A DNA stretch of 54,493 nt from assembly GCA_949298875.1 (NCBI GenBank), contig CASFYI010000024.1, forward strand, positions 1 to 54,493, read 5' to 3'. The stretch is from an uncultured Methanomassiliicoccales archaeon (GTDB taxonomy: Archaea; Thermoplasmatota; Thermoplasmata; Methanomassiliicoccales; Methanomethylophilaceae). The position numbers and the translations under genes are program-made. Below are positions 1 through 54,493 of the stretch, piece after piece; the first letter of the stretch is position 1, and every line of letters begins with the position of its first letter. The notes below the pieces were generated by a model that saw nothing but the letters and a program-made list of their open reading frames with translations, did not search any database and had not been told where the DNA came from.

Positions 1-1
1 G

Positions 2-394
2 ATGGAGACCTTCGACCAGTTCAGGACCTCCGAGGGGAGCGTCCTCTTCTGCGTGACGGGCGGCAGGATGAGCGAGGGCCTCGACTTCCCCGACAAGGCG
101 CTGGAGCTCGCGGTGCTGATCGGGATACCGTATCCGAAGCCCACTGCCAAGTCCAGGGCCATGGTGCGCTACTACGACCGCCGCTTCGGGGACGGGACGA
201 GATATGTGACGAGGATCCCGGCGGAGCGCAAGATGCGCCAGTCCATCGGTCGTCTGATAAGGTCCGAGACGGACCGCGGGGTGGCGGTGATACTGGACAG
301 GAGGGTCGTCTCCATGGATCTGGGCGCGATGCTCTGCTCCGACATACCCTCGGCGGTGGCCGCGTTCCTCTCCGAGGGCAGGCACCGACGATAG
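2..394 (+). CDS. XPD/Rad3-like superfamily 2 DNA helicase, C-terminal fragment
   Basis: The 130 residues visible are the last part of the second RecA-like domain of an XPD/DinG-type helicase; the gene begins outside the window. The sequence shows a motif V region (TGGRMSEGLDFPD, about residues 19-31) and a motif VI arginine-finger region (MRQSIGRLIRSETDRG, about 78-93), in the order and spacing of the HELICc2 domain. Such enzymes unwind DNA 5' to 3' with ATP and usually carry an iron-sulfur cluster in the N-terminal part, which cannot be checked here. It stops 32 bases before the next gene on the same strand. Family assignment is firm; the subgroup is not. Confidence 0.85.
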   Translation: METFDQFRTSEGSVLFCVTGGRMSEGLDFPDKALELAVLIGIPYPKPTAKSRAMVRYYDRRFGDGTRYVTRIPAERKMRQSIGRLIRSETDRGVAVILDRRVVSMDLGAMLCSDIPSAVAAFLSEGRHRR

Positions 395-426
395 TTTTAG
401 AAACGGGTGTCCGCAATCAGCCGTCC

Positions 427-786
427 ATGGAATTCCAGGTCGACGAGGACGTCAAGAAGATGATAGCGGAGCAGGACTGCGACTTCCGCATCTGCACCGC
501 ATGCTACGGTCCGGCCCTGGTCACCACGGCCGTCAAACCCCCGAAGGAGTCGGACATCCAGGTCCCGGTCGGGAACCACACGATCTTCGTCTCGCGCTAT
601 CAGGCGCCGTACGTCCGCCGCATAACCATGGACATGGTCTACAGCGAGGACGAGATCGACTCCTGTCCCGCGTTCTACGTCAGGCGCCGCTATCGAGCCT
701 GGCCGCGTCGGCCGATGCCCTGGCGAGGGCGTCGATGTCGACCGCCGCGCTCATCTCCGCCACCTTGGCGGGGTCCGCCTCCGTGA
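427..786 (+). CDS. Unknown small protein with CxxC motif, C-terminus overlapping thiI
   Basis: This 119-residue product is not recognised. The first ~85 residues look like a real compact protein: an acidic N-terminal helix, then a CTAC (C-x2-C) motif near residues 24-27 and a beta-rich stretch (VGNHTIFVSRYQAP). After residue ~86 the composition turns to Arg/Pro-rich (RRRYRAWPRR onwards), which is simply the complement of the convergent ThiI gene. The reading frame therefore probably lost its own stop codon and now runs 107 bases into its neighbour. A TATA-like AGTTTTAGAA lies about 30 bases upstream of the ATG. The N-terminal part is likely genuine; the natural end is uncertain. Confidence 0.6.
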   Translation: MEFQVDEDVKKMIAEQDCDFRICTACYGPALVTTAVKPPKESDIQVPVGNHTIFVSRYQAPYVRRITMDMVYSEDEIDSCPAFYVRRRYRAWPRRPMPWRGRRCRPPRSSPPPWRGPPP

Positions 787-1312
787 CGGGGTGGATGGGG
801 ACGATGGAGCAGCCGTGCCCGGGTCTGATCGAGATCTCGTAGGTGCCGATCTCCCTGGCGATGGCCTCTATCTCCAGCTTGTCCAGGCCGATCAGCGGCC
901 TGACCACGGGGAAGTCCAGGCCCTGGTTCTCCGCACGTATGTTGCGGAGCGTCTGGGAGGCCACCTGTCCCAGCGAATCGCCCATGACGATCCCGGAGCA
1001 TCCGAGCCTCTTGCCGAGCTCCCTGGCGGTCCTCTGCATCGCGCGCTTGCACATGACGCACTGGTATGGATGGGGGCAGCCCTCGTGTATCGCGTCCTGT
1101 GACGGCGCATGCGGGGCCACCCAGAGCGGGAGCTCCTGTCCGGTGGATCTCCTCAGGGCATCGGCGATGTCCCTGACGTCGTCCAGCTGGGCCGGTTCGG
1201 AATAGGGGGTGTTGTCCATGTGGAGGAGGACTACCTCGGCTCCCACGGAGCACATCCTGTGGACGGCGACCGGCGAGTCGATCCCGCCGGACATCAATGC
1301 TATGAGCCTCAT
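680..1312 (-). CDS. thiI: ThiI-like tRNA 4-thiouridine sulfurtransferase, PP-loop domain only
   Basis: The 210-residue protein is the adenylating PP-loop (AANH) domain of ThiI, which activates U8 of tRNA with ATP for sulfur transfer. It shows the PP-loop SGGIDSPVA at residues 8-16 and the ThiI hallmark GDSLGQVASQT near 116-126. A Cys cluster (GCP....CVMC) sits near 83-93; in methanogen ThiI such cysteines are known to bind an iron-sulfur cluster. The usual N-terminal NFLD and THUMP domains are absent: the ATG at 1312 is followed directly by the PP-loop strand, and upstream sequence is Csl4 coding sequence in another frame. The start codon overlaps the csl4 stop region by 4 bases, so it is the last gene of a METTL5-csl4-thiI operon. 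Confidence 0.85.
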   Translation of the reverse strand: MRLIALMSGGIDSPVAVHRMCSVGAEVVLLHMDNTPYSEPAQLDDVRDIADALRRSTGQELPLWVAPHAPSQDAIHEGCPHPYQCVMCKRAMQRTARELGKRLGCSGIVMGDSLGQVASQTLRNIRAENQGLDFPVVRPLIGLDKLEIEAIAREIGTYEISIRPGHGCSIVPIHPVTEADPAKVAEMSAAVDIDALARASADAARLDSGA

Positions 1313-1875
1313 CGGAGGACCACGTCGCCGTAGTCGTCCGCCAGCTTCCTGGGCATGGCGTACCTGCACTCGGGGCAGTACAGACCCTCGCCCTTCTTGT
1401 CGCGGACCATCTCGGTCTTGCACTTGGAGCAGAGGGCCCTGATGCATCCGAGGTGCTTGTCCTTGGTGGCGAGCTGGAGGGAGGGCTTGGTCTCGGTGAC
1501 GACCGCCCTGATGTAGTCGCCCTTGCGGAGCTCCTTGGACACGTCGTCGGTGTACTTGGGGGAGATCTTGGACACGTGGAGGGTCGCGTAGGTCTCCCCT
1601 CCCACGTTCTTGCTGGTGCCCTCCTTGGCCACGACGTCCGCGGTGGCCATGGTGTTCCTGATGTCGGCCACGACCGCGTAGACGATGTCCCCCTTCTTCA
1701 GTATGTTAGGGGGGTTGGGGCAGACGACGGACGCGGTGCACTCGTCGTCGTCCAGAACGAGGGTGCCGACCTGGGACGCGTAGACGGTACCGTTGTCCGC
1801 GAAGGTCCCCTCTCCCGCGGCGTACTCCTCCTCCACGGCGACCTCGTCGCCGGGCATGACGAACCTGGAATCCAT
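1309..1875 (-). CDS. csl4: Archaeal exosome subunit Csl4
   Basis: Csl4 is an RNA-binding cap protein of the archaeal RNA exosome, which degrades and tails RNA 3' to 5'. The 188 residues have the expected order: a short N-terminal domain beginning VMPGDEVAVEEEY, a central S1 RNA-binding domain (about 60-140, containing KKGDIVYAVVADI and LHVSKIS), and a C-terminal zinc ribbon with two CxxC pairs (CSKC and CPEC). The ATG at 1875 is preceded by AGGTGA at a suitable distance; a GTG nine bases upstream is the alternative. It lies between the METTL5-like gene and thiI, with tight spacing on both sides, so the three RNA-related genes are probably co-transcribed. Confidence 0.92.
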   Translation of the reverse strand: MDSRFVMPGDEVAVEEEYAAGEGTFADNGTVYASQVGTLVLDDDECTASVVCPNPPNILKKGDIVYAVVADIRNTMATADVVAKEGTSKNVGGETYATLHVSKISPKYTDDVSKELRKGDYIRAVVTETKPSLQLATKDKHLGCIRALCSKCKTEMVRDKKGEGLYCPECRYAMPRKLADDYGDVVLR

Positions 1876-1880
1876 GTGAA

Positions 1881-2474
1881 TCACCTTATGCCGACCGCCG
1901 CGACCTCGACGGTCTGTTTCTCCCTTGAATGGAATGAAAACTGATGCGGGATATCGTACTTATAGGTTCTACGCCAGAACACGGACCTCCCGCGGCGCCC
2001 GCAGAAGTCCTCCACGAATCCAAGGGTGGACGCCATGTGGATCGAGTACACGCAGTCCGACAGTGCCAGCGCCCTCTCGAGGAACGGGCGGTCGGCGTGC
2101 GGGGTCTGGCATCCGAACGGGGGGTTCATGACCACCGTGTCCGCCCCCTCCGTGACGTCTCCGATCAGGGATTCGCGGAAGTCGACGTCCACTCCGAGAT
2201 CGGAGGCGTTGGACCTCGCGATGTCAAGGGCCTTCGGGTCCGTATCGAAGCCGACCACCATGCCGGCTCCCAGAAGCGCCGATCCGATGGAGAGCATCCC
2301 GGTCCCGCATCCCAGGTCCACGACCTTCAGCCCCTGGATGTCCCCGCGGGAGTACGCTTCGAAGAGCATGTCCGCCGCTATCGTGGCGGGCGTCATGTAT
2401 TGCTCGAGCGCGGAGCTCGGGTCCTCGAAGTTGCGGACCGACTGCAGGCGGATCTCCAGCTCCCTCTTCCTCAT
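1881..2474 (-). CDS. METTL5-like SAM-dependent RNA methyltransferase
   Basis: A 197-residue class I methyltransferase of the archaeal METTL5/COG2263 type. It has a SAM-binding motif I (VVDLGCGTGMLSIG, about residues 52-65), an acidic motif II (GFDTD), and the catalytic NPPF tetrapeptide near 113-116 that marks N6-adenine or exocyclic-amine methylation. Eukaryotic METTL5 makes m6A in 18S rRNA; a small-subunit rRNA target here is inference. A TATA-like ATATAT lies about 25 bases upstream of the ATG at 2474, which fits leaderless translation and argues against longer reading-frame starts. First gene of the METTL5-csl4-thiI operon. Confidence 0.85.
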   Translation of the reverse strand: MRKRELEIRLQSVRNFEDPSSALEQYMTPATIAADMLFEAYSRGDIQGLKVVDLGCGTGMLSIGSALLGAGMVVGFDTDPKALDIARSNASDLGVDVDFRESLIGDVTEGADTVVMNPPFGCQTPHADRPFLERALALSDCVYSIHMASTLGFVEDFCGRRGRSVFWRRTYKYDIPHQFSFHSREKQTVEVAAVGIR

Positions 2475-2651
2475 CGCATGGCTAATGGGCGGTCCGGATA
2501 TATCGTCTGCCTTCCGCGGTCGGTCCCAGCGATGTTGAGGATTCCGTTCATCCAGCAACGAATTTCGTAGCCGTTCGGGGATAGTTTAACTATAAGCAGG
2601 GGATTGATAGCACGCATACGTGAGTATGCACCTCGAAAGAGGGGGTATACT

Positions 2652-4208
2652 TTGGCCAAGATCAGAAGAGCTATCATAAGCGTCTCCGACAAGACCGGAA
2701 TCGTCGACTTCGCGAAGGCGCTCTCCTCCATGGGCGTGGAGATCATCTCCACCGGCGGCACGTTCAAGGTTCTGAAAGAGGCGGGCGTCCCCGTCACCGA
2801 GGTCTCCGACGTCACCGGGTTCCCCGAGATGCTGGACGGCCGCGTCAAGACCCTCCATCCCAAGATACACGCCGGCATCCTGGCGCGCAGGGACATCAGG
2901 GAGCACATGGACTCCATCGAGAAGATGGGCATCGCCCCCATCGACATGGTCGTCATCAACCTCTACCCGTTCAAACAGACGGTTCTGAAGGACGGTGTGA
3001 CCTTCGAGGAGATCGTCGAGAACATCGACATCGGCGGACCCAGCATGATCCGCGCCGCCGCCAAGAACTACAAGGATGTGGCGGTCGTCACGGAGCCCTC
3101 CCAGTACGACGCCATCGTGTCCGCGCTCAAGGAGAACGGCGAGCTCCCCCTCGAGATGCACGAGAGGCTCATGGCCGAGGCCTTCGTCACCACCGCCAAC
3201 TACGACGCCATGATCGCGTCCCAGATGTCCAAGAGGTTCATCGAGGGATTCCCGGAGTCGTTCCCCATACCGTCCGAGAAGGTCGAGGACCTCAGGTACG
3301 GCGAGAACCCCAACCAGAAGGCCGCCTTCTACAAGGACCCCTTCACCCCCGGCGTCACCGTCGCCAGGGCGGAGCACCTCCAGCACGGCAAGCAGCTGTC
3401 CTACAACAACATCCTGGACCTGGACAAGGCCCTGGACATCTGCATGGACTTCGAGAGGCCGACCGCGACGGTCATGAAGCACACCAACCCGTGCGGTCTC
3501 GCGTCCGCGGACACAATCGAGGAGGCTTTCATCACCGCCTACAACGTCGATCCCCTCTCCGCCTTCGGATGCGTCATCTGCCTGAACAGGCCCTGCTCCG
3601 TCGAGATCGCCAAGGAGATCTCCCAGCACTTCGTCGAGGCCGTCATCTGCCCCGACTACGAGCCCGGAGCGGTGGAGATCATGGAGGTCAAGAAGAACAT
3701 CCGCCTCCTGAGGACCAACTCCCCCATCGGACCCGACCACCGCGTCAGGGAGATGAAGGTCAAGAAGGTCCAGGGCGGGATGCTCGTCCAGACCGACGAG
3801 GACGTCCTCATCGACCCGAAGAACCTGAAGGTCGTCACCGAGCGCGCCCCCACCGAGGAGGAGGTCCACTCCCTGCTCTTCGCCTGGAAGCTCGCCAAGC
3901 ACGTCACCTCCAACGCGGTCGTCTATGTCAGGGGCGAGCGTGCTGTCGGAATCGGCGCCGGCCAGATGAGCCGCGTCGATTCCGCGAAGATCGCATCCAT
4001 GAAGGCCAACGAGCCCACCCAGGGCTGCGTCATGGCGTCGGACGCGTTCTTCCCGTTCAGGGACGGCGTGGACGAGGCCGCTGCGGCCGGTGTGACGGCC
4101 ATCATACAGCCCGGAGGCAGCATCAGGGACCAGGAGGTCATCGATGCCGCCAACGAGCACGGCATGGCGATGGTCTTCACCGGATGCCGCGTCTTCAGGC
4201 ACGGATGA
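2652..4208 (+). CDS. purH: Bifunctional AICAR formyltransferase / IMP cyclohydrolase PurH
   Basis: PurH carries out the last two steps of IMP synthesis: formyl transfer to AICAR and ring closure. The N-terminal MGS-like cyclohydrolase domain (about 1-195) begins AKIRRAIISVSDKTGI and contains STGGT, GRVKTLHPKIH and NIDIGGPSMIRAA; the AICAR transformylase domain follows with RYGENPNQKA, KHTNPCG and a C-terminal IIQPGGSIRD. The 518 residues match the usual bacterial length. The start is taken as TTG at 2652 because it follows GAGGGGG at good spacing and gives the canonical N-terminus; the ATG/TTG codons upstream lack support. Many archaea use PurP and PurO instead, so a bacterial-type PurH suggests old lateral acquisition. 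Confidence 0.95.
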   Translation: MAKIRRAIISVSDKTGIVDFAKALSSMGVEIISTGGTFKVLKEAGVPVTEVSDVTGFPEMLDGRVKTLHPKIHAGILARRDIREHMDSIEKMGIAPIDMVVINLYPFKQTVLKDGVTFEEIVENIDIGGPSMIRAAAKNYKDVAVVTEPSQYDAIVSALKENGELPLEMHERLMAEAFVTTANYDAMIASQMSKRFIEGFPESFPIPSEKVEDLRYGENPNQKAAFYKDPFTPGVTVARAEHLQHGKQLSYNNILDLDKALDICMDFERPTATVMKHTNPCGLASADTIEEAFITAYNVDPLSAFGCVICLNRPCSVEIAKEISQHFVEAVICPDYEPGAVEIMEVKKNIRLLRTNSPIGPDHRVREMKVKKVQGGMLVQTDEDVLIDPKNLKVVTERAPTEEEVHSLLFAWKLAKHVTSNAVVYVRGERAVGIGAGQMSRVDSAKIASMKANEPTQGCVMASDAFFPFRDGVDEAAAAGVTAIIQPGGSIRDQEVIDAANEHGMAMVFTGCRVFRHG

Positions 4209-4247
4209 TCACACGGGGTGCCTTCGGGCATCCCTCAAACCTCAAGC

Positions 4248-4269
4248 GCCGGGTCTGGAAGGACCCGGC
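4248..4269 (+). terminator. Perfect 8-bp stem-loop after purH
   Basis: GCCGGGTC and GACCCGGC face each other across a six-base loop, 40 bases after the purH stop. No T tract follows, so a role in termination or 3'-end stability is inference. Confidence 0.45.
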
Positions 4270-4347
4270 CACAGTTAGTAATCCGATTTGGTTTCCGAGC
4301 CTTCTCTACTATCATGGCATTTTAATATTCGAATGTCGGTATAGAAT

Positions 4348-4494
4348 ATGAACGTCCGGAGCACGGCTGACCACCAAGAGGGTCGCAAGGTGTTTTCGAG
4401 ATGTTTACCTAATCAGTTCGAACAGAGTTCTGATAAACTGAAGGGCCAGGGAGAGAGCCTGCAACACTATCCTCTGGCCCTTGGACCTATCTGA
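4348..4494 (+). CDS. Possible leaderless 48-residue small protein (uncertain)
   Basis: An ATG at 4348 lies about 24 bases downstream of a TATA-like TTTAATATT, the spacing seen for leaderless genes in this window. The frame runs 48 codons to a TGA at 4492-4494 and begins MNVRSTADHQEG. Against it: its codons are much lower in GC at third positions than the surrounding genes, no family is recognised, and much of its 3' half is a nested inverted repeat. It may equally be a small structured RNA or a decayed fragment. Confidence 0.25.
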   Translation: MNVRSTADHQEGRKVFSRCLPNQFEQSSDKLKGQGESLQHYPLALGPI

Positions 4495-4501
4495 TCAGAA
4501 C
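4427..4501. repeat. Nested inverted repeat (two stacked stems)
   Basis: The outer arms GTTCTGAT (4427-4434) and ATCAGAAC (4494-4501) are perfectly complementary, and inside them AAGGGCCAG (4441-4449) pairs perfectly with CTGGCCCTT (4474-4482). The loop is 24 bases. The arrangement could be a structured RNA, a terminator or the remains of a small mobile element. Confidence 0.6.
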
Positions 4502-4605
4502 CATCATTCTCGTTCGATTCAGGATTCTTCCTCTTGCGGATGCTCCAGCGAGGAGATTCCGAAATGATCGGAAGGATGTCTTGACTCTTCGATTAAAATT
4601 AAATT

Positions 4606-4630
4606 ATTATCGATTATCGATAATTATAAA
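4606..4630 (+). promoter_or_regulatory. 19-bp perfect palindrome next to TATA box of the transporter gene
   Basis: ATTATCGATTATCGATAAT (4606-4624) is a perfect inverted repeat around a central T, and it abuts TATAAA (4625-4630). The ATG at 4655 follows at leaderless distance. A dimeric regulator bound here would block TBP/TFB access. The core GATTATCG recurs in the palindrome at 7704-7720. Confidence 0.7.
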
Positions 4631-4654
4631 TCCGCATCGCATCTCACACGCCGC

Positions 4655-5629
4655 ATGAACGCAAAGGAACTGCTGTCGAGCAGCGCATTCATGATGTCGC
4701 TGGCTCTGATCGTCGCGCTCCTGACGAACCTGGGCGGGGTCTTTCCCGGCGAGGTCCTGGACGCCGATCTCAGGTCGAACCTGACGGTCCTCTTCCTAGC
4801 CATCATGATGACCCTCGCCCTGTCGAGGTACACCTTCAGCAACCTCAGCCCCGTCGCCCATTGGAAATCCGTCCTCAGGGCGATCGTGATGGGCCTCATC
4901 GTCGCCTCCCTTATCCCGCTCGCCGGATACTACCTGCTGAAGGACACCGAGTTCGGGAAGGAGGCCGCCGGTCTGATCTTCATCGCCGCCACGCCTTTCG
5001 CCGCCTCCGTCGCTCCCCTGTCGTACATCCTCAGGGGTGACATGGAGCACGCCGCGAGGGGGACCATCTACGTCTACGTCCTCTCGCTCGTGTGGATCCC
5101 GTTCATCGTGTGGGTCACCCTCGGCGAGACGGTCGACATCATGACCGTCATCGAGGCCGTCATCGAGATCATCGGAATCCCGCTGGTCGTCTCTAGGCTG
5201 CTGACCAGGTTCAAGATGAGCAGGGAGTTCCTCGCGATCTTCATGAACTGCTGCATCTTCCTCCTGGTGTGGCTGTCCGTCGGTTCCACCAACTTCTCCA
5301 CGTCCACCGTCGGAATCCTCGTGGTGTTCGCCGTCATCGCGGCGCTCAGGTCCTTCGGTCTCGGCAACCTCATCGAGGTGGCCGAGAAGAGGGCGGGCCT
5401 GCCGTGGGGCCAGAGGGTCGCGGACATCCTGATGTCCTCCTACAAGAACAAGGGCATCGCCATCGCGATGTGCGCGGCCACCCTGGGGCCGGACGCGGCC
5501 TTCGCCATGGTGGCGATAGCGACCTCCATCGTCGTTGAGATCAGCTGGGTCATCTTCATGGACTCGGTGCTCTTCAACCGCCGCAGGATGGAGAGGGAGC
5601 TCGCCGCGGAGTCGTCCGCGGAGGCCTGA
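4655..5629 (+). CDS. BASS-superfamily (bile acid:sodium symporter-like) membrane transporter
   Basis: A 324-residue integral membrane protein with about ten hydrophobic segments. The repeated discontinuous-helix regions of the bile acid:sodium symporter/ACR3 superfamily are visible: ATPFAASVAPLSYILRGD near residues 110-127 and SYKNKGIAIAMCAATLG near 262-278. The fold exchanges or co-transports organic anions or arsenite-type anions; the substrate cannot be read from sequence. The start is fixed by a TATA box 25-30 bases upstream (leaderless). A strong palindrome beside the TATA indicates repression by a dimeric factor. A MarR-family regulator gene follows 148 bases downstream and is a candidate partner. 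Confidence 0.8.
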   Translation: MNAKELLSSSAFMMSLALIVALLTNLGGVFPGEVLDADLRSNLTVLFLAIMMTLALSRYTFSNLSPVAHWKSVLRAIVMGLIVASLIPLAGYYLLKDTEFGKEAAGLIFIAATPFAASVAPLSYILRGDMEHAARGTIYVYVLSLVWIPFIVWVTLGETVDIMTVIEAVIEIIGIPLVVSRLLTRFKMSREFLAIFMNCCIFLLVWLSVGSTNFSTSTVGILVVFAVIAALRSFGLGNLIEVAEKRAGLPWGQRVADILMSSYKNKGIAIAMCAATLGPDAAFAMVAIATSIVVEISWVIFMDSVLFNRRRMERELAAESSAEA

Positions 5630-5650
5630 CAGGCCGATCCAAACCCCCGT

Positions 5651-5686
5651 CCCGGAGGGGGCGCATCATGCGATCTCCCCTCCGGG
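5651..5686 (+). terminator. Long stem-loop after the transporter gene
   Basis: CCCGGAGGGG (5651-5660) pairs perfectly with CCCCTCCGGG (5677-5686), and CGCAT/ATGCG continues the stem inside it. It starts 21 bases after the stop codon. Smaller alternative hairpins are possible from the same G and C runs. Confidence 0.5.
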
Positions 5687-5777
5687 AAGGGGCCTTACTA
5701 TTGCGGTTCCGCCATCATTCAGCGCTCTATTCAGATTATTCCAAATACGACGAAGTAGTGGCGGCGTCAGAGAGACC

Positions 5778-6392
5778 ATGCCGAACTTCGACGATGTTTA
5801 CTGGAACTCTTTCCTGCCTGCCTTCTTCGACAGGATGAGCGTCCTGATGAGGAAGAACATGACACACATCGTCGAGGATTACGGTCTCACGAGCGCGCAT
5901 GCGATCTACCTCATAGCGCTGAAGCTGCAGGACGGCCAGACCCTCGTCAGCCTGTCCCGCTTCCTCGACCTCGACACGGCGAACACCAACCGCGTGATCA
6001 AGGTCCTCAGGGCCAAGGGTCTCGTCTACGACGACAGGAGGTCGGAGAACAGCAAGAAGTACTCCATCTTCCTGACAGAATCCGGAAAGGATCTCGCCAC
6101 CAGGCTCATGGACGGCATCACGGAGCTCAACAACCAGTACTTCGCTGACATCCCCCGCGAGGACATCCTCCACATGCGCAAGACCCTGATCCATGTCTGC
6201 AACAACATGAACATGGACATCGACGGGTACATGGGTTCGAAGCACGAGAACCCGTTCTTCACGCTCCTGCACATCACCCCCCTGGACGGCGACTACGCCA
6301 CCGAGTCCAGGCGCCTCGTGGAGCCCGCCATGGCGGTCCGCGGGAAGGCCTGCGCGGCCGACACCGGAGTCTCGGGGGTCAGGCCCGCATGA
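5778..6392 (+). CDS. MarR-family transcriptional regulator
   Basis: The 204-residue protein has a winged-helix HTH of the MarR type: helices around residues 30-60, a recognition region with SLSRFLDLDTANTNRVIKVLRAKGLV (about 57-82, LSRFLDLDTANTNR being the HTH), and a wing with DDRRSENSKKYSIFLTESGK (written here only in part). It would bind DNA as a dimer and may respond to a small ligand. The C-terminal ~45 residues are low-complexity and variable. The ATG at 5778 was chosen because all sequence upstream in frame is non-coding in character. Its TGA overlaps the ATG of the flavin reductase gene (ATGA), so the two are translationally coupled. Confidence 0.82.
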   Translation: MPNFDDVYWNSFLPAFFDRMSVLMRKNMTHIVEDYGLTSAHAIYLIALKLQDGQTLVSLSRFLDLDTANTNRVIKVLRAKGLVYDDRRSENSKKYSIFLTESGKDLATRLMDGITELNNQYFADIPREDILHMRKTLIHVCNNMNMDIDGYMGSKHENPFFTLLHITPLDGDYATESRRLVEPAMAVRGKACAADTGVSGVRPA

Positions 6393-6955
6393 GCAGGATA
6401 GTCGCTGTGGTGGCCAGCCCTCGCGAGGAGGGGAACTCCAACGCGATCGTGGACGCCATCCTCGAAGGGGCCATGGGCCTCTCGACGAACATCATCGACC
6501 TCTATTCTCTGGACGGCCTCCGGCTCGTCCACGGGTGCAGGGGATGCAGGGTCTGCAAGACGTCGGGGAGATGCGCCCAGGACGACGAGATCTCCGATGT
6601 CCTGGAGGCCATCCGCGGGGCGGACTGCGCGGTGTTCTCCACGCCGGTGTACTTCGCTGCCGAGTCCGCCCAGTTCAAGGTCCTGGAGGACCGCATGTTC
6701 TCGTTCATCGGGGCCGACGGCAAGTCCAATCTGGAGTCAGGCAAGAGGGCGATCCTGGTGGTAACCTGCAGCGGCCCGGAGGATGCTGCGGCGGCCGCGA
6801 CGGTCGAGCGTCTCTCGGCGATAATCCCGCGGCTGGGTTTCGATCTCACGGATACGATCGTGTTCTCGGATGCCGGAGGCACCCGTCGCGCGGCCGACGA
6901 CGCGGACCTCATGTCGAGGGCGAAGGCCGTCGGTCTCACGATGAGGAACACCTGA
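6389..6955 (+). CDS. NADPH-dependent FMN reductase-like flavodoxin-fold protein
   Basis: A 188-residue flavodoxin-fold protein. The N-terminal SPREEGNSNAIVDAIL (about residues 10-25) is the FMN-phosphate loop, the region GCRGCRVCKTSGRC near 50-63 is the Cys-rich segment of iron-sulfur-flavoprotein-like reductases, and STPVYFAAESAQFK (about 86-99) is the flavin-stacking loop. It probably reduces flavin, quinones or a small electron acceptor in the cytoplasm. Coupled by a 4-base overlap to the MarR gene, a common pairing for redox-stress or xenobiotic responses. The Cys-rich loop has three CxxC-like cysteines, so an iron-sulfur cluster is possible but unproven. Confidence 0.82.
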   Translation: MSRIVAVVASPREEGNSNAIVDAILEGAMGLSTNIIDLYSLDGLRLVHGCRGCRVCKTSGRCAQDDEISDVLEAIRGADCAVFSTPVYFAAESAQFKVLEDRMFSFIGADGKSNLESGKRAILVVTCSGPEDAAAAATVERLSAIIPRLGFDLTDTIVFSDAGGTRRAADDADLMSRAKAVGLTMRNT

Positions 6956-7171
6956 TCGCTCCTCGTCGTCCTCGACGTACTCCAGGATGTCCCCCGGTTG
7001 GCAGTCGAGGGCCTTGCAGATCCCGTTCAGCGTCGAGAACCTTATCGCCGCGATCTTCCCGGTCTTGATGTTGGACAGGTTGACGTTCGATATACCGACC
7101 TTCTCGGCCAGCTGGTTCAGCTGGATCTTGCGGTCGGCCATGACCCTGTCCAGACGGAGTATTATCGTCAT
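6737..7171 (-). CDS. XRE-family regulator (YozG-like), with antisense C-terminal extension
   Basis: The first ~68 residues are a Cro/C1-type HTH of the YozG group: MADRKIQLNQLAEKVGIS and NLSNIKTGKIAAIR form the HTH and LNGICKALDCQPGDILEY the closing helix. This family normally ends just after that motif, near 70 residues. Here the frame stays open for ~75 more residues, Arg-rich and entirely complementary to the convergent flavin reductase gene, a 219-base overlap. The extension is probably a consequence of a lost stop or a small frameshift. It lies 4 bases after the DUF2975 gene, the standard partner of this regulator type, and is expected to repress that operon. Confidence 0.8.
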   Translation of the reverse strand: MTIILRLDRVMADRKIQLNQLAEKVGISNVNLSNIKTGKIAAIRFSTLNGICKALDCQPGDILEYVEDDEERSGVPHRETDGLRPRHEVRVVGRATGASGIREHDRIREIETQPRDYRRETLDRRGRRSILRAAAGYHQDRPLA

Positions 7172-7175
7172 GGGA

Positions 7176-7679
7176 TCACAGCGTGTGGTCCGACTCGTCC
7201 TGGAGGACGGCCCCGTAGCGGAAGACGATCGACAGGCAGTACATCACGACGCACACGAGCAGCGTCCCGAGGAAGATGAACAGCGCCTCGGTCACGGTGC
7301 TCCCGGCCGCGATCTCCAGTGCCAGCAGCACGAACGACGACACCAGGTAGACGATCGAGACGGCCTTCATCGAGGATGCGATGCCCTCGGTGAAGGGGGT
7401 GTGCGAATCGCGGAGGGTGACCATCATCCTGCGTATGGAATCGACCGTCACGGAGCCCAGCAGGAGTATGAAGACGGTCTCGGCGAAGCGGAACCCCTCC
7501 AGGTCTCCGAACACGGCGTAGAACGGCTCCAGGGTCTCGCGGAAGCTGTCCGAGGCCATCGATGAGATGCCGAGTATAACCGTGATCACGATGCATGCAG
7601 CGAGGACGATCTCCCCGGCCGCCATCACGGTGGCGGCGTAGCGGCATACCTTCCTCAGGGTCCCGAGGTCACCCTTCAT
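7176..7679 (-). CDS. DUF2975 four-helix membrane protein
   Basis: A 167-residue protein with four predicted membrane helices (around residues 18-38, 66-80, 103-122 and 133-152) and short loops, matching DUF2975. Members are nearly always encoded next to a YozG-type XRE regulator, as here (gap of 4 bases). The function of the family is unknown; sensing of membrane state or antagonism of the regulator has been suggested only by context. A palindrome overlapping its TATA region (7704-7720) fits autoregulation by the partner. Confidence 0.78.
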   Translation of the reverse strand: MKGDLGTLRKVCRYAATVMAAGEIVLAACIVITVILGISSMASDSFRETLEPFYAVFGDLEGFRFAETVFILLLGSVTVDSIRRMMVTLRDSHTPFTEGIASSMKAVSIVYLVSSFVLLALEIAAGSTVTEALFIFLGTLLVCVVMYCLSIVFRYGAVLQDESDHTL

Positions 7680-7703
7680 GGGTGGTGCGAATGACGGTGA
7701 GGA

Positions 7704-7720
7704 TTAATGATTATCGTTAA
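7704..7720 (-). promoter_or_regulatory. Palindromic operator at the DUF2975-XRE promoter
   Basis: TTAATGATTATCGTTAA is an inverted repeat with one mismatch per arm pair, overlapping the TATA-like ATCATTAATCC of the leftward promoter about 25-40 bases upstream of the DUF2975 start. It shares GATTATCG with the transporter palindrome at 4606-4624. Confidence 0.55.
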
Positions 7721-7755
7721 AGATCGTGGCCGGGGATGCCCCCGGCTCAGAGGTT

Positions 7756-7974
7756 TCAGTCCCTGCCGTTGATCTCGTCGGCGACCTTCTCCAGGTCCTC
7801 GGGGATGATCGGCTTGCCGGCGGCCTTCCTTGCCATGTGGCCTCCGGGTCCGCCGCGTGCGACGCGGGCCTTCTCGAGGCATTCCGGGCTGTCGCAGACG
7901 AACGACGCGTAGACGATGTTCTTGCAGGGTCCCCCGCAGAACTCGCACCTGTAGTCTTCGAGATTCAGTGCCAT
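7756..7974 (-). CDS. Small zinc-binding protein of unknown function
   Basis: The 72 residues contain CEFCGGPC near residues 10-17 and CDSPEC near 27-32, four to six cysteines able to hold one zinc ion, followed by a basic Gly-rich stretch (ARGGPGGHMARKAAGK) and an acidic tail. Mini zinc fingers of this kind are common in archaea and often bind RNA, DNA or ribosomes; which applies here is not known. It follows nadC by 33 bases on the same strand and may be read from the aCPSF2-nadC transcript, though TATA-like sequence in the gap could also serve it. Confidence 0.65.
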   Translation of the reverse strand: MALNLEDYRCEFCGGPCKNIVYASFVCDSPECLEKARVARGGPGGHMARKAAGKPIIPEDLEKVADEINGRD

Positions 7975-8007
7975 TGTCCCACCCGATGCTTTCGTAGGAT
8001 ATACGGG

Positions 8008-8817
8008 TCACCCGCATCGGTTCAGGTCCATGCCGAACACGATGGACGGTGCCGCGTAGGTGATCGATCCCAGGGAGACGATGTCCGCCCTGCCGATGTA
8101 CTCCGGGATGTCGTCGATCGCGATCCCTCCGGACGCCTCGACGAGGATGCGGTCGCTGACCGCTTTGACGGCGTCGCGGATCTCGCCGGTGAGCTGGGGC
8201 CCGCAGTTGTCGGCCATGACGATGTCCGCGCCCATCCGGGCGGCGGTGACGGCGTCGTCGACGTTCTCCACCTCGACCTCCACCTTCACGGCGAATGACC
8301 TCTTGGAGAGTCTCTCCATGCAGGCGCGGACGCCTCCGCACGCCTTGATGTGGTTGTCCTTGACCATGATCATGGAGTCGAGACCCATCCTGTGGGGGTC
8401 CCCTCCGGCGATCCTCACGGCCTCCTTCTCGAAGTCGCCGAACCCGGGGGTGGTCTTCCTGGTGGCAGCGACGACGATCCTCCCGTCGGCCTTGGCGACG
8501 GCCGCGGAGGTCGCGGTGGCGACCCCCGACATCCTCATCAGGATGTTCAGGGCCGTGCGCTCGACGGTTATCATGGACCTCATGGGTCCGGAGAGGGAGA
8601 GGACCCTCGTGCCGGCAGCGACCCTGTCCCCGTCCCTCACGAGGGGCGTCACGGACACCCCGGCGGACTCGAACAGATCCTCCACGATCGAGATCCCGGC
8701 GACGGTGCAGTCTCCCTCGCAGACGATGCGGGCTGTGCCGTCCGTGTCCGGGACCGTCAGCTCGGTGGTGATGTCGCCGCGGCCCACGTCGGCCCTGAGG
8801 AACCTCTCCGCGTCCAT
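8008..8817 (-). CDS. nadC: Nicotinate-nucleotide pyrophosphorylase (carboxylating) NadC
   Basis: NadC joins quinolinate and PRPP to give nicotinate mononucleotide in NAD synthesis. The 269 residues show the N-terminal open-faced sandwich domain (DVGRGDITTELTV near 9-21) and the alpha/beta barrel with TRKTTPG (about 124-130), the substrate-binding HRMGLDSMIMVKDNH near 146-160, and VEVEVEN; the C-terminal SLGSITYAAPSIVFGMDL matches the family. Length is normal. The ATG at 8817 lies two bases past the stop of the beta-CASP gene. The longer open frame upstream is a shadow of that gene. Confidence 0.95.
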   Translation of the reverse strand: MDAERFLRADVGRGDITTELTVPDTDGTARIVCEGDCTVAGISIVEDLFESAGVSVTPLVRDGDRVAAGTRVLSLSGPMRSMITVERTALNILMRMSGVATATSAAVAKADGRIVVAATRKTTPGFGDFEKEAVRIAGGDPHRMGLDSMIMVKDNHIKACGGVRACMERLSKRSFAVKVEVEVENVDDAVTAARMGADIVMADNCGPQLTGEIRDAVKAVSDRILVEASGGIAIDDIPEYIGRADIVSLGSITYAAPSIVFGMDLNRCG

Positions 8818-8819
8818 GC

Positions 8820-10055
8820 TCACACGTCCAGCTCGAACTCCTCGCCGGTCTTCGGCAGGAGCACGTTGTAGTCTGTGAGGTCGGGGAGGAACTTCTCGCG
8901 GGCCTCGGAGTGCATGAAGATGACGTTGTCCGGGTCGCAGGCCTTGATGAACTCGATGATCTGGTCGTGGTCGGCGTGGGCCGAGAAGTCGTACTTCTGC
9001 AGCTCGCACTCGACCTTGCAGATCTCGCCGTCGATGTTGACGCAGCGCTGCTCCATGAGCATCCTTCCGTTGGTGTCCTCGGCCTGATATCCGACGAGGA
9101 GGATGGCGCTCTTCGGGTCGTTCTTGATCTTGTTGAGGTAGCGGATGACGGGGCCGCCGTCCAGCATGCCGCCGGTGGTGACGATGATCTGGCCCTTCAT
9201 GGCGATGTCCCTGCTGCCGGGCCTCCTGACCTCGTTGAACCTCTTCTTGGCCTGCTTGAGCTGCCTCTCGTCCCTGAGGTACTCGGGGTAGTCGAGGAAC
9301 AGGCGGGTGACGGAGCGTCCCATGCCGTCCACCCACATCTCGTAGTCCAGGTCCTTCAGGAGCATCATGATCTCCTGGGTCCTTCCCACGGCGAAGCAGG
9401 GGATGAGGACGGTTCCGCCGCGGTCGATGACCTCCTCCACCTTGGCGAGGAACTCCCTCTCGGTCTGCTTCCTCGGAGGGTGGTTGCGGTCCGCGTAGGT
9501 GCCCTCGATGAACAGGTTGTGGCAGTCCTTCGGCTTGGCGCCCTTGACCAGCCTCTGGGCCTCGGTGTGGATGTCGCCGGAGTAGATCGTGGTGGTGTCG
9601 CGGGCGAACTCGAACATGGCCGCCCCGGGGACGTGTCCCGCGTCGAGCATCGCCACGTCGACGTGGCCGACGGTGATCTCGTCGCCGTAGGTCATGGGCA
9701 CGACGCACTGCATGGTCCTCTCGATGTCGTCGGCGGTGTAAGGCTGGACGTAGTTCTCCGCCTTGGCGATCTTGAGGGTGTCCTTCATCATCAGCTCCGC
9801 GACCTCGGCGGTCAGGGGGGTGGTGAAGACCTCGCATCTGTCCCTTCCGACGACCTGGGGGACCATCCCGCAGTGGTCCAGGTGGCAGTGGGTGAGGAAC
9901 ATGTGGTCGATCTTCGGCGCCTCCAGAGGGAACTCCGGGGGCTTGGTGGGGCTGAGGCCGTACTCCACGAGGAGCCTCATCCCGTCCCCTTCCATCGTCA
10001 TTCCCATGCGGCCGACCATGTCAGCGCCGCCCAGAAACTTGAATTTCATTTTCAT
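8820..10055 (-). CDS. beta-CASP metallo-beta-lactamase ribonuclease, aCPSF2 type
   Basis: A 411-residue RNA nuclease of the archaeal CPSF group, without the N-terminal KH domains of aCPSF1, hence the aCPSF2 subgroup. Metal-binding motifs are present: THCHLDHCG (motif 2, about residues 55-63), a motif 3 His in DAGHVPG, motif 4 in YSGDIH, then the beta-CASP insertion with IPCFAVGRTQE and VTTGGML, and the terminal SAHADHDQI. These proteins process and degrade RNA, some with 5'-3' exonuclease activity. AAGGAG lies about ten bases before the ATG at 10055, so it is translated from a leadered mRNA. First gene of an operon with nadC. Confidence 0.9.
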   Translation of the reverse strand: MKMKFKFLGGADMVGRMGMTMEGDGMRLLVEYGLSPTKPPEFPLEAPKIDHMFLTHCHLDHCGMVPQVVGRDRCEVFTTPLTAEVAELMMKDTLKIAKAENYVQPYTADDIERTMQCVVPMTYGDEITVGHVDVAMLDAGHVPGAAMFEFARDTTTIYSGDIHTEAQRLVKGAKPKDCHNLFIEGTYADRNHPPRKQTEREFLAKVEEVIDRGGTVLIPCFAVGRTQEIMMLLKDLDYEMWVDGMGRSVTRLFLDYPEYLRDERQLKQAKKRFNEVRRPGSRDIAMKGQIIVTTGGMLDGGPVIRYLNKIKNDPKSAILLVGYQAEDTNGRMLMEQRCVNIDGEICKVECELQKYDFSAHADHDQIIEFIKACDPDNVIFMHSEAREKFLPDLTDYNVLLPKTGEEFELDV

Positions 10056-10225
10056 TGTTCGAACTCCTTTTCGTATTCCGGTCCGGGGGACCGTATGTGA
10101 AAGGGGGCGTACCCCCCTCGACTGTGATGTGACACAGGGCTGTGAACCCCGTATTATAAGGATAGGGGGACCCTATCCTACGCTATTATTTTAATTTAAG
10201 GAAGAGAGGGGAGGTCAGCAACGAA

Positions 10226-10255
10226 GCATTTCAGACAATCGAATGTCTGAAATGC
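10226..10255. repeat. Perfect 12-bp stem-loop in a divergent intergenic region
   Basis: GCATTTCAGACA pairs perfectly with TGTCTGAAATGC across ATCGAA. It lies in the 281-base gap between aCPSF2 and the linker membrane protein, with a second small stem (10265-10270 with 10284-10289) after it. It could be a regulatory site or part of a small RNA. Confidence 0.6.
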
Positions 10256-10308
10256 ATCAGAACAACGGAATGTGCTGGCTCTTTTCCGTGGGACTATGTG
10301 CCAACACT

Positions 10309-10315
10309 CTTAAAT
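10309..10315 (+). promoter_or_regulatory. TATA box for the linker membrane protein
   Basis: CTTAAAT lies about 25 bases before the ATG at 10337, which predicts a leaderless mRNA and excludes the ATG at 10298, which is upstream of it. Confidence 0.55.
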
Positions 10316-10336
10316 CAGTCATTCCTATTCCGCGGC

Positions 10337-12205
10337 ATGGGAGCGCTCGACAAGAGAATATTCAGCGGAGTCGCGTTCGTCGCGGCTCTGTTGGCCATCG
10401 TGTCAGCCGCCTTGCTCTACTCGAGCGGGGCGGAGCCCTCGGCAGATGGCAACTCCACCGCATTGTACACACTGCTGGTCGCAGGAATACTCGCGATCGT
10501 ATACTCCATCTCCATGTTCCTCGACGGATCCAGTTTCGTCAGGAAGGTCTCAGGCATCCTCGTCCTGGTGTCTGGCATAATGTTCATCGCCACCCCCGTC
10601 GCCGGCGAGAGCGCCGCGACCGTCCTCGCCGCCGCGGGCCTCGTCGCAGGTCTCGCGATGGTCGCGGACATGCTCGCCCTGTGGGTCTCCCGCATCTACG
10701 GCGCGATGTACGTCTCGGCGGTCCTCGCCGCGATCGGCATCGTCACCGGGGCGATGTGCCTCATCAACGGATACAGCGACATCTACGCTCTCATCATGCT
10801 CCTGGCGTTCGCCGTCTGGCTCGTCATCGGTGCATGGGTGTACGGGTTCGTCCGCGAGGAGGCCGTCACCAAGACCCGCGAGGTCGTCGAGGACACCGTC
10901 GCCCAGAGGAAGGAGAAGCCCCAGGCCAAGAACAGGAAGGCCACCCCCAAGGCGAAGAAGGCTGAGCCCGCGAAGCCGGCTGAGGAGGCCCCCAATGAGG
11001 AGCCCAAGGCCGAGGAGCCCAAGAAGGTCAGGACCGTCGAGCTCCCGAAGACCGCTGCCGCGCAGGCCGCCATCCACAAGAGCCAGGAGTCCGCGAAGAC
11101 CGAGGTCCCCAAGGAGGAGCCCAAGCAGGAGCAGAAGCCTCCCGCGAAGGCCATGGGCGACTTCATGCAGAAGCTCATGAGCTCCGAGGCCGCCAGCAAG
11201 GCGGTCAGGAAGGAGGTCCACGAGGAGAAGCCTGCGGCGCAGCCCGAGGCCCCCAAGGAGGAGCCCAAGCAGGAGGCCGCTCCCGAGATGCCCGAGGCAC
11301 CCGTCGAGGAGCCCAAGGCCGAGGAGACCCCCGCAGAGGAGGTCGTCGAGGAGAAGCCCGTCGTGGACGTCGCTCCCGAGATGCCCGAGGGGTCCGTGAT
11401 CGAGACCCCCGTCGAGCCCGTCGAGAAGAACGATCTCTTCAAGACCGAGGAGCCCAACTGGGGAGTCGTCGCCAGGGACTCCGTCGCCGAGGAGCCCGTC
11501 ATGCGCCTCAAGTCCTCCCAGGAGAGCGAGGCCGAGCCCGCTCCCGAGGAGACCCCCGCAGAGGAGCCTGCAGTCGAGGAGCCGAAGGCCGAGGAGACCC
11601 CCGCTCCCGAGGCCGTCCCCGAGACCGGGGAGGCGCCCGTCGAGGAGCCGAAGGCCGAGGAGACCCCCGCAGATGAGCCCGCTCCCGAGGTCCCGTCCGA
11701 GCCCGTCCCGTCCGAGGACACCCCCGCCGTGGACGTGGCCCCCGAGGTCACCGAGTCCGTGATCTCCGCGCCCGTCGAGACCCCCGCGGAACCCGCGGAG
11801 GAGCCCGCCGCCGAGCCCAACTGGGACGTCGTCGCCCGCGACACGTCCGAGCCCGAGCCCGCTCCCGAGGCGCCCGCCGCCGAGGAGCCCGTGGAGGACA
11901 TCTACACCGACAACTCCCCCGAGGCGCTCGTCAGGAGGGCCGCCTGGAACAAGGGTCTGAGGTGCAGGCGCGGATACGGCGAGAGGAACATCCCCGTCGC
12001 CTTCGTCAAGGGCAAGGTCGCCGTCTACGTCGACGACGGCGAGCCCGACACCTCCGGCGACGACGAGCTCCGCGCCGAGGGATGGACCGTCCTCAGGTAC
12101 AGGGCGGAGGACATCACCGACGGCAAGGCGCAGGGCGACGAGATCGCCACCGCCGTGCGCGAGAACACCAAGTCTACGGCCAAGAAGAAGAAGGCCAAGA
12201 AGTGA
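10337..12205 (+). CDS. Six-helix membrane protein with long Glu/Pro linker and nuclease-like C-terminal domain
   Basis: Not recognised as a named protein. The 622 residues fall in three parts. Residues 1-175 hold six hydrophobic helices. Residues ~180-520 are a disordered linker rich in Glu, Pro, Ala and Lys, with recurring EEPKAEETPA-like units and a repeated segment EPNW(G/D)VVARD seen twice. The last ~100 residues (from NSPEALVRRAAWNKG) look folded and resemble Vsr/DUF559 endonuclease-like domains: GKVAVYVDDG followed by DDELRAEGWTVLRYRAEDI. The usual His after the Asp strand is not obvious, so activity is doubtful. The tail ends in KKKKAKK. A TATA box fixes the start. Domain identity is inference. 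Confidence 0.75.
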   Translation: MGALDKRIFSGVAFVAALLAIVSAALLYSSGAEPSADGNSTALYTLLVAGILAIVYSISMFLDGSSFVRKVSGILVLVSGIMFIATPVAGESAATVLAAAGLVAGLAMVADMLALWVSRIYGAMYVSAVLAAIGIVTGAMCLINGYSDIYALIMLLAFAVWLVIGAWVYGFVREEAVTKTREVVEDTVAQRKEKPQAKNRKATPKAKKAEPAKPAEEAPNEEPKAEEPKKVRTVELPKTAAAQAAIHKSQESAKTEVPKEEPKQEQKPPAKAMGDFMQKLMSSEAASKAVRKEVHEEKPAAQPEAPKEEPKQEAAPEMPEAPVEEPKAEETPAEEVVEEKPVVDVAPEMPEGSVIETPVEPVEKNDLFKTEEPNWGVVARDSVAEEPVMRLKSSQESEAEPAPEETPAEEPAVEEPKAEETPAPEAVPETGEAPVEEPKAEETPADEPAPEVPSEPVPSEDTPAVDVAPEVTESVISAPVETPAEPAEEPAAEPNWDVVARDTSEPEPAPEAPAAEEPVEDIYTDNSPEALVRRAAWNKGLRCRRGYGERNIPVAFVKGKVAVYVDDGEPDTSGDDELRAEGWTVLRYRAEDITDGKAQGDEIATAVRENTKSTAKKKKAKK

Positions 12206-12221
12206 GGGGGCGGACCCCCTC
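12204..12221 (+). terminator. GC hairpin after the linker membrane protein
   Basis: GAGGGGG and CCCCCTC pair across CGGA, starting inside the stop codon region. It belongs to a set of similar G-run/C-run hairpins at gene ends in this window. Confidence 0.45.
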
Positions 12222-12321
12222 CAAACCCCTTACCGAAACCCCTTCCTTTCTATCGCGCGCCTGCGGACGGGAGTCATAATATATCGCGACTGACTGCCCC
12301 ATCCAACCAGAGGCTGAAAGA

Positions 12322-12621
12322 ATGTTTTGCCCATCATGCGGTTCGATGATGTTCCCCCGCGAGGGGAGATACGTCTGCAGCAAGTGCGGTGCCGAGAAGG
12401 ATCTGGGCTCCAAGCCGGAGATCATCGTCACCGATTCCAAGAACAGGATGACCACCGTCATCGAGAGCGACACTGCCACGCTCCCGAAGACCCGCATCGC
12501 CTGTCCCGAGTGCGGCCACACCGAGGCCTTCTTCGTGATCAGGCAGACCAGGGCCGCGGATGAGCCTGAGACCAGGATCTACCGCTGCTGCAAGTGCAAC
12601 CACACCTGGAGGGAGTACTGA
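12322..12621 (+). CDS. Transcription factor S (TFS/RpoM-like)
   Basis: TFS rescues backtracked archaeal RNA polymerase by stimulating transcript cleavage. The 99 residues show the N-terminal zinc ribbon (CPSCG...CSKCG, residues 3-23), a linker, and the C-terminal TFIIS-type ribbon (CPECGHTEA...CCKCNHTW) with the catalytic acidic hairpin containing ADEPETR. Both zinc sites and the acidic pair are intact, so it should be active. It starts a densely packed operon: the PCNA gene begins 2 bases after its stop. Confidence 0.95.
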   Translation: MFCPSCGSMMFPREGRYVCSKCGAEKDLGSKPEIIVTDSKNRMTTVIESDTATLPKTRIACPECGHTEAFFVIRQTRAADEPETRIYRCCKCNHTWREY

Positions 12622-12623
12622 GG

Positions 12624-13361
12624 ATGTTCAAGGCCGATCTCAAGTCGGACACCCTGAAAGGGCTCGTCAACATCATCTCCACCCTGATCGATGAGGTCAA
12701 GTTCACCATCGGTCCGGATGGCATGACCCTGAAGGCCGTGGACGCGGCCCACGTCGCCATGATTGAGATGGAGGTCGGCAAGGACGCCTTCGAATCCTAT
12801 GAGGCGGACTCCTGCGAGATCGGACTCGACCTCGACAAGGTGAAGGGGGTCCTGAAGCTGGCCTCGTCCGGCGACATCGTCAGCATGGAGCAGGACGACA
12901 CCCACGGGAGGCTCGTGTTCAAGGTCGGCAACATCACCAGGCGCATGAACCTGGTGGACACAGCCACCATGAACGACCCGAAGGTCCCACAGCTCTCGCT
13001 CGCCACCAGCATCAGCCTCATGGTGGACGAGCTGCAGAAAGGGATCCGCGCGGCCGACACCATCTCCGACCACATCACCCTCAGGGCGGGACCGGACTTC
13101 TTCGAGCTGTCCTGCGAGGGCGATACCGACTCCGTGAGCCTCAGGCTCGAGGGCAGCTCCCTCCTGGGCATCGAGGCCGCCGAGGAGGTCAGGAGCATGT
13201 TCCCCCTGGACTACTTCCAGAACATCACCAAGGCCATACCGGCGGGGACCGCGGTCACCGTCGAGCTGGACAGCGACTACCCCGTCAAGCTCGTGTTCGC
13301 GCTCGCCGACGGGGCGGCGAAGGTGAGATATCTCCTCGCGCCTAGGATCGAGAGCGATTGA
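12624..13361 (+). CDS. pcn: DNA polymerase sliding clamp PCNA
   Basis: The 245-residue ring subunit tethers replicative polymerases, ligase and nucleases to DNA as a trimer. The two PCNA half-domains are clear: MFKADLKSDTLKGLVNIIST at the N-terminus (the DNA-facing helices), an interdomain connector near residues 115-130 (NDPKVPQLSL), and the second half ending in VKLVFALADGAAKVRYLLAPRIE. The C-terminal APRIE strand is where PIP-box partners dock. Start chosen at ATG 12624, two bases after TFS; the longer frame enters the TFS gene. Confidence 0.96.
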   Translation: MFKADLKSDTLKGLVNIISTLIDEVKFTIGPDGMTLKAVDAAHVAMIEMEVGKDAFESYEADSCEIGLDLDKVKGVLKLASSGDIVSMEQDDTHGRLVFKVGNITRRMNLVDTATMNDPKVPQLSLATSISLMVDELQKGIRAADTISDHITLRAGPDFFELSCEGDTDSVSLRLEGSSLLGIEAAEEVRSMFPLDYFQNITKAIPAGTAVTVELDSDYPVKLVFALADGAAKVRYLLAPRIESD

Positions 13362-13363
13362 AC

Positions 13364-14194
13364 ATGTCAGCAGACGTCGAGCATCTGAAGAAGATCGCGG
13401 ACAGGCTCAGGGTGGACGTCATCGAGATGACGTCCGAGGCCGGATCCGGCCACCCCGGAGGATCCCTGTCGTCGGCGGACCTCATGGCCGTCCTCTACTT
13501 CGGAGGATGCATGAGGCACGACCCCGAGAACCCCCAGTGGGAGGACAGGGACCGCTTCGTCCTGTCCAAGGGCCACGTCGCCCCCGTCCTCTACGCCGCC
13601 CTCGCCGAGTCGGGGTACTTCCCGACCGAGGAGCTGCTCACGCTCCGCAAGCTGGGCTCCAGGCTGCAGGGCCACCCGGTCCGCGGCAAGGTGCCGGGCG
13701 TCGAGATGTCCACCGGATCGCTGGGGCAGGGTCTCAGCATGGCCTGCGGTATCGCGCTGGCCGGGAAGATGGACGGGAAGGACTACAGGACCTTCTGCCT
13801 CCTCGGGGACGGGGAGCTCCAGGAGGGCCAGAACTGGGAGGCGGCCATGTTCGCCCGCCAGTACGGGCTGTCCAGGCTCATCGCCATCGTCGACCGCAAC
13901 CACCTGCAGATCACCGGGGACACCGAGGGGGCCGTCGGCCTCAACCCGCTGCCCGAGAAGTGGAAGGCGTTCGGATGGAACGTCATCGTCATCGACGGCC
14001 ACGACATCCGGATGATCATCGATGCGATCGAGAGGGCCTCCGAACCTTCCGACAGGCCCACGGCCATCATCATGGAGACCGTCAAGGGCAAGGGGGTGTC
14101 CTTCATGGAGAACAACGCCGCGTTCCACGGCAAGGCCGCCAACGAGGAGGAGCGCGAGATCGCAATCATGGAGCTCACGGGGGGATCCGAATGA
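13364..14194 (+). CDS. Transketolase, N-terminal (thiamine pyrophosphate-binding) subunit
   Basis: The first half of a split transketolase, 276 residues. It has the sugar/TPP-binding SGHPGGSLSSADL near residues 28-40, GHVAPVLYAAL, STGSLGQGLSMA, and the TPP motif GDGELQEGQNWE (about 146-157) ending with the metal-binding Asn in DRNHLQITG. With the C-terminal subunit it transfers two-carbon units between sugar phosphates, supplying ribose and erythrose 4-phosphate. ATG at 13364 follows the PCNA stop by 2 bases; its own stop overlaps the next start (ATGA). Confidence 0.95.
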   Translation: MSADVEHLKKIADRLRVDVIEMTSEAGSGHPGGSLSSADLMAVLYFGGCMRHDPENPQWEDRDRFVLSKGHVAPVLYAALAESGYFPTEELLTLRKLGSRLQGHPVRGKVPGVEMSTGSLGQGLSMACGIALAGKMDGKDYRTFCLLGDGELQEGQNWEAAMFARQYGLSRLIAIVDRNHLQITGDTEGAVGLNPLPEKWKAFGWNVIVIDGHDIRMIIDAIERASEPSDRPTAIIMETVKGKGVSFMENNAAFHGKAANEEEREIAIMELTGGSE

Positions 14195-15120
14195 AGATCG
14201 CACAGCGCAACTACTACGGCAAGGCCCTCGCCGCCCTCGCCGCCGACCCCAGGGTCGTCGTCATGGACGCGGACCTGGCCGGATCCACCAAGACCTCCGA
14301 GTTCCAGAAGGTCTGCCCCGAGAGGTTCGTCGAGGTCGGCATCGCCGAGCAGAACATGATCGGCATAGCCTCCGGGCTCGCCGCCTCGGGCAAGGTGGTC
14401 TACGCGTCCACCTTCGGCATATTCGCCACCGGCAGGTGCTGGGAGCAGATCAGGCTCGCCGTCGCCTACCCCAGGCTGAACGTCAGGGTCTGCGCCACCC
14501 ACTGCGGCATCACCGTGGGCGAGGACGGCGCGTCCCACCAGGCGCTGGAGGACATGGCGATAATGCGCACCCTGCCCAACATGACCGTCATCTGCCCCGC
14601 GGACGCATACGAGGCCTACGCGGCCACCATCGCCCTCGCCGACTTCGAGGGCCCCGCCTACATGCGCATGGGCCGCGCCGACTTCCCGGTCGTGACCTCC
14701 GAGGACGACGTCTTCGAGATCGGCAAGGCCAGGGTCATGCGCGAGGGCTCCGACGTCACGCTGTTCGGATGCGGCCAGATGACCGCGATGTGCCTGGAGG
14801 CCGCCGAGACGCTGGCTTCCGAGGGCGTCTCCGCGGAGGTCGTCAACGTCTCCACCATCAAACCCATCGACGCCGAGGCCATCGTCGCATCGGTGTCCAA
14901 GACCGGATGCTGCGTCACCGCCGAGGAGCACAGCATCATAGGCGGACTGGGCTCCGCCGTCGCCGAGGTCCTGGCGGACTCCCGCCCCGCCCCGCTGGAG
15001 AGGGTCGGAACCAGGGACACCTTCGGCGAGTCCGGGAAGCCGGACGAACTCATGATCAAATACGGGCTCACCGCCGGCGCCATCGCAGACGCGGCCCGTA
15101 AAGTCATCTCAAGGAAGTGA
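14191..15120 (+). CDS. Transketolase, C-terminal (pyrimidine-binding) subunit
   Basis: The second half of the split enzyme, 309 residues. It carries the catalytic Glu region [19 protein letters not shown] near residues 46-64, the phosphate-binding [22 protein letters not shown], and the C-terminal transketolase domain ([10 protein letters not shown] and onwards, ending in DTFGESG). It forms the active heterotetramer with the N-terminal subunit and is translationally coupled to it by a 4-base overlap. Split transketolases are the standard archaeal and many-anaerobe form. Confidence 0.95.
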
Positions 15121-15125
15121 ATCCG

Positions 15126-15773
15126 ATGAAGATTTTCATAGACACCGCCAACCTGGACATGATCAAGGAGATCAACAGCTGGGGGATCCTCGACGGGGTC
15201 ACCACCAATCCCAGCCTCATCGCCAAGGAGGGCGTCGACGTCCGCACCCGTGTCAGGGAGATCGCCGAGATCGTCGACGGCCCCATCTCCGCCGAGGCCA
15301 TGTCCACCACCGCCGAGGAGATGGTGAAGGAGGGCAGGGAGCTCGCCGCCATCCACCCCAACATCAACGTCAAGCTGCCCATGTGCGTCGAGACCCTCAA
15401 AGCCACCAAGATCCTCGCATCCGAGGGCATCAGGGTCAACGTCACCCTGATCTTCTCCCCGCTGCAGGCCCTCCTGGCCGCCAAGGCCGGAGCCGCCTTC
15501 GTCTCGCCGTTCATCGGACGCCTGGACGACATCGGCCAGTACGGATCCGACCTCGTCGAGCAGATCATGGCGATCTTCAACAACTACGGCATCGGGACCG
15601 AGGTCATCGCCGCCTCCATCCGCGGACCCAACCACGTCCTCGACGCGGCGCTGTGCGGATGCGACATCGCGACCATCCCCTACGACACGCTGAAGAAGAT
15701 GATCTCGCACCCCAAGACGGACGAGGGCATCGCCAAGTTCGTCGCGGACTACGAGAAGTCCAAGAAGGCATGA
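15126..15773 (+). CDS. tal: Transaldolase / fructose-6-phosphate aldolase-like (TalC type)
   Basis: A 215-residue short transaldolase forming an alpha/beta barrel. It begins [19 protein letters not shown] with the barrel Asp near residue 6, has [13 protein letters not shown] (about 25-37), the Schiff-base Lys in NVKLPMC near residue 85, and [11 protein letters not shown]. It moves three-carbon ketol units in the non-oxidative pentose phosphate pathway, complementing the adjacent transketolase. ATG 15126 gives the standard N-terminus; a GTG nine bases upstream overlaps the previous gene. Its stop overlaps the next start (ATGA). Confidence 0.93.
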
Positions 15774-16909
15774 TCGACGTCGCGGTGGCGGGAGGCGGAC
15801 CCGCGGGAAGCGCGGTCGCCGCCCTCCTGGCCCGCGACCACGGCGTGACGGTGTTCGAGGACCATCCGCGCATAGGGCTCCCGGAGCAGTGCGCGGGGCT
15901 CCTCACCGATCGCGCCATAGAGGCGTCCGGGGTCTCCCCGGACATCCTCTCCACATTGTACGGGGCCGAGGTCCTTCTCCCGGGAGGGGGCAGGGTCGCG
16001 GTCCGCTCCGAGCGTCCCAAGGCGAGGGCCGTGGACCGTTCGGACCTTGATTCGAAGATGGCCGACAGGGCCATGGCCGCCGGGGCCGAGTACAGGCTCT
16101 CGGAGAAGGTCAGGTCGTTCTCCGTCGGGTCGTCCGTTTCGATCTCCACATCCGCCGGGGACCACAGTGCCAGACTGCTCATCGGGGCCGACGGCCACGG
16201 GTCCGTGGTCGCTCCCGCCGTTGGCTGCGTCCCAGGTGAGCGCATACGCGGGGTGCAGGCCGACGTCGCCGTGAGGATGGAGGACCAGGAGGTGTTCCGT
16301 ATGCGCATGGGTTCCAGGTACGCGCCCGGGTTCTTCACATGGGAGATACCCTGTGGGGACTTCACCCGCGTCGGGCTGTGCGCATCCTGGTCCGTCGGTC
16401 CGCCGTACCAGTACCTGAGGAGGCTGCTTTCGGACCTGGGGTATGAGGACCGCGTCATACGGATGCACAGCGGCAGGATACCGATGCACCCGTCGGGGCC
16501 GATATCGGCCGAGAGGGTGATGCTCATCGGAGACGCCGCCTCGCAGGTGAAGCCGGTGTCAGGCGGCGGCATACTCCCGTCGATGGTCGCCGCCCCCATA
16601 CTCGCGGACGTGGCGCATTCCGCCCTCGCATCCGACGACCTCTCGGCGGGGAGGCTGTCGGAGTACGACAGGCGCTGGGACGACGCCATGGGGAGGGACC
16701 TGTCGAAGGCGTACCGCCTCCGGAGGGCGCTCCTGAGGATGGACGATGACGATCTGGACCACGCCGGCCGCTACGCTTCCAGGGACGATGTCCGTGCGGT
16801 GCTGGACGGCATAGACCTGGACACTCCCGCCGATGTGATGAAGGCGCTCCTGAGGCATCCGGGCATGGCAGTATCGGGCGCTTGGACGCTCCTGAGGTGT
16901 TTGATATGA
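15770..16909 (+). CDS. FAD-dependent oxidoreductase of the geranylgeranyl reductase family
   Basis: The 379-residue flavoprotein has an N-terminal Rossmann motif ([12 protein letters not shown], residues 5-16), the GGR-type CAG segment in LPEQCAGLL near 39-47, a second FAD contact LIGADGHGS, and the C-terminal [15 protein letters not shown] (about 253-267). Family members saturate the isoprenoid chains of archaeal membrane lipids or reduce other prenyl groups; which substrate applies is inference. The gene sits between transaldolase and taw2 with 4-base overlaps on both sides, so it belongs to the TFS-PCNA operon. Confidence 0.85.
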
Positions 16910-17985
16910 GGCGCGTGCCGATGGCCGAGGTGCCCTCGCGGATCGCGGGGGAGACGATAAACAGGCTGATGTCCCTGGGATACGTGGACATCCACGCCAG
17001 GATAGCGAAGGGCGACGGCTGCCGTCTGGTGCCTATACTGCCGGAGCACGTGGACGACGTCTCCGCGATGGGGTTCGCCATCACCGAGGGCGACGCCCAT
17101 TCGCTGGACCGCAGGACGCCTCAGGAGAGGATCTCGGAGATCCTCGGGGGCATACCCGAGCTGAGGGATCATCTGCCCGACCGCTGGGAGTTCGTCGGAG
17201 ACATCGTTATCCTGAAGCTGGATCAGTCCTGCGAACCGTATCTCGACGAGATCGGCGACGCCTATGCGAAGGTGCTCGGCGCCAAGACCGTGTGCGCGGA
17301 CGTCCACGGCGTTTCCGGCGAGTTCCGCCAGCCGAGCATGAGAGTGATCCACGGCACCGAGACCGAGTCGGTGCGTCTCGAGAACGGCATCCGCTACCGC
17401 TTCGACGTCACCAAGGTGATGTTCGCCTCCGGCAACACGGACGAGCGCATGCGCATGAGGAACCTGGACTGCACCGGCGAGACCGTCGTCGACATGTTCG
17501 CGGGCATAGGGTACTTCACCCTCCCGCTGGCCAGGTTCTCGGGGGCCCGCAGGGTGTTCGCCTGCGAGAAGAACCCCGAATCCTATCATTATCTGGTGGA
17601 GAACGTCCGCCTCAACGAGGTGGGCGATGTGGTGTTGCCGATGCTCGGCGACAACCGCTCCATCCCGGGGAGGGACTTCGCGGACCGCATCCTGATGGGG
17701 TACGTCCAGACCACGTCGGAGTTCCTGCCGGCGGCCCTGAGGATGATACGCATCGGCGGGATCATCCACTACCACGATACGTTCCCGGTGGGCGATCAGG
17801 ACAGCAGGGTCGACGAGATCTTCTCGCCGCTCTGCGGATACGAGGTCCTGGGGATCCGCGAGGTGAAGTCCTTCGCCCCATCGGTGTCCCACTACGTCGC
17901 CGACGTCAGGATAACTTCTCGTTCGCCCCGCAGGCGACCAGGAGCGTCCTCATCGCGTCGAGATACTTGTCCCCGCCGGCCTTGA
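16906..17985 (+). CDS. taw2: Trm5/Tyw2-family enzyme, probably Taw2 (wyosine aminocarboxypropyltransferase)
   Basis: The 359 residues hold an N-terminal Trm5-type region, a middle domain and a SAM-binding domain with VVDMFAGIGYFTLPLA near 190-205 and CEKNP. Trm5 proteins have NLP at the catalytic position; here ADRILMGYVQTTSEFL and the later IIHYHDTFP match Tyw2/Taw2, which move an aminocarboxypropyl group from SAM to the wyosine base at position 37 of tRNA-Phe. Residues after ADVRI (about 333 on) are Arg/Ser-rich, complementary to the convergent gene, and probably an accidental read-through extension of ~80 bases. ATG at 16906 overlaps the preceding stop. Last gene of the operon. Confidence 0.82.
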   Translation: MRRVPMAEVPSRIAGETINRLMSLGYVDIHARIAKGDGCRLVPILPEHVDDVSAMGFAITEGDAHSLDRRTPQERISEILGGIPELRDHLPDRWEFVGDIVILKLDQSCEPYLDEIGDAYAKVLGAKTVCADVHGVSGEFRQPSMRVIHGTETESVRLENGIRYRFDVTKVMFASGNTDERMRMRNLDCTGETVVDMFAGIGYFTLPLARFSGARRVFACEKNPESYHYLVENVRLNEVGDVVLPMLGDNRSIPGRDFADRILMGYVQTTSEFLPAALRMIRIGGIIHYHDTFPVGDQDSRVDEIFSPLCGYEVLGIREVKSFAPSVSHYVADVRITSRSPRRRPGASSSRRDTCPRRP

Positions 17986-19411
17986 CGACGTTGCCGGCGA
18001 ACTGTGCCAGATAGTCGGCCAGCTCCCTCTCCGCCGGGGAGAGCTTCATGGAGGGCTCCCCTCCGCAGGCGAGGATGAACGCGGCGGCGACGGAACGGGA
18101 CTTGCTGTCCTTGAGGGACGTCTTCTCGACGGTCTCGGCGACCATGTTGGCGCCTCCGACCTTGGCGGCCTTGGCCAGCCTGTCTATGACCTGGGTCATC
18201 GGCCCGGGGCGCTTGATCTCGGGCAGGGATGCGACGACATCGGCGGAGAGGAACACGCTGTACGCGTTGTCCAGCGCCTGCAATGGCTGGGAGCGGGACA
18301 TGTCGCCGACGGCGTCGGCGGTCCTGGCGTCGGTGTGGGTCCTGATGATGTCCTTCCAGTCGGACTCCCACAGCACCGACAGGGCCTCGCTGACCCTGGG
18401 GGTCTTCAGGACCACGGCGCGGCTGTTCTCGGAGAGGAACCTCCTCAGGGTGTCCCTCTCCCTCTCGCCGCCCTCCAGCGCGGAGATGAACGCGTCCAGG
18501 TCCGAGCCGTAGTTGGCGGTCCCCACGATGTAGGTGGCCGCGGCGCCGTCCTTCAGGCTGCCGAGCTTGGATCTCTTGACCGACGATATGAGAGCCGCGT
18601 CGCTCACCTTGCCGATCATGTAGTCCTTGAGGCGGTCGCCGGTGATGGGCTCGATGTCGCTCTCCCCGGCGGAGTGGTACTTGTGCCTCACACGGACCTC
18701 CATGTCGTCCATGGGGTCGACGGCCGCCAGCCTCGACACGATGTACATCAGGGTCGAGACGTCGCGGGCGCAGCTCTCGCATATCGAGACCGTCTCGTCC
18801 AGGGACTTCACGTGGATCTCCAGCACCGCGGAGGCGGTGTGTCCACAGGAGAGCCCGTCGTCCGGGAACTCGTAGGGCGTCTCCCAGAATGTGTCGTAGA
18901 GGTACCCCTCCGGCATGTTGGGCGTGTCGGAGCACACCAGGTCCTCCCCGAACGAGTAGAGGTGGAGCTTGTTCTTCTTGATGATGTCGGAGTACAGGAG
19001 CAGCCTCTTCTTCGGGTCGTCGTAGTACTGGCATCCGATCAGCTTCGCCGCGTTGACCGTCCCGCGCACCGCGTAGGAGACGGTCTCGCCTCCGAGCTTC
19101 CCGGATGCGAGCATGGGCACGGAGCCGGACGCCGCCAGGGATATCGTCCCGGCGTAGGCGCGGACGATATCGTCGCCGCCCAGTCTGGACGCCTCCTTGA
19201 TGAGGGCCTCGGGGTCGTTCCTGATCTTCTGGAGGCCGTCGATGTGTTTGAAGGGCTTGTCGAAGACGCACTTCCTGCAGTTCCCGGCGCACTGGGGCCT
19301 CAGGATCCCGGGGTCGTCGGCGAGCGTCCTGGAGCGTTCCAGCAGCTCGTCCTCAAGTCTCTTGGAGGTGTGCTTGACGCCCCTCATCCTAAGCCTCTTC
19401 TTCCCGGGCAT
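17906..19411 (-). CDS. Unknown 501-residue Cys-containing protein
   Basis: No family is recognised. The N-terminal part is basic (PGKKRLRMRGVKHTSKR) and is followed by CAGNCRKC (residues 41-48, C-x3-C-x2-C). A second Cys/His region lies in the middle (LSCGHTAS and, later, ICESCARD). The C-terminal half is helical and soluble-looking, with ACGGEPSMKLSPAERELADYL near the end. The Cys spacing could bind zinc or an iron-sulfur cluster; it copies the radical-SAM triad spacing but lacks the aromatic residue and barrel context expected there. A TATA-like TTATCTA about 25 bases upstream supports the ATG at 19411. It is convergent with taw2, overlapping it by 80 bases. Confidence 0.75.
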   Translation of the reverse strand: MPGKKRLRMRGVKHTSKRLEDELLERSRTLADDPGILRPQCAGNCRKCVFDKPFKHIDGLQKIRNDPEALIKEASRLGGDDIVRAYAGTISLAASGSVPMLASGKLGGETVSYAVRGTVNAAKLIGCQYYDDPKKRLLLYSDIIKKNKLHLYSFGEDLVCSDTPNMPEGYLYDTFWETPYEFPDDGLSCGHTASAVLEIHVKSLDETVSICESCARDVSTLMYIVSRLAAVDPMDDMEVRVRHKYHSAGESDIEPITGDRLKDYMIGKVSDAALISSVKRSKLGSLKDGAAATYIVGTANYGSDLDAFISALEGGERERDTLRRFLSENSRAVVLKTPRVSEALSVLWESDWKDIIRTHTDARTADAVGDMSRSQPLQALDNAYSVFLSADVVASLPEIKRPGPMTQVIDRLAKAAKVGGANMVAETVEKTSLKDSKSRSVAAAFILACGGEPSMKLSPAERELADYLAQFAGNVVKAGGDKYLDAMRTLLVACGANEKLS

Positions 19412-19504
19412 GCGGACGGGGATATCTTAGCCATAGATAAGGTTCGGCTCGTGATGTTCGCGCGATGTGTTTATCGCCCCGATGGTGTTCGCAAGGGCGA
19501 TACC

Positions 19505-20014
19505 ATGGAGTCGCGCTTCGAGATGGAGGTCCGCGGGATGCTGGCCCGTCCGCCGTTCGGATACAGGAACGTGCCGGCCGAGGGGCTGGAGCTGTTCTGC
19601 AGGGCCCTGACCCATGACAGCTACACCAACGAGCACGGGGACGAGTCCTACGAGAGGCTGGAGTTCCTGGGGGACGCTATCCTGGAGTTCGTGGTGTGCG
19701 AGGCCGTGTACAGGGACACCGATCTGAGGGAGGGCGCCATGACCGACTTCAAGCAGGACAAGGTGGCCAACCGCATGATCTCGGAGCGCGTGCTGGCCTC
19801 CTGGCCGGAGATCGACTCGATGATGAGGGTCGGGGGAGGGCACGTGGACCGCTCCACGGGCGCGAAGCTCATCGAGGAGAACATGCGCGCGGACTCTTTC
19901 GAGGCGCTGCTCGCCGCGGTGTATCTCACGTACGGGATGGACGAGGTCAGGCGCCTGGTGGGAGAGGTCATCCTCGCGGAAGGTCATGCGACGTCTGCAG
20001 TCCGATGGCACTGA
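19505..20014 (+). CDS. rnc: Ribonuclease III catalytic domain protein without dsRBD
   Basis: The 169 residues contain the RNase III signature YERLEFLGDAILE (about 44-56), with the metal-binding Glu and Asp, and the second catalytic region ADSFEALLAAVYLTYG (about 137-152). All catalytic acids are in place, so it should cleave double-stranded RNA as a dimer. The double-stranded RNA-binding domain that normally follows is absent: the protein ends 12 residues after the last catalytic helix. RNase III is uncommon in archaea; this short form resembles Mini-RNase III in architecture but keeps the classical signature. TATA-like GTTTATCG lies ~35 bases upstream. A repeat cluster starts at its stop codon. 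Confidence 0.88.
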   Translation: MESRFEMEVRGMLARPPFGYRNVPAEGLELFCRALTHDSYTNEHGDESYERLEFLGDAILEFVVCEAVYRDTDLREGAMTDFKQDKVANRMISERVLASWPEIDSMMRVGGGHVDRSTGAKLIEENMRADSFEALLAAVYLTYGMDEVRRLVGEVILAEGHATSAVRWH

Positions 20015-20116
20015 TTATCAGTGTCACATGTGATATGATACTGATTCTGACACTGATGGTGACACTGATGACACTGATGGTGACACTGATTTCTGCATGG
20101 TGACACCGGTAGTCAC
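20009..20116. repeat. Repeat cluster of GACACTGAT units with palindromes after rnc
   Basis: CACTGAT/ATCAGTG (20009-20023) forms a hairpin spanning the rnc stop codon. After it, a 21-base unit made of GACACTGAT-GGT-GACACTGAT occurs twice in tandem without a gap (20049-20069 and 20070-20090), with decayed relatives (GATACTGAT, GGTGACACC, AGTCACTGG) around it. The unit count is too low and lacks spacers for a CRISPR array. Confidence 0.75.
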
Positions 20117-20198
20117 TGGAGATGTCACCAGGTTTTGTCGATACGACCGATATTCGGCATCCAATTATGTGCAATGAGATCATCCGGGGTGTAGCATC

Positions 20199-21788
20199 AT
20201 GAGACTGACTGCCGAGAACTACGACATCGGCATCGCCGAGCCGACGGCGCTGCTGCACGAGGACGACTGCAGGATCATCGGGATCCGCGAGGGAGACCAC
20301 GTCCGCATCGAGGGGCATGGATGCGTCACCGCGATAGCCAGTATGTCGGATACCCTTGTGAGGCGGGGCACGGTCATGATAGCCTGCGGGGTGCTCGGGG
20401 CAAGCTGCATCCGCCCCGGCGAGGAGGTGGAGGTCACCGCCGCTCCGATCCCGGAGTCCGTGAGGGCCATCCGCGGCAAGATGGACGGGGAGGAGCTGTC
20501 CCCGGAGGAGATCTCGCAGATCGTCGACGACGCGGTCCATGACAGGCTGTCCAGGATCGAGACCTCCGCATGGCTCACCGCCCTCCACATACGCGGCATG
20601 TCCCTGCGCGAGACCGCATCCTACACCAGCGCCATGGCGTCCACCGGATCGGTCCTGGATTTCGGGGACCGCCGCGTGTTCGACTTCCACAGCTTCGGAG
20701 GGGTCCCGGGCAACAAGATCACGCCCATAGTGGTGTCCATCGTCGCGTCCGAAGGGCTTCTCATCCCGAAGCTCTCGTCGAGGGCCATCAGCAGCGCCTG
20801 CGGGACGGCCGACTTCGTGGAGGTGTTCTGCCCGGTGACCCACGGCTCGGACGACGTCCGCAGGATCACCGAGTCGGAGGGAGGCGTGTTCTCGTGGACG
20901 GGAGCCACGGATCTGGCCCCGGCCGGGGACCGCTTCATCAGGGTCCAGCGCCCGCTCGGGATAGACCCGAAGCCGCAGATGCTCGCGTCGATCATGGCCA
21001 AGAAGGTCGCCGCCGGTGCGACCGACGTCCTCATGGACATCCCGATGGGATCCGAGACAAAGGTCAGGTCCCCCGAGGAGGCCAAGGCCTACGCCCGCGA
21101 CCTGATGGAACTCGGGGACCTCCTGGGCATGAGGGTGGAGTGCGCCGTCACGTACGCGGACCAGCCCCTGGGTGTCGCCGTCGGGCCCGCGCCGGAGGCG
21201 AGGGAGTGCATCCAGGTGCTCGAGAACAGGCCGGGTCACGAGGAGGTGGCCGAGAAGGCGTGCATCTGCGCCGGAATGATCCTAGAGATGGCCGGGATGT
21301 GTGACGGCACCGCCCGCGCGAGGGAATGTTTGGCGTCCAGCCGCGCCCTTGAGAGGTTCAGGGCAATCGTCCGCGCCCAGGGCGGGATGGACGGGATATC
21401 GTCCGAGGACATACGGCTGGGGCGCTTCTCCGCAGATGTCGTCTCGCCGAGGGACGGGTTCGTCAACCGCATATCGAACAAAGCGGTGGTCGCCGTCGCC
21501 AAGGCGGCCGGTGCCCCGGCGGACAAGGGCGCCGGGCTCGTGCTGTCGAGGAAGCGCGGAAGGAAGGTCTCGAAGGGCGATGTGCTAATGACGGTGTACT
21601 CGGACAGCGAGGACAAGCTGGAGGATGCGCTGGAGACGGCCGCGGAGCTGGAACCGTTCGACATTGACGGGATGCTGCTGGACAGGGTCAGGCCCGGTTC
21701 CCTCCGATGGGATCGGCCCCTTCGGAGGGGCATAGAACTCTTTAAATACAGCATCCACTTAGCGCGGTTCATTCAACTCGGTGAATGA
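20199..21788 (+). CDS. deoA: AMP phosphorylase (archaeal thymidine phosphorylase-like)
   Basis: The archaeal enzyme converts AMP and phosphate to ribose 1,5-bisphosphate and adenine, feeding the pentose-bisphosphate route to 3-phosphoglycerate. The 529 residues include an extra N-terminal domain (1-~85) typical of archaeal AMP phosphorylases, then the nucleoside phosphorylase fold with FDFHSFGGVPGNKITPIVV near 165-183, SSRAISSACGTADFVEV (about 194-210) and a C-terminal PYNP domain (DGFVNRISNKAV, KGAGLVL, KGDVLMTVYS). The family usually ends at DGMLLDRV; the final ~30 residues here are encoded by the S17e promoter region and are probably dispensable. The adenine released could be recycled by the Apt protein encoded at 32.5 kb. 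Confidence 0.92.
   Translation: MRLTAENYDIGIAEPTALLHEDDCRIIGIREGDHVRIEGHGCVTAIASMSDTLVRRGTVMIACGVLGASCIRPGEEVEVTAAPIPESVRAIRGKMDGEELSPEEISQIVDDAVHDRLSRIETSAWLTALHIRGMSLRETASYTSAMASTGSVLDFGDRRVFDFHSFGGVPGNKITPIVVSIVASEGLLIPKLSSRAISSACGTADFVEVFCPVTHGSDDVRRITESEGGVFSWTGATDLAPAGDRFIRVQRPLGIDPKPQMLASIMAKKVAAGATDVLMDIPMGSETKVRSPEEAKAYARDLMELGDLLGMRVECAVTYADQPLGVAVGPAPEARECIQVLENRPGHEEVAEKACICAGMILEMAGMCDGTARARECLASSRALERFRAIVRAQGGMDGISSEDIRLGRFSADVVSPRDGFVNRISNKAVVAVAKAAGAPADKGAGLVLSRKRGRKVSKGDVLMTVYSDSEDKLEDALETAAELEPFDIDGMLLDRVRPGSLRWDRPLRRGIELFKYSIHLARFIQLGE
21741..21748 (+). promoter_or_regulatory. TATA box for rps17e inside the AMP phosphorylase 3' end
   Basis: TTTAAATA lies about 45 bases before the S17e ATG, giving a short leader that includes GGTGA just before the start. 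It is embedded in the last codons of the preceding gene. Confidence 0.6.
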
Positions 21789-21789
21789 T

Positions 21790-21981
21790 ATGGGAAGAAT
21801 AAGACCCACCTACATCAAGAGAGTCTCCATCGAACTCATCAACAAGTATCCTCAGGCGTTCAGCAAGGACTTCGACGCCAACAAGGAGATGGTCAGCACC
21901 CTGACCGATGTCACCTCCGTCAAGATGAGGAACAGGATCGCCGGATACATCACCCGCTACCTGTCCCACCCTGAGGCGTGA
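21790..21981 (+). CDS. rps17e: Ribosomal protein S17e
   Basis: The 63-residue protein of the small ribosomal subunit is specific to archaea and eukaryotes. It begins MGRIRPTYIKRVSIELINKY and continues FDANKEMVSTLTDVTSVKMRNRIAGYITRYLS (given here only as landmarks near residues 30-60), matching S17e over its whole length. The ATG at 21790 gives the conserved start; GTG nine bases upstream overlaps the previous gene's stop. A TATA box is visible upstream, so it has its own promoter and possibly shares a transcript with the tRNA-Arg 30 bases downstream. Confidence 0.95.
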   Translation: MGRIRPTYIKRVSIELINKYPQAFSKDFDANKEMVSTLTDVTSVKMRNRIAGYITRYLSHPEA

Positions 21982-22011
21982 AAACCCCTTAACCAAACAC
22001 TTGGCAATTCT

Positions 22012-22088
22012 GCCCGCGTGGGGTAGCTTGGATATCCTGTGAGATTGCGGATCTCTTGACCCGGGTTCGAATCCCGGCGCGGGCACCA
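22012..22088 (+). tRNA. tRNA-Arg (anticodon GCG)
   Basis: Acceptor arms GCCCGCG and CGCGGGC pair fully, the T arm CCGGG-TTCGAAT-CCCGG is perfect, and discriminator A is followed by an encoded CCA. The anticodon stem is best drawn as GAGA/TCTC closing the loop TTGCGGA, giving GCG; the 27-43 position is then a T-T mismatch and the D stem is only three pairs. A strict position count would suggest TGC, but that stem does not pair. Confidence 0.8.
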
Positions 22089-22140
22089 TCATTCTTCATC
22101 ACGGTGCTCTCAGCGGAAGCTTTCATCGAAAAGGAAGGGT

Positions 22141-22162
22141 GGCGGTCCGGAGACCGCCTTTT
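22141..22162. terminator. Stem-loop with T run between tRNA-Arg and the convergent membrane gene
   Basis: GGCGGTC (22141-22147) pairs with GACCGCC (22152-22158) across CGGA, followed by TTTT on the plus strand. It suits termination of the rightward S17e/tRNA transcript. Confidence 0.5.
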
Positions 22163-22166
22163 GGAA

Positions 22167-22685
22167 TCAGTTGTCGCCGCTGGTGACGTACTTCTTCGCG
22201 ATGTCGACGATGGCGCCGATGGCGAGGAGCACACCGCCCGCGACGCACACCCACACGCCGGTTCCGGCGCTGACGGATGCGCTGGCCAGACCCTCGAAGT
22301 CGACAGCGTCCATCTGTCCGTTGAACATGATGGCGAGGACGAGGGCCACGATGGCGAGGATCAGGGAGACGGCTCCGAGGATCCTGTTGATCGTGGGGAT
22401 CTTGTTGTAGACGATCGGGATGATCGTGGTGATGAGCGAGAGGACTCCCGCGACGAGACAGACGATCGGCGCGTAGGCGTAGTCGAACTCCACGTCGGTG
22501 AACTCCTGTCCCTCGATAGTCACAGTCCCGCTGAACACGTCCATTCCGGACATGGTGACGCTGGAACTGAACCCCAGGATGGAGATGTTCATCTCGGCCC
22601 AGGTGAGGAACACCCCGGCAATCATCAGCACGGAGCCGATGAGTCCGATGATTCCCATCCAATTGACATTACCTGAAGATGCCAT
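22167..22685 (-). CDS. Four-helix membrane protein of unknown function
   Basis: A 172-residue protein with hydrophobic segments near residues 10-28, 70-92, 100-122 and 143-163. Between the first two lies an extracellular-looking, Ser/Thr- and acid-rich loop (about 32-68). The C-terminus ends AKKYVTSGDN. No family motif is recognised. It is divergently transcribed from the ubiquitin-like gene, 76 bases apart, so the two share a promoter region. Confidence 0.65.
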   Translation of the reverse strand: MASSGNVNWMGIIGLIGSVLMIAGVFLTWAEMNISILGFSSSVTMSGMDVFSGTVTIEGQEFTDVEFDYAYAPIVCLVAGVLSLITTIIPIVYNKIPTINRILGAVSLILAIVALVLAIMFNGQMDAVDFEGLASASVSAGTGVWVCVAGGVLLAIGAIVDIAKKYVTSGDN

Positions 22686-22730
22686 GTTATCACCGGTCTT
22701 TGACCGTGCTCAATCAATCCTCTGCATCCG

Positions 22731-22740
22731 TATTTAAGAA
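22731..22740 (+). promoter_or_regulatory. TATA box for the ubiquitin-like gene
   Basis: TATTTAAGAA lies 22-31 bases before the ATG at 22762, predicting a leaderless transcript and supporting that start over the ATG at 22780. Confidence 0.6.
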
Positions 22741-22761
22741 TGACACGGAAAGCTTCGACGG

Positions 22762-23124
22762 ATGACGAATGGATGCGGAATGCCATGTGAAATACGGGTC
22801 ATCCAGCTCCGGGACGCTCTTTCATTGACGGATTCCGACCGTCTCGGGAGCGACATCTATTATCTGGGAGGTCGCTACCGTGCCCGTCGTGTCCCATATG
22901 ACGGGAGCGAATGTGGGAAGGGAGGGTTCAGAACGGCCAGGATATGCTTTTCGGACGGGTCCGTGGATGCGATCAAGGATCAGACGATCGAGGACGCGGT
23001 CCGGTCTTCGGGCCGCATCCCCGATTCCTATGTTTATCTCATCGCCGGACGCCCGGTGCCGATGGACACCGTCCCTCCGGAGGATTCCGAGGTCCGGGCG
23101 ATGAGGGTCGCCTCGGGCGGATGA
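22762..23124 (+). CDS. Ubiquitin-like (beta-grasp, MoaD/ThiS/SAMP-type) protein ending in Gly-Gly
   Basis: The 120 residues end VRAMRVASGG, with Gly-Gly as the final pair, the form needed for adenylation by an E1-like enzyme and for isopeptide or thiocarboxylate formation. The preceding stretch (YLIAGRPVPMDTVPPEDSEV, about 91-110) follows the beta-grasp pattern of ThiS/MoaD: a strand with a turn NG/AGRPV, then the D-x-V-x-x-x-D-x-V segment before the last strand. The N-terminal ~50 residues are longer than in MoaD, with two early cysteines. Role as protein modifier or sulfur carrier is inference. It abuts the convergent rqcH gene, stop to stop. Confidence 0.65.
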   Translation: MTNGCGMPCEIRVIQLRDALSLTDSDRLGSDIYYLGGRYRARRVPYDGSECGKGGFRTARICFSDGSVDAIKDQTIEDAVRSSGRIPDSYVYLIAGRPVPMDTVPPEDSEVRAMRVASGG

Positions 23125-25056
23125 TCACTCGTCCTCGTCCGGCTTCGGCCAGACCTCGCGGACGACCTCTATGTCGCCAGGGGGGACGATCCTGGAGATC
23201 TCCTCCTCGGGGACCTCGAACCTCTTGGCTATCTCGTTGGCCTTCCTTCCCGATTTGGGCTTCCCGGGGCGGATGACCATGTACTTGTCGCAGCCCTCGA
23301 AGCACTCGGCGGGGCCGCACATGACCTTCCTTGCTCCCTCGTGGTAGATCTCGCCGATGACCAGCTCCATCGGGAGGTGGTACTCGTAGTTCCTCTTGCC
23401 GCGGACGATGAACGCGCCCCTGGGCACGAACTCGCCGGGGTTGGGGGTCTTGCTGACCTGGTCGGGGAACACCCAGAACGCCCCTCCCTCCGAGAGGGCG
23501 GCGATCCATGCCTTGGACTGGGTGATGGCGAACAGGCACGCCTGGCGGAGCTCCTCTGGGGACGCCTTGGCGCCGTCCTTGATTACGACCGACGGCGCCC
23601 CGTGGACGTCAGCGTGGGCGTAGAGGTCGCCCTCCTTCAGGTGCTTCTTGACGATGTTGTCGTTACTGTGGGCGTCCCTGCCGGCCATGACGAGCCTTCC
23701 GCCGGTGGTGATGAACCACTTGTACCTCTCGAACCAGAACTGCTTGGTGGGCTGGGCGCGCTCGGCGGCGAGGGCCCTCTCGCGGTCTATGCCCTTCTGG
23801 ATCCTGGCCAGCTCCTCGCGGCTCTGGTCGAGGGCCTCCTTGGCGCGCTTGGCCTTCTCGCCCACGTCCTTGCCCTTCTGATAGAGGTCGGACGCGTTGG
23901 CGTCCACGCCCTTCTCCCAGTCGAGGGTCATCCATCTGCCGCCGAGCTGGGCGCGGACCGTGTGCTTCGCAGGGTCGATGGACTCGACGAAGGGGATCTT
24001 GGCGGCCCCCTCGGACAGCTTCTCCCACGTCAGCTTCGAGGACTGGTCCTTCAGGACCGCCAGGAGCTCCGTTGCCTTCTGGTAGTCGGTGTACAGCGCC
24101 TCGGCGTCCGCGCGGTGCTCCTGCTCCTGGACCAAGTACTCGTCGAGGGTCTCCTCCTGCTTGGAGATCCTCTTCATCATCTTCTCGACGGCCGGGTCGA
24201 CGTACGCCTCCTCGGCGGCCTCGCCGGTCTCCTTCAGATACGTCTCGATGACCTCGGACATGGTGCCGAACGGCTTGGCCTCCAGGTCGGAGCGGGAGAC
24301 CAGCGAGACGGGGGCGAAGTCCTCGATGGCGCCGTCCCTGAGGTAGGCGGTGGGTCTCGGGTCGCTGAGGACCGTCTCGACGATGCCCCTCATCTCCGCG
24401 TACATCCTGTGCACGTCGTCCTCTGGGAGGCCCGCCGCCGGGGCGGATTTGTCCACGCCCGCGCGCCTGCAGACCTCCTCGGCGTACTGCCCGCCGAGGT
24501 TCACGGCGGTGGCCAGCGTCCTGACGGCATCTGCGTCGGAGCCCCTGACGGATGCGGCGAACTCCTCCTCGGTGGATTCGGTGGGGTCGAACCTGGACTT
24601 GGGGGCGACGTAAGGCTCCCCCGGGCGGGTCTTCCTGTCCCTCCAGGTCTTCTGGACCAGGCAGTTCTGGATGATGCCGTCCTTCACCAGGAGCACGTTC
24701 CCTCCGCCGAACATCTCGAACACGAGGGTGTAGTCGCCGTCGGACTTGGACATGGAGACCTCCATGACCCTGTCGAACCCGACCTGCCTGACGCCGTTGA
24801 CGCGGGCGTTGTCGATGTACTTCCTGAGGAACGAGGCGAACGCCGTGGGCATGGTGGGCGTGTCGGGCTTGGACGAGGGGCAGAACAACCACTTCCTGTC
24901 CGCGAACAGCAGCTCCCTCTTGCCCTGGCCCTGGACGTTGAATCTGAAAAGGACGTTGCCGCCCCAGTGATGGATCTTGTCCATGTGGGCGCCCTCGAGG
25001 TTCGAGAGCTCGGTGACGACCGAGCGCAGGTCGAAGGCGCTCATCTCCTTCTTCAT
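23125..25056 (-). CDS. rqcH: Ribosome quality-control factor RqcH/NEMF (NFACT family)
   Basis: RqcH/NEMF binds stalled large ribosomal subunits and in bacteria and eukaryotes adds C-terminal tails to the nascent chain. The 643 residues have the full architecture: NFACT-N (1-~250, FDLRSVVTEL, FGGGNVLLVKDG), a HhH-like and long coiled-coil middle (about 270-460), and NFACT-R (about 455-570) with FITTGGRLVMAGRD, NDNIVKKHLKEGDLYAHADVHG landmarks and PRGAFIVRGKRNY. A C-terminal acidic tail follows. A TATA-like ATTATCTAATTA lies ~30 bases upstream. Archaeal members are thought to act in the same pathway. Confidence 0.92.
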   Translation of the reverse strand: MKKEMSAFDLRSVVTELSNLEGAHMDKIHHWGGNVLFRFNVQGQGKRELLFADRKWLFCPSSKPDTPTMPTAFASFLRKYIDNARVNGVRQVGFDRVMEVSMSKSDGDYTLVFEMFGGGNVLLVKDGIIQNCLVQKTWRDRKTRPGEPYVAPKSRFDPTESTEEEFAASVRGSDADAVRTLATAVNLGGQYAEEVCRRAGVDKSAPAAGLPEDDVHRMYAEMRGIVETVLSDPRPTAYLRDGAIEDFAPVSLVSRSDLEAKPFGTMSEVIETYLKETGEAAEEAYVDPAVEKMMKRISKQEETLDEYLVQEQEHRADAEALYTDYQKATELLAVLKDQSSKLTWEKLSEGAAKIPFVESIDPAKHTVRAQLGGRWMTLDWEKGVDANASDLYQKGKDVGEKAKRAKEALDQSREELARIQKGIDRERALAAERAQPTKQFWFERYKWFITTGGRLVMAGRDAHSNDNIVKKHLKEGDLYAHADVHGAPSVVIKDGAKASPEELRQACLFAITQSKAWIAALSEGGAFWVFPDQVSKTPNPGEFVPRGAFIVRGKRNYEYHLPMELVIGEIYHEGARKVMCGPAECFEGCDKYMVIRPGKPKSGRKANEIAKRFEVPEEEISRIVPPGDIEVVREVWPKPDEDE

Positions 25057-25081
25057 GGGCGCGCGTATGCCGATTCAGTAA

Positions 25082-25750
25082 TTAGATAATGGGGATGCCG
25101 CAGATGGAGACGCTCTGCTCGGACATGTGCCTCTCCATCCTGTCAACCACCGCGGAGACGTCGCGCCTCTCATGCTCCAAGAGGGAGTCCACGAGCCTCA
25201 CGACGATCTCCATCGCCTTCCTCGTGTCGACCTTGTCGGGGTCGGACACCATCCTGTGGATGAACGCGGATGTGACGCCGGTGAGGGCGTCCAGGACCAT
25301 CAGCGGATGGTCGGAGTCCTTGAACTCGCTGGTCTCGTGCCAGGTCATGACGGTGTCGCTTATCCTGTCGCGGATGGCGCGCTTCTGGCTGATCAGGGAG
25401 AGCAGCTCGGCGACGCGGGGGGAGCGCTCGGAGATGTAGAGCTCCATGCAGAGGACGTAGGACAGCCTGTCCGACCATTCGTAATCGGGGTCGGTCTCCG
25501 GTGCCTGGTGGGCGACCTCGGCGAGGGCGATCATGATGATGTCCGAGAAGATCTCCTCCTTGCTCCTGTAGATGTTGTACAGGCTGCCGTTGAGGATGCC
25601 CACCCTCTGAAGGATCTGGCGGGTGGTGGTCTTCTCGTACCCCTGCTCGAGGAACAGCTTGACGGACTCCTCGAGGATGCGTTTCCGTATCCCCTCCGTC
25701 TTCTCGCTGCGCTTCCTGCGAATCTCCAGGTGTGATTGGGTTCCGCTCAT
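25082..25750 (-). CDS. TetR-family transcriptional regulator
   Basis: The 222-residue protein carries a typical TetR N-terminal HTH: RILEESVKLFLEQGYEKTT (about 24-42), TTRQILQRVGILNGSLYNIYRSKEE as HTH and recognition helix with the Y.Y/F.SKEE closing motif (about 41-66, only partly quoted). The rest is a helical ligand-binding and dimerisation domain. It is divergent from the MMPL transporter gene 157 bases away, with two palindromes sharing GAGCATG around the transporter's TATA box, so it most likely represses that transporter. Ligand unknown. Confidence 0.87.
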   Translation of the reverse strand: MSGTQSHLEIRRKRSEKTEGIRKRILEESVKLFLEQGYEKTTTRQILQRVGILNGSLYNIYRSKEEIFSDIIMIALAEVAHQAPETDPDYEWSDRLSYVLCMELYISERSPRVAELLSLISQKRAIRDRISDTVMTWHETSEFKDSDHPLMVLDALTGVTSAFIHRMVSDPDKVDTRKAMEIVVRLVDSLLEHERRDVSAVVDRMERHMSEQSVSICGIPII

Positions 25751-25854
25751 GCTCGTTCCGTTCTTCCCTTAGGGTTCGTATCTCTACTACTTGCACATCT
25801 CTTAAACTTTGACCGTCGGCCCTTCGTTCCGGGTAGAAGCTTCGTCTCCGCTCG

Positions 25855-25905
25855 AAATATGAGCATGCTCAAATTTATAAAGGATGGGTTTTGAGCATGT
25901 TAAAA
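25855..25905 (+). promoter_or_regulatory. Transporter promoter with two GAGCATG palindromes (putative TetR operators)
   Basis: A near-perfect 22-base palindrome centred on GAGCATGCTC (25855-25876) lies directly before TTTATAAA (25874-25881), and a second related site, TTTTGAGCATGTTAAAA (25889-25905), lies between TATA and the GTG start at 25907. Binding at either would block initiation. Confidence 0.7.
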
Positions 25906-25906
25906 G

Positions 25907-28591
25907 GTGAATCTCGTGTTCGAGAGATACGCTCAGCAGGTCCAGAGGCATCCCAAGGCAATCATCGCCGTCTGGGTGGTCGCTCTGATCGTGGCGCTGC
26001 CCTTCGCGGCGCAGATCGGGGATGTCCTGGCCTACGACATGACGTCCATGGGCGGACTGGACTCCGAGTCCTCGGAGGGCCAGGAGATCGTGGACAGTTG
26101 CTTCGAAGGTTCGATAGGCACCGACACGGTGCTGGTGATCCCGTACGATGACCAGGACGCGCTGGTCCGCATACAGACGGGTCTGCTAGAATCCGGCATC
26201 CTGTCGGATTCCCTCTACGACAGGTTTGGCGACGATGTGTCCTATGGCACGATGGGTGCGTTCGGCCGCGAGGGCTCCGAGAGAGGGGTCCTCATCCTCA
26301 GCCTCGCGTTCGGAGACGGCGTCTCGGCCATGGACGAGATCGGGAACGTGAGGTCGGCGGTAGCCGACGCGGTGTCCGAGGCTGGGCTGGATGTCAGGAC
26401 GTACGTCACCGGTTCTATACCGATCGCGTACGACACGCTGGAGAGCGCCGACGCGGACATCGCGAAGATCGACCCCCTGTCGATCCTGATCATCCTGGTG
26501 CTCCTGGGTCTGTTCTTCTGGACCCTGGTCACGGCGCTCGTTCCCCCGATAGTGGTGGGCACGGCGTACGGCACAGTCCTCGCGCTGGTCTTCGCGCTGG
26601 GGCAGTTCCTCGATATATTCTACATAACGAAGACCATAGTGCTCGTCTCGATGCTCGGGGCGGGCGTCGACTACTCCATCTTCATCATAGCCAGATACAG
26701 GGAGGAGCGCAACTATCACTCGAAGAGCAAGGAGGAGGCGCTAACCGAGGCGATCAAGTGGGCCGGAGAGTCGGTGCTCACCTCCGGACTCGCCGTGATC
26801 ATAGGGTTCGCGGTCATGTCCCTGTGCTCCTTCAGCCTGGTCTCGACCATGGCCATCTCGCTCGCGCTGGGCATCGTGGTCGCGATGCTCGCGGCGCTAA
26901 CGCTCATCCCCGCCATACTGGCACTCTGCGGGGACAGGATTTTCTGGCCCAGGAGGATCGAGGATTACACCGGTCAGAGCAGGATGCGCCACGGCGTCTA
27001 CGGGAGGCTGGTCTCCGCATCCAGGAGGTACTTCTCCTGGGCCGGCAGGTTCTCCACGAAGCATGCCTGGTCCATCGTGGCCGTGGCCATACTCATCACC
27101 GCTCCCCTCGGATATGTGGCGCTCACCTCCGAGGATTCCTTCGACATGATCAGCGTCATGCCCGACTCCGAGGCGAAGGAGGGCGTGGACGCGCTGACAT
27201 CCGCCACCGACGGCGGGTATCTGATGCCCACATACGTCCTGATCGAGACGGACGAGCCGGTCGCAACTATAAGCGACCTGGGCAACGGCGTCCGTACGCT
27301 GACATGGACCGATGCAGGTCTGGAGTACGTCTCGGCCCTCCAGTCCGGACTGATAGGATCGTCGCTGACGGGCGGCAGCCCCGGCGCCCTGCAGGCTTCG
27401 GACGACAACATCTCGCTTGCCATGGGGCCGACCCCCTGGGCCTATCTGTACTCGACCGTCGGATCGGTCGTGTCCGAACAGGTGTACCAGCAGGCCTACT
27501 CCCAGGCGTACGAGTCTGCATTCAAGCAGGCCGTCGGGGCCGGGATGGACGAGGATTCCGCCGCGACGGCCGCGGACGCGGCTGCGAAGGGGATCGCCGA
27601 GGGGTACGTGGCAGGATTCGTCACGCCCGAGGTCGTGAACCATGCGATCATCGAGCAGGCGGGTCTCCCGGACATGGTGACCGCTCCCCTGGCACGGTTC
27701 TTCGACGCATACGGCGCCTGGGGCCTCGCCCCCTCGGACATGCTGTCCCCGGCCGTGCCGGTGACCGTCGTCAGCCTCATCGACTACCAGCTGAACGTAT
27801 CCACGGGTCTGATCTCCTACGATTCGGCGGATCCGTCCGCGGGCACCGACGGCATGTACATGCGCATCATGGTCATCGTGAGCGACGAGCCCATGTCGCA
27901 GAGGTCGATGGACTCCATCGCCAGCGCAAGGGAGGTCATGGCCCAGTTCGCCGAGGAGAACGGCTGGGTCGCGGGGACCTGGGTGCTCGGGACCGGCGCG
28001 GTCCTCTACGACATCTCCGACGTCGTCGACTCGGAGTTCCACTGGATAGAGCTGGGTGTCGTGATCCTGATCTACATCCTGCTGCTGTTCGTGCTCGGGG
28101 TGTACTTCACGCCGATAAGGTCGCTCATGACCATCCTGATGAGCGTCCTCTGGACCCTGGGGGCGCTGCACCTGGTGTTCGCGGAGATGCTCGGCGTGGA
28201 TGTGATCTGGGTCGTGCCCATCGTGCTCTTCGTCATCTGCCTCGGGCTCGGCATGGACTACGACATCCTGCTGACCACCCGCATCAGGGAGGGGAAGCTC
28301 AAGGGCATGTCCAACGACGAGGCGATCCAGAACGCGGTCTCCTGGGCTGGATCCGTCATAACGCTGTGCGGACTGGTCATGGGAGGCACGTTCCTGACGC
28401 TGCTCACATCGGGGTCCAGCATGCTGCAGGAGGTCGGATTCGCGCTGGGATTCGCGATCCTGGTGGATGCACTGTTCGTCGTCCCGTACGTGGTGCCGGC
28501 GCTGATGCACCTGATGGGCGACTGGAGCTGGAAGGGTCCGAGGTTCCTAGCCGGGCGCAGGGACCCGGTCGCGCAGGACGGGGAATCCTGA
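25907..28591 (+). CDS. MMPL/RND-superfamily transporter
   Basis: An 894-residue membrane protein of the MMPL type with two symmetrical halves: a helix near residue 20, an external domain, then helix bundles around 190-350 and a second set around 720-880. The proton-relay motifs are visible as GAGVDYSIFIIARYREE (about 249-265) and GLGMDYDILLTTRIREG (about 780-796). It is expected to export lipids or hydrophobic compounds, or to modify membrane composition. The second external domain has an Ala/Ser/Tyr-rich insertion near 520-570. GTG at 25907 is leaderless relative to the TATA box, and no other start fits. Probably controlled by the divergent TetR. Confidence 0.88.
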   Translation: MNLVFERYAQQVQRHPKAIIAVWVVALIVALPFAAQIGDVLAYDMTSMGGLDSESSEGQEIVDSCFEGSIGTDTVLVIPYDDQDALVRIQTGLLESGILSDSLYDRFGDDVSYGTMGAFGREGSERGVLILSLAFGDGVSAMDEIGNVRSAVADAVSEAGLDVRTYVTGSIPIAYDTLESADADIAKIDPLSILIILVLLGLFFWTLVTALVPPIVVGTAYGTVLALVFALGQFLDIFYITKTIVLVSMLGAGVDYSIFIIARYREERNYHSKSKEEALTEAIKWAGESVLTSGLAVIIGFAVMSLCSFSLVSTMAISLALGIVVAMLAALTLIPAILALCGDRIFWPRRIEDYTGQSRMRHGVYGRLVSASRRYFSWAGRFSTKHAWSIVAVAILITAPLGYVALTSEDSFDMISVMPDSEAKEGVDALTSATDGGYLMPTYVLIETDEPVATISDLGNGVRTLTWTDAGLEYVSALQSGLIGSSLTGGSPGALQASDDNISLAMGPTPWAYLYSTVGSVVSEQVYQQAYSQAYESAFKQAVGAGMDEDSAATAADAAAKGIAEGYVAGFVTPEVVNHAIIEQAGLPDMVTAPLARFFDAYGAWGLAPSDMLSPAVPVTVVSLIDYQLNVSTGLISYDSADPSAGTDGMYMRIMVIVSDEPMSQRSMDSIASAREVMAQFAEENGWVAGTWVLGTGAVLYDISDVVDSEFHWIELGVVILIYILLLFVLGVYFTPIRSLMTILMSVLWTLGALHLVFAEMLGVDVIWVVPIVLFVICLGLGMDYDILLTTRIREGKLKGMSNDEAIQNAVSWAGSVITLCGLVMGGTFLTLLTSGSSMLQEVGFALGFAILVDALFVVPYVVPALMHLMGDWSWKGPRFLAGRRDPVAQDGES

Positions 28592-28619
28592 GGAAACGGG
28601 CGTCTGAAGGCGCCATTCA

Positions 28620-28662
28620 GGAGGGTGTGTGCCCCAGCCGACTGGCTGGTGCCATGCCCTCC
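28620..28662 (+). terminator. Nested stem-loop after the MMPL gene
   Basis: GGAGGG (28620-28625) faces CCCTCC (28657-28662), and inside them CCAGCC (28634-28639) pairs perfectly with GGCTGG (28644-28649) across GACT. Position after the transporter stop suggests 3'-end formation. Confidence 0.5.
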
Positions 28663-28680
28663 ATCTTCTCGATGAAAATG

Positions 28681-28688
28681 TTTATAAG
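28681..28688 (+). promoter_or_regulatory. TATA box for tRNA-Thr
   Basis: TTTATAAG lies 29-36 bases before the first base of the mature tRNA, the normal archaeal spacing. Confidence 0.6.
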
Positions 28689-28716
28689 TAAGTCCTCATT
28701 ACGCCGACTTACAACT

Positions 28717-28791
28717 GCCGCCGTGGCTAAGGGGTATAGCGACGCCTTGGTAAGGCGTAGGTCGTGGGTTCGATTCCCATCGGCGGCTCCA
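28717..28791 (+). tRNA. tRNA-Thr (anticodon GGT)
   Basis: All four arms pair: acceptor GCCGCCG/CGGCGGC, D stem GCTA/TAGC, anticodon stem ACGCC/GGCGT with loop TTGGTAA, and a normal T arm with TTCGATT. Discriminator T is followed by an encoded CCA. Reads ACC and ACU codons. Confidence 0.95.
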
Positions 28792-28867
28792 TCCATTCTC
28801 ATACCCTGCGACTTGTGGCCGAGAGGCTTCGTTTTCGTTCACATTACTCAGAATATCGGATCGATGT

Positions 28868-28985
28868 GGCAATATAGTCAGATTTCAGGAGGCGGATTCG
28901 GGGCCGTTCCTGGAGTTCATGCTGAGGATGATCAGGGACGCCGTCCGCGACAGGCTCGGGTCAGAACGATGGAAGGTGCTGGGCG
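28868..28985 (+). pseudogene. Possible remnant of a Fic-family protein C-terminus
   Basis: One frame reads FQEADSGPFLEFMLRMIRDAVRD (partly quoted: DSGPFLEFMLRMI), resembling the helix near the end of Fic/AMPylase-type proteins where a D.TPFI.FML pattern is usual. No start, no Fic catalytic motif and no upstream homologous sequence were seen, so at best this is a fragment. Confidence 0.3.
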
Positions 28986-29008
28986 CGGGCCCGACACCCT
29001 CTGGAGTT

Positions 29009-30232
29009 TCAATCCATCTGGTAGATGACGAATCCGGACCAGATCTTCGGGAAGAAGAACGTGGTCTTCTTGGGCATGCGCTTGCCCTTCATCGAGAGGT
29101 CCCAGATGGTGTCGAGGCTCGGGGGGTTGAGCAGGACGGCCGCGTCGAACTCGCCGGCGTCCATGCGCCTCATGACGTCGTCGGCCTCCGCATCGTATGA
29201 GATGTCGGCCTTGCCCTCGTCGCTCTTGTAGACCCCGTACAGGATCCTCTGCTGGACGGCGTAGGTGTCGAGGTTCATCATCTCGTTCCCGCCGTCATCG
29301 TCGAGATCGGCGAGCAGGCACTTGCCGGACCTGAAGCGGATTCCCATCATGTGGCCAGGGAGACGGTCCAGGAGCTCCTCGACGGGAACCTCCTCGGTCC
29401 TGAACGCGGCGGAGACGCCCTTGACGGCGTTCTTCTCGGAGATGTTCCCCGACTTGATCAGGCGGTGGGTCGGCCAGATCACGAGGCCCTTGTCGTCCGC
29501 CGGCACGAGGGTCGCCAGGACATACTGGCGCTTCTCGTCGTCCGGGTTCTCGCGGGCGTAGTTGAGGGCGGTCTCGTAGCGGTGGTGGCCGTCCGCGATG
29601 AGCATCCTCTGGTCCTTGAGCTCGGATGTGATGGCGGCGGTTATCTCGGGGTCGGAGAGCCTGTAGTATCTGTGCTCCACCCCGTCGGAGTCGACGTAGC
29701 GGCAGACGAGGCGCTCGTTGTCCCTGATCCTCCTGGAGAGCTCCGGGGTCAGTCCGTTGAATATGCCGAAGATGGACTCCAGGTGGCAGCCCATGTCCCT
29801 GAGGAGGTTGAGGCGGTCGGCCTTGACCTTGGAGAAGGTCTCCTCGTGGGGGATGATGTTGCCTTCGCCGTAGTCCTCGGTCCTTAGGATCCCGACGATC
29901 CCCCTGCGGACGCGCTGCTCGCCGTGGTCGTCGAAGGTCTGCTCGTAGATGTAGAAGGACGGCTCGTCCCTCTTGAGCTCGTTGTCGGTGATCCACTGGT
30001 CGAGCTCGGCCCTGGAGCCGTGGTACCTCTTGTCGGCGTCGGGGTTGAGCGTCAGCCTGGTGATGTTGTGCGGCTTGGACTGCAGTTCCTTGAGATAATC
30101 GGGTCCGATCACGTCATAGGGGGGCGAGATGCGGTCGCCGATGTGCTCTCCTGCTTTCAGGTTGGGTCTGAGACCCTCGAACGGGAGGAAATCCACCATC
30201 TTGATCCTCGCGGAAGGGGATGTCACCGCCAT
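29009..30232 (-). CDS. DUF1015 family protein
   Basis: The 407 residues match DUF1015 along their length: an N-terminal FEGLRPNLKAGEHIGDRISPPYDVI near 17-41 (partly quoted), and the family hallmark IADGHHRYETALNYA (about 217-231) with conserved Asp, His, His and Arg that look like a catalytic or metal site. The C-terminal half contains LLNPPSLDTIWDLS. The family is widespread in anaerobes and often near serine or amino-acid metabolism genes, but its reaction is not established in what can be seen here. An internal ATG at 30199 (MVDFLPFEGLRP) is a plausible alternative start. Confidence 0.85.
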   Translation of the reverse strand: MAVTSPSARIKMVDFLPFEGLRPNLKAGEHIGDRISPPYDVIGPDYLKELQSKPHNITRLTLNPDADKRYHGSRAELDQWITDNELKRDEPSFYIYEQTFDDHGEQRVRRGIVGILRTEDYGEGNIIPHEETFSKVKADRLNLLRDMGCHLESIFGIFNGLTPELSRRIRDNERLVCRYVDSDGVEHRYYRLSDPEITAAITSELKDQRMLIADGHHRYETALNYARENPDDEKRQYVLATLVPADDKGLVIWPTHRLIKSGNISEKNAVKGVSAAFRTEEVPVEELLDRLPGHMMGIRFRSGKCLLADLDDDGGNEMMNLDTYAVQQRILYGVYKSDEGKADISYDAEADDVMRRMDAGEFDAAVLLNPPSLDTIWDLSMKGKRMPKKTTFFFPKIWSGFVIYQMD

Positions 30233-30381
30233 ATTTGATGGGTTCGAGATGTCCGGTCTAGGTATCGGGACGGATGATGGGTGTGGAGCTACATATTTTA
30301 CGTTTCTATGGTGTTATATATAGTCCGAAGCGCGATGTGAATCTGGCCACGGGTGGCCGGAATGCGAAGAGGTGATGCCGA

Positions 30382-30723
30382 ATGGGTTCGAGCGACTATC
30401 TGCTGATTGCGGGACTTGTGATGATCGCACTGTGGTGCGTGTTCGGGATACTGGTTTACAGGTACAGGCCGAAGGGGACGATCAGGGATGCGCCGAGGGG
30501 CGGCATCGCGGCCATAACCGTGGTGGCTGTGGCGCTCATGATCCTTTTCGCGGCATTGTCGTTCTTGGATGGCGAGATCGGCGAGGTCTTCTCGACGATC
30601 CTGTTCGAGTGCATACTCTCGGTCATCGTCCTGTGGTTGATCCTCTACGTCGTACTCATGGTACGTGTCGAGAGGGGTGTAGCTCGAAGGTATTCCTCCG
30701 ATACAAGAAGCAAGAATGAATGA
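30382..30723 (+). CDS. Small three-helix membrane protein of unknown function
   Basis: A 113-residue protein with hydrophobic segments near residues 6-26, 42-62 and 76-96 and a basic C-terminal tail. No family is recognised. TATATATAG lies ~60 bases upstream (about 30316-30324), and GAGGTGA precedes the ATG by six bases, so it has a leadered mRNA; a GGCCAC/GTGGCC hairpin (30345-30358) sits in that leader. Convergent with hypE, sharing a hairpin between the two stops. Confidence 0.65.
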   Translation: MGSSDYLLIAGLVMIALWCVFGILVYRYRPKGTIRDAPRGGIAAITVVAVALMILFAALSFLDGEIGEVFSTILFECILSVIVLWLILYVVLMVRVERGVARRYSSDTRSKNE

Positions 30724-30724
30724 C

Positions 30725-30740
30725 GGGGGCTTGAGCCCCC
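30725..30740. terminator. Symmetrical GC hairpin between convergent genes
   Basis: GGGGGC-TTGA-GCCCCC lies directly after the membrane-protein stop and ten bases from the hypE stop, so it could serve both strands; the plus strand continues ATCAATTTTA. Confidence 0.55.
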
Positions 30741-30750
30741 ATCAATTTTA

Positions 30751-31797
30751 TCAGCAGATCCTGGGGACGGGGTCTCCCGCCGGCGGTTCCAGGATGCGCC
30801 TGCCTCCGACCTCGGTCCTGAGGACGACCCTCTCCGGACCGTCAACGGCATGGCCGATGATGGCCGCGTCCTTGCCCTCGGGGGTGGACCTGATGGCCTT
30901 GAGCACCTCGTCCGCCATCTCCGGAACGACGCCGATCACGCACTTGCCCTCGTTCCCGATGGCGAGCGGGTCGATCCCGAGCAGCTCGCATGCGTTGACG
31001 ACACCGTCCCTCAGCGGGATGGAGGGGTAGTCGATCTCCATGCCGACGTGGGACTTGGAGCACCACTCGTTGAGGGTGTTCGCCAGACCTCCCCTGGTCG
31101 GGTCCTTCATGGCCACGATGCCCCCCGCGGCCAGTCCCTTGGCGATCATCTTGTTGAGCGGCGCGACATCGCTCTGGACCTCGCTGTCGAAGCCGTAGCC
31201 CTCGCGGAAGGAGAGCAGCGCGATTCCGTGGTCCCCGACGTATCCGGATACGATGATGGCGTCGCCGGGTCTGACGTTGGAGTCGGTGCACCAGCGGTGG
31301 TCCACCTTCCTGTACTCCGCGGCCTTGGCCAGGTCGCTGTCCAGAAGGTCTGACCTTTTCCCGACGGCGGCGGTGGACATGACCATCTGCTCCACGGCGC
31401 CGGCCTCCACGACCTTGGTGTCGCCGGTCGCTATGGGCACGCCTGCGCCCGCCGCGGTCCTGCCCATGGAGTCCATGACCCTGTCGACGATGTCCACGTC
31501 CAGGCCCTCCTCCATGATGACCGAGCAGGCCAGCGCGAGAGGGGTGGCCCCCATGACGGAGATGTCGTTCACGGTGCCTGCCACGGAGATCTTGCCGATG
31601 TCCCCTCCGGGGAAGAACAGCGGCTTCACGGTGTGCCCGTCGATGGTGAAGACGATGTCGTCCACGACGGCGGAGTCGTCCATGGAGTCGAGGGGGACCT
31701 CGGCGTCCATCTTCGGGAAGTGCTTCGTGATGTGGTCGGAGAGGAACTGCTGCATGAGCTCCCCGCCGGCTCCGTGGTTGAGAATCACCTTGGGCAT
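30751..31797 (-). CDS. hypE: [NiFe]-hydrogenase maturation protein HypE
   Basis: HypE dehydrates a carbamoyl group on its C-terminal cysteine to a thiocyanate and donates the cyanide ligand to the hydrogenase iron. The 348 residues show the PurM-like ATPase fold: HGAGGELMQQFL near the N-terminus, the glycine-rich FPGGDIGKISVAGTVNDISVMGA region (about 66-88, partly quoted), DPTRGGLANTLNEW and the terminal PRIC with the essential Cys as last residue. ATG at 31797 gives the family N-terminus. The gene stands alone, so it serves hydrogenases encoded elsewhere, probably including the Mvh-type enzyme of hydrogen-dependent methanogens. Confidence 0.95.
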   Translation of the reverse strand: MPKVILNHGAGGELMQQFLSDHITKHFPKMDAEVPLDSMDDSAVVDDIVFTIDGHTVKPLFFPGGDIGKISVAGTVNDISVMGATPLALACSVIMEEGLDVDIVDRVMDSMGRTAAGAGVPIATGDTKVVEAGAVEQMVMSTAAVGKRSDLLDSDLAKAAEYRKVDHRWCTDSNVRPGDAIIVSGYVGDHGIALLSFREGYGFDSEVQSDVAPLNKMIAKGLAAGGIVAMKDPTRGGLANTLNEWCSKSHVGMEIDYPSIPLRDGVVNACELLGIDPLAIGNEGKCVIGVVPEMADEVLKAIRSTPEGKDAAIIGHAVDGPERVVLRTEVGGRRILEPPAGDPVPRIC

Positions 31798-31885
31798 GGG
31801 ACGGTGGATTCGGGAGACGGCATATACTGGTTTCCCAGGAGCGTGAACCAATCCGTTAATTACAAGGTTGATAATTGAGACGGCG

Positions 31886-31957
31886 GGCCCTGTGGGGTAG
31901 CGGATATCCCGTCAGATTTCGGCACTGACAATCCGGGTTCGATTCCCGGCAGGGCCG
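31886..31957 (+). tRNA. tRNA-Arg (anticodon TCG)
   Basis: Acceptor GGCCCTG/CAGGGCC and T arm CCGGG-TTCGATT-CCCGG are perfect. The anticodon stem TCAG/CTGA closes the loop TTTCGGC, giving TCG, with an A-A opposition at 31-39; the D stem is GGG/CCC with a short loop. Discriminator G is followed by CCT, so CCA is not encoded. It is closely related to the tRNA-Arg at 22012. Confidence 0.8.
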
Positions 31958-31966
31958 CCTGTTTCT

Positions 31967-32464
31967 TCATTCGCCAGTGTACTTGCCGACGGTCTTGCAG
32001 TGGGCGAGCACGTGCCCGTCCATGGCGAACATGAGGTCGTTGAGCCTGAACCCGCTCGGGAGGCCGAGCTCGGTGTCGAGGGCGTAGACCTTCAGGGTGT
32101 ACCTGTGCATCCCGTTGGGCGGGGCCATGCCGCCGTATCCAGTGGCCTGCTCCCTCGTCAGTCCCCCGAGGACGCTGAACCAGCTATTGGAGCCCTCGGT
32201 GAATCCCGCGCCGGTGCGGGTGGCGCCCTCGGCGACCTCCGCGGATTTCAGATCGCAGATGAGCCAGTGGACCCAGAGGAACCCGGCCGCGGAGACGGCG
32301 TCGTAGTCGTCGAGGATGACGGCGAAGCTCTTCGTGCCCTCGGGGGCGTCCTCGATCCTGAAGCCGGGGGAGATCCCGGGCATGCCGTTGTGGTCGGCGG
32401 AGCCCTTGCATCCGTACTCGTCGCCGAACCATCCGTCCCTGATGGCGTCGCAGATGACCCTCAT
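31967..32464 (-). CDS. YbhB/YbcL-type phosphatidylethanolamine-binding-like protein
   Basis: A 165-residue PEBP/Raf-kinase-inhibitor-like protein. It has the ligand-pocket residues in SPGFRIEDAPEGTKSFAVILDD (about 35-56, partly quoted), the HW of FLWVHWLICDL near 67-77, and the C-terminal GMHRYTLKVYALD near 123-135. Bacterial and archaeal members are cytoplasmic and of unclear function, perhaps binding anionic ligands. The ATG at 32464 lies one base after the apt stop, so the two genes are co-transcribed. Confidence 0.88.
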   Translation of the reverse strand: MRVICDAIRDGWFGDEYGCKGSADHNGMPGISPGFRIEDAPEGTKSFAVILDDYDAVSAAGFLWVHWLICDLKSAEVAEGATRTGAGFTEGSNSWFSVLGGLTREQATGYGGMAPPNGMHRYTLKVYALDTELGLPSGFRLNDLMFAMDGHVLAHCKTVGKYTGE

Positions 32465-32465
32465 A

Positions 32466-32990
32466 TCAGGCACCCTCGTAGATGATCAGGGAGTCGACGT
32501 CGTATCCATTGAGCTTGTCCCTCCCCTTGAGGCCGGCGAGCTCCATGACGAATCCGATCTTGACGACCTTGCCGCCCTCGCGCTCGACCATCTTGACGAT
32601 GGCCTCAGTGGTCCCTCCGGTGGCGATGAGGTCGTCGATGATGACGACGCGCTGTCCGGGCTTGATGGCATCCTTGTGCATCTCCAGGGTGGCGGTGCCG
32701 TACTCGAGGTCGTAGTCCTCGGAGATGGTCTCCCTCGGGAGCTTGCCCTTCTTCCTGACGAGGACAAACCCCTTGTTCATGGAGTAGGCCACGGGGGAGC
32801 CGAAGACGAATCCCCTGGACTCCGAGCCGACGACGAGGTCGAAGTCGAGCCCCTCCATCATGTCGACGAGGCCGTCGATGGCCAGCTTGAGGCCGTCGGC
32901 GTCGCCTATGATGGTCGTGATGTCTCTGAATATGATCCCCGGTTTGGGGAAGTCCGGGATGCTGGTGACGTAGTCCCTGAGCTCCTTCAT
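32466..32990 (-). CDS. apt: Adenine phosphoribosyltransferase
   Basis: Apt salvages adenine to AMP with PRPP. The 174 residues begin with the family signature YVTSIPDFPKPGIIFRDIT (about 7-25) and contain the PRPP-binding VVIIDDLIATGGTT near 121-134 and ESRGFVFGSPVAY near 57-69. Length and all key residues are normal. It could recycle the adenine released by AMP phosphorylase encoded at 20.2 kb. First gene of a two-gene unit with the YbhB-like protein. Confidence 0.95.
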   Translation of the reverse strand: MKELRDYVTSIPDFPKPGIIFRDITTIIGDADGLKLAIDGLVDMMEGLDFDLVVGSESRGFVFGSPVAYSMNKGFVLVRKKGKLPRETISEDYDLEYGTATLEMHKDAIKPGQRVVIIDDLIATGGTTEAIVKMVEREGGKVVKIGFVMELAGLKGRDKLNGYDVDSLIIYEGA

Positions 32991-33436
32991 GAACGCGTGA
33001 AGAATGACGCGGAATTAAGCTTTCGTAGAATCATAGAAGGCCCCGAAGAGGGTAAGGGTGTTTGTCGCGGTCATCAGTCGAGTCTTGCGAATCGCCATCG
33101 CGACAGGCACTGGAGATAAGTGTCGAACGACCGGGCTTTCTCAGTGCAGTCACTGTGACAATCCTCGCCGCAGATCCGGGTTACTTGACGTTTACCGATG
33201 CCTGCTTACCTCCTGAAAGTGATATGGTCGTTCGTGATATTTAAATCTATTCTTTCGTGTATGCTGGATTCGAAGGAACATGCGGATAATACGTTGAAAT
33301 CGTAGTATAGTCAATGTTATTCGTAGTGATTCTACGATATTCGAAGATGTTGGATGCATGATGGATGTTTACTGATATCCAGTGCATCCGCTGGTCGGAG
33401 ACGATGGGAAACCCCGGCCGGGGCCGGGTAAGGGGT
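32991..33436. other. 446-base intergenic region with an orphan TATA box, no supported gene
   Basis: The region lies upstream of apt and downstream of the SPFH cassette. A rightward ATATTTAAAT (33237-33246) is followed by an ATG at 33261 that opens only 14 codons, then by short inverted repeats: TCGTAG/CTACGA around 33300-33340 and GGATGCA/TGCATCC around 33352-33390. No protein longer than this is credible; a short transcript or small RNA is possible. Confidence 0.55.
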
Positions 33437-34534
33437 TTAGTAGAGCTGCTCGGAGCAGTACGGGCAGAACTTCGGCGTCTTTGGGAGGCCGGAGATGTTC
33501 TGTCCGCAGTACGGGCAGCTGTTGAACTTCGGGGGCTCGCCGGGTGCGGCGGGCTGAGCGGGCTGCTGCGCCTGGGCGGGGGCGCCCTGGGGCTGCATCT
33601 GGGGGGACGGCTTGCCGCAGTTGCTGCAGAACTTGTACGGGAAGTCGTTGGGGGATCCGCAGTACGGGCAGAGCACCTTCGGCGCCTGCTGGGCCGCCTG
33701 GGGCTGGCCCTGGACCCCGTAGAGCGGCTGCTGCTGGAGCTGCTGGTACATCTGCGGGAACAGGAGCATGCCGGTGCCCATCGCGGCCCCTCCGTCGGAG
33801 GCGCCTATGGCGTCGGCCATCCTGTCCATGACCTCGTATCTCTTGAACGCCTCTCCGTTGGCGCTGCTGAACTGGAGGTACTCGAAGATCTTCTTCTGGT
33901 CCTCGTCGGTGGTGCGCACCTCGTTGATCTTCAGCGAGAGGAGCTCGATCCCCCTCTGCTGGAAGTACTGCTCCACCATGACCTTCGTGGTGGTGGAGGC
34001 CTTCTCGAGGTTGTTGTAGACGTCCATGTAGTACTGCTTCGTCAGCTGCTGGGTGATCTGCTCGTTGATGAAGCCCTTCATGAACGCGTTGACGTCGCCG
34101 GTGGAGTAGGACGCCAGTCCTCCGAGGACCTGGGTGTAGAACACCGGCACGTCGCTGATGCGGAACTGGAAGTCCCCGTTGGACATCAGGGTGATCGGGA
34201 CCTCGTATCCCGGCGCGGCCTTGATCATCCCGCGGATGCCCCACTTCCCGTTGAACATCTTCAGCGAGACGAAGATGATCTGCACCTTGAACGGGGTCTC
34301 CTTGTACCCCAGGGCGAGGTTGTACAGCTTCGTCAGCCAGGGGATGTTGGCGGACGTGATCATGTGCCTCCCGGGCTCGAGTATGCCCGAGAGCTGCCCG
34401 TCTCTGGCGAAGATCGCCACGGCGTGCTCCGGAACGGTGACGGACGTGAGCGTCCTGAGGTCGTCGTGCTCGTAAGCGTAGATGATGTCGTCCGGGCCCT
34501 GGTTCTCCCAGAACACTACGTTGCTCTTGCCCAT
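33437..34534 (-). CDS. SPFH (band 7)-domain protein with C-terminal double zinc ribbons, YdjI-like
   Basis: A 365-residue soluble protein. Residues ~25-230 form an SPFH domain of the YdjI/virion-core-like group (HAVAIFARDGQLSGILEPGRHMI, partly quoted; ISDVPVFYTQVLGG). A Gln/Pro/Ala-rich linker separates two zinc ribbons: CPYCG...CSNCG near 275-300 and CPYCG...CPYCS at the C-terminus. There is no membrane helix. SPFH proteins oligomerise on membranes; bacterial relatives act with PspA-type proteins in envelope stress. It is the last gene of a five-gene operon and overlaps the preceding gene by one base (ATGA). Specific role here is unknown. Confidence 0.82.
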   Translation of the reverse strand: MGKSNVVFWENQGPDDIIYAYEHDDLRTLTSVTVPEHAVAIFARDGQLSGILEPGRHMITSANIPWLTKLYNLALGYKETPFKVQIIFVSLKMFNGKWGIRGMIKAAPGYEVPITLMSNGDFQFRISDVPVFYTQVLGGLASYSTGDVNAFMKGFINEQITQQLTKQYYMDVYNNLEKASTTTKVMVEQYFQQRGIELLSLKINEVRTTDEDQKKIFEYLQFSSANGEAFKRYEVMDRMADAIGASDGGAAMGTGMLLFPQMYQQLQQQPLYGVQGQPQAAQQAPKVLCPYCGSPNDFPYKFCSNCGKPSPQMQPQGAPAQAQQPAQPAAPGEPPKFNSCPYCGQNISGLPKTPKFCPYCSEQLY

Positions 34535-35076
34535 CAGGCATCAGCCTCCTGCGAATCGAATCCCTTCATGATGGTGTCCCTCTGGTTGTAGTCCTCGATC
34601 ATGGAGTCCACACCCCTCTCGAGGTTGCGGATCTCGTCCCTGGCGTCCGCTCCGAGGTCGACGGTCCTGAGGAGCTCCGCGGTGCCCTGCCTGAGGAGTT
34701 CGATGTCCTCCACGAGCTTGGCATCCCATCTCACGAGGGCCTCGAGGTCGTCCTCGGTGATCTTCACGGTGGAATGGAATCCGGAGTAACCGTTCACCGC
34801 CTTCCTGACGGCGACGTCGTACCTGTCCACCTTGGTCCTGATGCGCTCCATGTCGAGCATCAGGTCCGGCTGGGAGACCAGCTCCCTCTGGATGGTCGCC
34901 AGGTCCGCCTTGGTGCCCTTGATCGTCTTGGCGACCTCCGCCCTCACGGCGCGGTCCTCGTCCCTGCGGAGGTTCTTCTCCCTGTATCCCCTGTATCCGG
35001 GGATGTACAGCGCTATCCTCTCGACGAGCGACAGCTCGCTCTTCATCTCCGACCTGACGGTCTCTTCGACTCCCAT
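34534..35076 (-). CDS. Coiled-coil protein associated with the SPFH operon
   Basis: The 180 residues are almost wholly charged and helical, with a conserved-looking ALYIPGYRGYREKNLRRDED segment near residues 21-40. Proteins with this PGYxGYxxK...RRDxD element are often encoded next to SPFH/zinc-ribbon genes. Residues 45-175 have heptad-like patterns suggesting a coiled coil. It may be the PspA-like partner by position and size, though no PspA signature was recognised. Start at ATG 35076, 2 bases after the upstream stop. Confidence 0.7.
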   Translation of the reverse strand: MGVEETVRSEMKSELSLVERIALYIPGYRGYREKNLRRDEDRAVRAEVAKTIKGTKADLATIQRELVSQPDLMLDMERIRTKVDRYDVAVRKAVNGYSGFHSTVKITEDDLEALVRWDAKLVEDIELLRQGTAELLRTVDLGADARDEIRNLERGVDSMIEDYNQRDTIMKGFDSQEADA

Positions 35077-35078
35077 GC

Positions 35079-35441
35079 TCACACGCTCCTGTTCTTGACC
35101 GCCAGGGCGATGCCCACGACGGCGACGATGACTATCAGGACGGCCACGGTGATCGCGACCTCCCCGGTGAAGCTCCAAACGAAGCCGGTTACACCGACGC
35201 CGGCCACGATGAGCCCTCCGGCCATGGCGGCGTCCGCGTCGGAGGGGCCGAAGCTGTCCTCCCTGCCCTTCCTGGCGAAGCTGGTGGCGGCCATGTAGGC
35301 CCCGAACACCAGCAGAATCATCGAGAACGCGTTGATCGCATCCTCGGTGTACCACCAGAGGATGATGCCCAGCGCTATCGCGATGAGGAGCGCGCCGGCG
35401 GCTATCGCGTTCCACGTCCTGTTGCTTCCGTTGTCTGACAT
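35079..35441 (-). CDS. Small membrane protein of the SPFH operon
   Basis: The 120 residues contain four hydrophobic segments (about 12-28, 38-52, 72-90 and 95-115) with a short cytoplasmic-looking charged loop (SFARKGREDSFGPSDAD). No family is recognised. It overlaps the end of the zinc-ribbon gene upstream by 40 bases and lies 2 bases before the coiled-coil gene, so it is part of the operon and could be its membrane anchor. Confidence 0.7.
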   Translation of the reverse strand: MSDNGSNRTWNAIAAGALLIAIALGIILWWYTEDAINAFSMILLVFGAYMAATSFARKGREDSFGPSDADAAMAGGLIVAGVGVTGFVWSFTGEVAITVAVLIVIVAVVGIALAVKNRSV

Positions 35442-36997
35442 GTGTTACCTCGCAGTTTGAGCAGTTTGTCCGGGTTCGCGGTCCGGAGAATGAGGGGTTC
35501 CAGCCCTCCGAATGCGTCGGGGAGTGCGAAGCTCCCTCCGGCGGTGTCGCACGGCACGTACACCAGCCCCTTCACGCTGGGTTTGCTCAGCTTCAGCTTG
35601 GAGTGCGTCTGCGAGCACTGGGTCAGGTACATCTCCACCAGCCTGGACGCCTCGATCCTGGTGCAGAGCGGGATGAACACGGTGCGGGATCCCGGGGACC
35701 CCTCGGATGCTGAGTCGGCGAGGCGGCCGATCCCCGCGCTCCCGCTGATGCTGCGCTCCTCGCCTTTGAGGCGGTTCAATATGGAGCTTTCGGGAGCCGC
35801 TGCGAAGATGTCGGTCAATCCCGAGCGGGGGTCGGACAGCGCTCTCTCGAACACCGTGAACACGGCGGGGACCATCAGGTCCTCCTTCACCACCACTGAT
35901 TTCTTGGAGAGGAACGAGCCGGTGGTGAAGCTGTACTGCAGGTCCACGTCCCAGAAGGGCATCAGCGAGTCGCCGCCGCCCTGGCATATAGGTATCGCGC
36001 CGCCGTTCTTGGCCGCCACGACGTCGTTGACGTAGCCGTAGAGCTCGAAGTCGCGGGCCTCCGACGTCAGCAGCCTGTTCCACTGGGGGTTGTCCGGGTA
36101 TTCAGCGGAGGCGACCCCGTTGATCAGAGTGAGCGTCTTGAGCGGGTCCTTGGACGTGCCGTTGTTGACCATGTCGGCAACGTTCTTCAGCGTCCTGGTC
36201 TGGGAGATCTCCATGTCCACCGCCCTGAGGGTCACGGCCAGCCTGGGGCTGGAGAGCAGCTCCCTCTTCGCGGCCTCCAGCTCGGCGAGCCCCTCCTCCG
36301 CCTTGGCGGAGCATCCGAGGGCGTCCCCGTTGAGCACCATGTCCGACGCCGCGCAGACGTCCGACAGGGCCCTGAGCCTGGATGCGAGCGGCTCGTACCC
36401 CTCGCATCTGGCCATGGCGTCCGCCGACTCGAGGAAGTTCTTCGACATGATGGCGAAGCGCCCGGGGGACCCGGTCTCGGTCAGCAGCTTGGAGTTGTTC
36501 AGTATCATCGCGTAGGCGTTGGCGATGCCCTCGCCGGTGACGATGGACTTCCTGCTCTCGTCGTCCACGGCCATGGGCTCGACGCTCTTCAGCCTGGCCT
36601 GGAACTCGAAGGCCTGCGTGGATGTGTGGTCGGACCTGACCGGCTCCCCCTTGCTGAACGGGAGCACGATGAGCGGCGAGGCGATCACGGAGTTCAGCGC
36701 GAAGCGGTACTCGTTGATCTCCACGTCCACCCTGGGCTTGACGCTGTTGACGTAGATGCTGTGCCTGGCGACGGGGTCCACGTTGTCGACCGACCCCATG
36801 GCGAAGCCGCCGGGGATGGTCTTGGCGATCCAGCTCTGGATCTGCCCCATCATCTGCTCCATGTACTTCCTGGCGTCCAGCCTCTGCTGGGTGGTGCCGC
36901 AGCTGGGGCAGGTTATGTAGGGGGAGTCGGACTCGATGTCCTTCCTGTCGAGGGGCGCGCCGCAGTACTTGCAGCGCAGCTCAACCATGTCGTCCAT
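35402..36997 (-). CDS. Zinc-ribbon protein of unknown function in the SPFH operon
   Basis: A 531-residue soluble protein opening with a zinc ribbon (CKYCGAPL...CPSCG, residues 9-33), followed by a helical arm (LDARKYMEQMMGQIQSWI), a beta-rich region (about 75-130) and a long mixed domain. Bacterial SPFH/PspA-type loci such as ydjFGHI also encode a zinc-ribbon protein, but homology over the rest cannot be claimed. The last ~15 residues overlap the next gene. It begins 1 base after the TPR-like gene. Confidence 0.7.
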   Translation of the reverse strand: MDDMVELRCKYCGAPLDRKDIESDSPYITCPSCGTTQQRLDARKYMEQMMGQIQSWIAKTIPGGFAMGSVDNVDPVARHSIYVNSVKPRVDVEINEYRFALNSVIASPLIVLPFSKGEPVRSDHTSTQAFEFQARLKSVEPMAVDDESRKSIVTGEGIANAYAMILNNSKLLTETGSPGRFAIMSKNFLESADAMARCEGYEPLASRLRALSDVCAASDMVLNGDALGCSAKAEEGLAELEAAKRELLSSPRLAVTLRAVDMEISQTRTLKNVADMVNNGTSKDPLKTLTLINGVASAEYPDNPQWNRLLTSEARDFELYGYVNDVVAAKNGGAIPICQGGGDSLMPFWDVDLQYSFTTGSFLSKKSVVVKEDLMVPAVFTVFERALSDPRSGLTDIFAAAPESSILNRLKGEERSISGSAGIGRLADSASEGSPGSRTVFIPLCTRIEASRLVEMYLTQCSQTHSKLKLSKPSVKGLVYVPCDTAGGSFALPDAFGGLEPLILRTANPDKLLKLRGNTCQTTEATGRGTR

Positions 36998-36998
36998 C

Positions 36999-37928
36999 TT
37001 ATCTTCCCATCCTCGCGAAGGCGATCTGGCTCTGCAGCGCGGCTATCTCGGCCTGCAGTCTGGCTTCCATCGCCATCATCTCCCTCATGGACTGCTGGTA
37101 GTACTCGTTGGCGATCTCGTCGGAGCGGTTGGAGATCGCGGTGTAGCAGGCCCTGCAGATGTAGATGTGGTCGTAGCTCTCCCTGGACGCCGCGGCCGCC
37201 GAGGCCTTGTCCTCCAGGGACTTGGGCGCCTCCGCGGGGGCGGCGTAGAAGTTGATGCCCTCCCCGGTGGCGATCCTGCCGCATATCCAGCAGGTGCAGG
37301 TGGCGGAGTACTCCCTCACCCTGCGCAGGTTCTCCTCGGCGGACTGCCCGTTCTGCTGCCTGTACCCGGCCGCGATTTGCTGGTACTCCGCGGCCTGGGA
37401 CGGGTTGTCCCCGACGGTGGCGTCCGCCATGATCTCGTAGGCCAGGGCCATGAGGTTGTAGAACTCGGTGGTCCCGGTGACGGAGGTGTCCTTCCTGAAG
37501 AGCGAGAGCGCGATCAGGCTGCGGTCGCCTATCCTGGACTGGAAGTCCTGGGCGAGGGCTATGAGCTGCTGTCCGCGCTCCATGCCGGGCGTCCCGTCGC
37601 CGGATGACAGCAGGGTCATCTTCCTGATGGTGAGCTCGCATTCCGTCTTCATCTCCGCCACGTCGATGGTCTCCAGTCCGAACTGGACGATGGTGGCGGA
37701 GGTCAGCCTGTCCAGGGCCGTCAGGAGGTTCTGGTACGCCTGGGCGCTGTTCAGCCTGTCCGAGAGGTCGATCAGGGCGACCTGCACAGCCGCGACGTCG
37801 TCCGTGCCGCCCTCCTTGTCTATGGATTTGATGAGGTAATCGCGGGCCTTGTCGAACTCCCCTCTCTTGATCAGCTCCTGGCTGTCGTCGTAGAGCTCGT
37901 CGCCGTTCTTGAATAGCTTGAAAGCCAT
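36999..37928 (-). CDS. TPR-like protein with a zinc-binding C-terminal part
   Basis: A 309-residue protein, first gene of the operon. The N-terminal ~195 residues are helical, with TPR-like starts (GDELYDDSQELIKRGEFDKARDYLI, partly quoted), suggesting a protein-protein interaction scaffold. The C-terminal part has a four-Cys site split as CTCWICG near 213 and CRAC near 257, and ends with a charged helix (REMMAMEARLQAEIAAL). No named family was recognised. The gene points away from the glnN promoter, and a GGGGGC-GTG-GCCCCC hairpin lies between them (37990-38004). Confidence 0.7.
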   Translation of the reverse strand: MAFKLFKNGDELYDDSQELIKRGEFDKARDYLIKSIDKEGGTDDVAAVQVALIDLSDRLNSAQAYQNLLTALDRLTSATIVQFGLETIDVAEMKTECELTIRKMTLLSSGDGTPGMERGQQLIALAQDFQSRIGDRSLIALSLFRKDTSVTGTTEFYNLMALAYEIMADATVGDNPSQAAEYQQIAAGYRQQNGQSAEENLRRVREYSATCTCWICGRIATGEGINFYAAPAEAPKSLEDKASAAAASRESYDHIYICRACYTAISNRSDEIANEYYQQSMREMMAMEARLQAEIAALQSQIAFARMGR

Positions 37929-38050
37929 GTCCCATCTCCCTGTATGCGTATGCGCGTCGCATGATTAAATGCGTGGCCCGTGCGTTCCGGGGGGCGTGGC
38001 CCCCGCCCGCGATGCATCGGTTCCGACAACATCTCCGTATGGCCGAATCT

Positions 38051-38127
38051 GATTAGACGTTTGGTCTATACAATTGAATGGTATTGGATGAATGTCTAAT
38101 CTTTTCAGATTATCACAACGTATAAAT
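38051..38127 (+). promoter_or_regulatory. glnN promoter with GTCTA repeats
   Basis: TATAAAT (38121-38127) lies 25-31 bases before the glnN ATG (leaderless). Upstream, GATTAGAC (38051-38058) and GTCTAATC (38094-38101) form an inverted repeat, with a further GTCTA at 38064-38068 and flanking AATCTG/CAGATT. These repeats are a candidate nitrogen-regulation site. Confidence 0.55.
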
Positions 38128-38151
38128 CAAAGATAGCCCCAATCCGGGTTC

Positions 38152-40335
<2,184 letters not shown>

Positions 40336-40348
40336 GAGCCTGGTTCAG

Positions 40349-43300
40349 ATGTCGGGACTGGACTACGGAATGCTGTACGACCCAGAGGACGCTCGCGACA
40401 ATTGCGGCGTCGGCCTGGTCGTCGACATCGGCGGGAGGAGGTCCCACTCCGTCGTGGAGAAGGGCCTCCGCCTCATCGAGGGCATGGCCCACAGGGGCGC
40501 GGAGAACGGGGACGGCAGGAGCGGGGACGGCGCGGGGATACTCGTGCAGATCCCCCACGGGTTCATCTCGTCCCTCGGGGTCCCGGTCCCCGAGGCGGGC
40601 AGGTACGGCACGGGGCTGGTGTTCCTCCCGAAGGACAGGGACCAGGGCGACGCCCTGCTCGCGGTCCTGGAGGGGGTCTGCGCGGAGCAGGCGGTCAGCG
40701 TGATCGCCGTCCGCGAGGTGCCTGTCGACCATTCGGTCCCGGGGCCCATGGCTCTGGAGGGGGAGCCGCGCATCGTGCAGGTGTTCGCATCGTCCTACGA
40801 CTCGCAGGAGACCCTCGAGAGGAAGCTGTTCGTCATCAGGAAGACCGCGGGCAACAGGATCGCGGCGTCGGACATGCCCGGGAGGGACGGGTTCTACATT
40901 TGCTCGCTCTCCACCCGCACCATGGTGTACAAGGGGATGCTCACGCCGGAGCAGCTCCGCGCGTACTACCCCGACCTGTCGGATCCGCTGTTCGAGTCGG
41001 CCATCGCGATGGTCCACTCCAGGTTCAGCACCAACACGCTGCCCGCATGGAAGCTGGCGCAGCCGTTCAGGATGCTGTGCCACAACGGCGAGATCAACAC
41101 CATCCGCGCCAACCGCGCGTGGATGGGCGCCAGGGAGGGCTCCCTGTCCGCGCCGGCGCTCCCGCGTTCCGACGGGATCTTCCCCGTGGTGCAGGCGGGC
41201 ATGAGCGACTCCGCGTCGCTGGACAACGCCTTCGAGTTCCTGACCATGACCGGGAAGTCCATGCCCAACGCGCTGTCCATCATGATCCCGGAGTCCTGGA
41301 ACGACAGGAACCCGATCCCGGACAGCCTCAAGGCCTACTACGAGTACCATTCCATCATGATGGAGCCCTGGGACGGCCCCGCCGCGGTGATGTTCACCGA
41401 CGGCGTGCTCGCCGGAGGGATGCTCGACCGCAACGGCCTGCGCCCCGCCAGGTACGCCGTGACCGCCGACGGCGAGTTCATCCTCGCCTCCGAGGCGGGA
41501 ATAATCCGCAGGATGCCCGGGGAGACCATCGAGACCGGCCGCATCAGGCCCGGGAAGATGATCCTCGTGGACACGTCCGAGGGCCGCATCCTCCGCGACG
41601 CGGAGATAAAGGAGGTCCTCGCCTCCGCCTACCCGTACAGGGACTGGCTCGAGAGGAACCGCCTCGACCTGGACGGGCTCTCCTCCGGGAGGCAGGTCGG
41701 ACGCGCCGTGGACGACCTCGTCGGCACGGAGTCCCGCTTCGGGTACACCGCGGAGGACATCGACATGGTCATCGCGCCCATGGTGTCCGGAGGGAAGGAG
41801 CCGGTCGGCTCGGCGGCGTACGACGCGCCCCTGGCCGTGCTCTCCGACAGGCCGCAGTCCCTGTTCTCGTACTTCAGGCAGCTCTTCGCGCAGGTCACCA
41901 ACCCCCCGATCGACCCGATCAGGGAGGAGCTGGTGATGTCCCTCACCGGCTACGTCGGCTCGGTGGGCCAGAGCATCCTCGACCCGACGCCGAGGAACTG
42001 CAAGGTGGTGAAGGTCCGCCACCCCGTCATAACCAACAGGGAGCTGGACCTGCTCCGCAACCTCCGCTACAGGGGCTTCGACGCCGTCACCATCGACACC
42101 ACGTTCCCCGCGGCTGGCGGCCCCGGGGCGCTCGGCCCCGAGATCGACCGCGTCTGCCGGGAGGCGGAGAGGGCGGTCGACGACGGGAACGCGTTCGTGA
42201 TCCTGTCGGACCGCGCGGTCTCCGCGGAGAGGGCGCCGATGCCCTCGCTCCTCGCGCTGTCAGCCGTCCACCAGCACCTGCTGTCCAAGGGCAAGAGGAT
42301 GCAGACCGCGCTCGTCGTGGAGTCCGGGGAGCCGCGCGAGGTCATGCACTTCGCGCTCCTGATCGGCTACGGGGCCAACGCGGTCAACCCGTACCTGGCG
42401 TTCGCCGCCGTGGAGGACCTGTCCGATTCGGGCCGCGTCAGGATGGACGCCGACGCCGCCGAGGCATCGTACATCAGGGCGGTGGAGAAGGGCCTGCTGA
42501 AGGTGATGTCCAAGATGGGCGTCGCCACCATCCGCTCCTACAGGGGATCGGGTCTGTTCGAGGCCGTGGGGATATCCCGCGAGGTCGCCGACAGGTACTT
42601 CGGGGGAGCACCCTCGGAGGTGTCCGGGGTGGGCCTCGAGGGCATCGCCGCGGACTACCTGAGGATGCACGCATCCGCCGGCGGGGAGCTGGAGGACGCC
42701 GGAGTCTACTCCTATAAGAAGGGCGGGGAGCGCCACGGCTGGTCCCCCGAGGTCGTCAGGACCCTGCGCGAGGCCGCGAGGAGCGGCGACCCCGGCGACT
42801 ACGCCAAGTTCGCCGAGGCGGCAGACGGGGGCCTGTTCCACATCCGCGACCTCCTGGAGATCAGGGAGGGGGCCCCGGTGCCACTCGAGTCGGTCGAACC
42901 GGCCGAGTCGATCATGCACAGGTTCGAGGCCGCCGCCATCTCGTTCGGAGCCATCAGCAGGGAGGCCCACGAGACGCTCGCAGAGGCCATGAACTCGCTG
43001 GGCTGCAGGAGCAACACCGGCGAGGGAGGGGAGGACGAGGCCAGGTTCAGGTCGCTCCCCGACGGCAGGAGCCGCCGCTCCGCCGTGAAGCAGGTTGCGT
43101 CCGGGAGGTTCGGCGTCACCGCCGCGTACCTCGTGGACGCCGACGACATACAGATCAAGGTCGCCCAGGGCGCCAAGCCCGGGGAGGGCGGCCAGCTCAT
43201 GGGGTTCAAGGTAGACGCGGAGATCGCCGCCGTCAGGCACACGATCCCAGGGGTCACGCTGATCTCCCCGCCGCCCCATCACGACATCTACTCCATCGAG

Positions 43301-44755
43301 GACCTGAAGCAGCTGATCCACGACCTGAAGTGCGTCAACCCCCGCGCCAGGATAAGCGTCAAGCTCGTATCCGAGACCGGGGTCGGCACCGTCGCCGCGG
43401 GAGTGGCGAAGGCCGGCGCGGACGCGATAGTGGTCTGCGGCGCGGACGGCGGGACGGGCGCCAGCCCGCTCTCCTCGATGCGCTACGCCGGGGCCCCCTG
43501 GGAGACCGGGCTATCCGAGGTCCAGCAGGCGCTCGTCGCCAACGGGCTGAGGGACAGGGTCGCCGTGCAGGTGGACGGCCAGCTCAGGACCGGCCGCGAC
43601 GTGGTCGTGGCGGCGCTCATGGGTGCCGAGGAGTTCGGCTTTGCCACCGCGCCGATGATCGCGATGGGCTGCGTGATGTGCAGGAGGTGTCAGACCAACA
43701 CCTGCCCCGTCGGCATCGCCACGCAGGACCCCGCCAGGAGGGCGAGGTTCGCAGGCACGGCCGACGACGTCAGAAACTACTGGAGGCTCCTGGCCGAGGA
43801 CGTCCGCAGGAGGCTCGCCGCGATGGGATTCACCTCCCTCGGCGACGTCATCGGGAGGACGGACCTCCTGGGCAGGAGGCTCGCCGGCGGAAGGTCCGAC
43901 TCGCTCGACCTGGGCCCGATGCTCGTCCGCCCGGAGGGGCCCGCCCGTCTCGGCGCAGGCCAGTCTGGGGAGGACCTCGGACCTATTGATCAGATGATCA
44001 TAGGATACGCCGGGGACGCGCTCTCCGGCGGAGGGCCGGTGGAGCTCTCCTACCCCATAGCGAACACCGACCGCTCGGTGGGTGCCATGCTCGCCGGCGA
44101 GGCCGTCAGGAGGGGGGCGGAGCTGTCCGACGGCTCGATCCGTGTGACCTTCACCGGGGCCGCCGGGCAGAGCTTCGGCGCGTTCCTGGTGCCGGGCATC
44201 GAGTTCCGCCTCAGGGGCATCGCCAACGACTACGTCGGCAAGGGGCTGTCCGGAGGCCGCATCATCGTCACGCCGGACGGCGACGCCCCGGAGGGCAACG
44301 TCATCGCCGGGAACACGCTGATGTACGGCGCCACCTCCGGCGAGCTCTACGTCGCCGGATCCGTCGGCGAGAGGTTCTGCGTCAGGAACAGCGGGGCCGT
44401 CGCCGTCTGCGAGGGCGCGGGCGACCACTGCTGCGAGTACATGACCGGCGGCAGGGTCGTGGTCCTCGGCAGATGCGGCAGGAACTTCGCCGCGGGCATG
44501 TCCGCGGGCATAGCCTACGTCTACGACGAGGACGGCGACTTCGACAGGCACTGCAACATGGACCTGGTCGAGCTCAGCCTGGTGGAGTCCGAGCAGGACG
44601 TCGCCGAGCTGAGGTCCATGATAGAGGACCACCGTCGCCTGACGGGATCCCCCGTGGCGGGGCGCATCCTCGAGCACTGGGGCGAGGAGCTGCCGAGGTT
44701 CCTCAAGGTCATCCCCGTGGGCTACAAGCTCCTCCTGGAGCAGTCCTCGGAGTGA
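40349..44755 (+). CDS. gltB: Glutamate synthase large subunit GltB
   Basis: GltB turns glutamine and 2-oxoglutarate into two glutamates. The 1468 residues are full bacterial length: class II amidotransferase with Cys19 (DNCGVG) as the expected nucleophile after propeptide removal, the central domain (about 430-740), the FMN/2-oxoglutarate barrel with GEGGEDEARF and SVKLVSETGVGTVAAGVAK (about 1003-1021), a 3Fe-4S Cys set in CVMCRRCQTNTCPVG (about 1110-1124), and the GXGXG domain ending in the last 250 residues. Many archaea use short split forms, so this points to lateral acquisition. The partner GltD is not in the window. Start chosen at ATG 40349, just after glnN. Confidence 0.96.
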   Translation: MSGLDYGMLYDPEDARDNCGVGLVVDIGGRRSHSVVEKGLRLIEGMAHRGAENGDGRSGDGAGILVQIPHGFISSLGVPVPEAGRYGTGLVFLPKDRDQGDALLAVLEGVCAEQAVSVIAVREVPVDHSVPGPMALEGEPRIVQVFASSYDSQETLERKLFVIRKTAGNRIAASDMPGRDGFYICSLSTRTMVYKGMLTPEQLRAYYPDLSDPLFESAIAMVHSRFSTNTLPAWKLAQPFRMLCHNGEINTIRANRAWMGAREGSLSAPALPRSDGIFPVVQAGMSDSASLDNAFEFLTMTGKSMPNALSIMIPESWNDRNPIPDSLKAYYEYHSIMMEPWDGPAAVMFTDGVLAGGMLDRNGLRPARYAVTADGEFILASEAGIIRRMPGETIETGRIRPGKMILVDTSEGRILRDAEIKEVLASAYPYRDWLERNRLDLDGLSSGRQVGRAVDDLVGTESRFGYTAEDIDMVIAPMVSGGKEPVGSAAYDAPLAVLSDRPQSLFSYFRQLFAQVTNPPIDPIREELVMSLTGYVGSVGQSILDPTPRNCKVVKVRHPVITNRELDLLRNLRYRGFDAVTIDTTFPAAGGPGALGPEIDRVCREAERAVDDGNAFVILSDRAVSAERAPMPSLLALSAVHQHLLSKGKRMQTALVVESGEPREVMHFALLIGYGANAVNPYLAFAAVEDLSDSGRVRMDADAAEASYIRAVEKGLLKVMSKMGVATIRSYRGSGLFEAVGISREVADRYFGGAPSEVSGVGLEGIAADYLRMHASAGGELEDAGVYSYKKGGERHGWSPEVVRTLREAARSGDPGDYAKFAEAADGGLFHIRDLLEIREGAPVPLESVEPAESIMHRFEAAAISFGAISREAHETLAEAMNSLGCRSNTGEGGEDEARFRSLPDGRSRRSAVKQVASGRFGVTAAYLVDADDIQIKVAQGAKPGEGGQLMGFKVDAEIAAVRHTIPGVTLISPPPHHDIYSIEDLKQLIHDLKCVNPRARISVKLVSETGVGTVAAGVAKAGADAIVVCGADGGTGASPLSSMRYAGAPWETGLSEVQQALVANGLRDRVAVQVDGQLRTGRDVVVAALMGAEEFGFATAPMIAMGCVMCRRCQTNTCPVGIATQDPARRARFAGTADDVRNYWRLLAEDVRRRLAAMGFTSLGDVIGRTDLLGRRLAGGRSDSLDLGPMLVRPEGPARLGAGQSGEDLGPIDQMIIGYAGDALSGGGPVELSYPIANTDRSVGAMLAGEAVRRGAELSDGSIRVTFTGAAGQSFGAFLVPGIEFRLRGIANDYVGKGLSGGRIIVTPDGDAPEGNVIAGNTLMYGATSGELYVAGSVGERFCVRNSGAVAVCEGAGDHCCEYMTGGRVVVLGRCGRNFAAGMSAGIAYVYDEDGDFDRHCNMDLVELSLVESEQDVAELRSMIEDHRRLTGSPVAGRILEHWGEELPRFLKVIPVGYKLLLEQSSE

Positions 44756-44768
44756 CCCCCGCGGGGTC
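44754..44768 (+). terminator. Hairpin at the gltB stop codon
   Basis: GACCCC and GGGGTC pair across CGC, beginning within the stop codon. It is another of the short GC hairpins at gene ends. Confidence 0.45.
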
Positions 44769-44842
44769 CGGATCCCGTCCGGCCCCGTGTCTCCAAACCG
44801 CTTCCTCTTCCCGCGCCCCCTTAGAAGGGGAACCAATCAAGC

Positions 44843-44902
44843 TTATATAGAAGTTCTAACATAAGCGGGTTTAGAAGTCCGTACTATCGGATCATTCGGA
44901 GG
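44843..44902 (+). promoter_or_regulatory. Promoter and ribosome-binding site of the thermosome gene
   Basis: TTATATA (44843-44849) gives a leader of about 40 bases that carries GGAGG (44898-44902) seven bases before the ATG. A strong TATA and strong Shine-Dalgarno site fit a highly expressed gene. Confidence 0.65.
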
Positions 44903-44909
44903 AACTAAT

Positions 44910-46538
44910 ATGGGAATGGGCAACGCACCCGTCATCATCCTCAGGGAAGGAACCAAGAGAGAGAAGGGCAAAGACGCTCAGTTCAACAACATCGCCGCCG
45001 CCATGGCGATCTCCGACGCCGTCAGGTCCAGTCTGGGACCCCGCGGCATGGACAAGATGCTCGTCGACTCCGTCGGCGACGTCGTCATCACCAACGACGG
45101 TGTGACCATCCTGAAGGAGATGGACGTCCAGCACCCCGCCGCCAAGATGCTCGTCGAGGTCGCCAAGACCCAGGACGCCGAGGTCGGGGACGGAACCACC
45201 ACCAGCGTCATCCTCGCCGGTGAGTTCCTGAAGAAGGCCAGGGACCTGATCGACGCCAACGTCCACCCCACGATCATCGCCAAGGGATACAGGATGGCCA
45301 ACGAGAAGGCCCAGGAGGTCCTCAAGGCCAAATCCATGAAGGTCGCCCTCGAGGACACCGAGACCCTGAAGCTGATCGCCCAGACCGCCATGATCTCCAA
45401 ACAGGTCAACTCCTGCAAAGAGGAGTTCTCCGACCTGGTCGTGGACGCCGTCAGGACCGTCGTCGACAAGGACAAGGACGGCAACTACACCGTCGACCTG
45501 AAGAACATCCAGACCGTGAAGAAGGAGGGCGCCAGCATGGAGAACTCCTACATCGTCAAGGGTCTCATCATCGACAAGGAGCCCGTCCAGACCAGCATGC
45601 CCAAGTTCGTCAAGGACGCCAAGATCGCCCTGATCGACGCCGCCTTCGAGGTCAAGAAGACCGAGATCGACGCCAAGATCCAGATCAGCGACCCCAACAT
45701 GCTCAGCCAGTTCGTCGCCGAGGAGGAGAACATGCTCAGGGAGATGGTGGCCAAGGTCAAGGCCTCCGGAGCCAACGTCGTGTTCTGCCAGAAGGGAATC
45801 GACGACCTCGCCCAGCACTTCCTTGCCAAGGAGGGCATCTACGCCTGCAGGCGCGTCAAGAAGTCCGACATGGAGAGGCTCGGAAGGTCCACCGGCGCCA
45901 ACATCGTCAACAAGATCAGCGAGATCACCGCCGACGACCTCGGATACGCCGAGACCGTCGAGCTCAAGAAGGTCGAGGACGAGGACATGACCTTCATCAC
46001 CGGCGTCAAGGAGCCCAAGACCGTGTCCGTGCTCGTCCGCGGAGGAACCAAGCACGTCGCCGACGAGGTCGAGAGGTCCCTGGTCGACGCCTGGTCCGTC
46101 GTCAGGGTCGCCATCGAGGACGGCATGATGGTCACCGGCGGAGGATCCACCGCCATGGAGATCGCCATGCAGCTCCGCGACTACGCCGCATCCGTCGGAG
46201 GACGCGAGCAGATCGCCATCGAGGCCTACGCCTCCGCCATGGAGAGCATCCCCAGGACCCTGGCCGAGAACGCCGGACTGGACCCGATCGACATCCTCAT
46301 CGAGATGAGGAAGCAGCACAAGGGCGGCAACATCTACGCCGGCCTCAACCCCTACACCGGCAAGGTGGAGGACATGAAGGCCCTGAACGTCATCGAGCCC
46401 TACAGGATCGGCAAGCAGGCCATCAACTCGGCCACCGACGCCGCCGTCATGATCCTCAGGATCGACGACGTCATCGCGTCCAAGGCCAGCCCCATGCCCC
46501 AGGTCGGAGAGGGCGGAATGCCCCCCGGAATGGAGTGA
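44910..46538 (+). CDS. thsA: Thermosome subunit (group II chaperonin)
   Basis: The 542 residues form one subunit of the archaeal double-ring chaperonin that folds proteins with ATP. The equatorial ATP site is intact: SLGPRGMDKM near residues 40-49, GDGTTT near 93-98 and VTGGGSTAMEI (about 409-419); the apical domain with helical-protrusion region lies around 215-365. The C-terminus ends in a Gly/Met-rich tail, GEGGMPPGME, typical of the cavity-facing tails. It stands upstream of grpE-dnaK-dnaJ, so both major chaperone systems are adjacent. Confidence 0.97.
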   Translation: MGMGNAPVIILREGTKREKGKDAQFNNIAAAMAISDAVRSSLGPRGMDKMLVDSVGDVVITNDGVTILKEMDVQHPAAKMLVEVAKTQDAEVGDGTTTSVILAGEFLKKARDLIDANVHPTIIAKGYRMANEKAQEVLKAKSMKVALEDTETLKLIAQTAMISKQVNSCKEEFSDLVVDAVRTVVDKDKDGNYTVDLKNIQTVKKEGASMENSYIVKGLIIDKEPVQTSMPKFVKDAKIALIDAAFEVKKTEIDAKIQISDPNMLSQFVAEEENMLREMVAKVKASGANVVFCQKGIDDLAQHFLAKEGIYACRRVKKSDMERLGRSTGANIVNKISEITADDLGYAETVELKKVEDEDMTFITGVKEPKTVSVLVRGGTKHVADEVERSLVDAWSVVRVAIEDGMMVTGGGSTAMEIAMQLRDYAASVGGREQIAIEAYASAMESIPRTLAENAGLDPIDILIEMRKQHKGGNIYAGLNPYTGKVEDMKALNVIEPYRIGKQAINSATDAAVMILRIDDVIASKASPMPQVGEGGMPPGME

Positions 46539-46564
46539 AAACCGAACAAACGATCGAACAAACC

Positions 46565-46581
46565 GGGGGGCCCAGCCCCCC
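46565..46581 (+). terminator. GC hairpin after the thermosome gene
   Basis: Six G and six C residues pair across CCCAG, 26 bases after the stop codon and before the grpE gene. Confidence 0.45.
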
Positions 46582-46617
46582 ATTAACCCGTTGTGAACAC
46601 ACTCAAAGGCGATACCC

Positions 46618-47175
46618 ATGACCGGAAGGAAGGACAAGTCCGAGGAGAGCCAGGCCGAGACCGAGACCCCCAGGGACCTGGAGGCGGAGCTGAGGCAGGC
46701 GCAGGAGAAGGCCGACCAGTACCTGGACATGGCCCGTCGCCTGCAGGCCGACTTCGACAACTACCGCAAGAGGACCCAGCGCGAGAACGAGGAGTACAGG
46801 AAGTACGCCTGCTCGTCCATCGTGCAGGACCTGCTCACGGTGGTCGACGACCTGGACAGGGCGCTGGCGAACGCCGGCGAGGACACGGTCTTCGTGCAGG
46901 GTGTCCGCGGCGTCAGGTCCAACCTGATGAAGGTCCTGGAGGCCAACGGCCTGAAGGAGGTCCCCGCCGAGGGGAGGTTCGACCCCGACTACCACGAGGC
47001 GCTCTGCGCCGTGGACGGGGACGAGGACGGCATGATCGCCGAGGTGTTCCAGAAGGGCTACACCCTGAACGGGAAGGTAGTGCGTTACGCCAAGGTGAAG
47101 GTAACGAGGAAGGCGGAGCCGCAGGCGCCCGAGCAGGCGCCGGAGGCCCCGGAAGTAGAGGATCGCAAGGAGTGA
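46618..47175 (+). CDS. grpE: Nucleotide exchange factor GrpE
   Basis: GrpE releases ADP from DnaK. The 185 residues show the N-terminal acidic part, the long dimeric helix with [18 protein letters not shown] near 39-56, and the beta domain with [11 protein letters not shown] (about 118-128) and [20 protein letters not shown] (about 140-159). The C-terminal ~20 residues are Ala/Pro/Glu-rich. It lies 5 bases before dnaK. Confidence 0.95.
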
Positions 47176-47180
47176 TTGAA

Positions 47181-49055
47181 ATGTCAAGGATAATCGGAAT
47201 AGATCTCGGAACAAGCAACTCCGCCGCCTCCGTCATGGAGGGCGGCAGGCCGACAATGATCCCCAGCGCCGAGGGTACCAGCGTGGGAGGGAAATCGTTC
47301 CCCTCGTACGTCGCGTTCACCAAGGACGGACAGCTTCTGGTCGGGGAGCCCGCCAGGAGGCAGGCCGTCACCAACCCGGACGGGACCATCAAGAACGTCA
47401 AGAGGAAGATGGGGTCCAGCGAGAAGGTGACCGCTCTCGGAAAAGAGTACACCCCTCAGCAGATCTCCGCCTTCATCCTGCAGAAGATCAAGAAGGACGC
47501 CGAGTCCTACCTCGGCGAGACGATCGACAAGGCCGTCATCACCGTGCCCGCCTACTTCAACGACAACCAGAGGCAGGCCACCAAGGACGCCGGAGCCATC
47601 GCCGGCCTCGACGTCGTCCGTATCATCAACGAGCCGACCGCGGCCGCCCTGGCCTACGGTCTCGACAAATCCGACGTGGAGCAGAAGATCATGGTTTTCG
47701 ACCTCGGAGGCGGAACCCTCGATGTCACCATCATGGACTTCAGCGACGGAGTGTTCGAGGTTCTGTCCACCTCCGGAGACACCCAGCTGGGAGGATCCGA
47801 CATGGACGAGGCCCTCACCAGGTACGTCATCGGCGAGTTCCAGAAGGAGACCGGCATCGACCTCGCGAAGGACAACATGGCCTTCTGGAGGGTGCGCGAG
47901 GCCTGCGAGAAGGCCAAGATTGAACTGTCCACCACGATGCAGACCGAGATCAACCTCCCGTTCATCGCATCCGACGCGTCCGGCCCGAAGCACCTGATCC
48001 AGACCATCACCCGCGCCAAGCTGGAGGAGCTCGTGGAGCCCATCGTCAGCCGCTGTAGGGGACCGATGGAGCAGGCCATGAGCGATGCCAAGCTCTCCTC
48101 CGACAGGATCGACAAGATCATCATGGTCGGCGGACCCACCAGGATGCCCATCGTCCAGAACTTCGTCGAGTCCGTGGTCGGACCCAAGATCCAGCGCGGG
48201 ATCGACCCCATGGAGTGCGTGTCCATGGGAGCCGCCATCCAGGGAGCCGTCCTGTCCGGAGAGGTCAAGGATGTCCTCCTGCTGGACGTCACCCCCCTGA
48301 GCCTCGGTATCGAGACCCTCGGAGGCGTCGCCACCAAGCTGATCGACAGGAACACCACCATCCCGACCAAGAAGTCGCAGGTGTTCTCCACCGCCGTGGA
48401 CAACCAGCCCTCCGTCGAGATCAACGTCGTGCAGGGAGAGAGGCCCATGGCCGCCGACAACACGTCCCTCGGCAGGTTCGTGCTCGACGGCATACCGCCC
48501 GCACCCCGCGGCATCCCGCAGATCGAGGTCACCTTCGACATCGACGCGAACGGCATCATCAACGTCTCCGCCAAGGACAAGGGCACCGGCAAGGAGCAGA
48601 AGATCACCATCGCCTCCTCCAACAAGCTCAGCAAGGAGGAGATCGACGAGCTGGTCAAGCAGGCCGAGAAGTTCGCCGACGCGGACAAGAAGAAGATGGA
48701 GCTCGTCGACATGCACAACCAGGCCGAGACATCCATCTACAGCGTCCGCAAGTCCCTGGACGAGCTGGGAGACAAGGTCACCCAGCAGGAGCGCATGACC
48801 ATCGACCAGGCCATCTCCGACCTGGAGGCGGCCAACAAGGGCGACAACGTGGACGAGATCAAGTCCAAGATGGACGCCCTGATGAAGGCCATGGCGCCGA
48901 TCAGCCAGAGGATCTACCAGGACGCGCAGCAGCAGGCCGGGGCCCAGCAGGGAGCCCAGCAGGGCGCGCAGTCCGGAGCCGGGCAGCAGTCGCAGGAGAG
49001 GAAGTCCGACGACGGCTACGTCGACGCGGACTACAAGATCGTCGACGACGAGTGA
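47181..49055 (+). CDS. dnaK: Molecular chaperone DnaK (Hsp70)
   Basis: DnaK binds unfolded segments in an ATP-driven cycle with DnaJ and GrpE. The 624 residues have the actin-like ATPase domain ([14 protein letters not shown] at 5-18, [35 protein letters not shown]), the hydrophobic linker [14 protein letters not shown] near 364-377, the substrate domain and a Gln/Ala-rich C-terminal tail ending [10 protein letters not shown]. The residue after DLGTSN is as in bacterial DnaK. Archaeal Hsp70 systems are considered bacterial acquisitions. Start at ATG 47181, five bases after grpE. Confidence 0.97.
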
Positions 49056-49069
49056 GGGGGCCGAGCGGT

Positions 49070-50233
49070 ATGCCGAGGGACTACTACGAGGTGCTTGGGG
49101 TCGCCAAGGACTCCTCGCCGGACGAGATCAAGAAGGCGTACCGCACCCTCGCCAAGAAGTACCACCCGGACGTGTCCACCGAGCCGAAGGAGGTCGCCGA
49201 GGCCAAGTTCAAGGAGATCTCCGAGGCCTACGAGGTGCTGTCCGATCCCGAGAAGAGGAAGCTCTACGACCAGTACGGGCACGAGGGGGTCAAGAACTCC
49301 TTCGGCCAGGACGGGTTCACGTGGGACGACTTCACCAGGGCGGACGACATCTCGGACATCTTCGGGGACATCTTCGGCAGCATGTTCGGGGGCGGATTCG
49401 GGGGCCGCGGTTCGAGGCGCTCCCGCAACGCGCCCCAGCAGGGCGAGTCCCTCAGGTACGACCTGGAGGTCACCCTGGAGGACGTGCTCAACGGCAAGAA
49501 GGTCAACATCGACGTCCCCCACTCGATCGTCTGCGACGAGTGCAAGGGCACCGGCGGCAAGGGCGGCAAGGTCACCACCTGCAAGACCTGCGGTGGGCAG
49601 GGCCAGGTCCAGAAGGTCATGAGGGGCCCATTCGGCAACATGGTCTCCATCTCCGACTGCCCCGACTGCAGGGGCCGCGGGACCACCTTCGAGGAGCGCT
49701 GCCCCAACTGCCGCGGCACCGGCCGCATCACGAAGGAGGCCAAGATCTCCCTCAACATCCCCAAGGGCGTCGACGACGGCGTCAGGCTGAGGGTCACCGG
49801 GGAGGGCAACGCCGGATACAACGGCGGGCCCGCAGGAGACCTCTTCGTGATGATCCACGTGAAGGAGGACAGGGTCTTCGACCGCGACGGCCCGAACCTC
49901 TGGACCGGCGTGACCGTCTCCTACCCCAAGCTCGTGCTCGGAGGGGAGGAGAAGGTGAAGACCCTGGAGGGCGAGACCGTCGCCCTGAAGATCCCCGCCG
50001 GGACCGACGTGGGCACCGTGCTTCGCATACCCGGCAAGGGCCTGCCGAGGATGAACTCCTCGTCCAGGGGCGACCTCCTGGTCCGCGTGGCCGTGGACAT
50101 ACCCAAGAGGGTCACCGCCGAGCAGAGGGAGCTCCTCACCAAACTGGACTCCACCGCCGGCTCCAAGGCCAGGAAGGGCAAGTCCAAGCTCAGGGACAAG
50201 ATCCAGGACACGATCGAGGACCTGACGAACTGA
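49070..50233 (+). CDS. dnaJ: Chaperone DnaJ (Hsp40)
   Basis: DnaJ delivers clients to DnaK and stimulates its ATPase. The 387 residues have the J domain with the HPD triad (KKYHPDVST, about 28-36), a Gly/Phe-rich region ([14 protein letters not shown]), four CxxCxGxG zinc repeats ([36 protein letters not shown], about 161-222) and the C-terminal substrate domain. A full type I DnaJ. It follows dnaK by 14 bases, closing the grpE-dnaK-dnaJ operon. Confidence 0.97.
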
Positions 50234-50252
50234 GGATAAAGAAAACAGTTTT

Positions 50253-50283
50253 CGGGGCCGCGGGACGATCCTCCGCGGCCCCG
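50253..50283 (+). terminator. Strong 11-bp stem-loop after dnaJ
   Basis: CGGGGCCGCGG pairs with CCGCGGCCCCG across nine bases, 20 bases after the dnaJ stop; it also lies between convergent genes. Confidence 0.55.
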
Positions 50284-50315
50284 GATGTCCTTCGCATCCT
50301 GCGTGTTTCGCAGGT

Positions 50316-50813
50316 TCACTGATATACCTTGTGTCCCGGCTCGGCGGAGTGGTACTTGCCGGTCCTGGACTCGGGCACGATCTCGAAGATGCCGGTGGGA
50401 GGGACCTTCTTCGCGTCGATCTCGTCCGCCTTCCTCTCGGGGGTCAGCTTATCGACGGTGGCCCTGAGGATCCTCATCTTCTCCGCATCGTCCTCGATCA
50501 TCCTCACCTTTCCGCGGATGATGACGCATTCGTAGAGCGACGTGGTGTTGCAGGCGCCGTCGTCGCACCTCTCGAATCCCTGCTCCTCCACGACGGTGAA
50601 GCAGCATCTGGGGTCCCTCTTGAGGTTCGAGACCTTCTCGCCGACCTTCCTCCCGTGGAAGAAGATCCTCCCGTCCAGGACCACGAAGTTCACCGGCGTC
50701 CCGTAGGGGTATCCGTCCTCTCCGATGGTGGAGATCACGCCGTAGCGCGCCCTCTCCATGAGGGCGTCCATCTGCTCCTCGCTCAGGGGGTACTTCTGCA
50801 TGTTGGGCTGCAT
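50316..50813 (-). CDS. Pyridoxamine 5'-phosphate oxidase-like (NimA-type) flavoprotein
   Basis: A 165-residue split-barrel flavoprotein. It has the FMN-binding strands GVISTIGEDGYPYGTPVNFV (about 25-44) and FFHGRKVGEKVSNLKRDPRCCFTVV near 51-75 (partly quoted), in the order seen in nitroreductase-like Nim proteins. A Cys-containing loop (CDDGACNTT) lies in the middle. Members reduce nitroimidazoles or other small electrophiles; the natural substrate here is unknown. Two in-frame ATGs (50813 and 50801) are possible starts. Confidence 0.82.
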   Translation of the reverse strand: MQPNMQKYPLSEEQMDALMERARYGVISTIGEDGYPYGTPVNFVVLDGRIFFHGRKVGEKVSNLKRDPRCCFTVVEEQGFERCDDGACNTTSLYECVIIRGKVRMIEDDAEKMRILRATVDKLTPERKADEIDAKKVPPTGIFEIVPESRTGKYHSAEPGHKVYQ

Positions 50814-50940
50814 GCATTCAACACGTGCATGCTGCCTATAAGGCAGATATGTTGTAAAGACAACGCAATCCTACGACGGATGCCGCGTAGTTCGGGAACG
50901 CGTATATCCGTCCCCGCGGATGACGTCCGTCGGTCTTACC

Positions 50941-51552
50941 ATGGACATCATGTCGTTCGTTTCGGTGGCGCTCTCGATTTTCCTGGTGATGAACCCGTTC
51001 TCCAGTATCCCCACGTTCCTGTCGATCACGGACGGGGTGGACCACGACACGCTGAGGAGCTACGCCAACCGCGCGGTGGTCGTGGCGGGGGTCCTCCTGT
51101 TCGCGTTCATATTCATCGGTGAGCCGCTGATGTCCCTGTTCGGCGTCACCATGGAGAGCTTCAGGGTGGCCGGAGGTGTGATCCTCGTGCTGATGGGGGC
51201 AGAGCTGGTGTTCGGCCTCCACCTCGGGAAGATGGACGATAAGAAGGACGCGCCGTGGATCATCGTGGCCACGCCGATCATGACAGGTCCCGGAGTCATA
51301 ACCGCCGCGATCCTGTTCACCCAGGAGTACGGATATCTGGAGGTGGTGCTGGCAGGCCTGCTCGCGCTGATCGCCACGTGGGCCCTGTTGAGATTGTCCC
51401 CGTCGATAGTTCGTCTCGTCGGCGAGAACGCCCTGAGCATCACGTCGAAGATCGTCGGACTCCTGCTCGCCGCACTGGGAGTGGAGTACATGTTCCAGGG
51501 GGCCAACGAATGGGCCTCCATGTACTGGGGCGTCACATCCATGCTGATGTGA
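50941..51552 (+). CDS. MarC-family membrane protein
   Basis: The 203-residue protein has six predicted helices and the MarC/SNARE-associated-like signatures MNPFSSIPTFLSITDG near 17-32 and TPIMTGPGVITAAI near 112-125. The family's transport role is unproven. ATG at 50941 is preferred over 50920 because the TATA-like GTATATCC (about 50902-50909) would place initiation near 50930. Its end overlaps the convergent PH-like gene by 20 bases. Confidence 0.85.
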   Translation: MDIMSFVSVALSIFLVMNPFSSIPTFLSITDGVDHDTLRSYANRAVVVAGVLLFAFIFIGEPLMSLFGVTMESFRVAGGVILVLMGAELVFGLHLGKMDDKKDAPWIIVATPIMTGPGVITAAILFTQEYGYLEVVLAGLLALIATWALLRLSPSIVRLVGENALSITSKIVGLLLAALGVEYMFQGANEWASMYWGVTSMLM

Positions 51553-52507
51553 CCGTCGGGACGCGCTCGGAGATCTCCAGGTAGAGGGACTCCGTGGATC
51601 CCTCGTCCCCGAGGTTGAACACGGTGACGCCGCCGGAATGGTGCACCACTATGCACGTGCCCACGTCCCTGTGGACGGCGAGGTGGTACCTTCCGAACTC
51701 GTCGTTCTCGAAGTTCCCGGAGAGAAATTTCGAGTTGCCCAGGCCGCCCACGCGGAAGCCGTAGTCCATATCCTCCCTCAGTTCGACGGATGTGATGGAG
51801 TCGTAGGGAATGTCCTCGTGGAGCATGGTGGCGTCTATGGTGACGGAGTCATCGTCCGCGGAGACGTCCACATGGCCGGCGGTCATGGAGATCGCCAGCA
51901 CGATGACGGTAGCGACGATAGCTATCCCCACGACGGCGGCGATCATCCTCTTGTGCGAGCGGTGGGACCTCTCGGCCGCCTCCCTGCGGGACGGGTCGAC
52001 CTCCAGGGACCCCGCCTCCGAGGCCACCCTGATGCTCTGGTATGCGGACAGAGTGGTGGCTTCGTCCACGAGGTTGAACGCGGCGTAGCGGTCCCTCCCC
52101 TTCACGGAGTAGCGGACGACCACCATGTTCCTGATGCGGGTGTCGCCGGCCAGGGTGTATCCGCCAAGGGTCTTGTTGGAGAAGTCGCCCGATCCGCGCT
52201 TCAGTCCCCCGTAGCCCATGACGCGCAGGCCTACGTCGAAGTCCTGGACGCAGTCCACCGTGGTGATCGAAGAGTACGGGATGTCAAGCTTGGCCATGGG
52301 GGCCCTGATTTCGATGTGGTCGGCCTGCAGGGTGACCCAGTCGCCCTTCAGGGTGAGGAATGGCAGGAACATGACCGCAAGCCCGATGACGAATACGGTC
52401 CAGAACCAGGCCATCGGAAGGTCTGTGGCCATGACGAGCCCCACGCCAGAGAATATGATGACGAGTGATGCGGCGATGCCGGCCCAGATCTTCGCTCCGT
52501 CCTCCAT
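51533..52507 (-). CDS. Membrane protein with two PH-like domains
   Basis: The 324 residues have two hydrophobic helices at the start (about 9-28 and 35-52), a first PH-like beta domain (about 55-170, beginning GDWVTLQADHIEIR with IPYSSITTVD), a membrane helix near 190-212, and a second PH-like domain (about 215-320) with the related IPYDSITSVELREDMDYGFRVGG. The paired IPY.SIT.V segments show internal duplication. Such bacterial-type PH proteins are membrane-associated with unknown ligand. A TATA-like CTTAATATC 20-30 bases upstream fixes the start, and a ten-base G/C homopolymer borders that promoter. Confidence 0.75.
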   Translation of the reverse strand: MEDGAKIWAGIAASLVIIFSGVGLVMATDLPMAWFWTVFVIGLAVMFLPFLTLKGDWVTLQADHIEIRAPMAKLDIPYSSITTVDCVQDFDVGLRVMGYGGLKRGSGDFSNKTLGGYTLAGDTRIRNMVVVRYSVKGRDRYAAFNLVDEATTLSAYQSIRVASEAGSLEVDPSRREAAERSHRSHKRMIAAVVGIAIVATVIVLAISMTAGHVDVSADDDSVTIDATMLHEDIPYDSITSVELREDMDYGFRVGGLGNSKFLSGNFENDEFGRYHLAVHRDVGTCIVVHHSGGVTVFNLGDEGSTESLYLEISERVPTVTSAWM

Positions 52508-52523
52508 GGATGGATCATCGCAT

Positions 52524-52546
52524 CAAGATATTAAGAGGGGGGGGGG
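52524..52546 (-). promoter_or_regulatory. Promoter of the PH-like gene bordered by a C10 homopolymer
   Basis: On the minus strand ten C residues (52537-52546) stand immediately upstream of CTTAATATCTTG, the likely TATA region of the PH-like gene. The tract overlaps the place where TFB contacts the promoter (BRE), so its length could alter expression. Confidence 0.5.
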
Positions 52547-52581
52547 ACCTACCATCCGTATGGTATGAGGGGATTGAAGAA

Positions 52582-52676
52582 TGGCGCCGAGAGAGAGATT
52601 CGAACTCCCGAGGGTTACCCCAGCGGTTTTCGAGACCGCCGCCATACCGGGCTTGGCTATCTCGGCTTGGATGACC
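52582..52676 (-). tRNA. tRNA-Ser (anticodon CGA)
   Basis: Acceptor GCCGAGA/TCTCGGC is complete, the anticodon stem GCGGT/ACCGC closes the loop CTCGAAA giving CGA, and the long variable arm expected of serine tRNAs is present (TGGGGTAACCCT). Discriminator G is followed by an encoded CCA. A TATA-like CCTAAATA lies upstream on the minus strand. Confidence 0.95.
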
Positions 52677-52769
52677 CCACATGGTCGCTGTATTTAGGGT
52701 TTTTCGATATCGTTCGGGTCCGTTCATTGTTTATATCAGTGAGGAGTGGTGCATCCAGAGGTTTCTATC

Positions 52770-53483
52770 ATGGAATCCGCTTCCATCAGCAAATACGTCG
52801 CCGAGCTCATCGGGACCATGGTCCTGACCCTGGTCGGCTGCGGCGTGGCGGTCGTCGTGGGATGCGACACGTCGGGAGGGGTCGTCGCGACCGCCCTGGC
52901 GTTCGGTCTCTCGGTCGTCGCCATGGCATACTGCATCGGACGCGTGTCCGGATGCCTCATCAACCCCGCGATCACCGTCGGCATGTACCTCGACAAGAGG
53001 ATGGATGCCAAGGACGCGGTCGGATACATCGTGTTCCAGTTCATCGGAGCCATCATCGGAGCCGCCATCCTGTGGTTCGTGCTCAGCCAGACCGGGGCCG
53101 GGGTCACCGGGCTCGGAACCAACGGATACGGCGAGGCCTCCGCCAGCGACATCACCCTCGCCGGAGCCCTCGTGGTCGAGGTCGTCATGACCTTCATCTT
53201 CGTCCTGGCCGCCCTCGGGGTCACCTCCACCAAGGCGACCTCCGCCCAGGCCGGACTCGTCATCGGTCTGACCCTGGTGCTCGTCCACCTGATGGCCATC
53301 GGTCTGACCGGTACCTCGGTCAACCCCGCCAGGTCCTTCGGACCCGCCCTCATGATGCTCGCCGAGGGCTCCACCCTCGCCATCGAGCAGGTCTGGGTCT
53401 TCATCGTCGCCCCGGTCATCGGAGCGATCATCGCCGCCCTCGTCTGGAAGGTGCTCAAGCCCGCCGACGAGGAGGAGGCCTGA
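52770..53483 (+). CDS. Aquaporin / glycerol facilitator family channel (MIP)
   Basis: The 237-residue channel has six helices and both half-helix signatures intact: INPAITVGMYLDKR near 64-77 and VNPARSFGPAL near 188-198. The single NPA in each loop, the Arg after the second NPA, and the length match AqpM-like archaeal aquaporins that pass water and possibly glycerol or CO2. A TATA box (TTTATATC, 52731-52738) and the ATG at 52770 agree; an upstream GTG at 52746 is less likely. Confidence 0.93.
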   Translation: MESASISKYVAELIGTMVLTLVGCGVAVVVGCDTSGGVVATALAFGLSVVAMAYCIGRVSGCLINPAITVGMYLDKRMDAKDAVGYIVFQFIGAIIGAAILWFVLSQTGAGVTGLGTNGYGEASASDITLAGALVVEVVMTFIFVLAALGVTSTKATSAQAGLVIGLTLVLVHLMAIGLTGTSVNPARSFGPALMMLAEGSTLAIEQVWVFIVAPVIGAIIAALVWKVLKPADEEEA

Positions 53484-53493
53484 AATCCTTCTA

Positions 53494-53520
53494 GGGGTCT
53501 CCGCATGAGGCGGAGGCCCC
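53494..53520. terminator. Stem-loop between the aquaporin gene and the convergent ATPase gene
   Basis: GGGG/CCCC plus CTCCGC/GCGGAG give an 11-bp stem with one wobble pair around ATGAG; it could terminate transcripts from both sides. Confidence 0.55.
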
Positions 53521-53527
53521 ATCCCTC

Positions 53528-54493
53528 TCAGAGGAACTGGGTCATATAGAGCGGCAGATAGATGATGCCGTCCTTCTGGGACACGTCCTTCGGATGCAGG
53601 ACATATGATGGGCCCATGCCCTTTCTGAAGATCCTGCGGAAGCTGTCGAGGGACGGATGATGCGTCGAATCATCGGACGATTTGACCTCCACGGGACTGA
53701 TCTTCAATCCCCTCCTGATCAGGAAGTCGACCTCCATCTGACCCTTCGGGTCGTTCCTTCCCCTGCGGTAGTAGAACAGCCTGCATCCGTTGGAGACCAG
53801 AAGCTGCGCGACGACGTTCTCGGTCAGCATCCCCTCGTTGATCCCCAGGTTGCCGAGCAGGATGGCCTTGTACAGCTCGTTGTCCAGATATCCGCGTTCG
53901 TTGTAGGTGTGGGTTATGAGCAGGCCGGTGTCCGCCATGTAGCATTTGATGCCGGACATGTCGGAGTACGCCGAGAGACCGACGCTGGGGTCGGTGGAGT
54001 TCTGGCAGATGTCGACGATCTTGCCGTCCACCAGCCAGAGGAACGAGTCCTCGTATTCCCTCATCCGGGCGTTCTTGCCGATGGAGGCGAGGGTGAACGT
54101 CTTGGACTCCTTGCCGAGCTCGGCCGGGATCCTATCGAAGATCTGGAGAATGTGCGCCGTGTTCTTGTCACCCCAGTTCGCGATATCTTCGCGGTACAGC
54201 TTGAGGATTCTGCGCTTTACGGTGTCCGCCGACTCGAAATCCTTCGTCTCCACGTACTTCTGGACGGCCTGGGGCATGCCTCCGACCAGCATGTACTGGC
54301 GGAATAGTCTCATCGCCTTGTGATGGATGCTCTCGCCCACGGGCCTCAGGTTATCGAAGCATCCTCTGAGGTATTCCACCAGCTGGTCCTCGCCCATGGC
54401 CCAGAGGAACTCCTCGAAATCCATGGGGTGGAGCTCCATCCCGTCCTCCTCAGAGGGGATGAGGATGCCGGACATCTTCGTCTTGATCGACAC
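53528..54493 (-). CDS. DUF4143-type AAA ATPase, C-terminal part
   Basis: The gene enters from the right edge; 321 residues are visible and the N-terminal P-loop ATPase domain is outside. The visible part shows the end of the ATPase domain (PMDFEEFLWAMG, residues ~23-34; MRLFRQYMLVGGMPQAVQKYV) and the DUF4143 domain with KCYMADTGLL, GMLTENVVAQLLVSNG and the nuclease-like EVDFLIRRG...SPVEVKSSDD motif near the C-terminus, where Asp and Glu-x-Lys form a PD-(D/E)XK-like core. Such proteins are common in archaea in many copies; they are thought to act in defence or mobile-element contexts, but function is not established. Confidence 0.85.
   Translation of the reverse strand: MSIKTKMSGILIPSEEDGMELHPMDFEEFLWAMGEDQLVEYLRGCFDNLRPVGESIHHKAMRLFRQYMLVGGMPQAVQKYVETKDFESADTVKRRILKLYREDIANWGDKNTAHILQIFDRIPAELGKESKTFTLASIGKNARMREYEDSFLWLVDGKIVDICQNSTDPSVGLSAYSDMSGIKCYMADTGLLITHTYNERGYLDNELYKAILLGNLGINEGMLTENVVAQLLVSNGCRLFYYRRGRNDPKGQMEVDFLIRRGLKISPVEVKSSDDSTHHPSLDSFRRIFRKGMGPSYVLHPKDVSQKDGIIYLPLYMTQFL

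Follow-up and report, generated by a model that had tools for sequence, protein, structure and literature searches.

The open reading frame at 22762-23124 in the window (the whole 54,493-nucleotide stretch of DNA analysed here) raised the question of whether it encodes a new small archaeal modifier of 120 residues, as a preliminary description had proposed from its terminal Gly-Gly and its long N-terminal part. The frame itself was read as described. In the 120-codon reading it contains two N-terminal cysteines (Cys5 and Cys9), it ends exactly on Gly-Gly with VASGG directly before the TGA, and no moa or thi genes adjoin it. It is flanked by an ORF for a predicted membrane protein, for which the NCBIfam search gave no match, and by rqcH, whose stop codon abuts that of the modifier gene (TGATCA). 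At the locus, the gene neighbours gave no functional link, and no E2 or E3 genes were seen adjoining the modifier gene. Next to rqcH lie a predicted TetR-like regulator (25082-25750, minus strand) and, divergent from it, a large exporter-like membrane protein of 894 aa (25907-28591, plus strand), both named by eye only. The features are collected in Table 1. The genome carrying the modifier gene, G000, is that of a rumen-type methanogen and about 80% complete, and G020 is the closest relative used in the comparisons.

Table 1. Coordinates of the features at the modifier locus, and loci with a lost stop codon in related genomes
Feature	Position	Strand	Details
Predicted membrane protein, divergent neighbour	22167-22685	-	ORF listing
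TATA box CTTAAATAC	22730-22738	-	10.9 bits; same site on + strand 2.4-4.4 bits
Modifier ORF	22762-23124	+	ATG at 22762, 120 sense codons, TGA 23122-23124, end ...RVASGG
Open 5' stretch, probably untranslated, residues 1-57 ('N-terminal extension')	22762-22932	+	Comparison, codon usage, pLDDT
TATA-like CTATTATCT	22857-22865	+	6.5 bits; inside 45-nt identical block
GGGAGGG, Shine-Dalgarno-like (putative role)	22920-22926	+	6 nt before ACG; GGGGAGGGG in G020
ACG codon (Thr58) at the homologues' start-codon position	22933-22935	+	Same codon in G020
SAMP2-like ubiquitin-fold core with TGA	22933-23124	+	Residues 58-120, TARICFSDG...RVASGG; 63 aa
rqcH, convergent neighbour	23125-25056	-	NF041120, E 3e-181
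Stop-loss loci			L019 (G001); L011 (G026); L012 and L145 (G025); L010 (G028); L024 (G029)

The ubiquitin-fold core

A ThiS/MoaD pattern had been assigned to the last 30 or so residues. A ThiS- and SAMP2-like pattern is indeed present, but it spans about 63 residues. When the window protein alone was searched, it matched the SAMP2 models weakly (NCBIfam NF041919, E 7e-4; Pfam PF21965, E 0.0034) and missed both curated cut-offs (20.1 vs 70 bits and 18.2 vs 27 bits, respectively); it was therefore classed as SAMP2-like and not as a SAMP2 equivalog. The homologue set comprised 73 usable sequences plus that of G066. At E<=0.01, the NCBIfam SAMP2 model matched 63 of the 69 aligned members and the Pfam one matched 61. 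A profile made from the relatives matched solved structures, with SAMP2 as the best match (4hrs, E 7e-7, and 2l32 of Haloferax volcanii; 5lda of Pyrococcus), and also PF1061 (1rws) and TtuB. With these SAMP2 proteins the window protein shares a beta-grasp core of about 63-67 aa and the terminal Gly-Gly.

A structure prediction, which the preliminary description had suggested as a check, supported the ubiquitin-like fold. In the AlphaFold model the core has a pLDDT >90, and residues 58-118 are predicted with high confidence and show the beta-grasp pattern expected over the ~65 residues of SAMP2. A Foldseek search with the whole 120-residue model found TtuB (target-normalised TM 0.77, rmsd 1.9), ThiS and ubiquitin-fold proteins, all at E >0.001, because nearly half of this model has low confidence.

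The tail V116-A117-S118-G119-G120 was invariant in all 69 aligned sequences. The Gly-Gly stands directly before the stop codon in the window and in all homologues read except those of five species, where the frames run past it. Homologues extending beyond the Gly-Gly were an outcome that the preliminary description had named as refuting its reading, and it applies to these five species but not to the other homologues. Homologues, usually of 61-70 aa, were present in 30 of the 31 genomes of the genus and in 81 of 100 relatives. The presence of a SAMP2-like protein of this size in almost every related genome does not support a 'new' modifier; the SAMP2-like protein, with VASGG as its invariant tail, is spread over a family of uncultured methanogens and its order. 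The core is probably an ordinary sulfur carrier or modifier of the SAMP2-like kind, and its 63 residues are likely the real gene product.

The N-terminal extension and the start of translation

The N-terminal extension was not supported as a feature of the protein. DNA similar to it was found only in G020, where the frame meets a TGA after 45 codons and the rest is shifted by a 2-nt indel. The codon score of the extension was -0.42, compared with 0.48 +/- 0.12 (minimum 0.18) for 57-codon pieces of the window genes; the core scored +0.13. A frame of 57 codons stayed open in 7.6% of composition shuffles of the stretch and in 49% of random frames in the GC-rich window, and is therefore not unlikely to occur by chance. 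Nothing came out of an Rfam search with the extension or of folding it as RNA (z 0.13). A repeated or mobile element was rejected, as other copies are absent in the genus.

We consider it unlikely that a real protein of 120 residues is made, with an extension gained in this species and translated from ATG 22762 on a leaderless or nearly leaderless mRNA. Such a protein would be consistent with the frame being open from this ATG to the Gly-Gly, with the lack of any other usual start close to the core, and with G020, which has the same ATG and, on the plus strand, a TATA box of 8.8 bits at -30, fitting a leaderless transcript. The extension also had a dN/dS of 0.51 against G020 over 45 codons (6 synonymous and 10 non-synonymous changes), which is not decisive; for the core the ratio was 0.25 (3 non-synonymous and 4 synonymous changes), and both values rest on few changes. 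However, the TGA in G020 means that the core there needs another start, the codon usage lies far under that of genes, AlphaFold gave residues 1-50 a mean pLDDT of only ~44-51, and the remaining homologues lack the extension. Most likely, the 120-residue form is an over-called start and the extension is untranslated 5' DNA that stays open in frame by chance. The locus is hence rather probably that of a ubiquitin-fold protein of SAMP2-like type and ~63 aa, a sulfur carrier and/or a tag, preceded by 57 codons of DNA that is most likely 5' untranslated. This removes the candidate of a new modifier with an N-terminal extension and replaces it with a start-calling problem.

The start was compared with 27 genus homologues besides that of G020. 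Nearly all have an ATG or GTG at the Thr58 column or at most 2 codons away, the exception being G027 with an ambiguous start, and in 24 of the 27 the homologous start is preceded, at 28-32 nt, by a TATA-like box, as for leaderless transcripts. In G020, an ATG is found 7 codons upstream of this column. The window has no ATG, GTG or TTG at the homologous start, and the usual in-frame starts before it are those at 22762, 22780 and 22825 only. Judged from the sequence, the simplest reading is a start at the ACG in the homologous position behind GGGAGGG, so that translation would begin at 22933 behind a Shine-Dalgarno-like sequence. Initiation at ACG is generally weak. As an alternative, the assembly may be 2 nt short in the G-run, and this difference would bring the ATG at 22911 into frame, as in G020.

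The same 2-nt difference could also mean that the gene copy in the window is in decay or wrongly assembled: a G-run that reads GGGGAGGGG in G020 and GGGAGGG here would have lost two bases, shifting the former start ATG 22911 out of frame. Two extra bases in the G-run would give MWEGEGFRTARIC..., which matches MEGEGFRTARIC... of G020 (ATG at L002:1513). We regard this as improbable, since the core is under purifying selection against G020 with its VASGG intact, and the neighbouring genes are intact, which gives no sign of widespread indel errors. A scan of viral contigs revealed no second copy of the start region.

Two further elements were seen in the upstream DNA. The TATA box CTTAAATAC, upstream of ATG 22762, most likely serves the divergent membrane-protein gene; it is strong on the minus strand, and on the plus strand it is weak in the window but fair (8.8 bits) in G020. 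Within the extension, 45 nt (22841-22885, plus strand) are identical in the window and G020, third positions included, and only 65 of the 77 nt just upstream agree. This block with its CTATTATCT may be a promoter or regulatory element.

Partners and putative function

In Haloferax, SAMP2, UbaA and NcsA work together, and NcsA itself is tagged with SAMP2 (PMC4048286). The ubiquitin-like proteins of Thermococcus form conjugates and, besides, take part in thiolating tRNA and in the synthesis of cofactors (PMC11323500). An E1-like protein and a JAMM-motif protein, candidate counterparts of the SAMP2 partners, are encoded in G000. The E1-like protein belongs to the ThiF/MoeB/UbaA family; its best model was PRK08328, the UbaA model gave E 6.5e-33, both under cut-off, and it scored better on other models than on UbaA. 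The JAMM protein has the motif HSHx7SxxD. The window protein differs from SAMP2 in falling under the curated cut-offs and in its invariant VASGG tail, and conjugation or sulfur transfer is here only putative.

By analogy to the known systems, it would most likely deliver sulfur for the thiolation of tRNA and might also tag proteins. In such a pathway, the E1-like enzyme would adenylate the C-terminal Gly120, which would be converted to a thiocarboxylate, and the sulfur would be passed to the tRNA wobble-uridine thiolase NcsA. In addition or instead, the modifier could be attached to lysines of target proteins and be taken off again by the JAMM protease, as with Haloferax SAMP2. A clear NcsA-type thiolase was found in relatives such as G007 (E 5.8e-73 to NF047749, although the score stays under the cut-off of that model), and G020 has a candidate; no clear match was observed in G000, which is ~80% complete. 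TtuB (5gha, 5ztb), a sulfur carrier in tRNA 2-thiouridine synthesis, shares the fold and the terminal Gly-Gly, but its identity to the window protein is low (~11%) and an NcsA/TtuA partner was not clearly found in the incomplete genome.

The core might also be solely a ThiS- or MoaD-type carrier for thiamine or molybdopterin synthesis. It has the same fold and Gly-Gly end as ThiS, and some members of the family match ThiS models weakly. This reading is very improbable, because a ThiS of its own (TIGR01683, scoring over cut-off) is encoded beside its ThiF elsewhere in G000, and MoaE was not found in the ~80% complete G000 or in any genus genome searched. The window protein itself matched no ThiS model of NCBIfam or Pfam. 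The separate ThiS gene (L067:1799-2023, minus strand) ends in VGGG and lies directly upstream of its ThiF, the two ORFs abutting.

A functional cluster of the modifier gene with the E1 gene was rejected: in several species the E1-like gene lies 10-20 kb off, among unrelated housekeeping genes. At L063, L064 and L070, where the distance is about 10-11 kb, the conserved housekeeping genes between the modifier and the ThiF-family gene represent synteny. In G000, two near-identical ThiF-family loci were found at contig ends (L065 on C49 and L066 on C44); they are probably strain variants in the assembly.

Stop codon loss in five related species

In G001, G025 (both copies), G026, G028 and G029, a CGA replaces the TGA after the Gly-Gly, and the penultimate Gly is encoded by GGA, not GGC. 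The frames continue for 15-311 aa beyond the Gly-Gly (28 aa in G029, 38 aa in G001), antisense to a convergent cobyric-acid-synthase-like gene (named by eye), which has also lost its stop in those checked (G001, G026, G028 and G029). The abutting stops TGATCA have become CGATCG or CGATCC. The stop-loss modifier is under purifying selection (e.g. pS 0.51, pN 0.17 for G026 vs G001), in DNA that is also read antisense by the neighbour. In the gene trees, G017, with both stops intact, falls inside or beside the main stop-loss group and G028 falls outside, which implies either repeated changes of the stop or a reversal.

It is improbable that CGA is read as a stop, as the convergent gene of G028 has GGA for its stop. 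RNA editing from C to U (ACG to AUG, CGA to UGA) was set aside, since this GGA could not be repaired in that way. Among the matches listed, the C-terminal ends of the conserved genes compared in five relatives otherwise agree.

With a tail of 15-311 aa, the stop-loss modifier would need removal of the tail after the Gly-Gly by a JAMM protease, and a JAMM protein with HSHx7SxxD is encoded in the stop-loss genomes. In Caldiarchaeum, a JAMM protease cuts SAMP precursors (PMC6043591). These ubiquitin/SAMP precursors have their parallel in the five species with frames past the Gly-Gly; in contrast, the window protein ends at Gly-Gly and processing is unneeded. Tentatively, and with considerable doubt, the gene ends in this genus might be fluid, with a non-canonical ACG start here and, in the five relatives with both stops lost, a pro-protein whose antisense-derived tail would be cut by JAMM after the Gly-Gly. 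The stop-loss relatives thus seem to need C-terminal processing of the modifier and so provide a case in which the JAMM protease could be tested directly.

In G025, two modifier loci were found, L012 on contig C16 and L145 on C47. Over the modifier gene, the C16 copy does not differ from that of G026, and contig C16 may be mis-binned.
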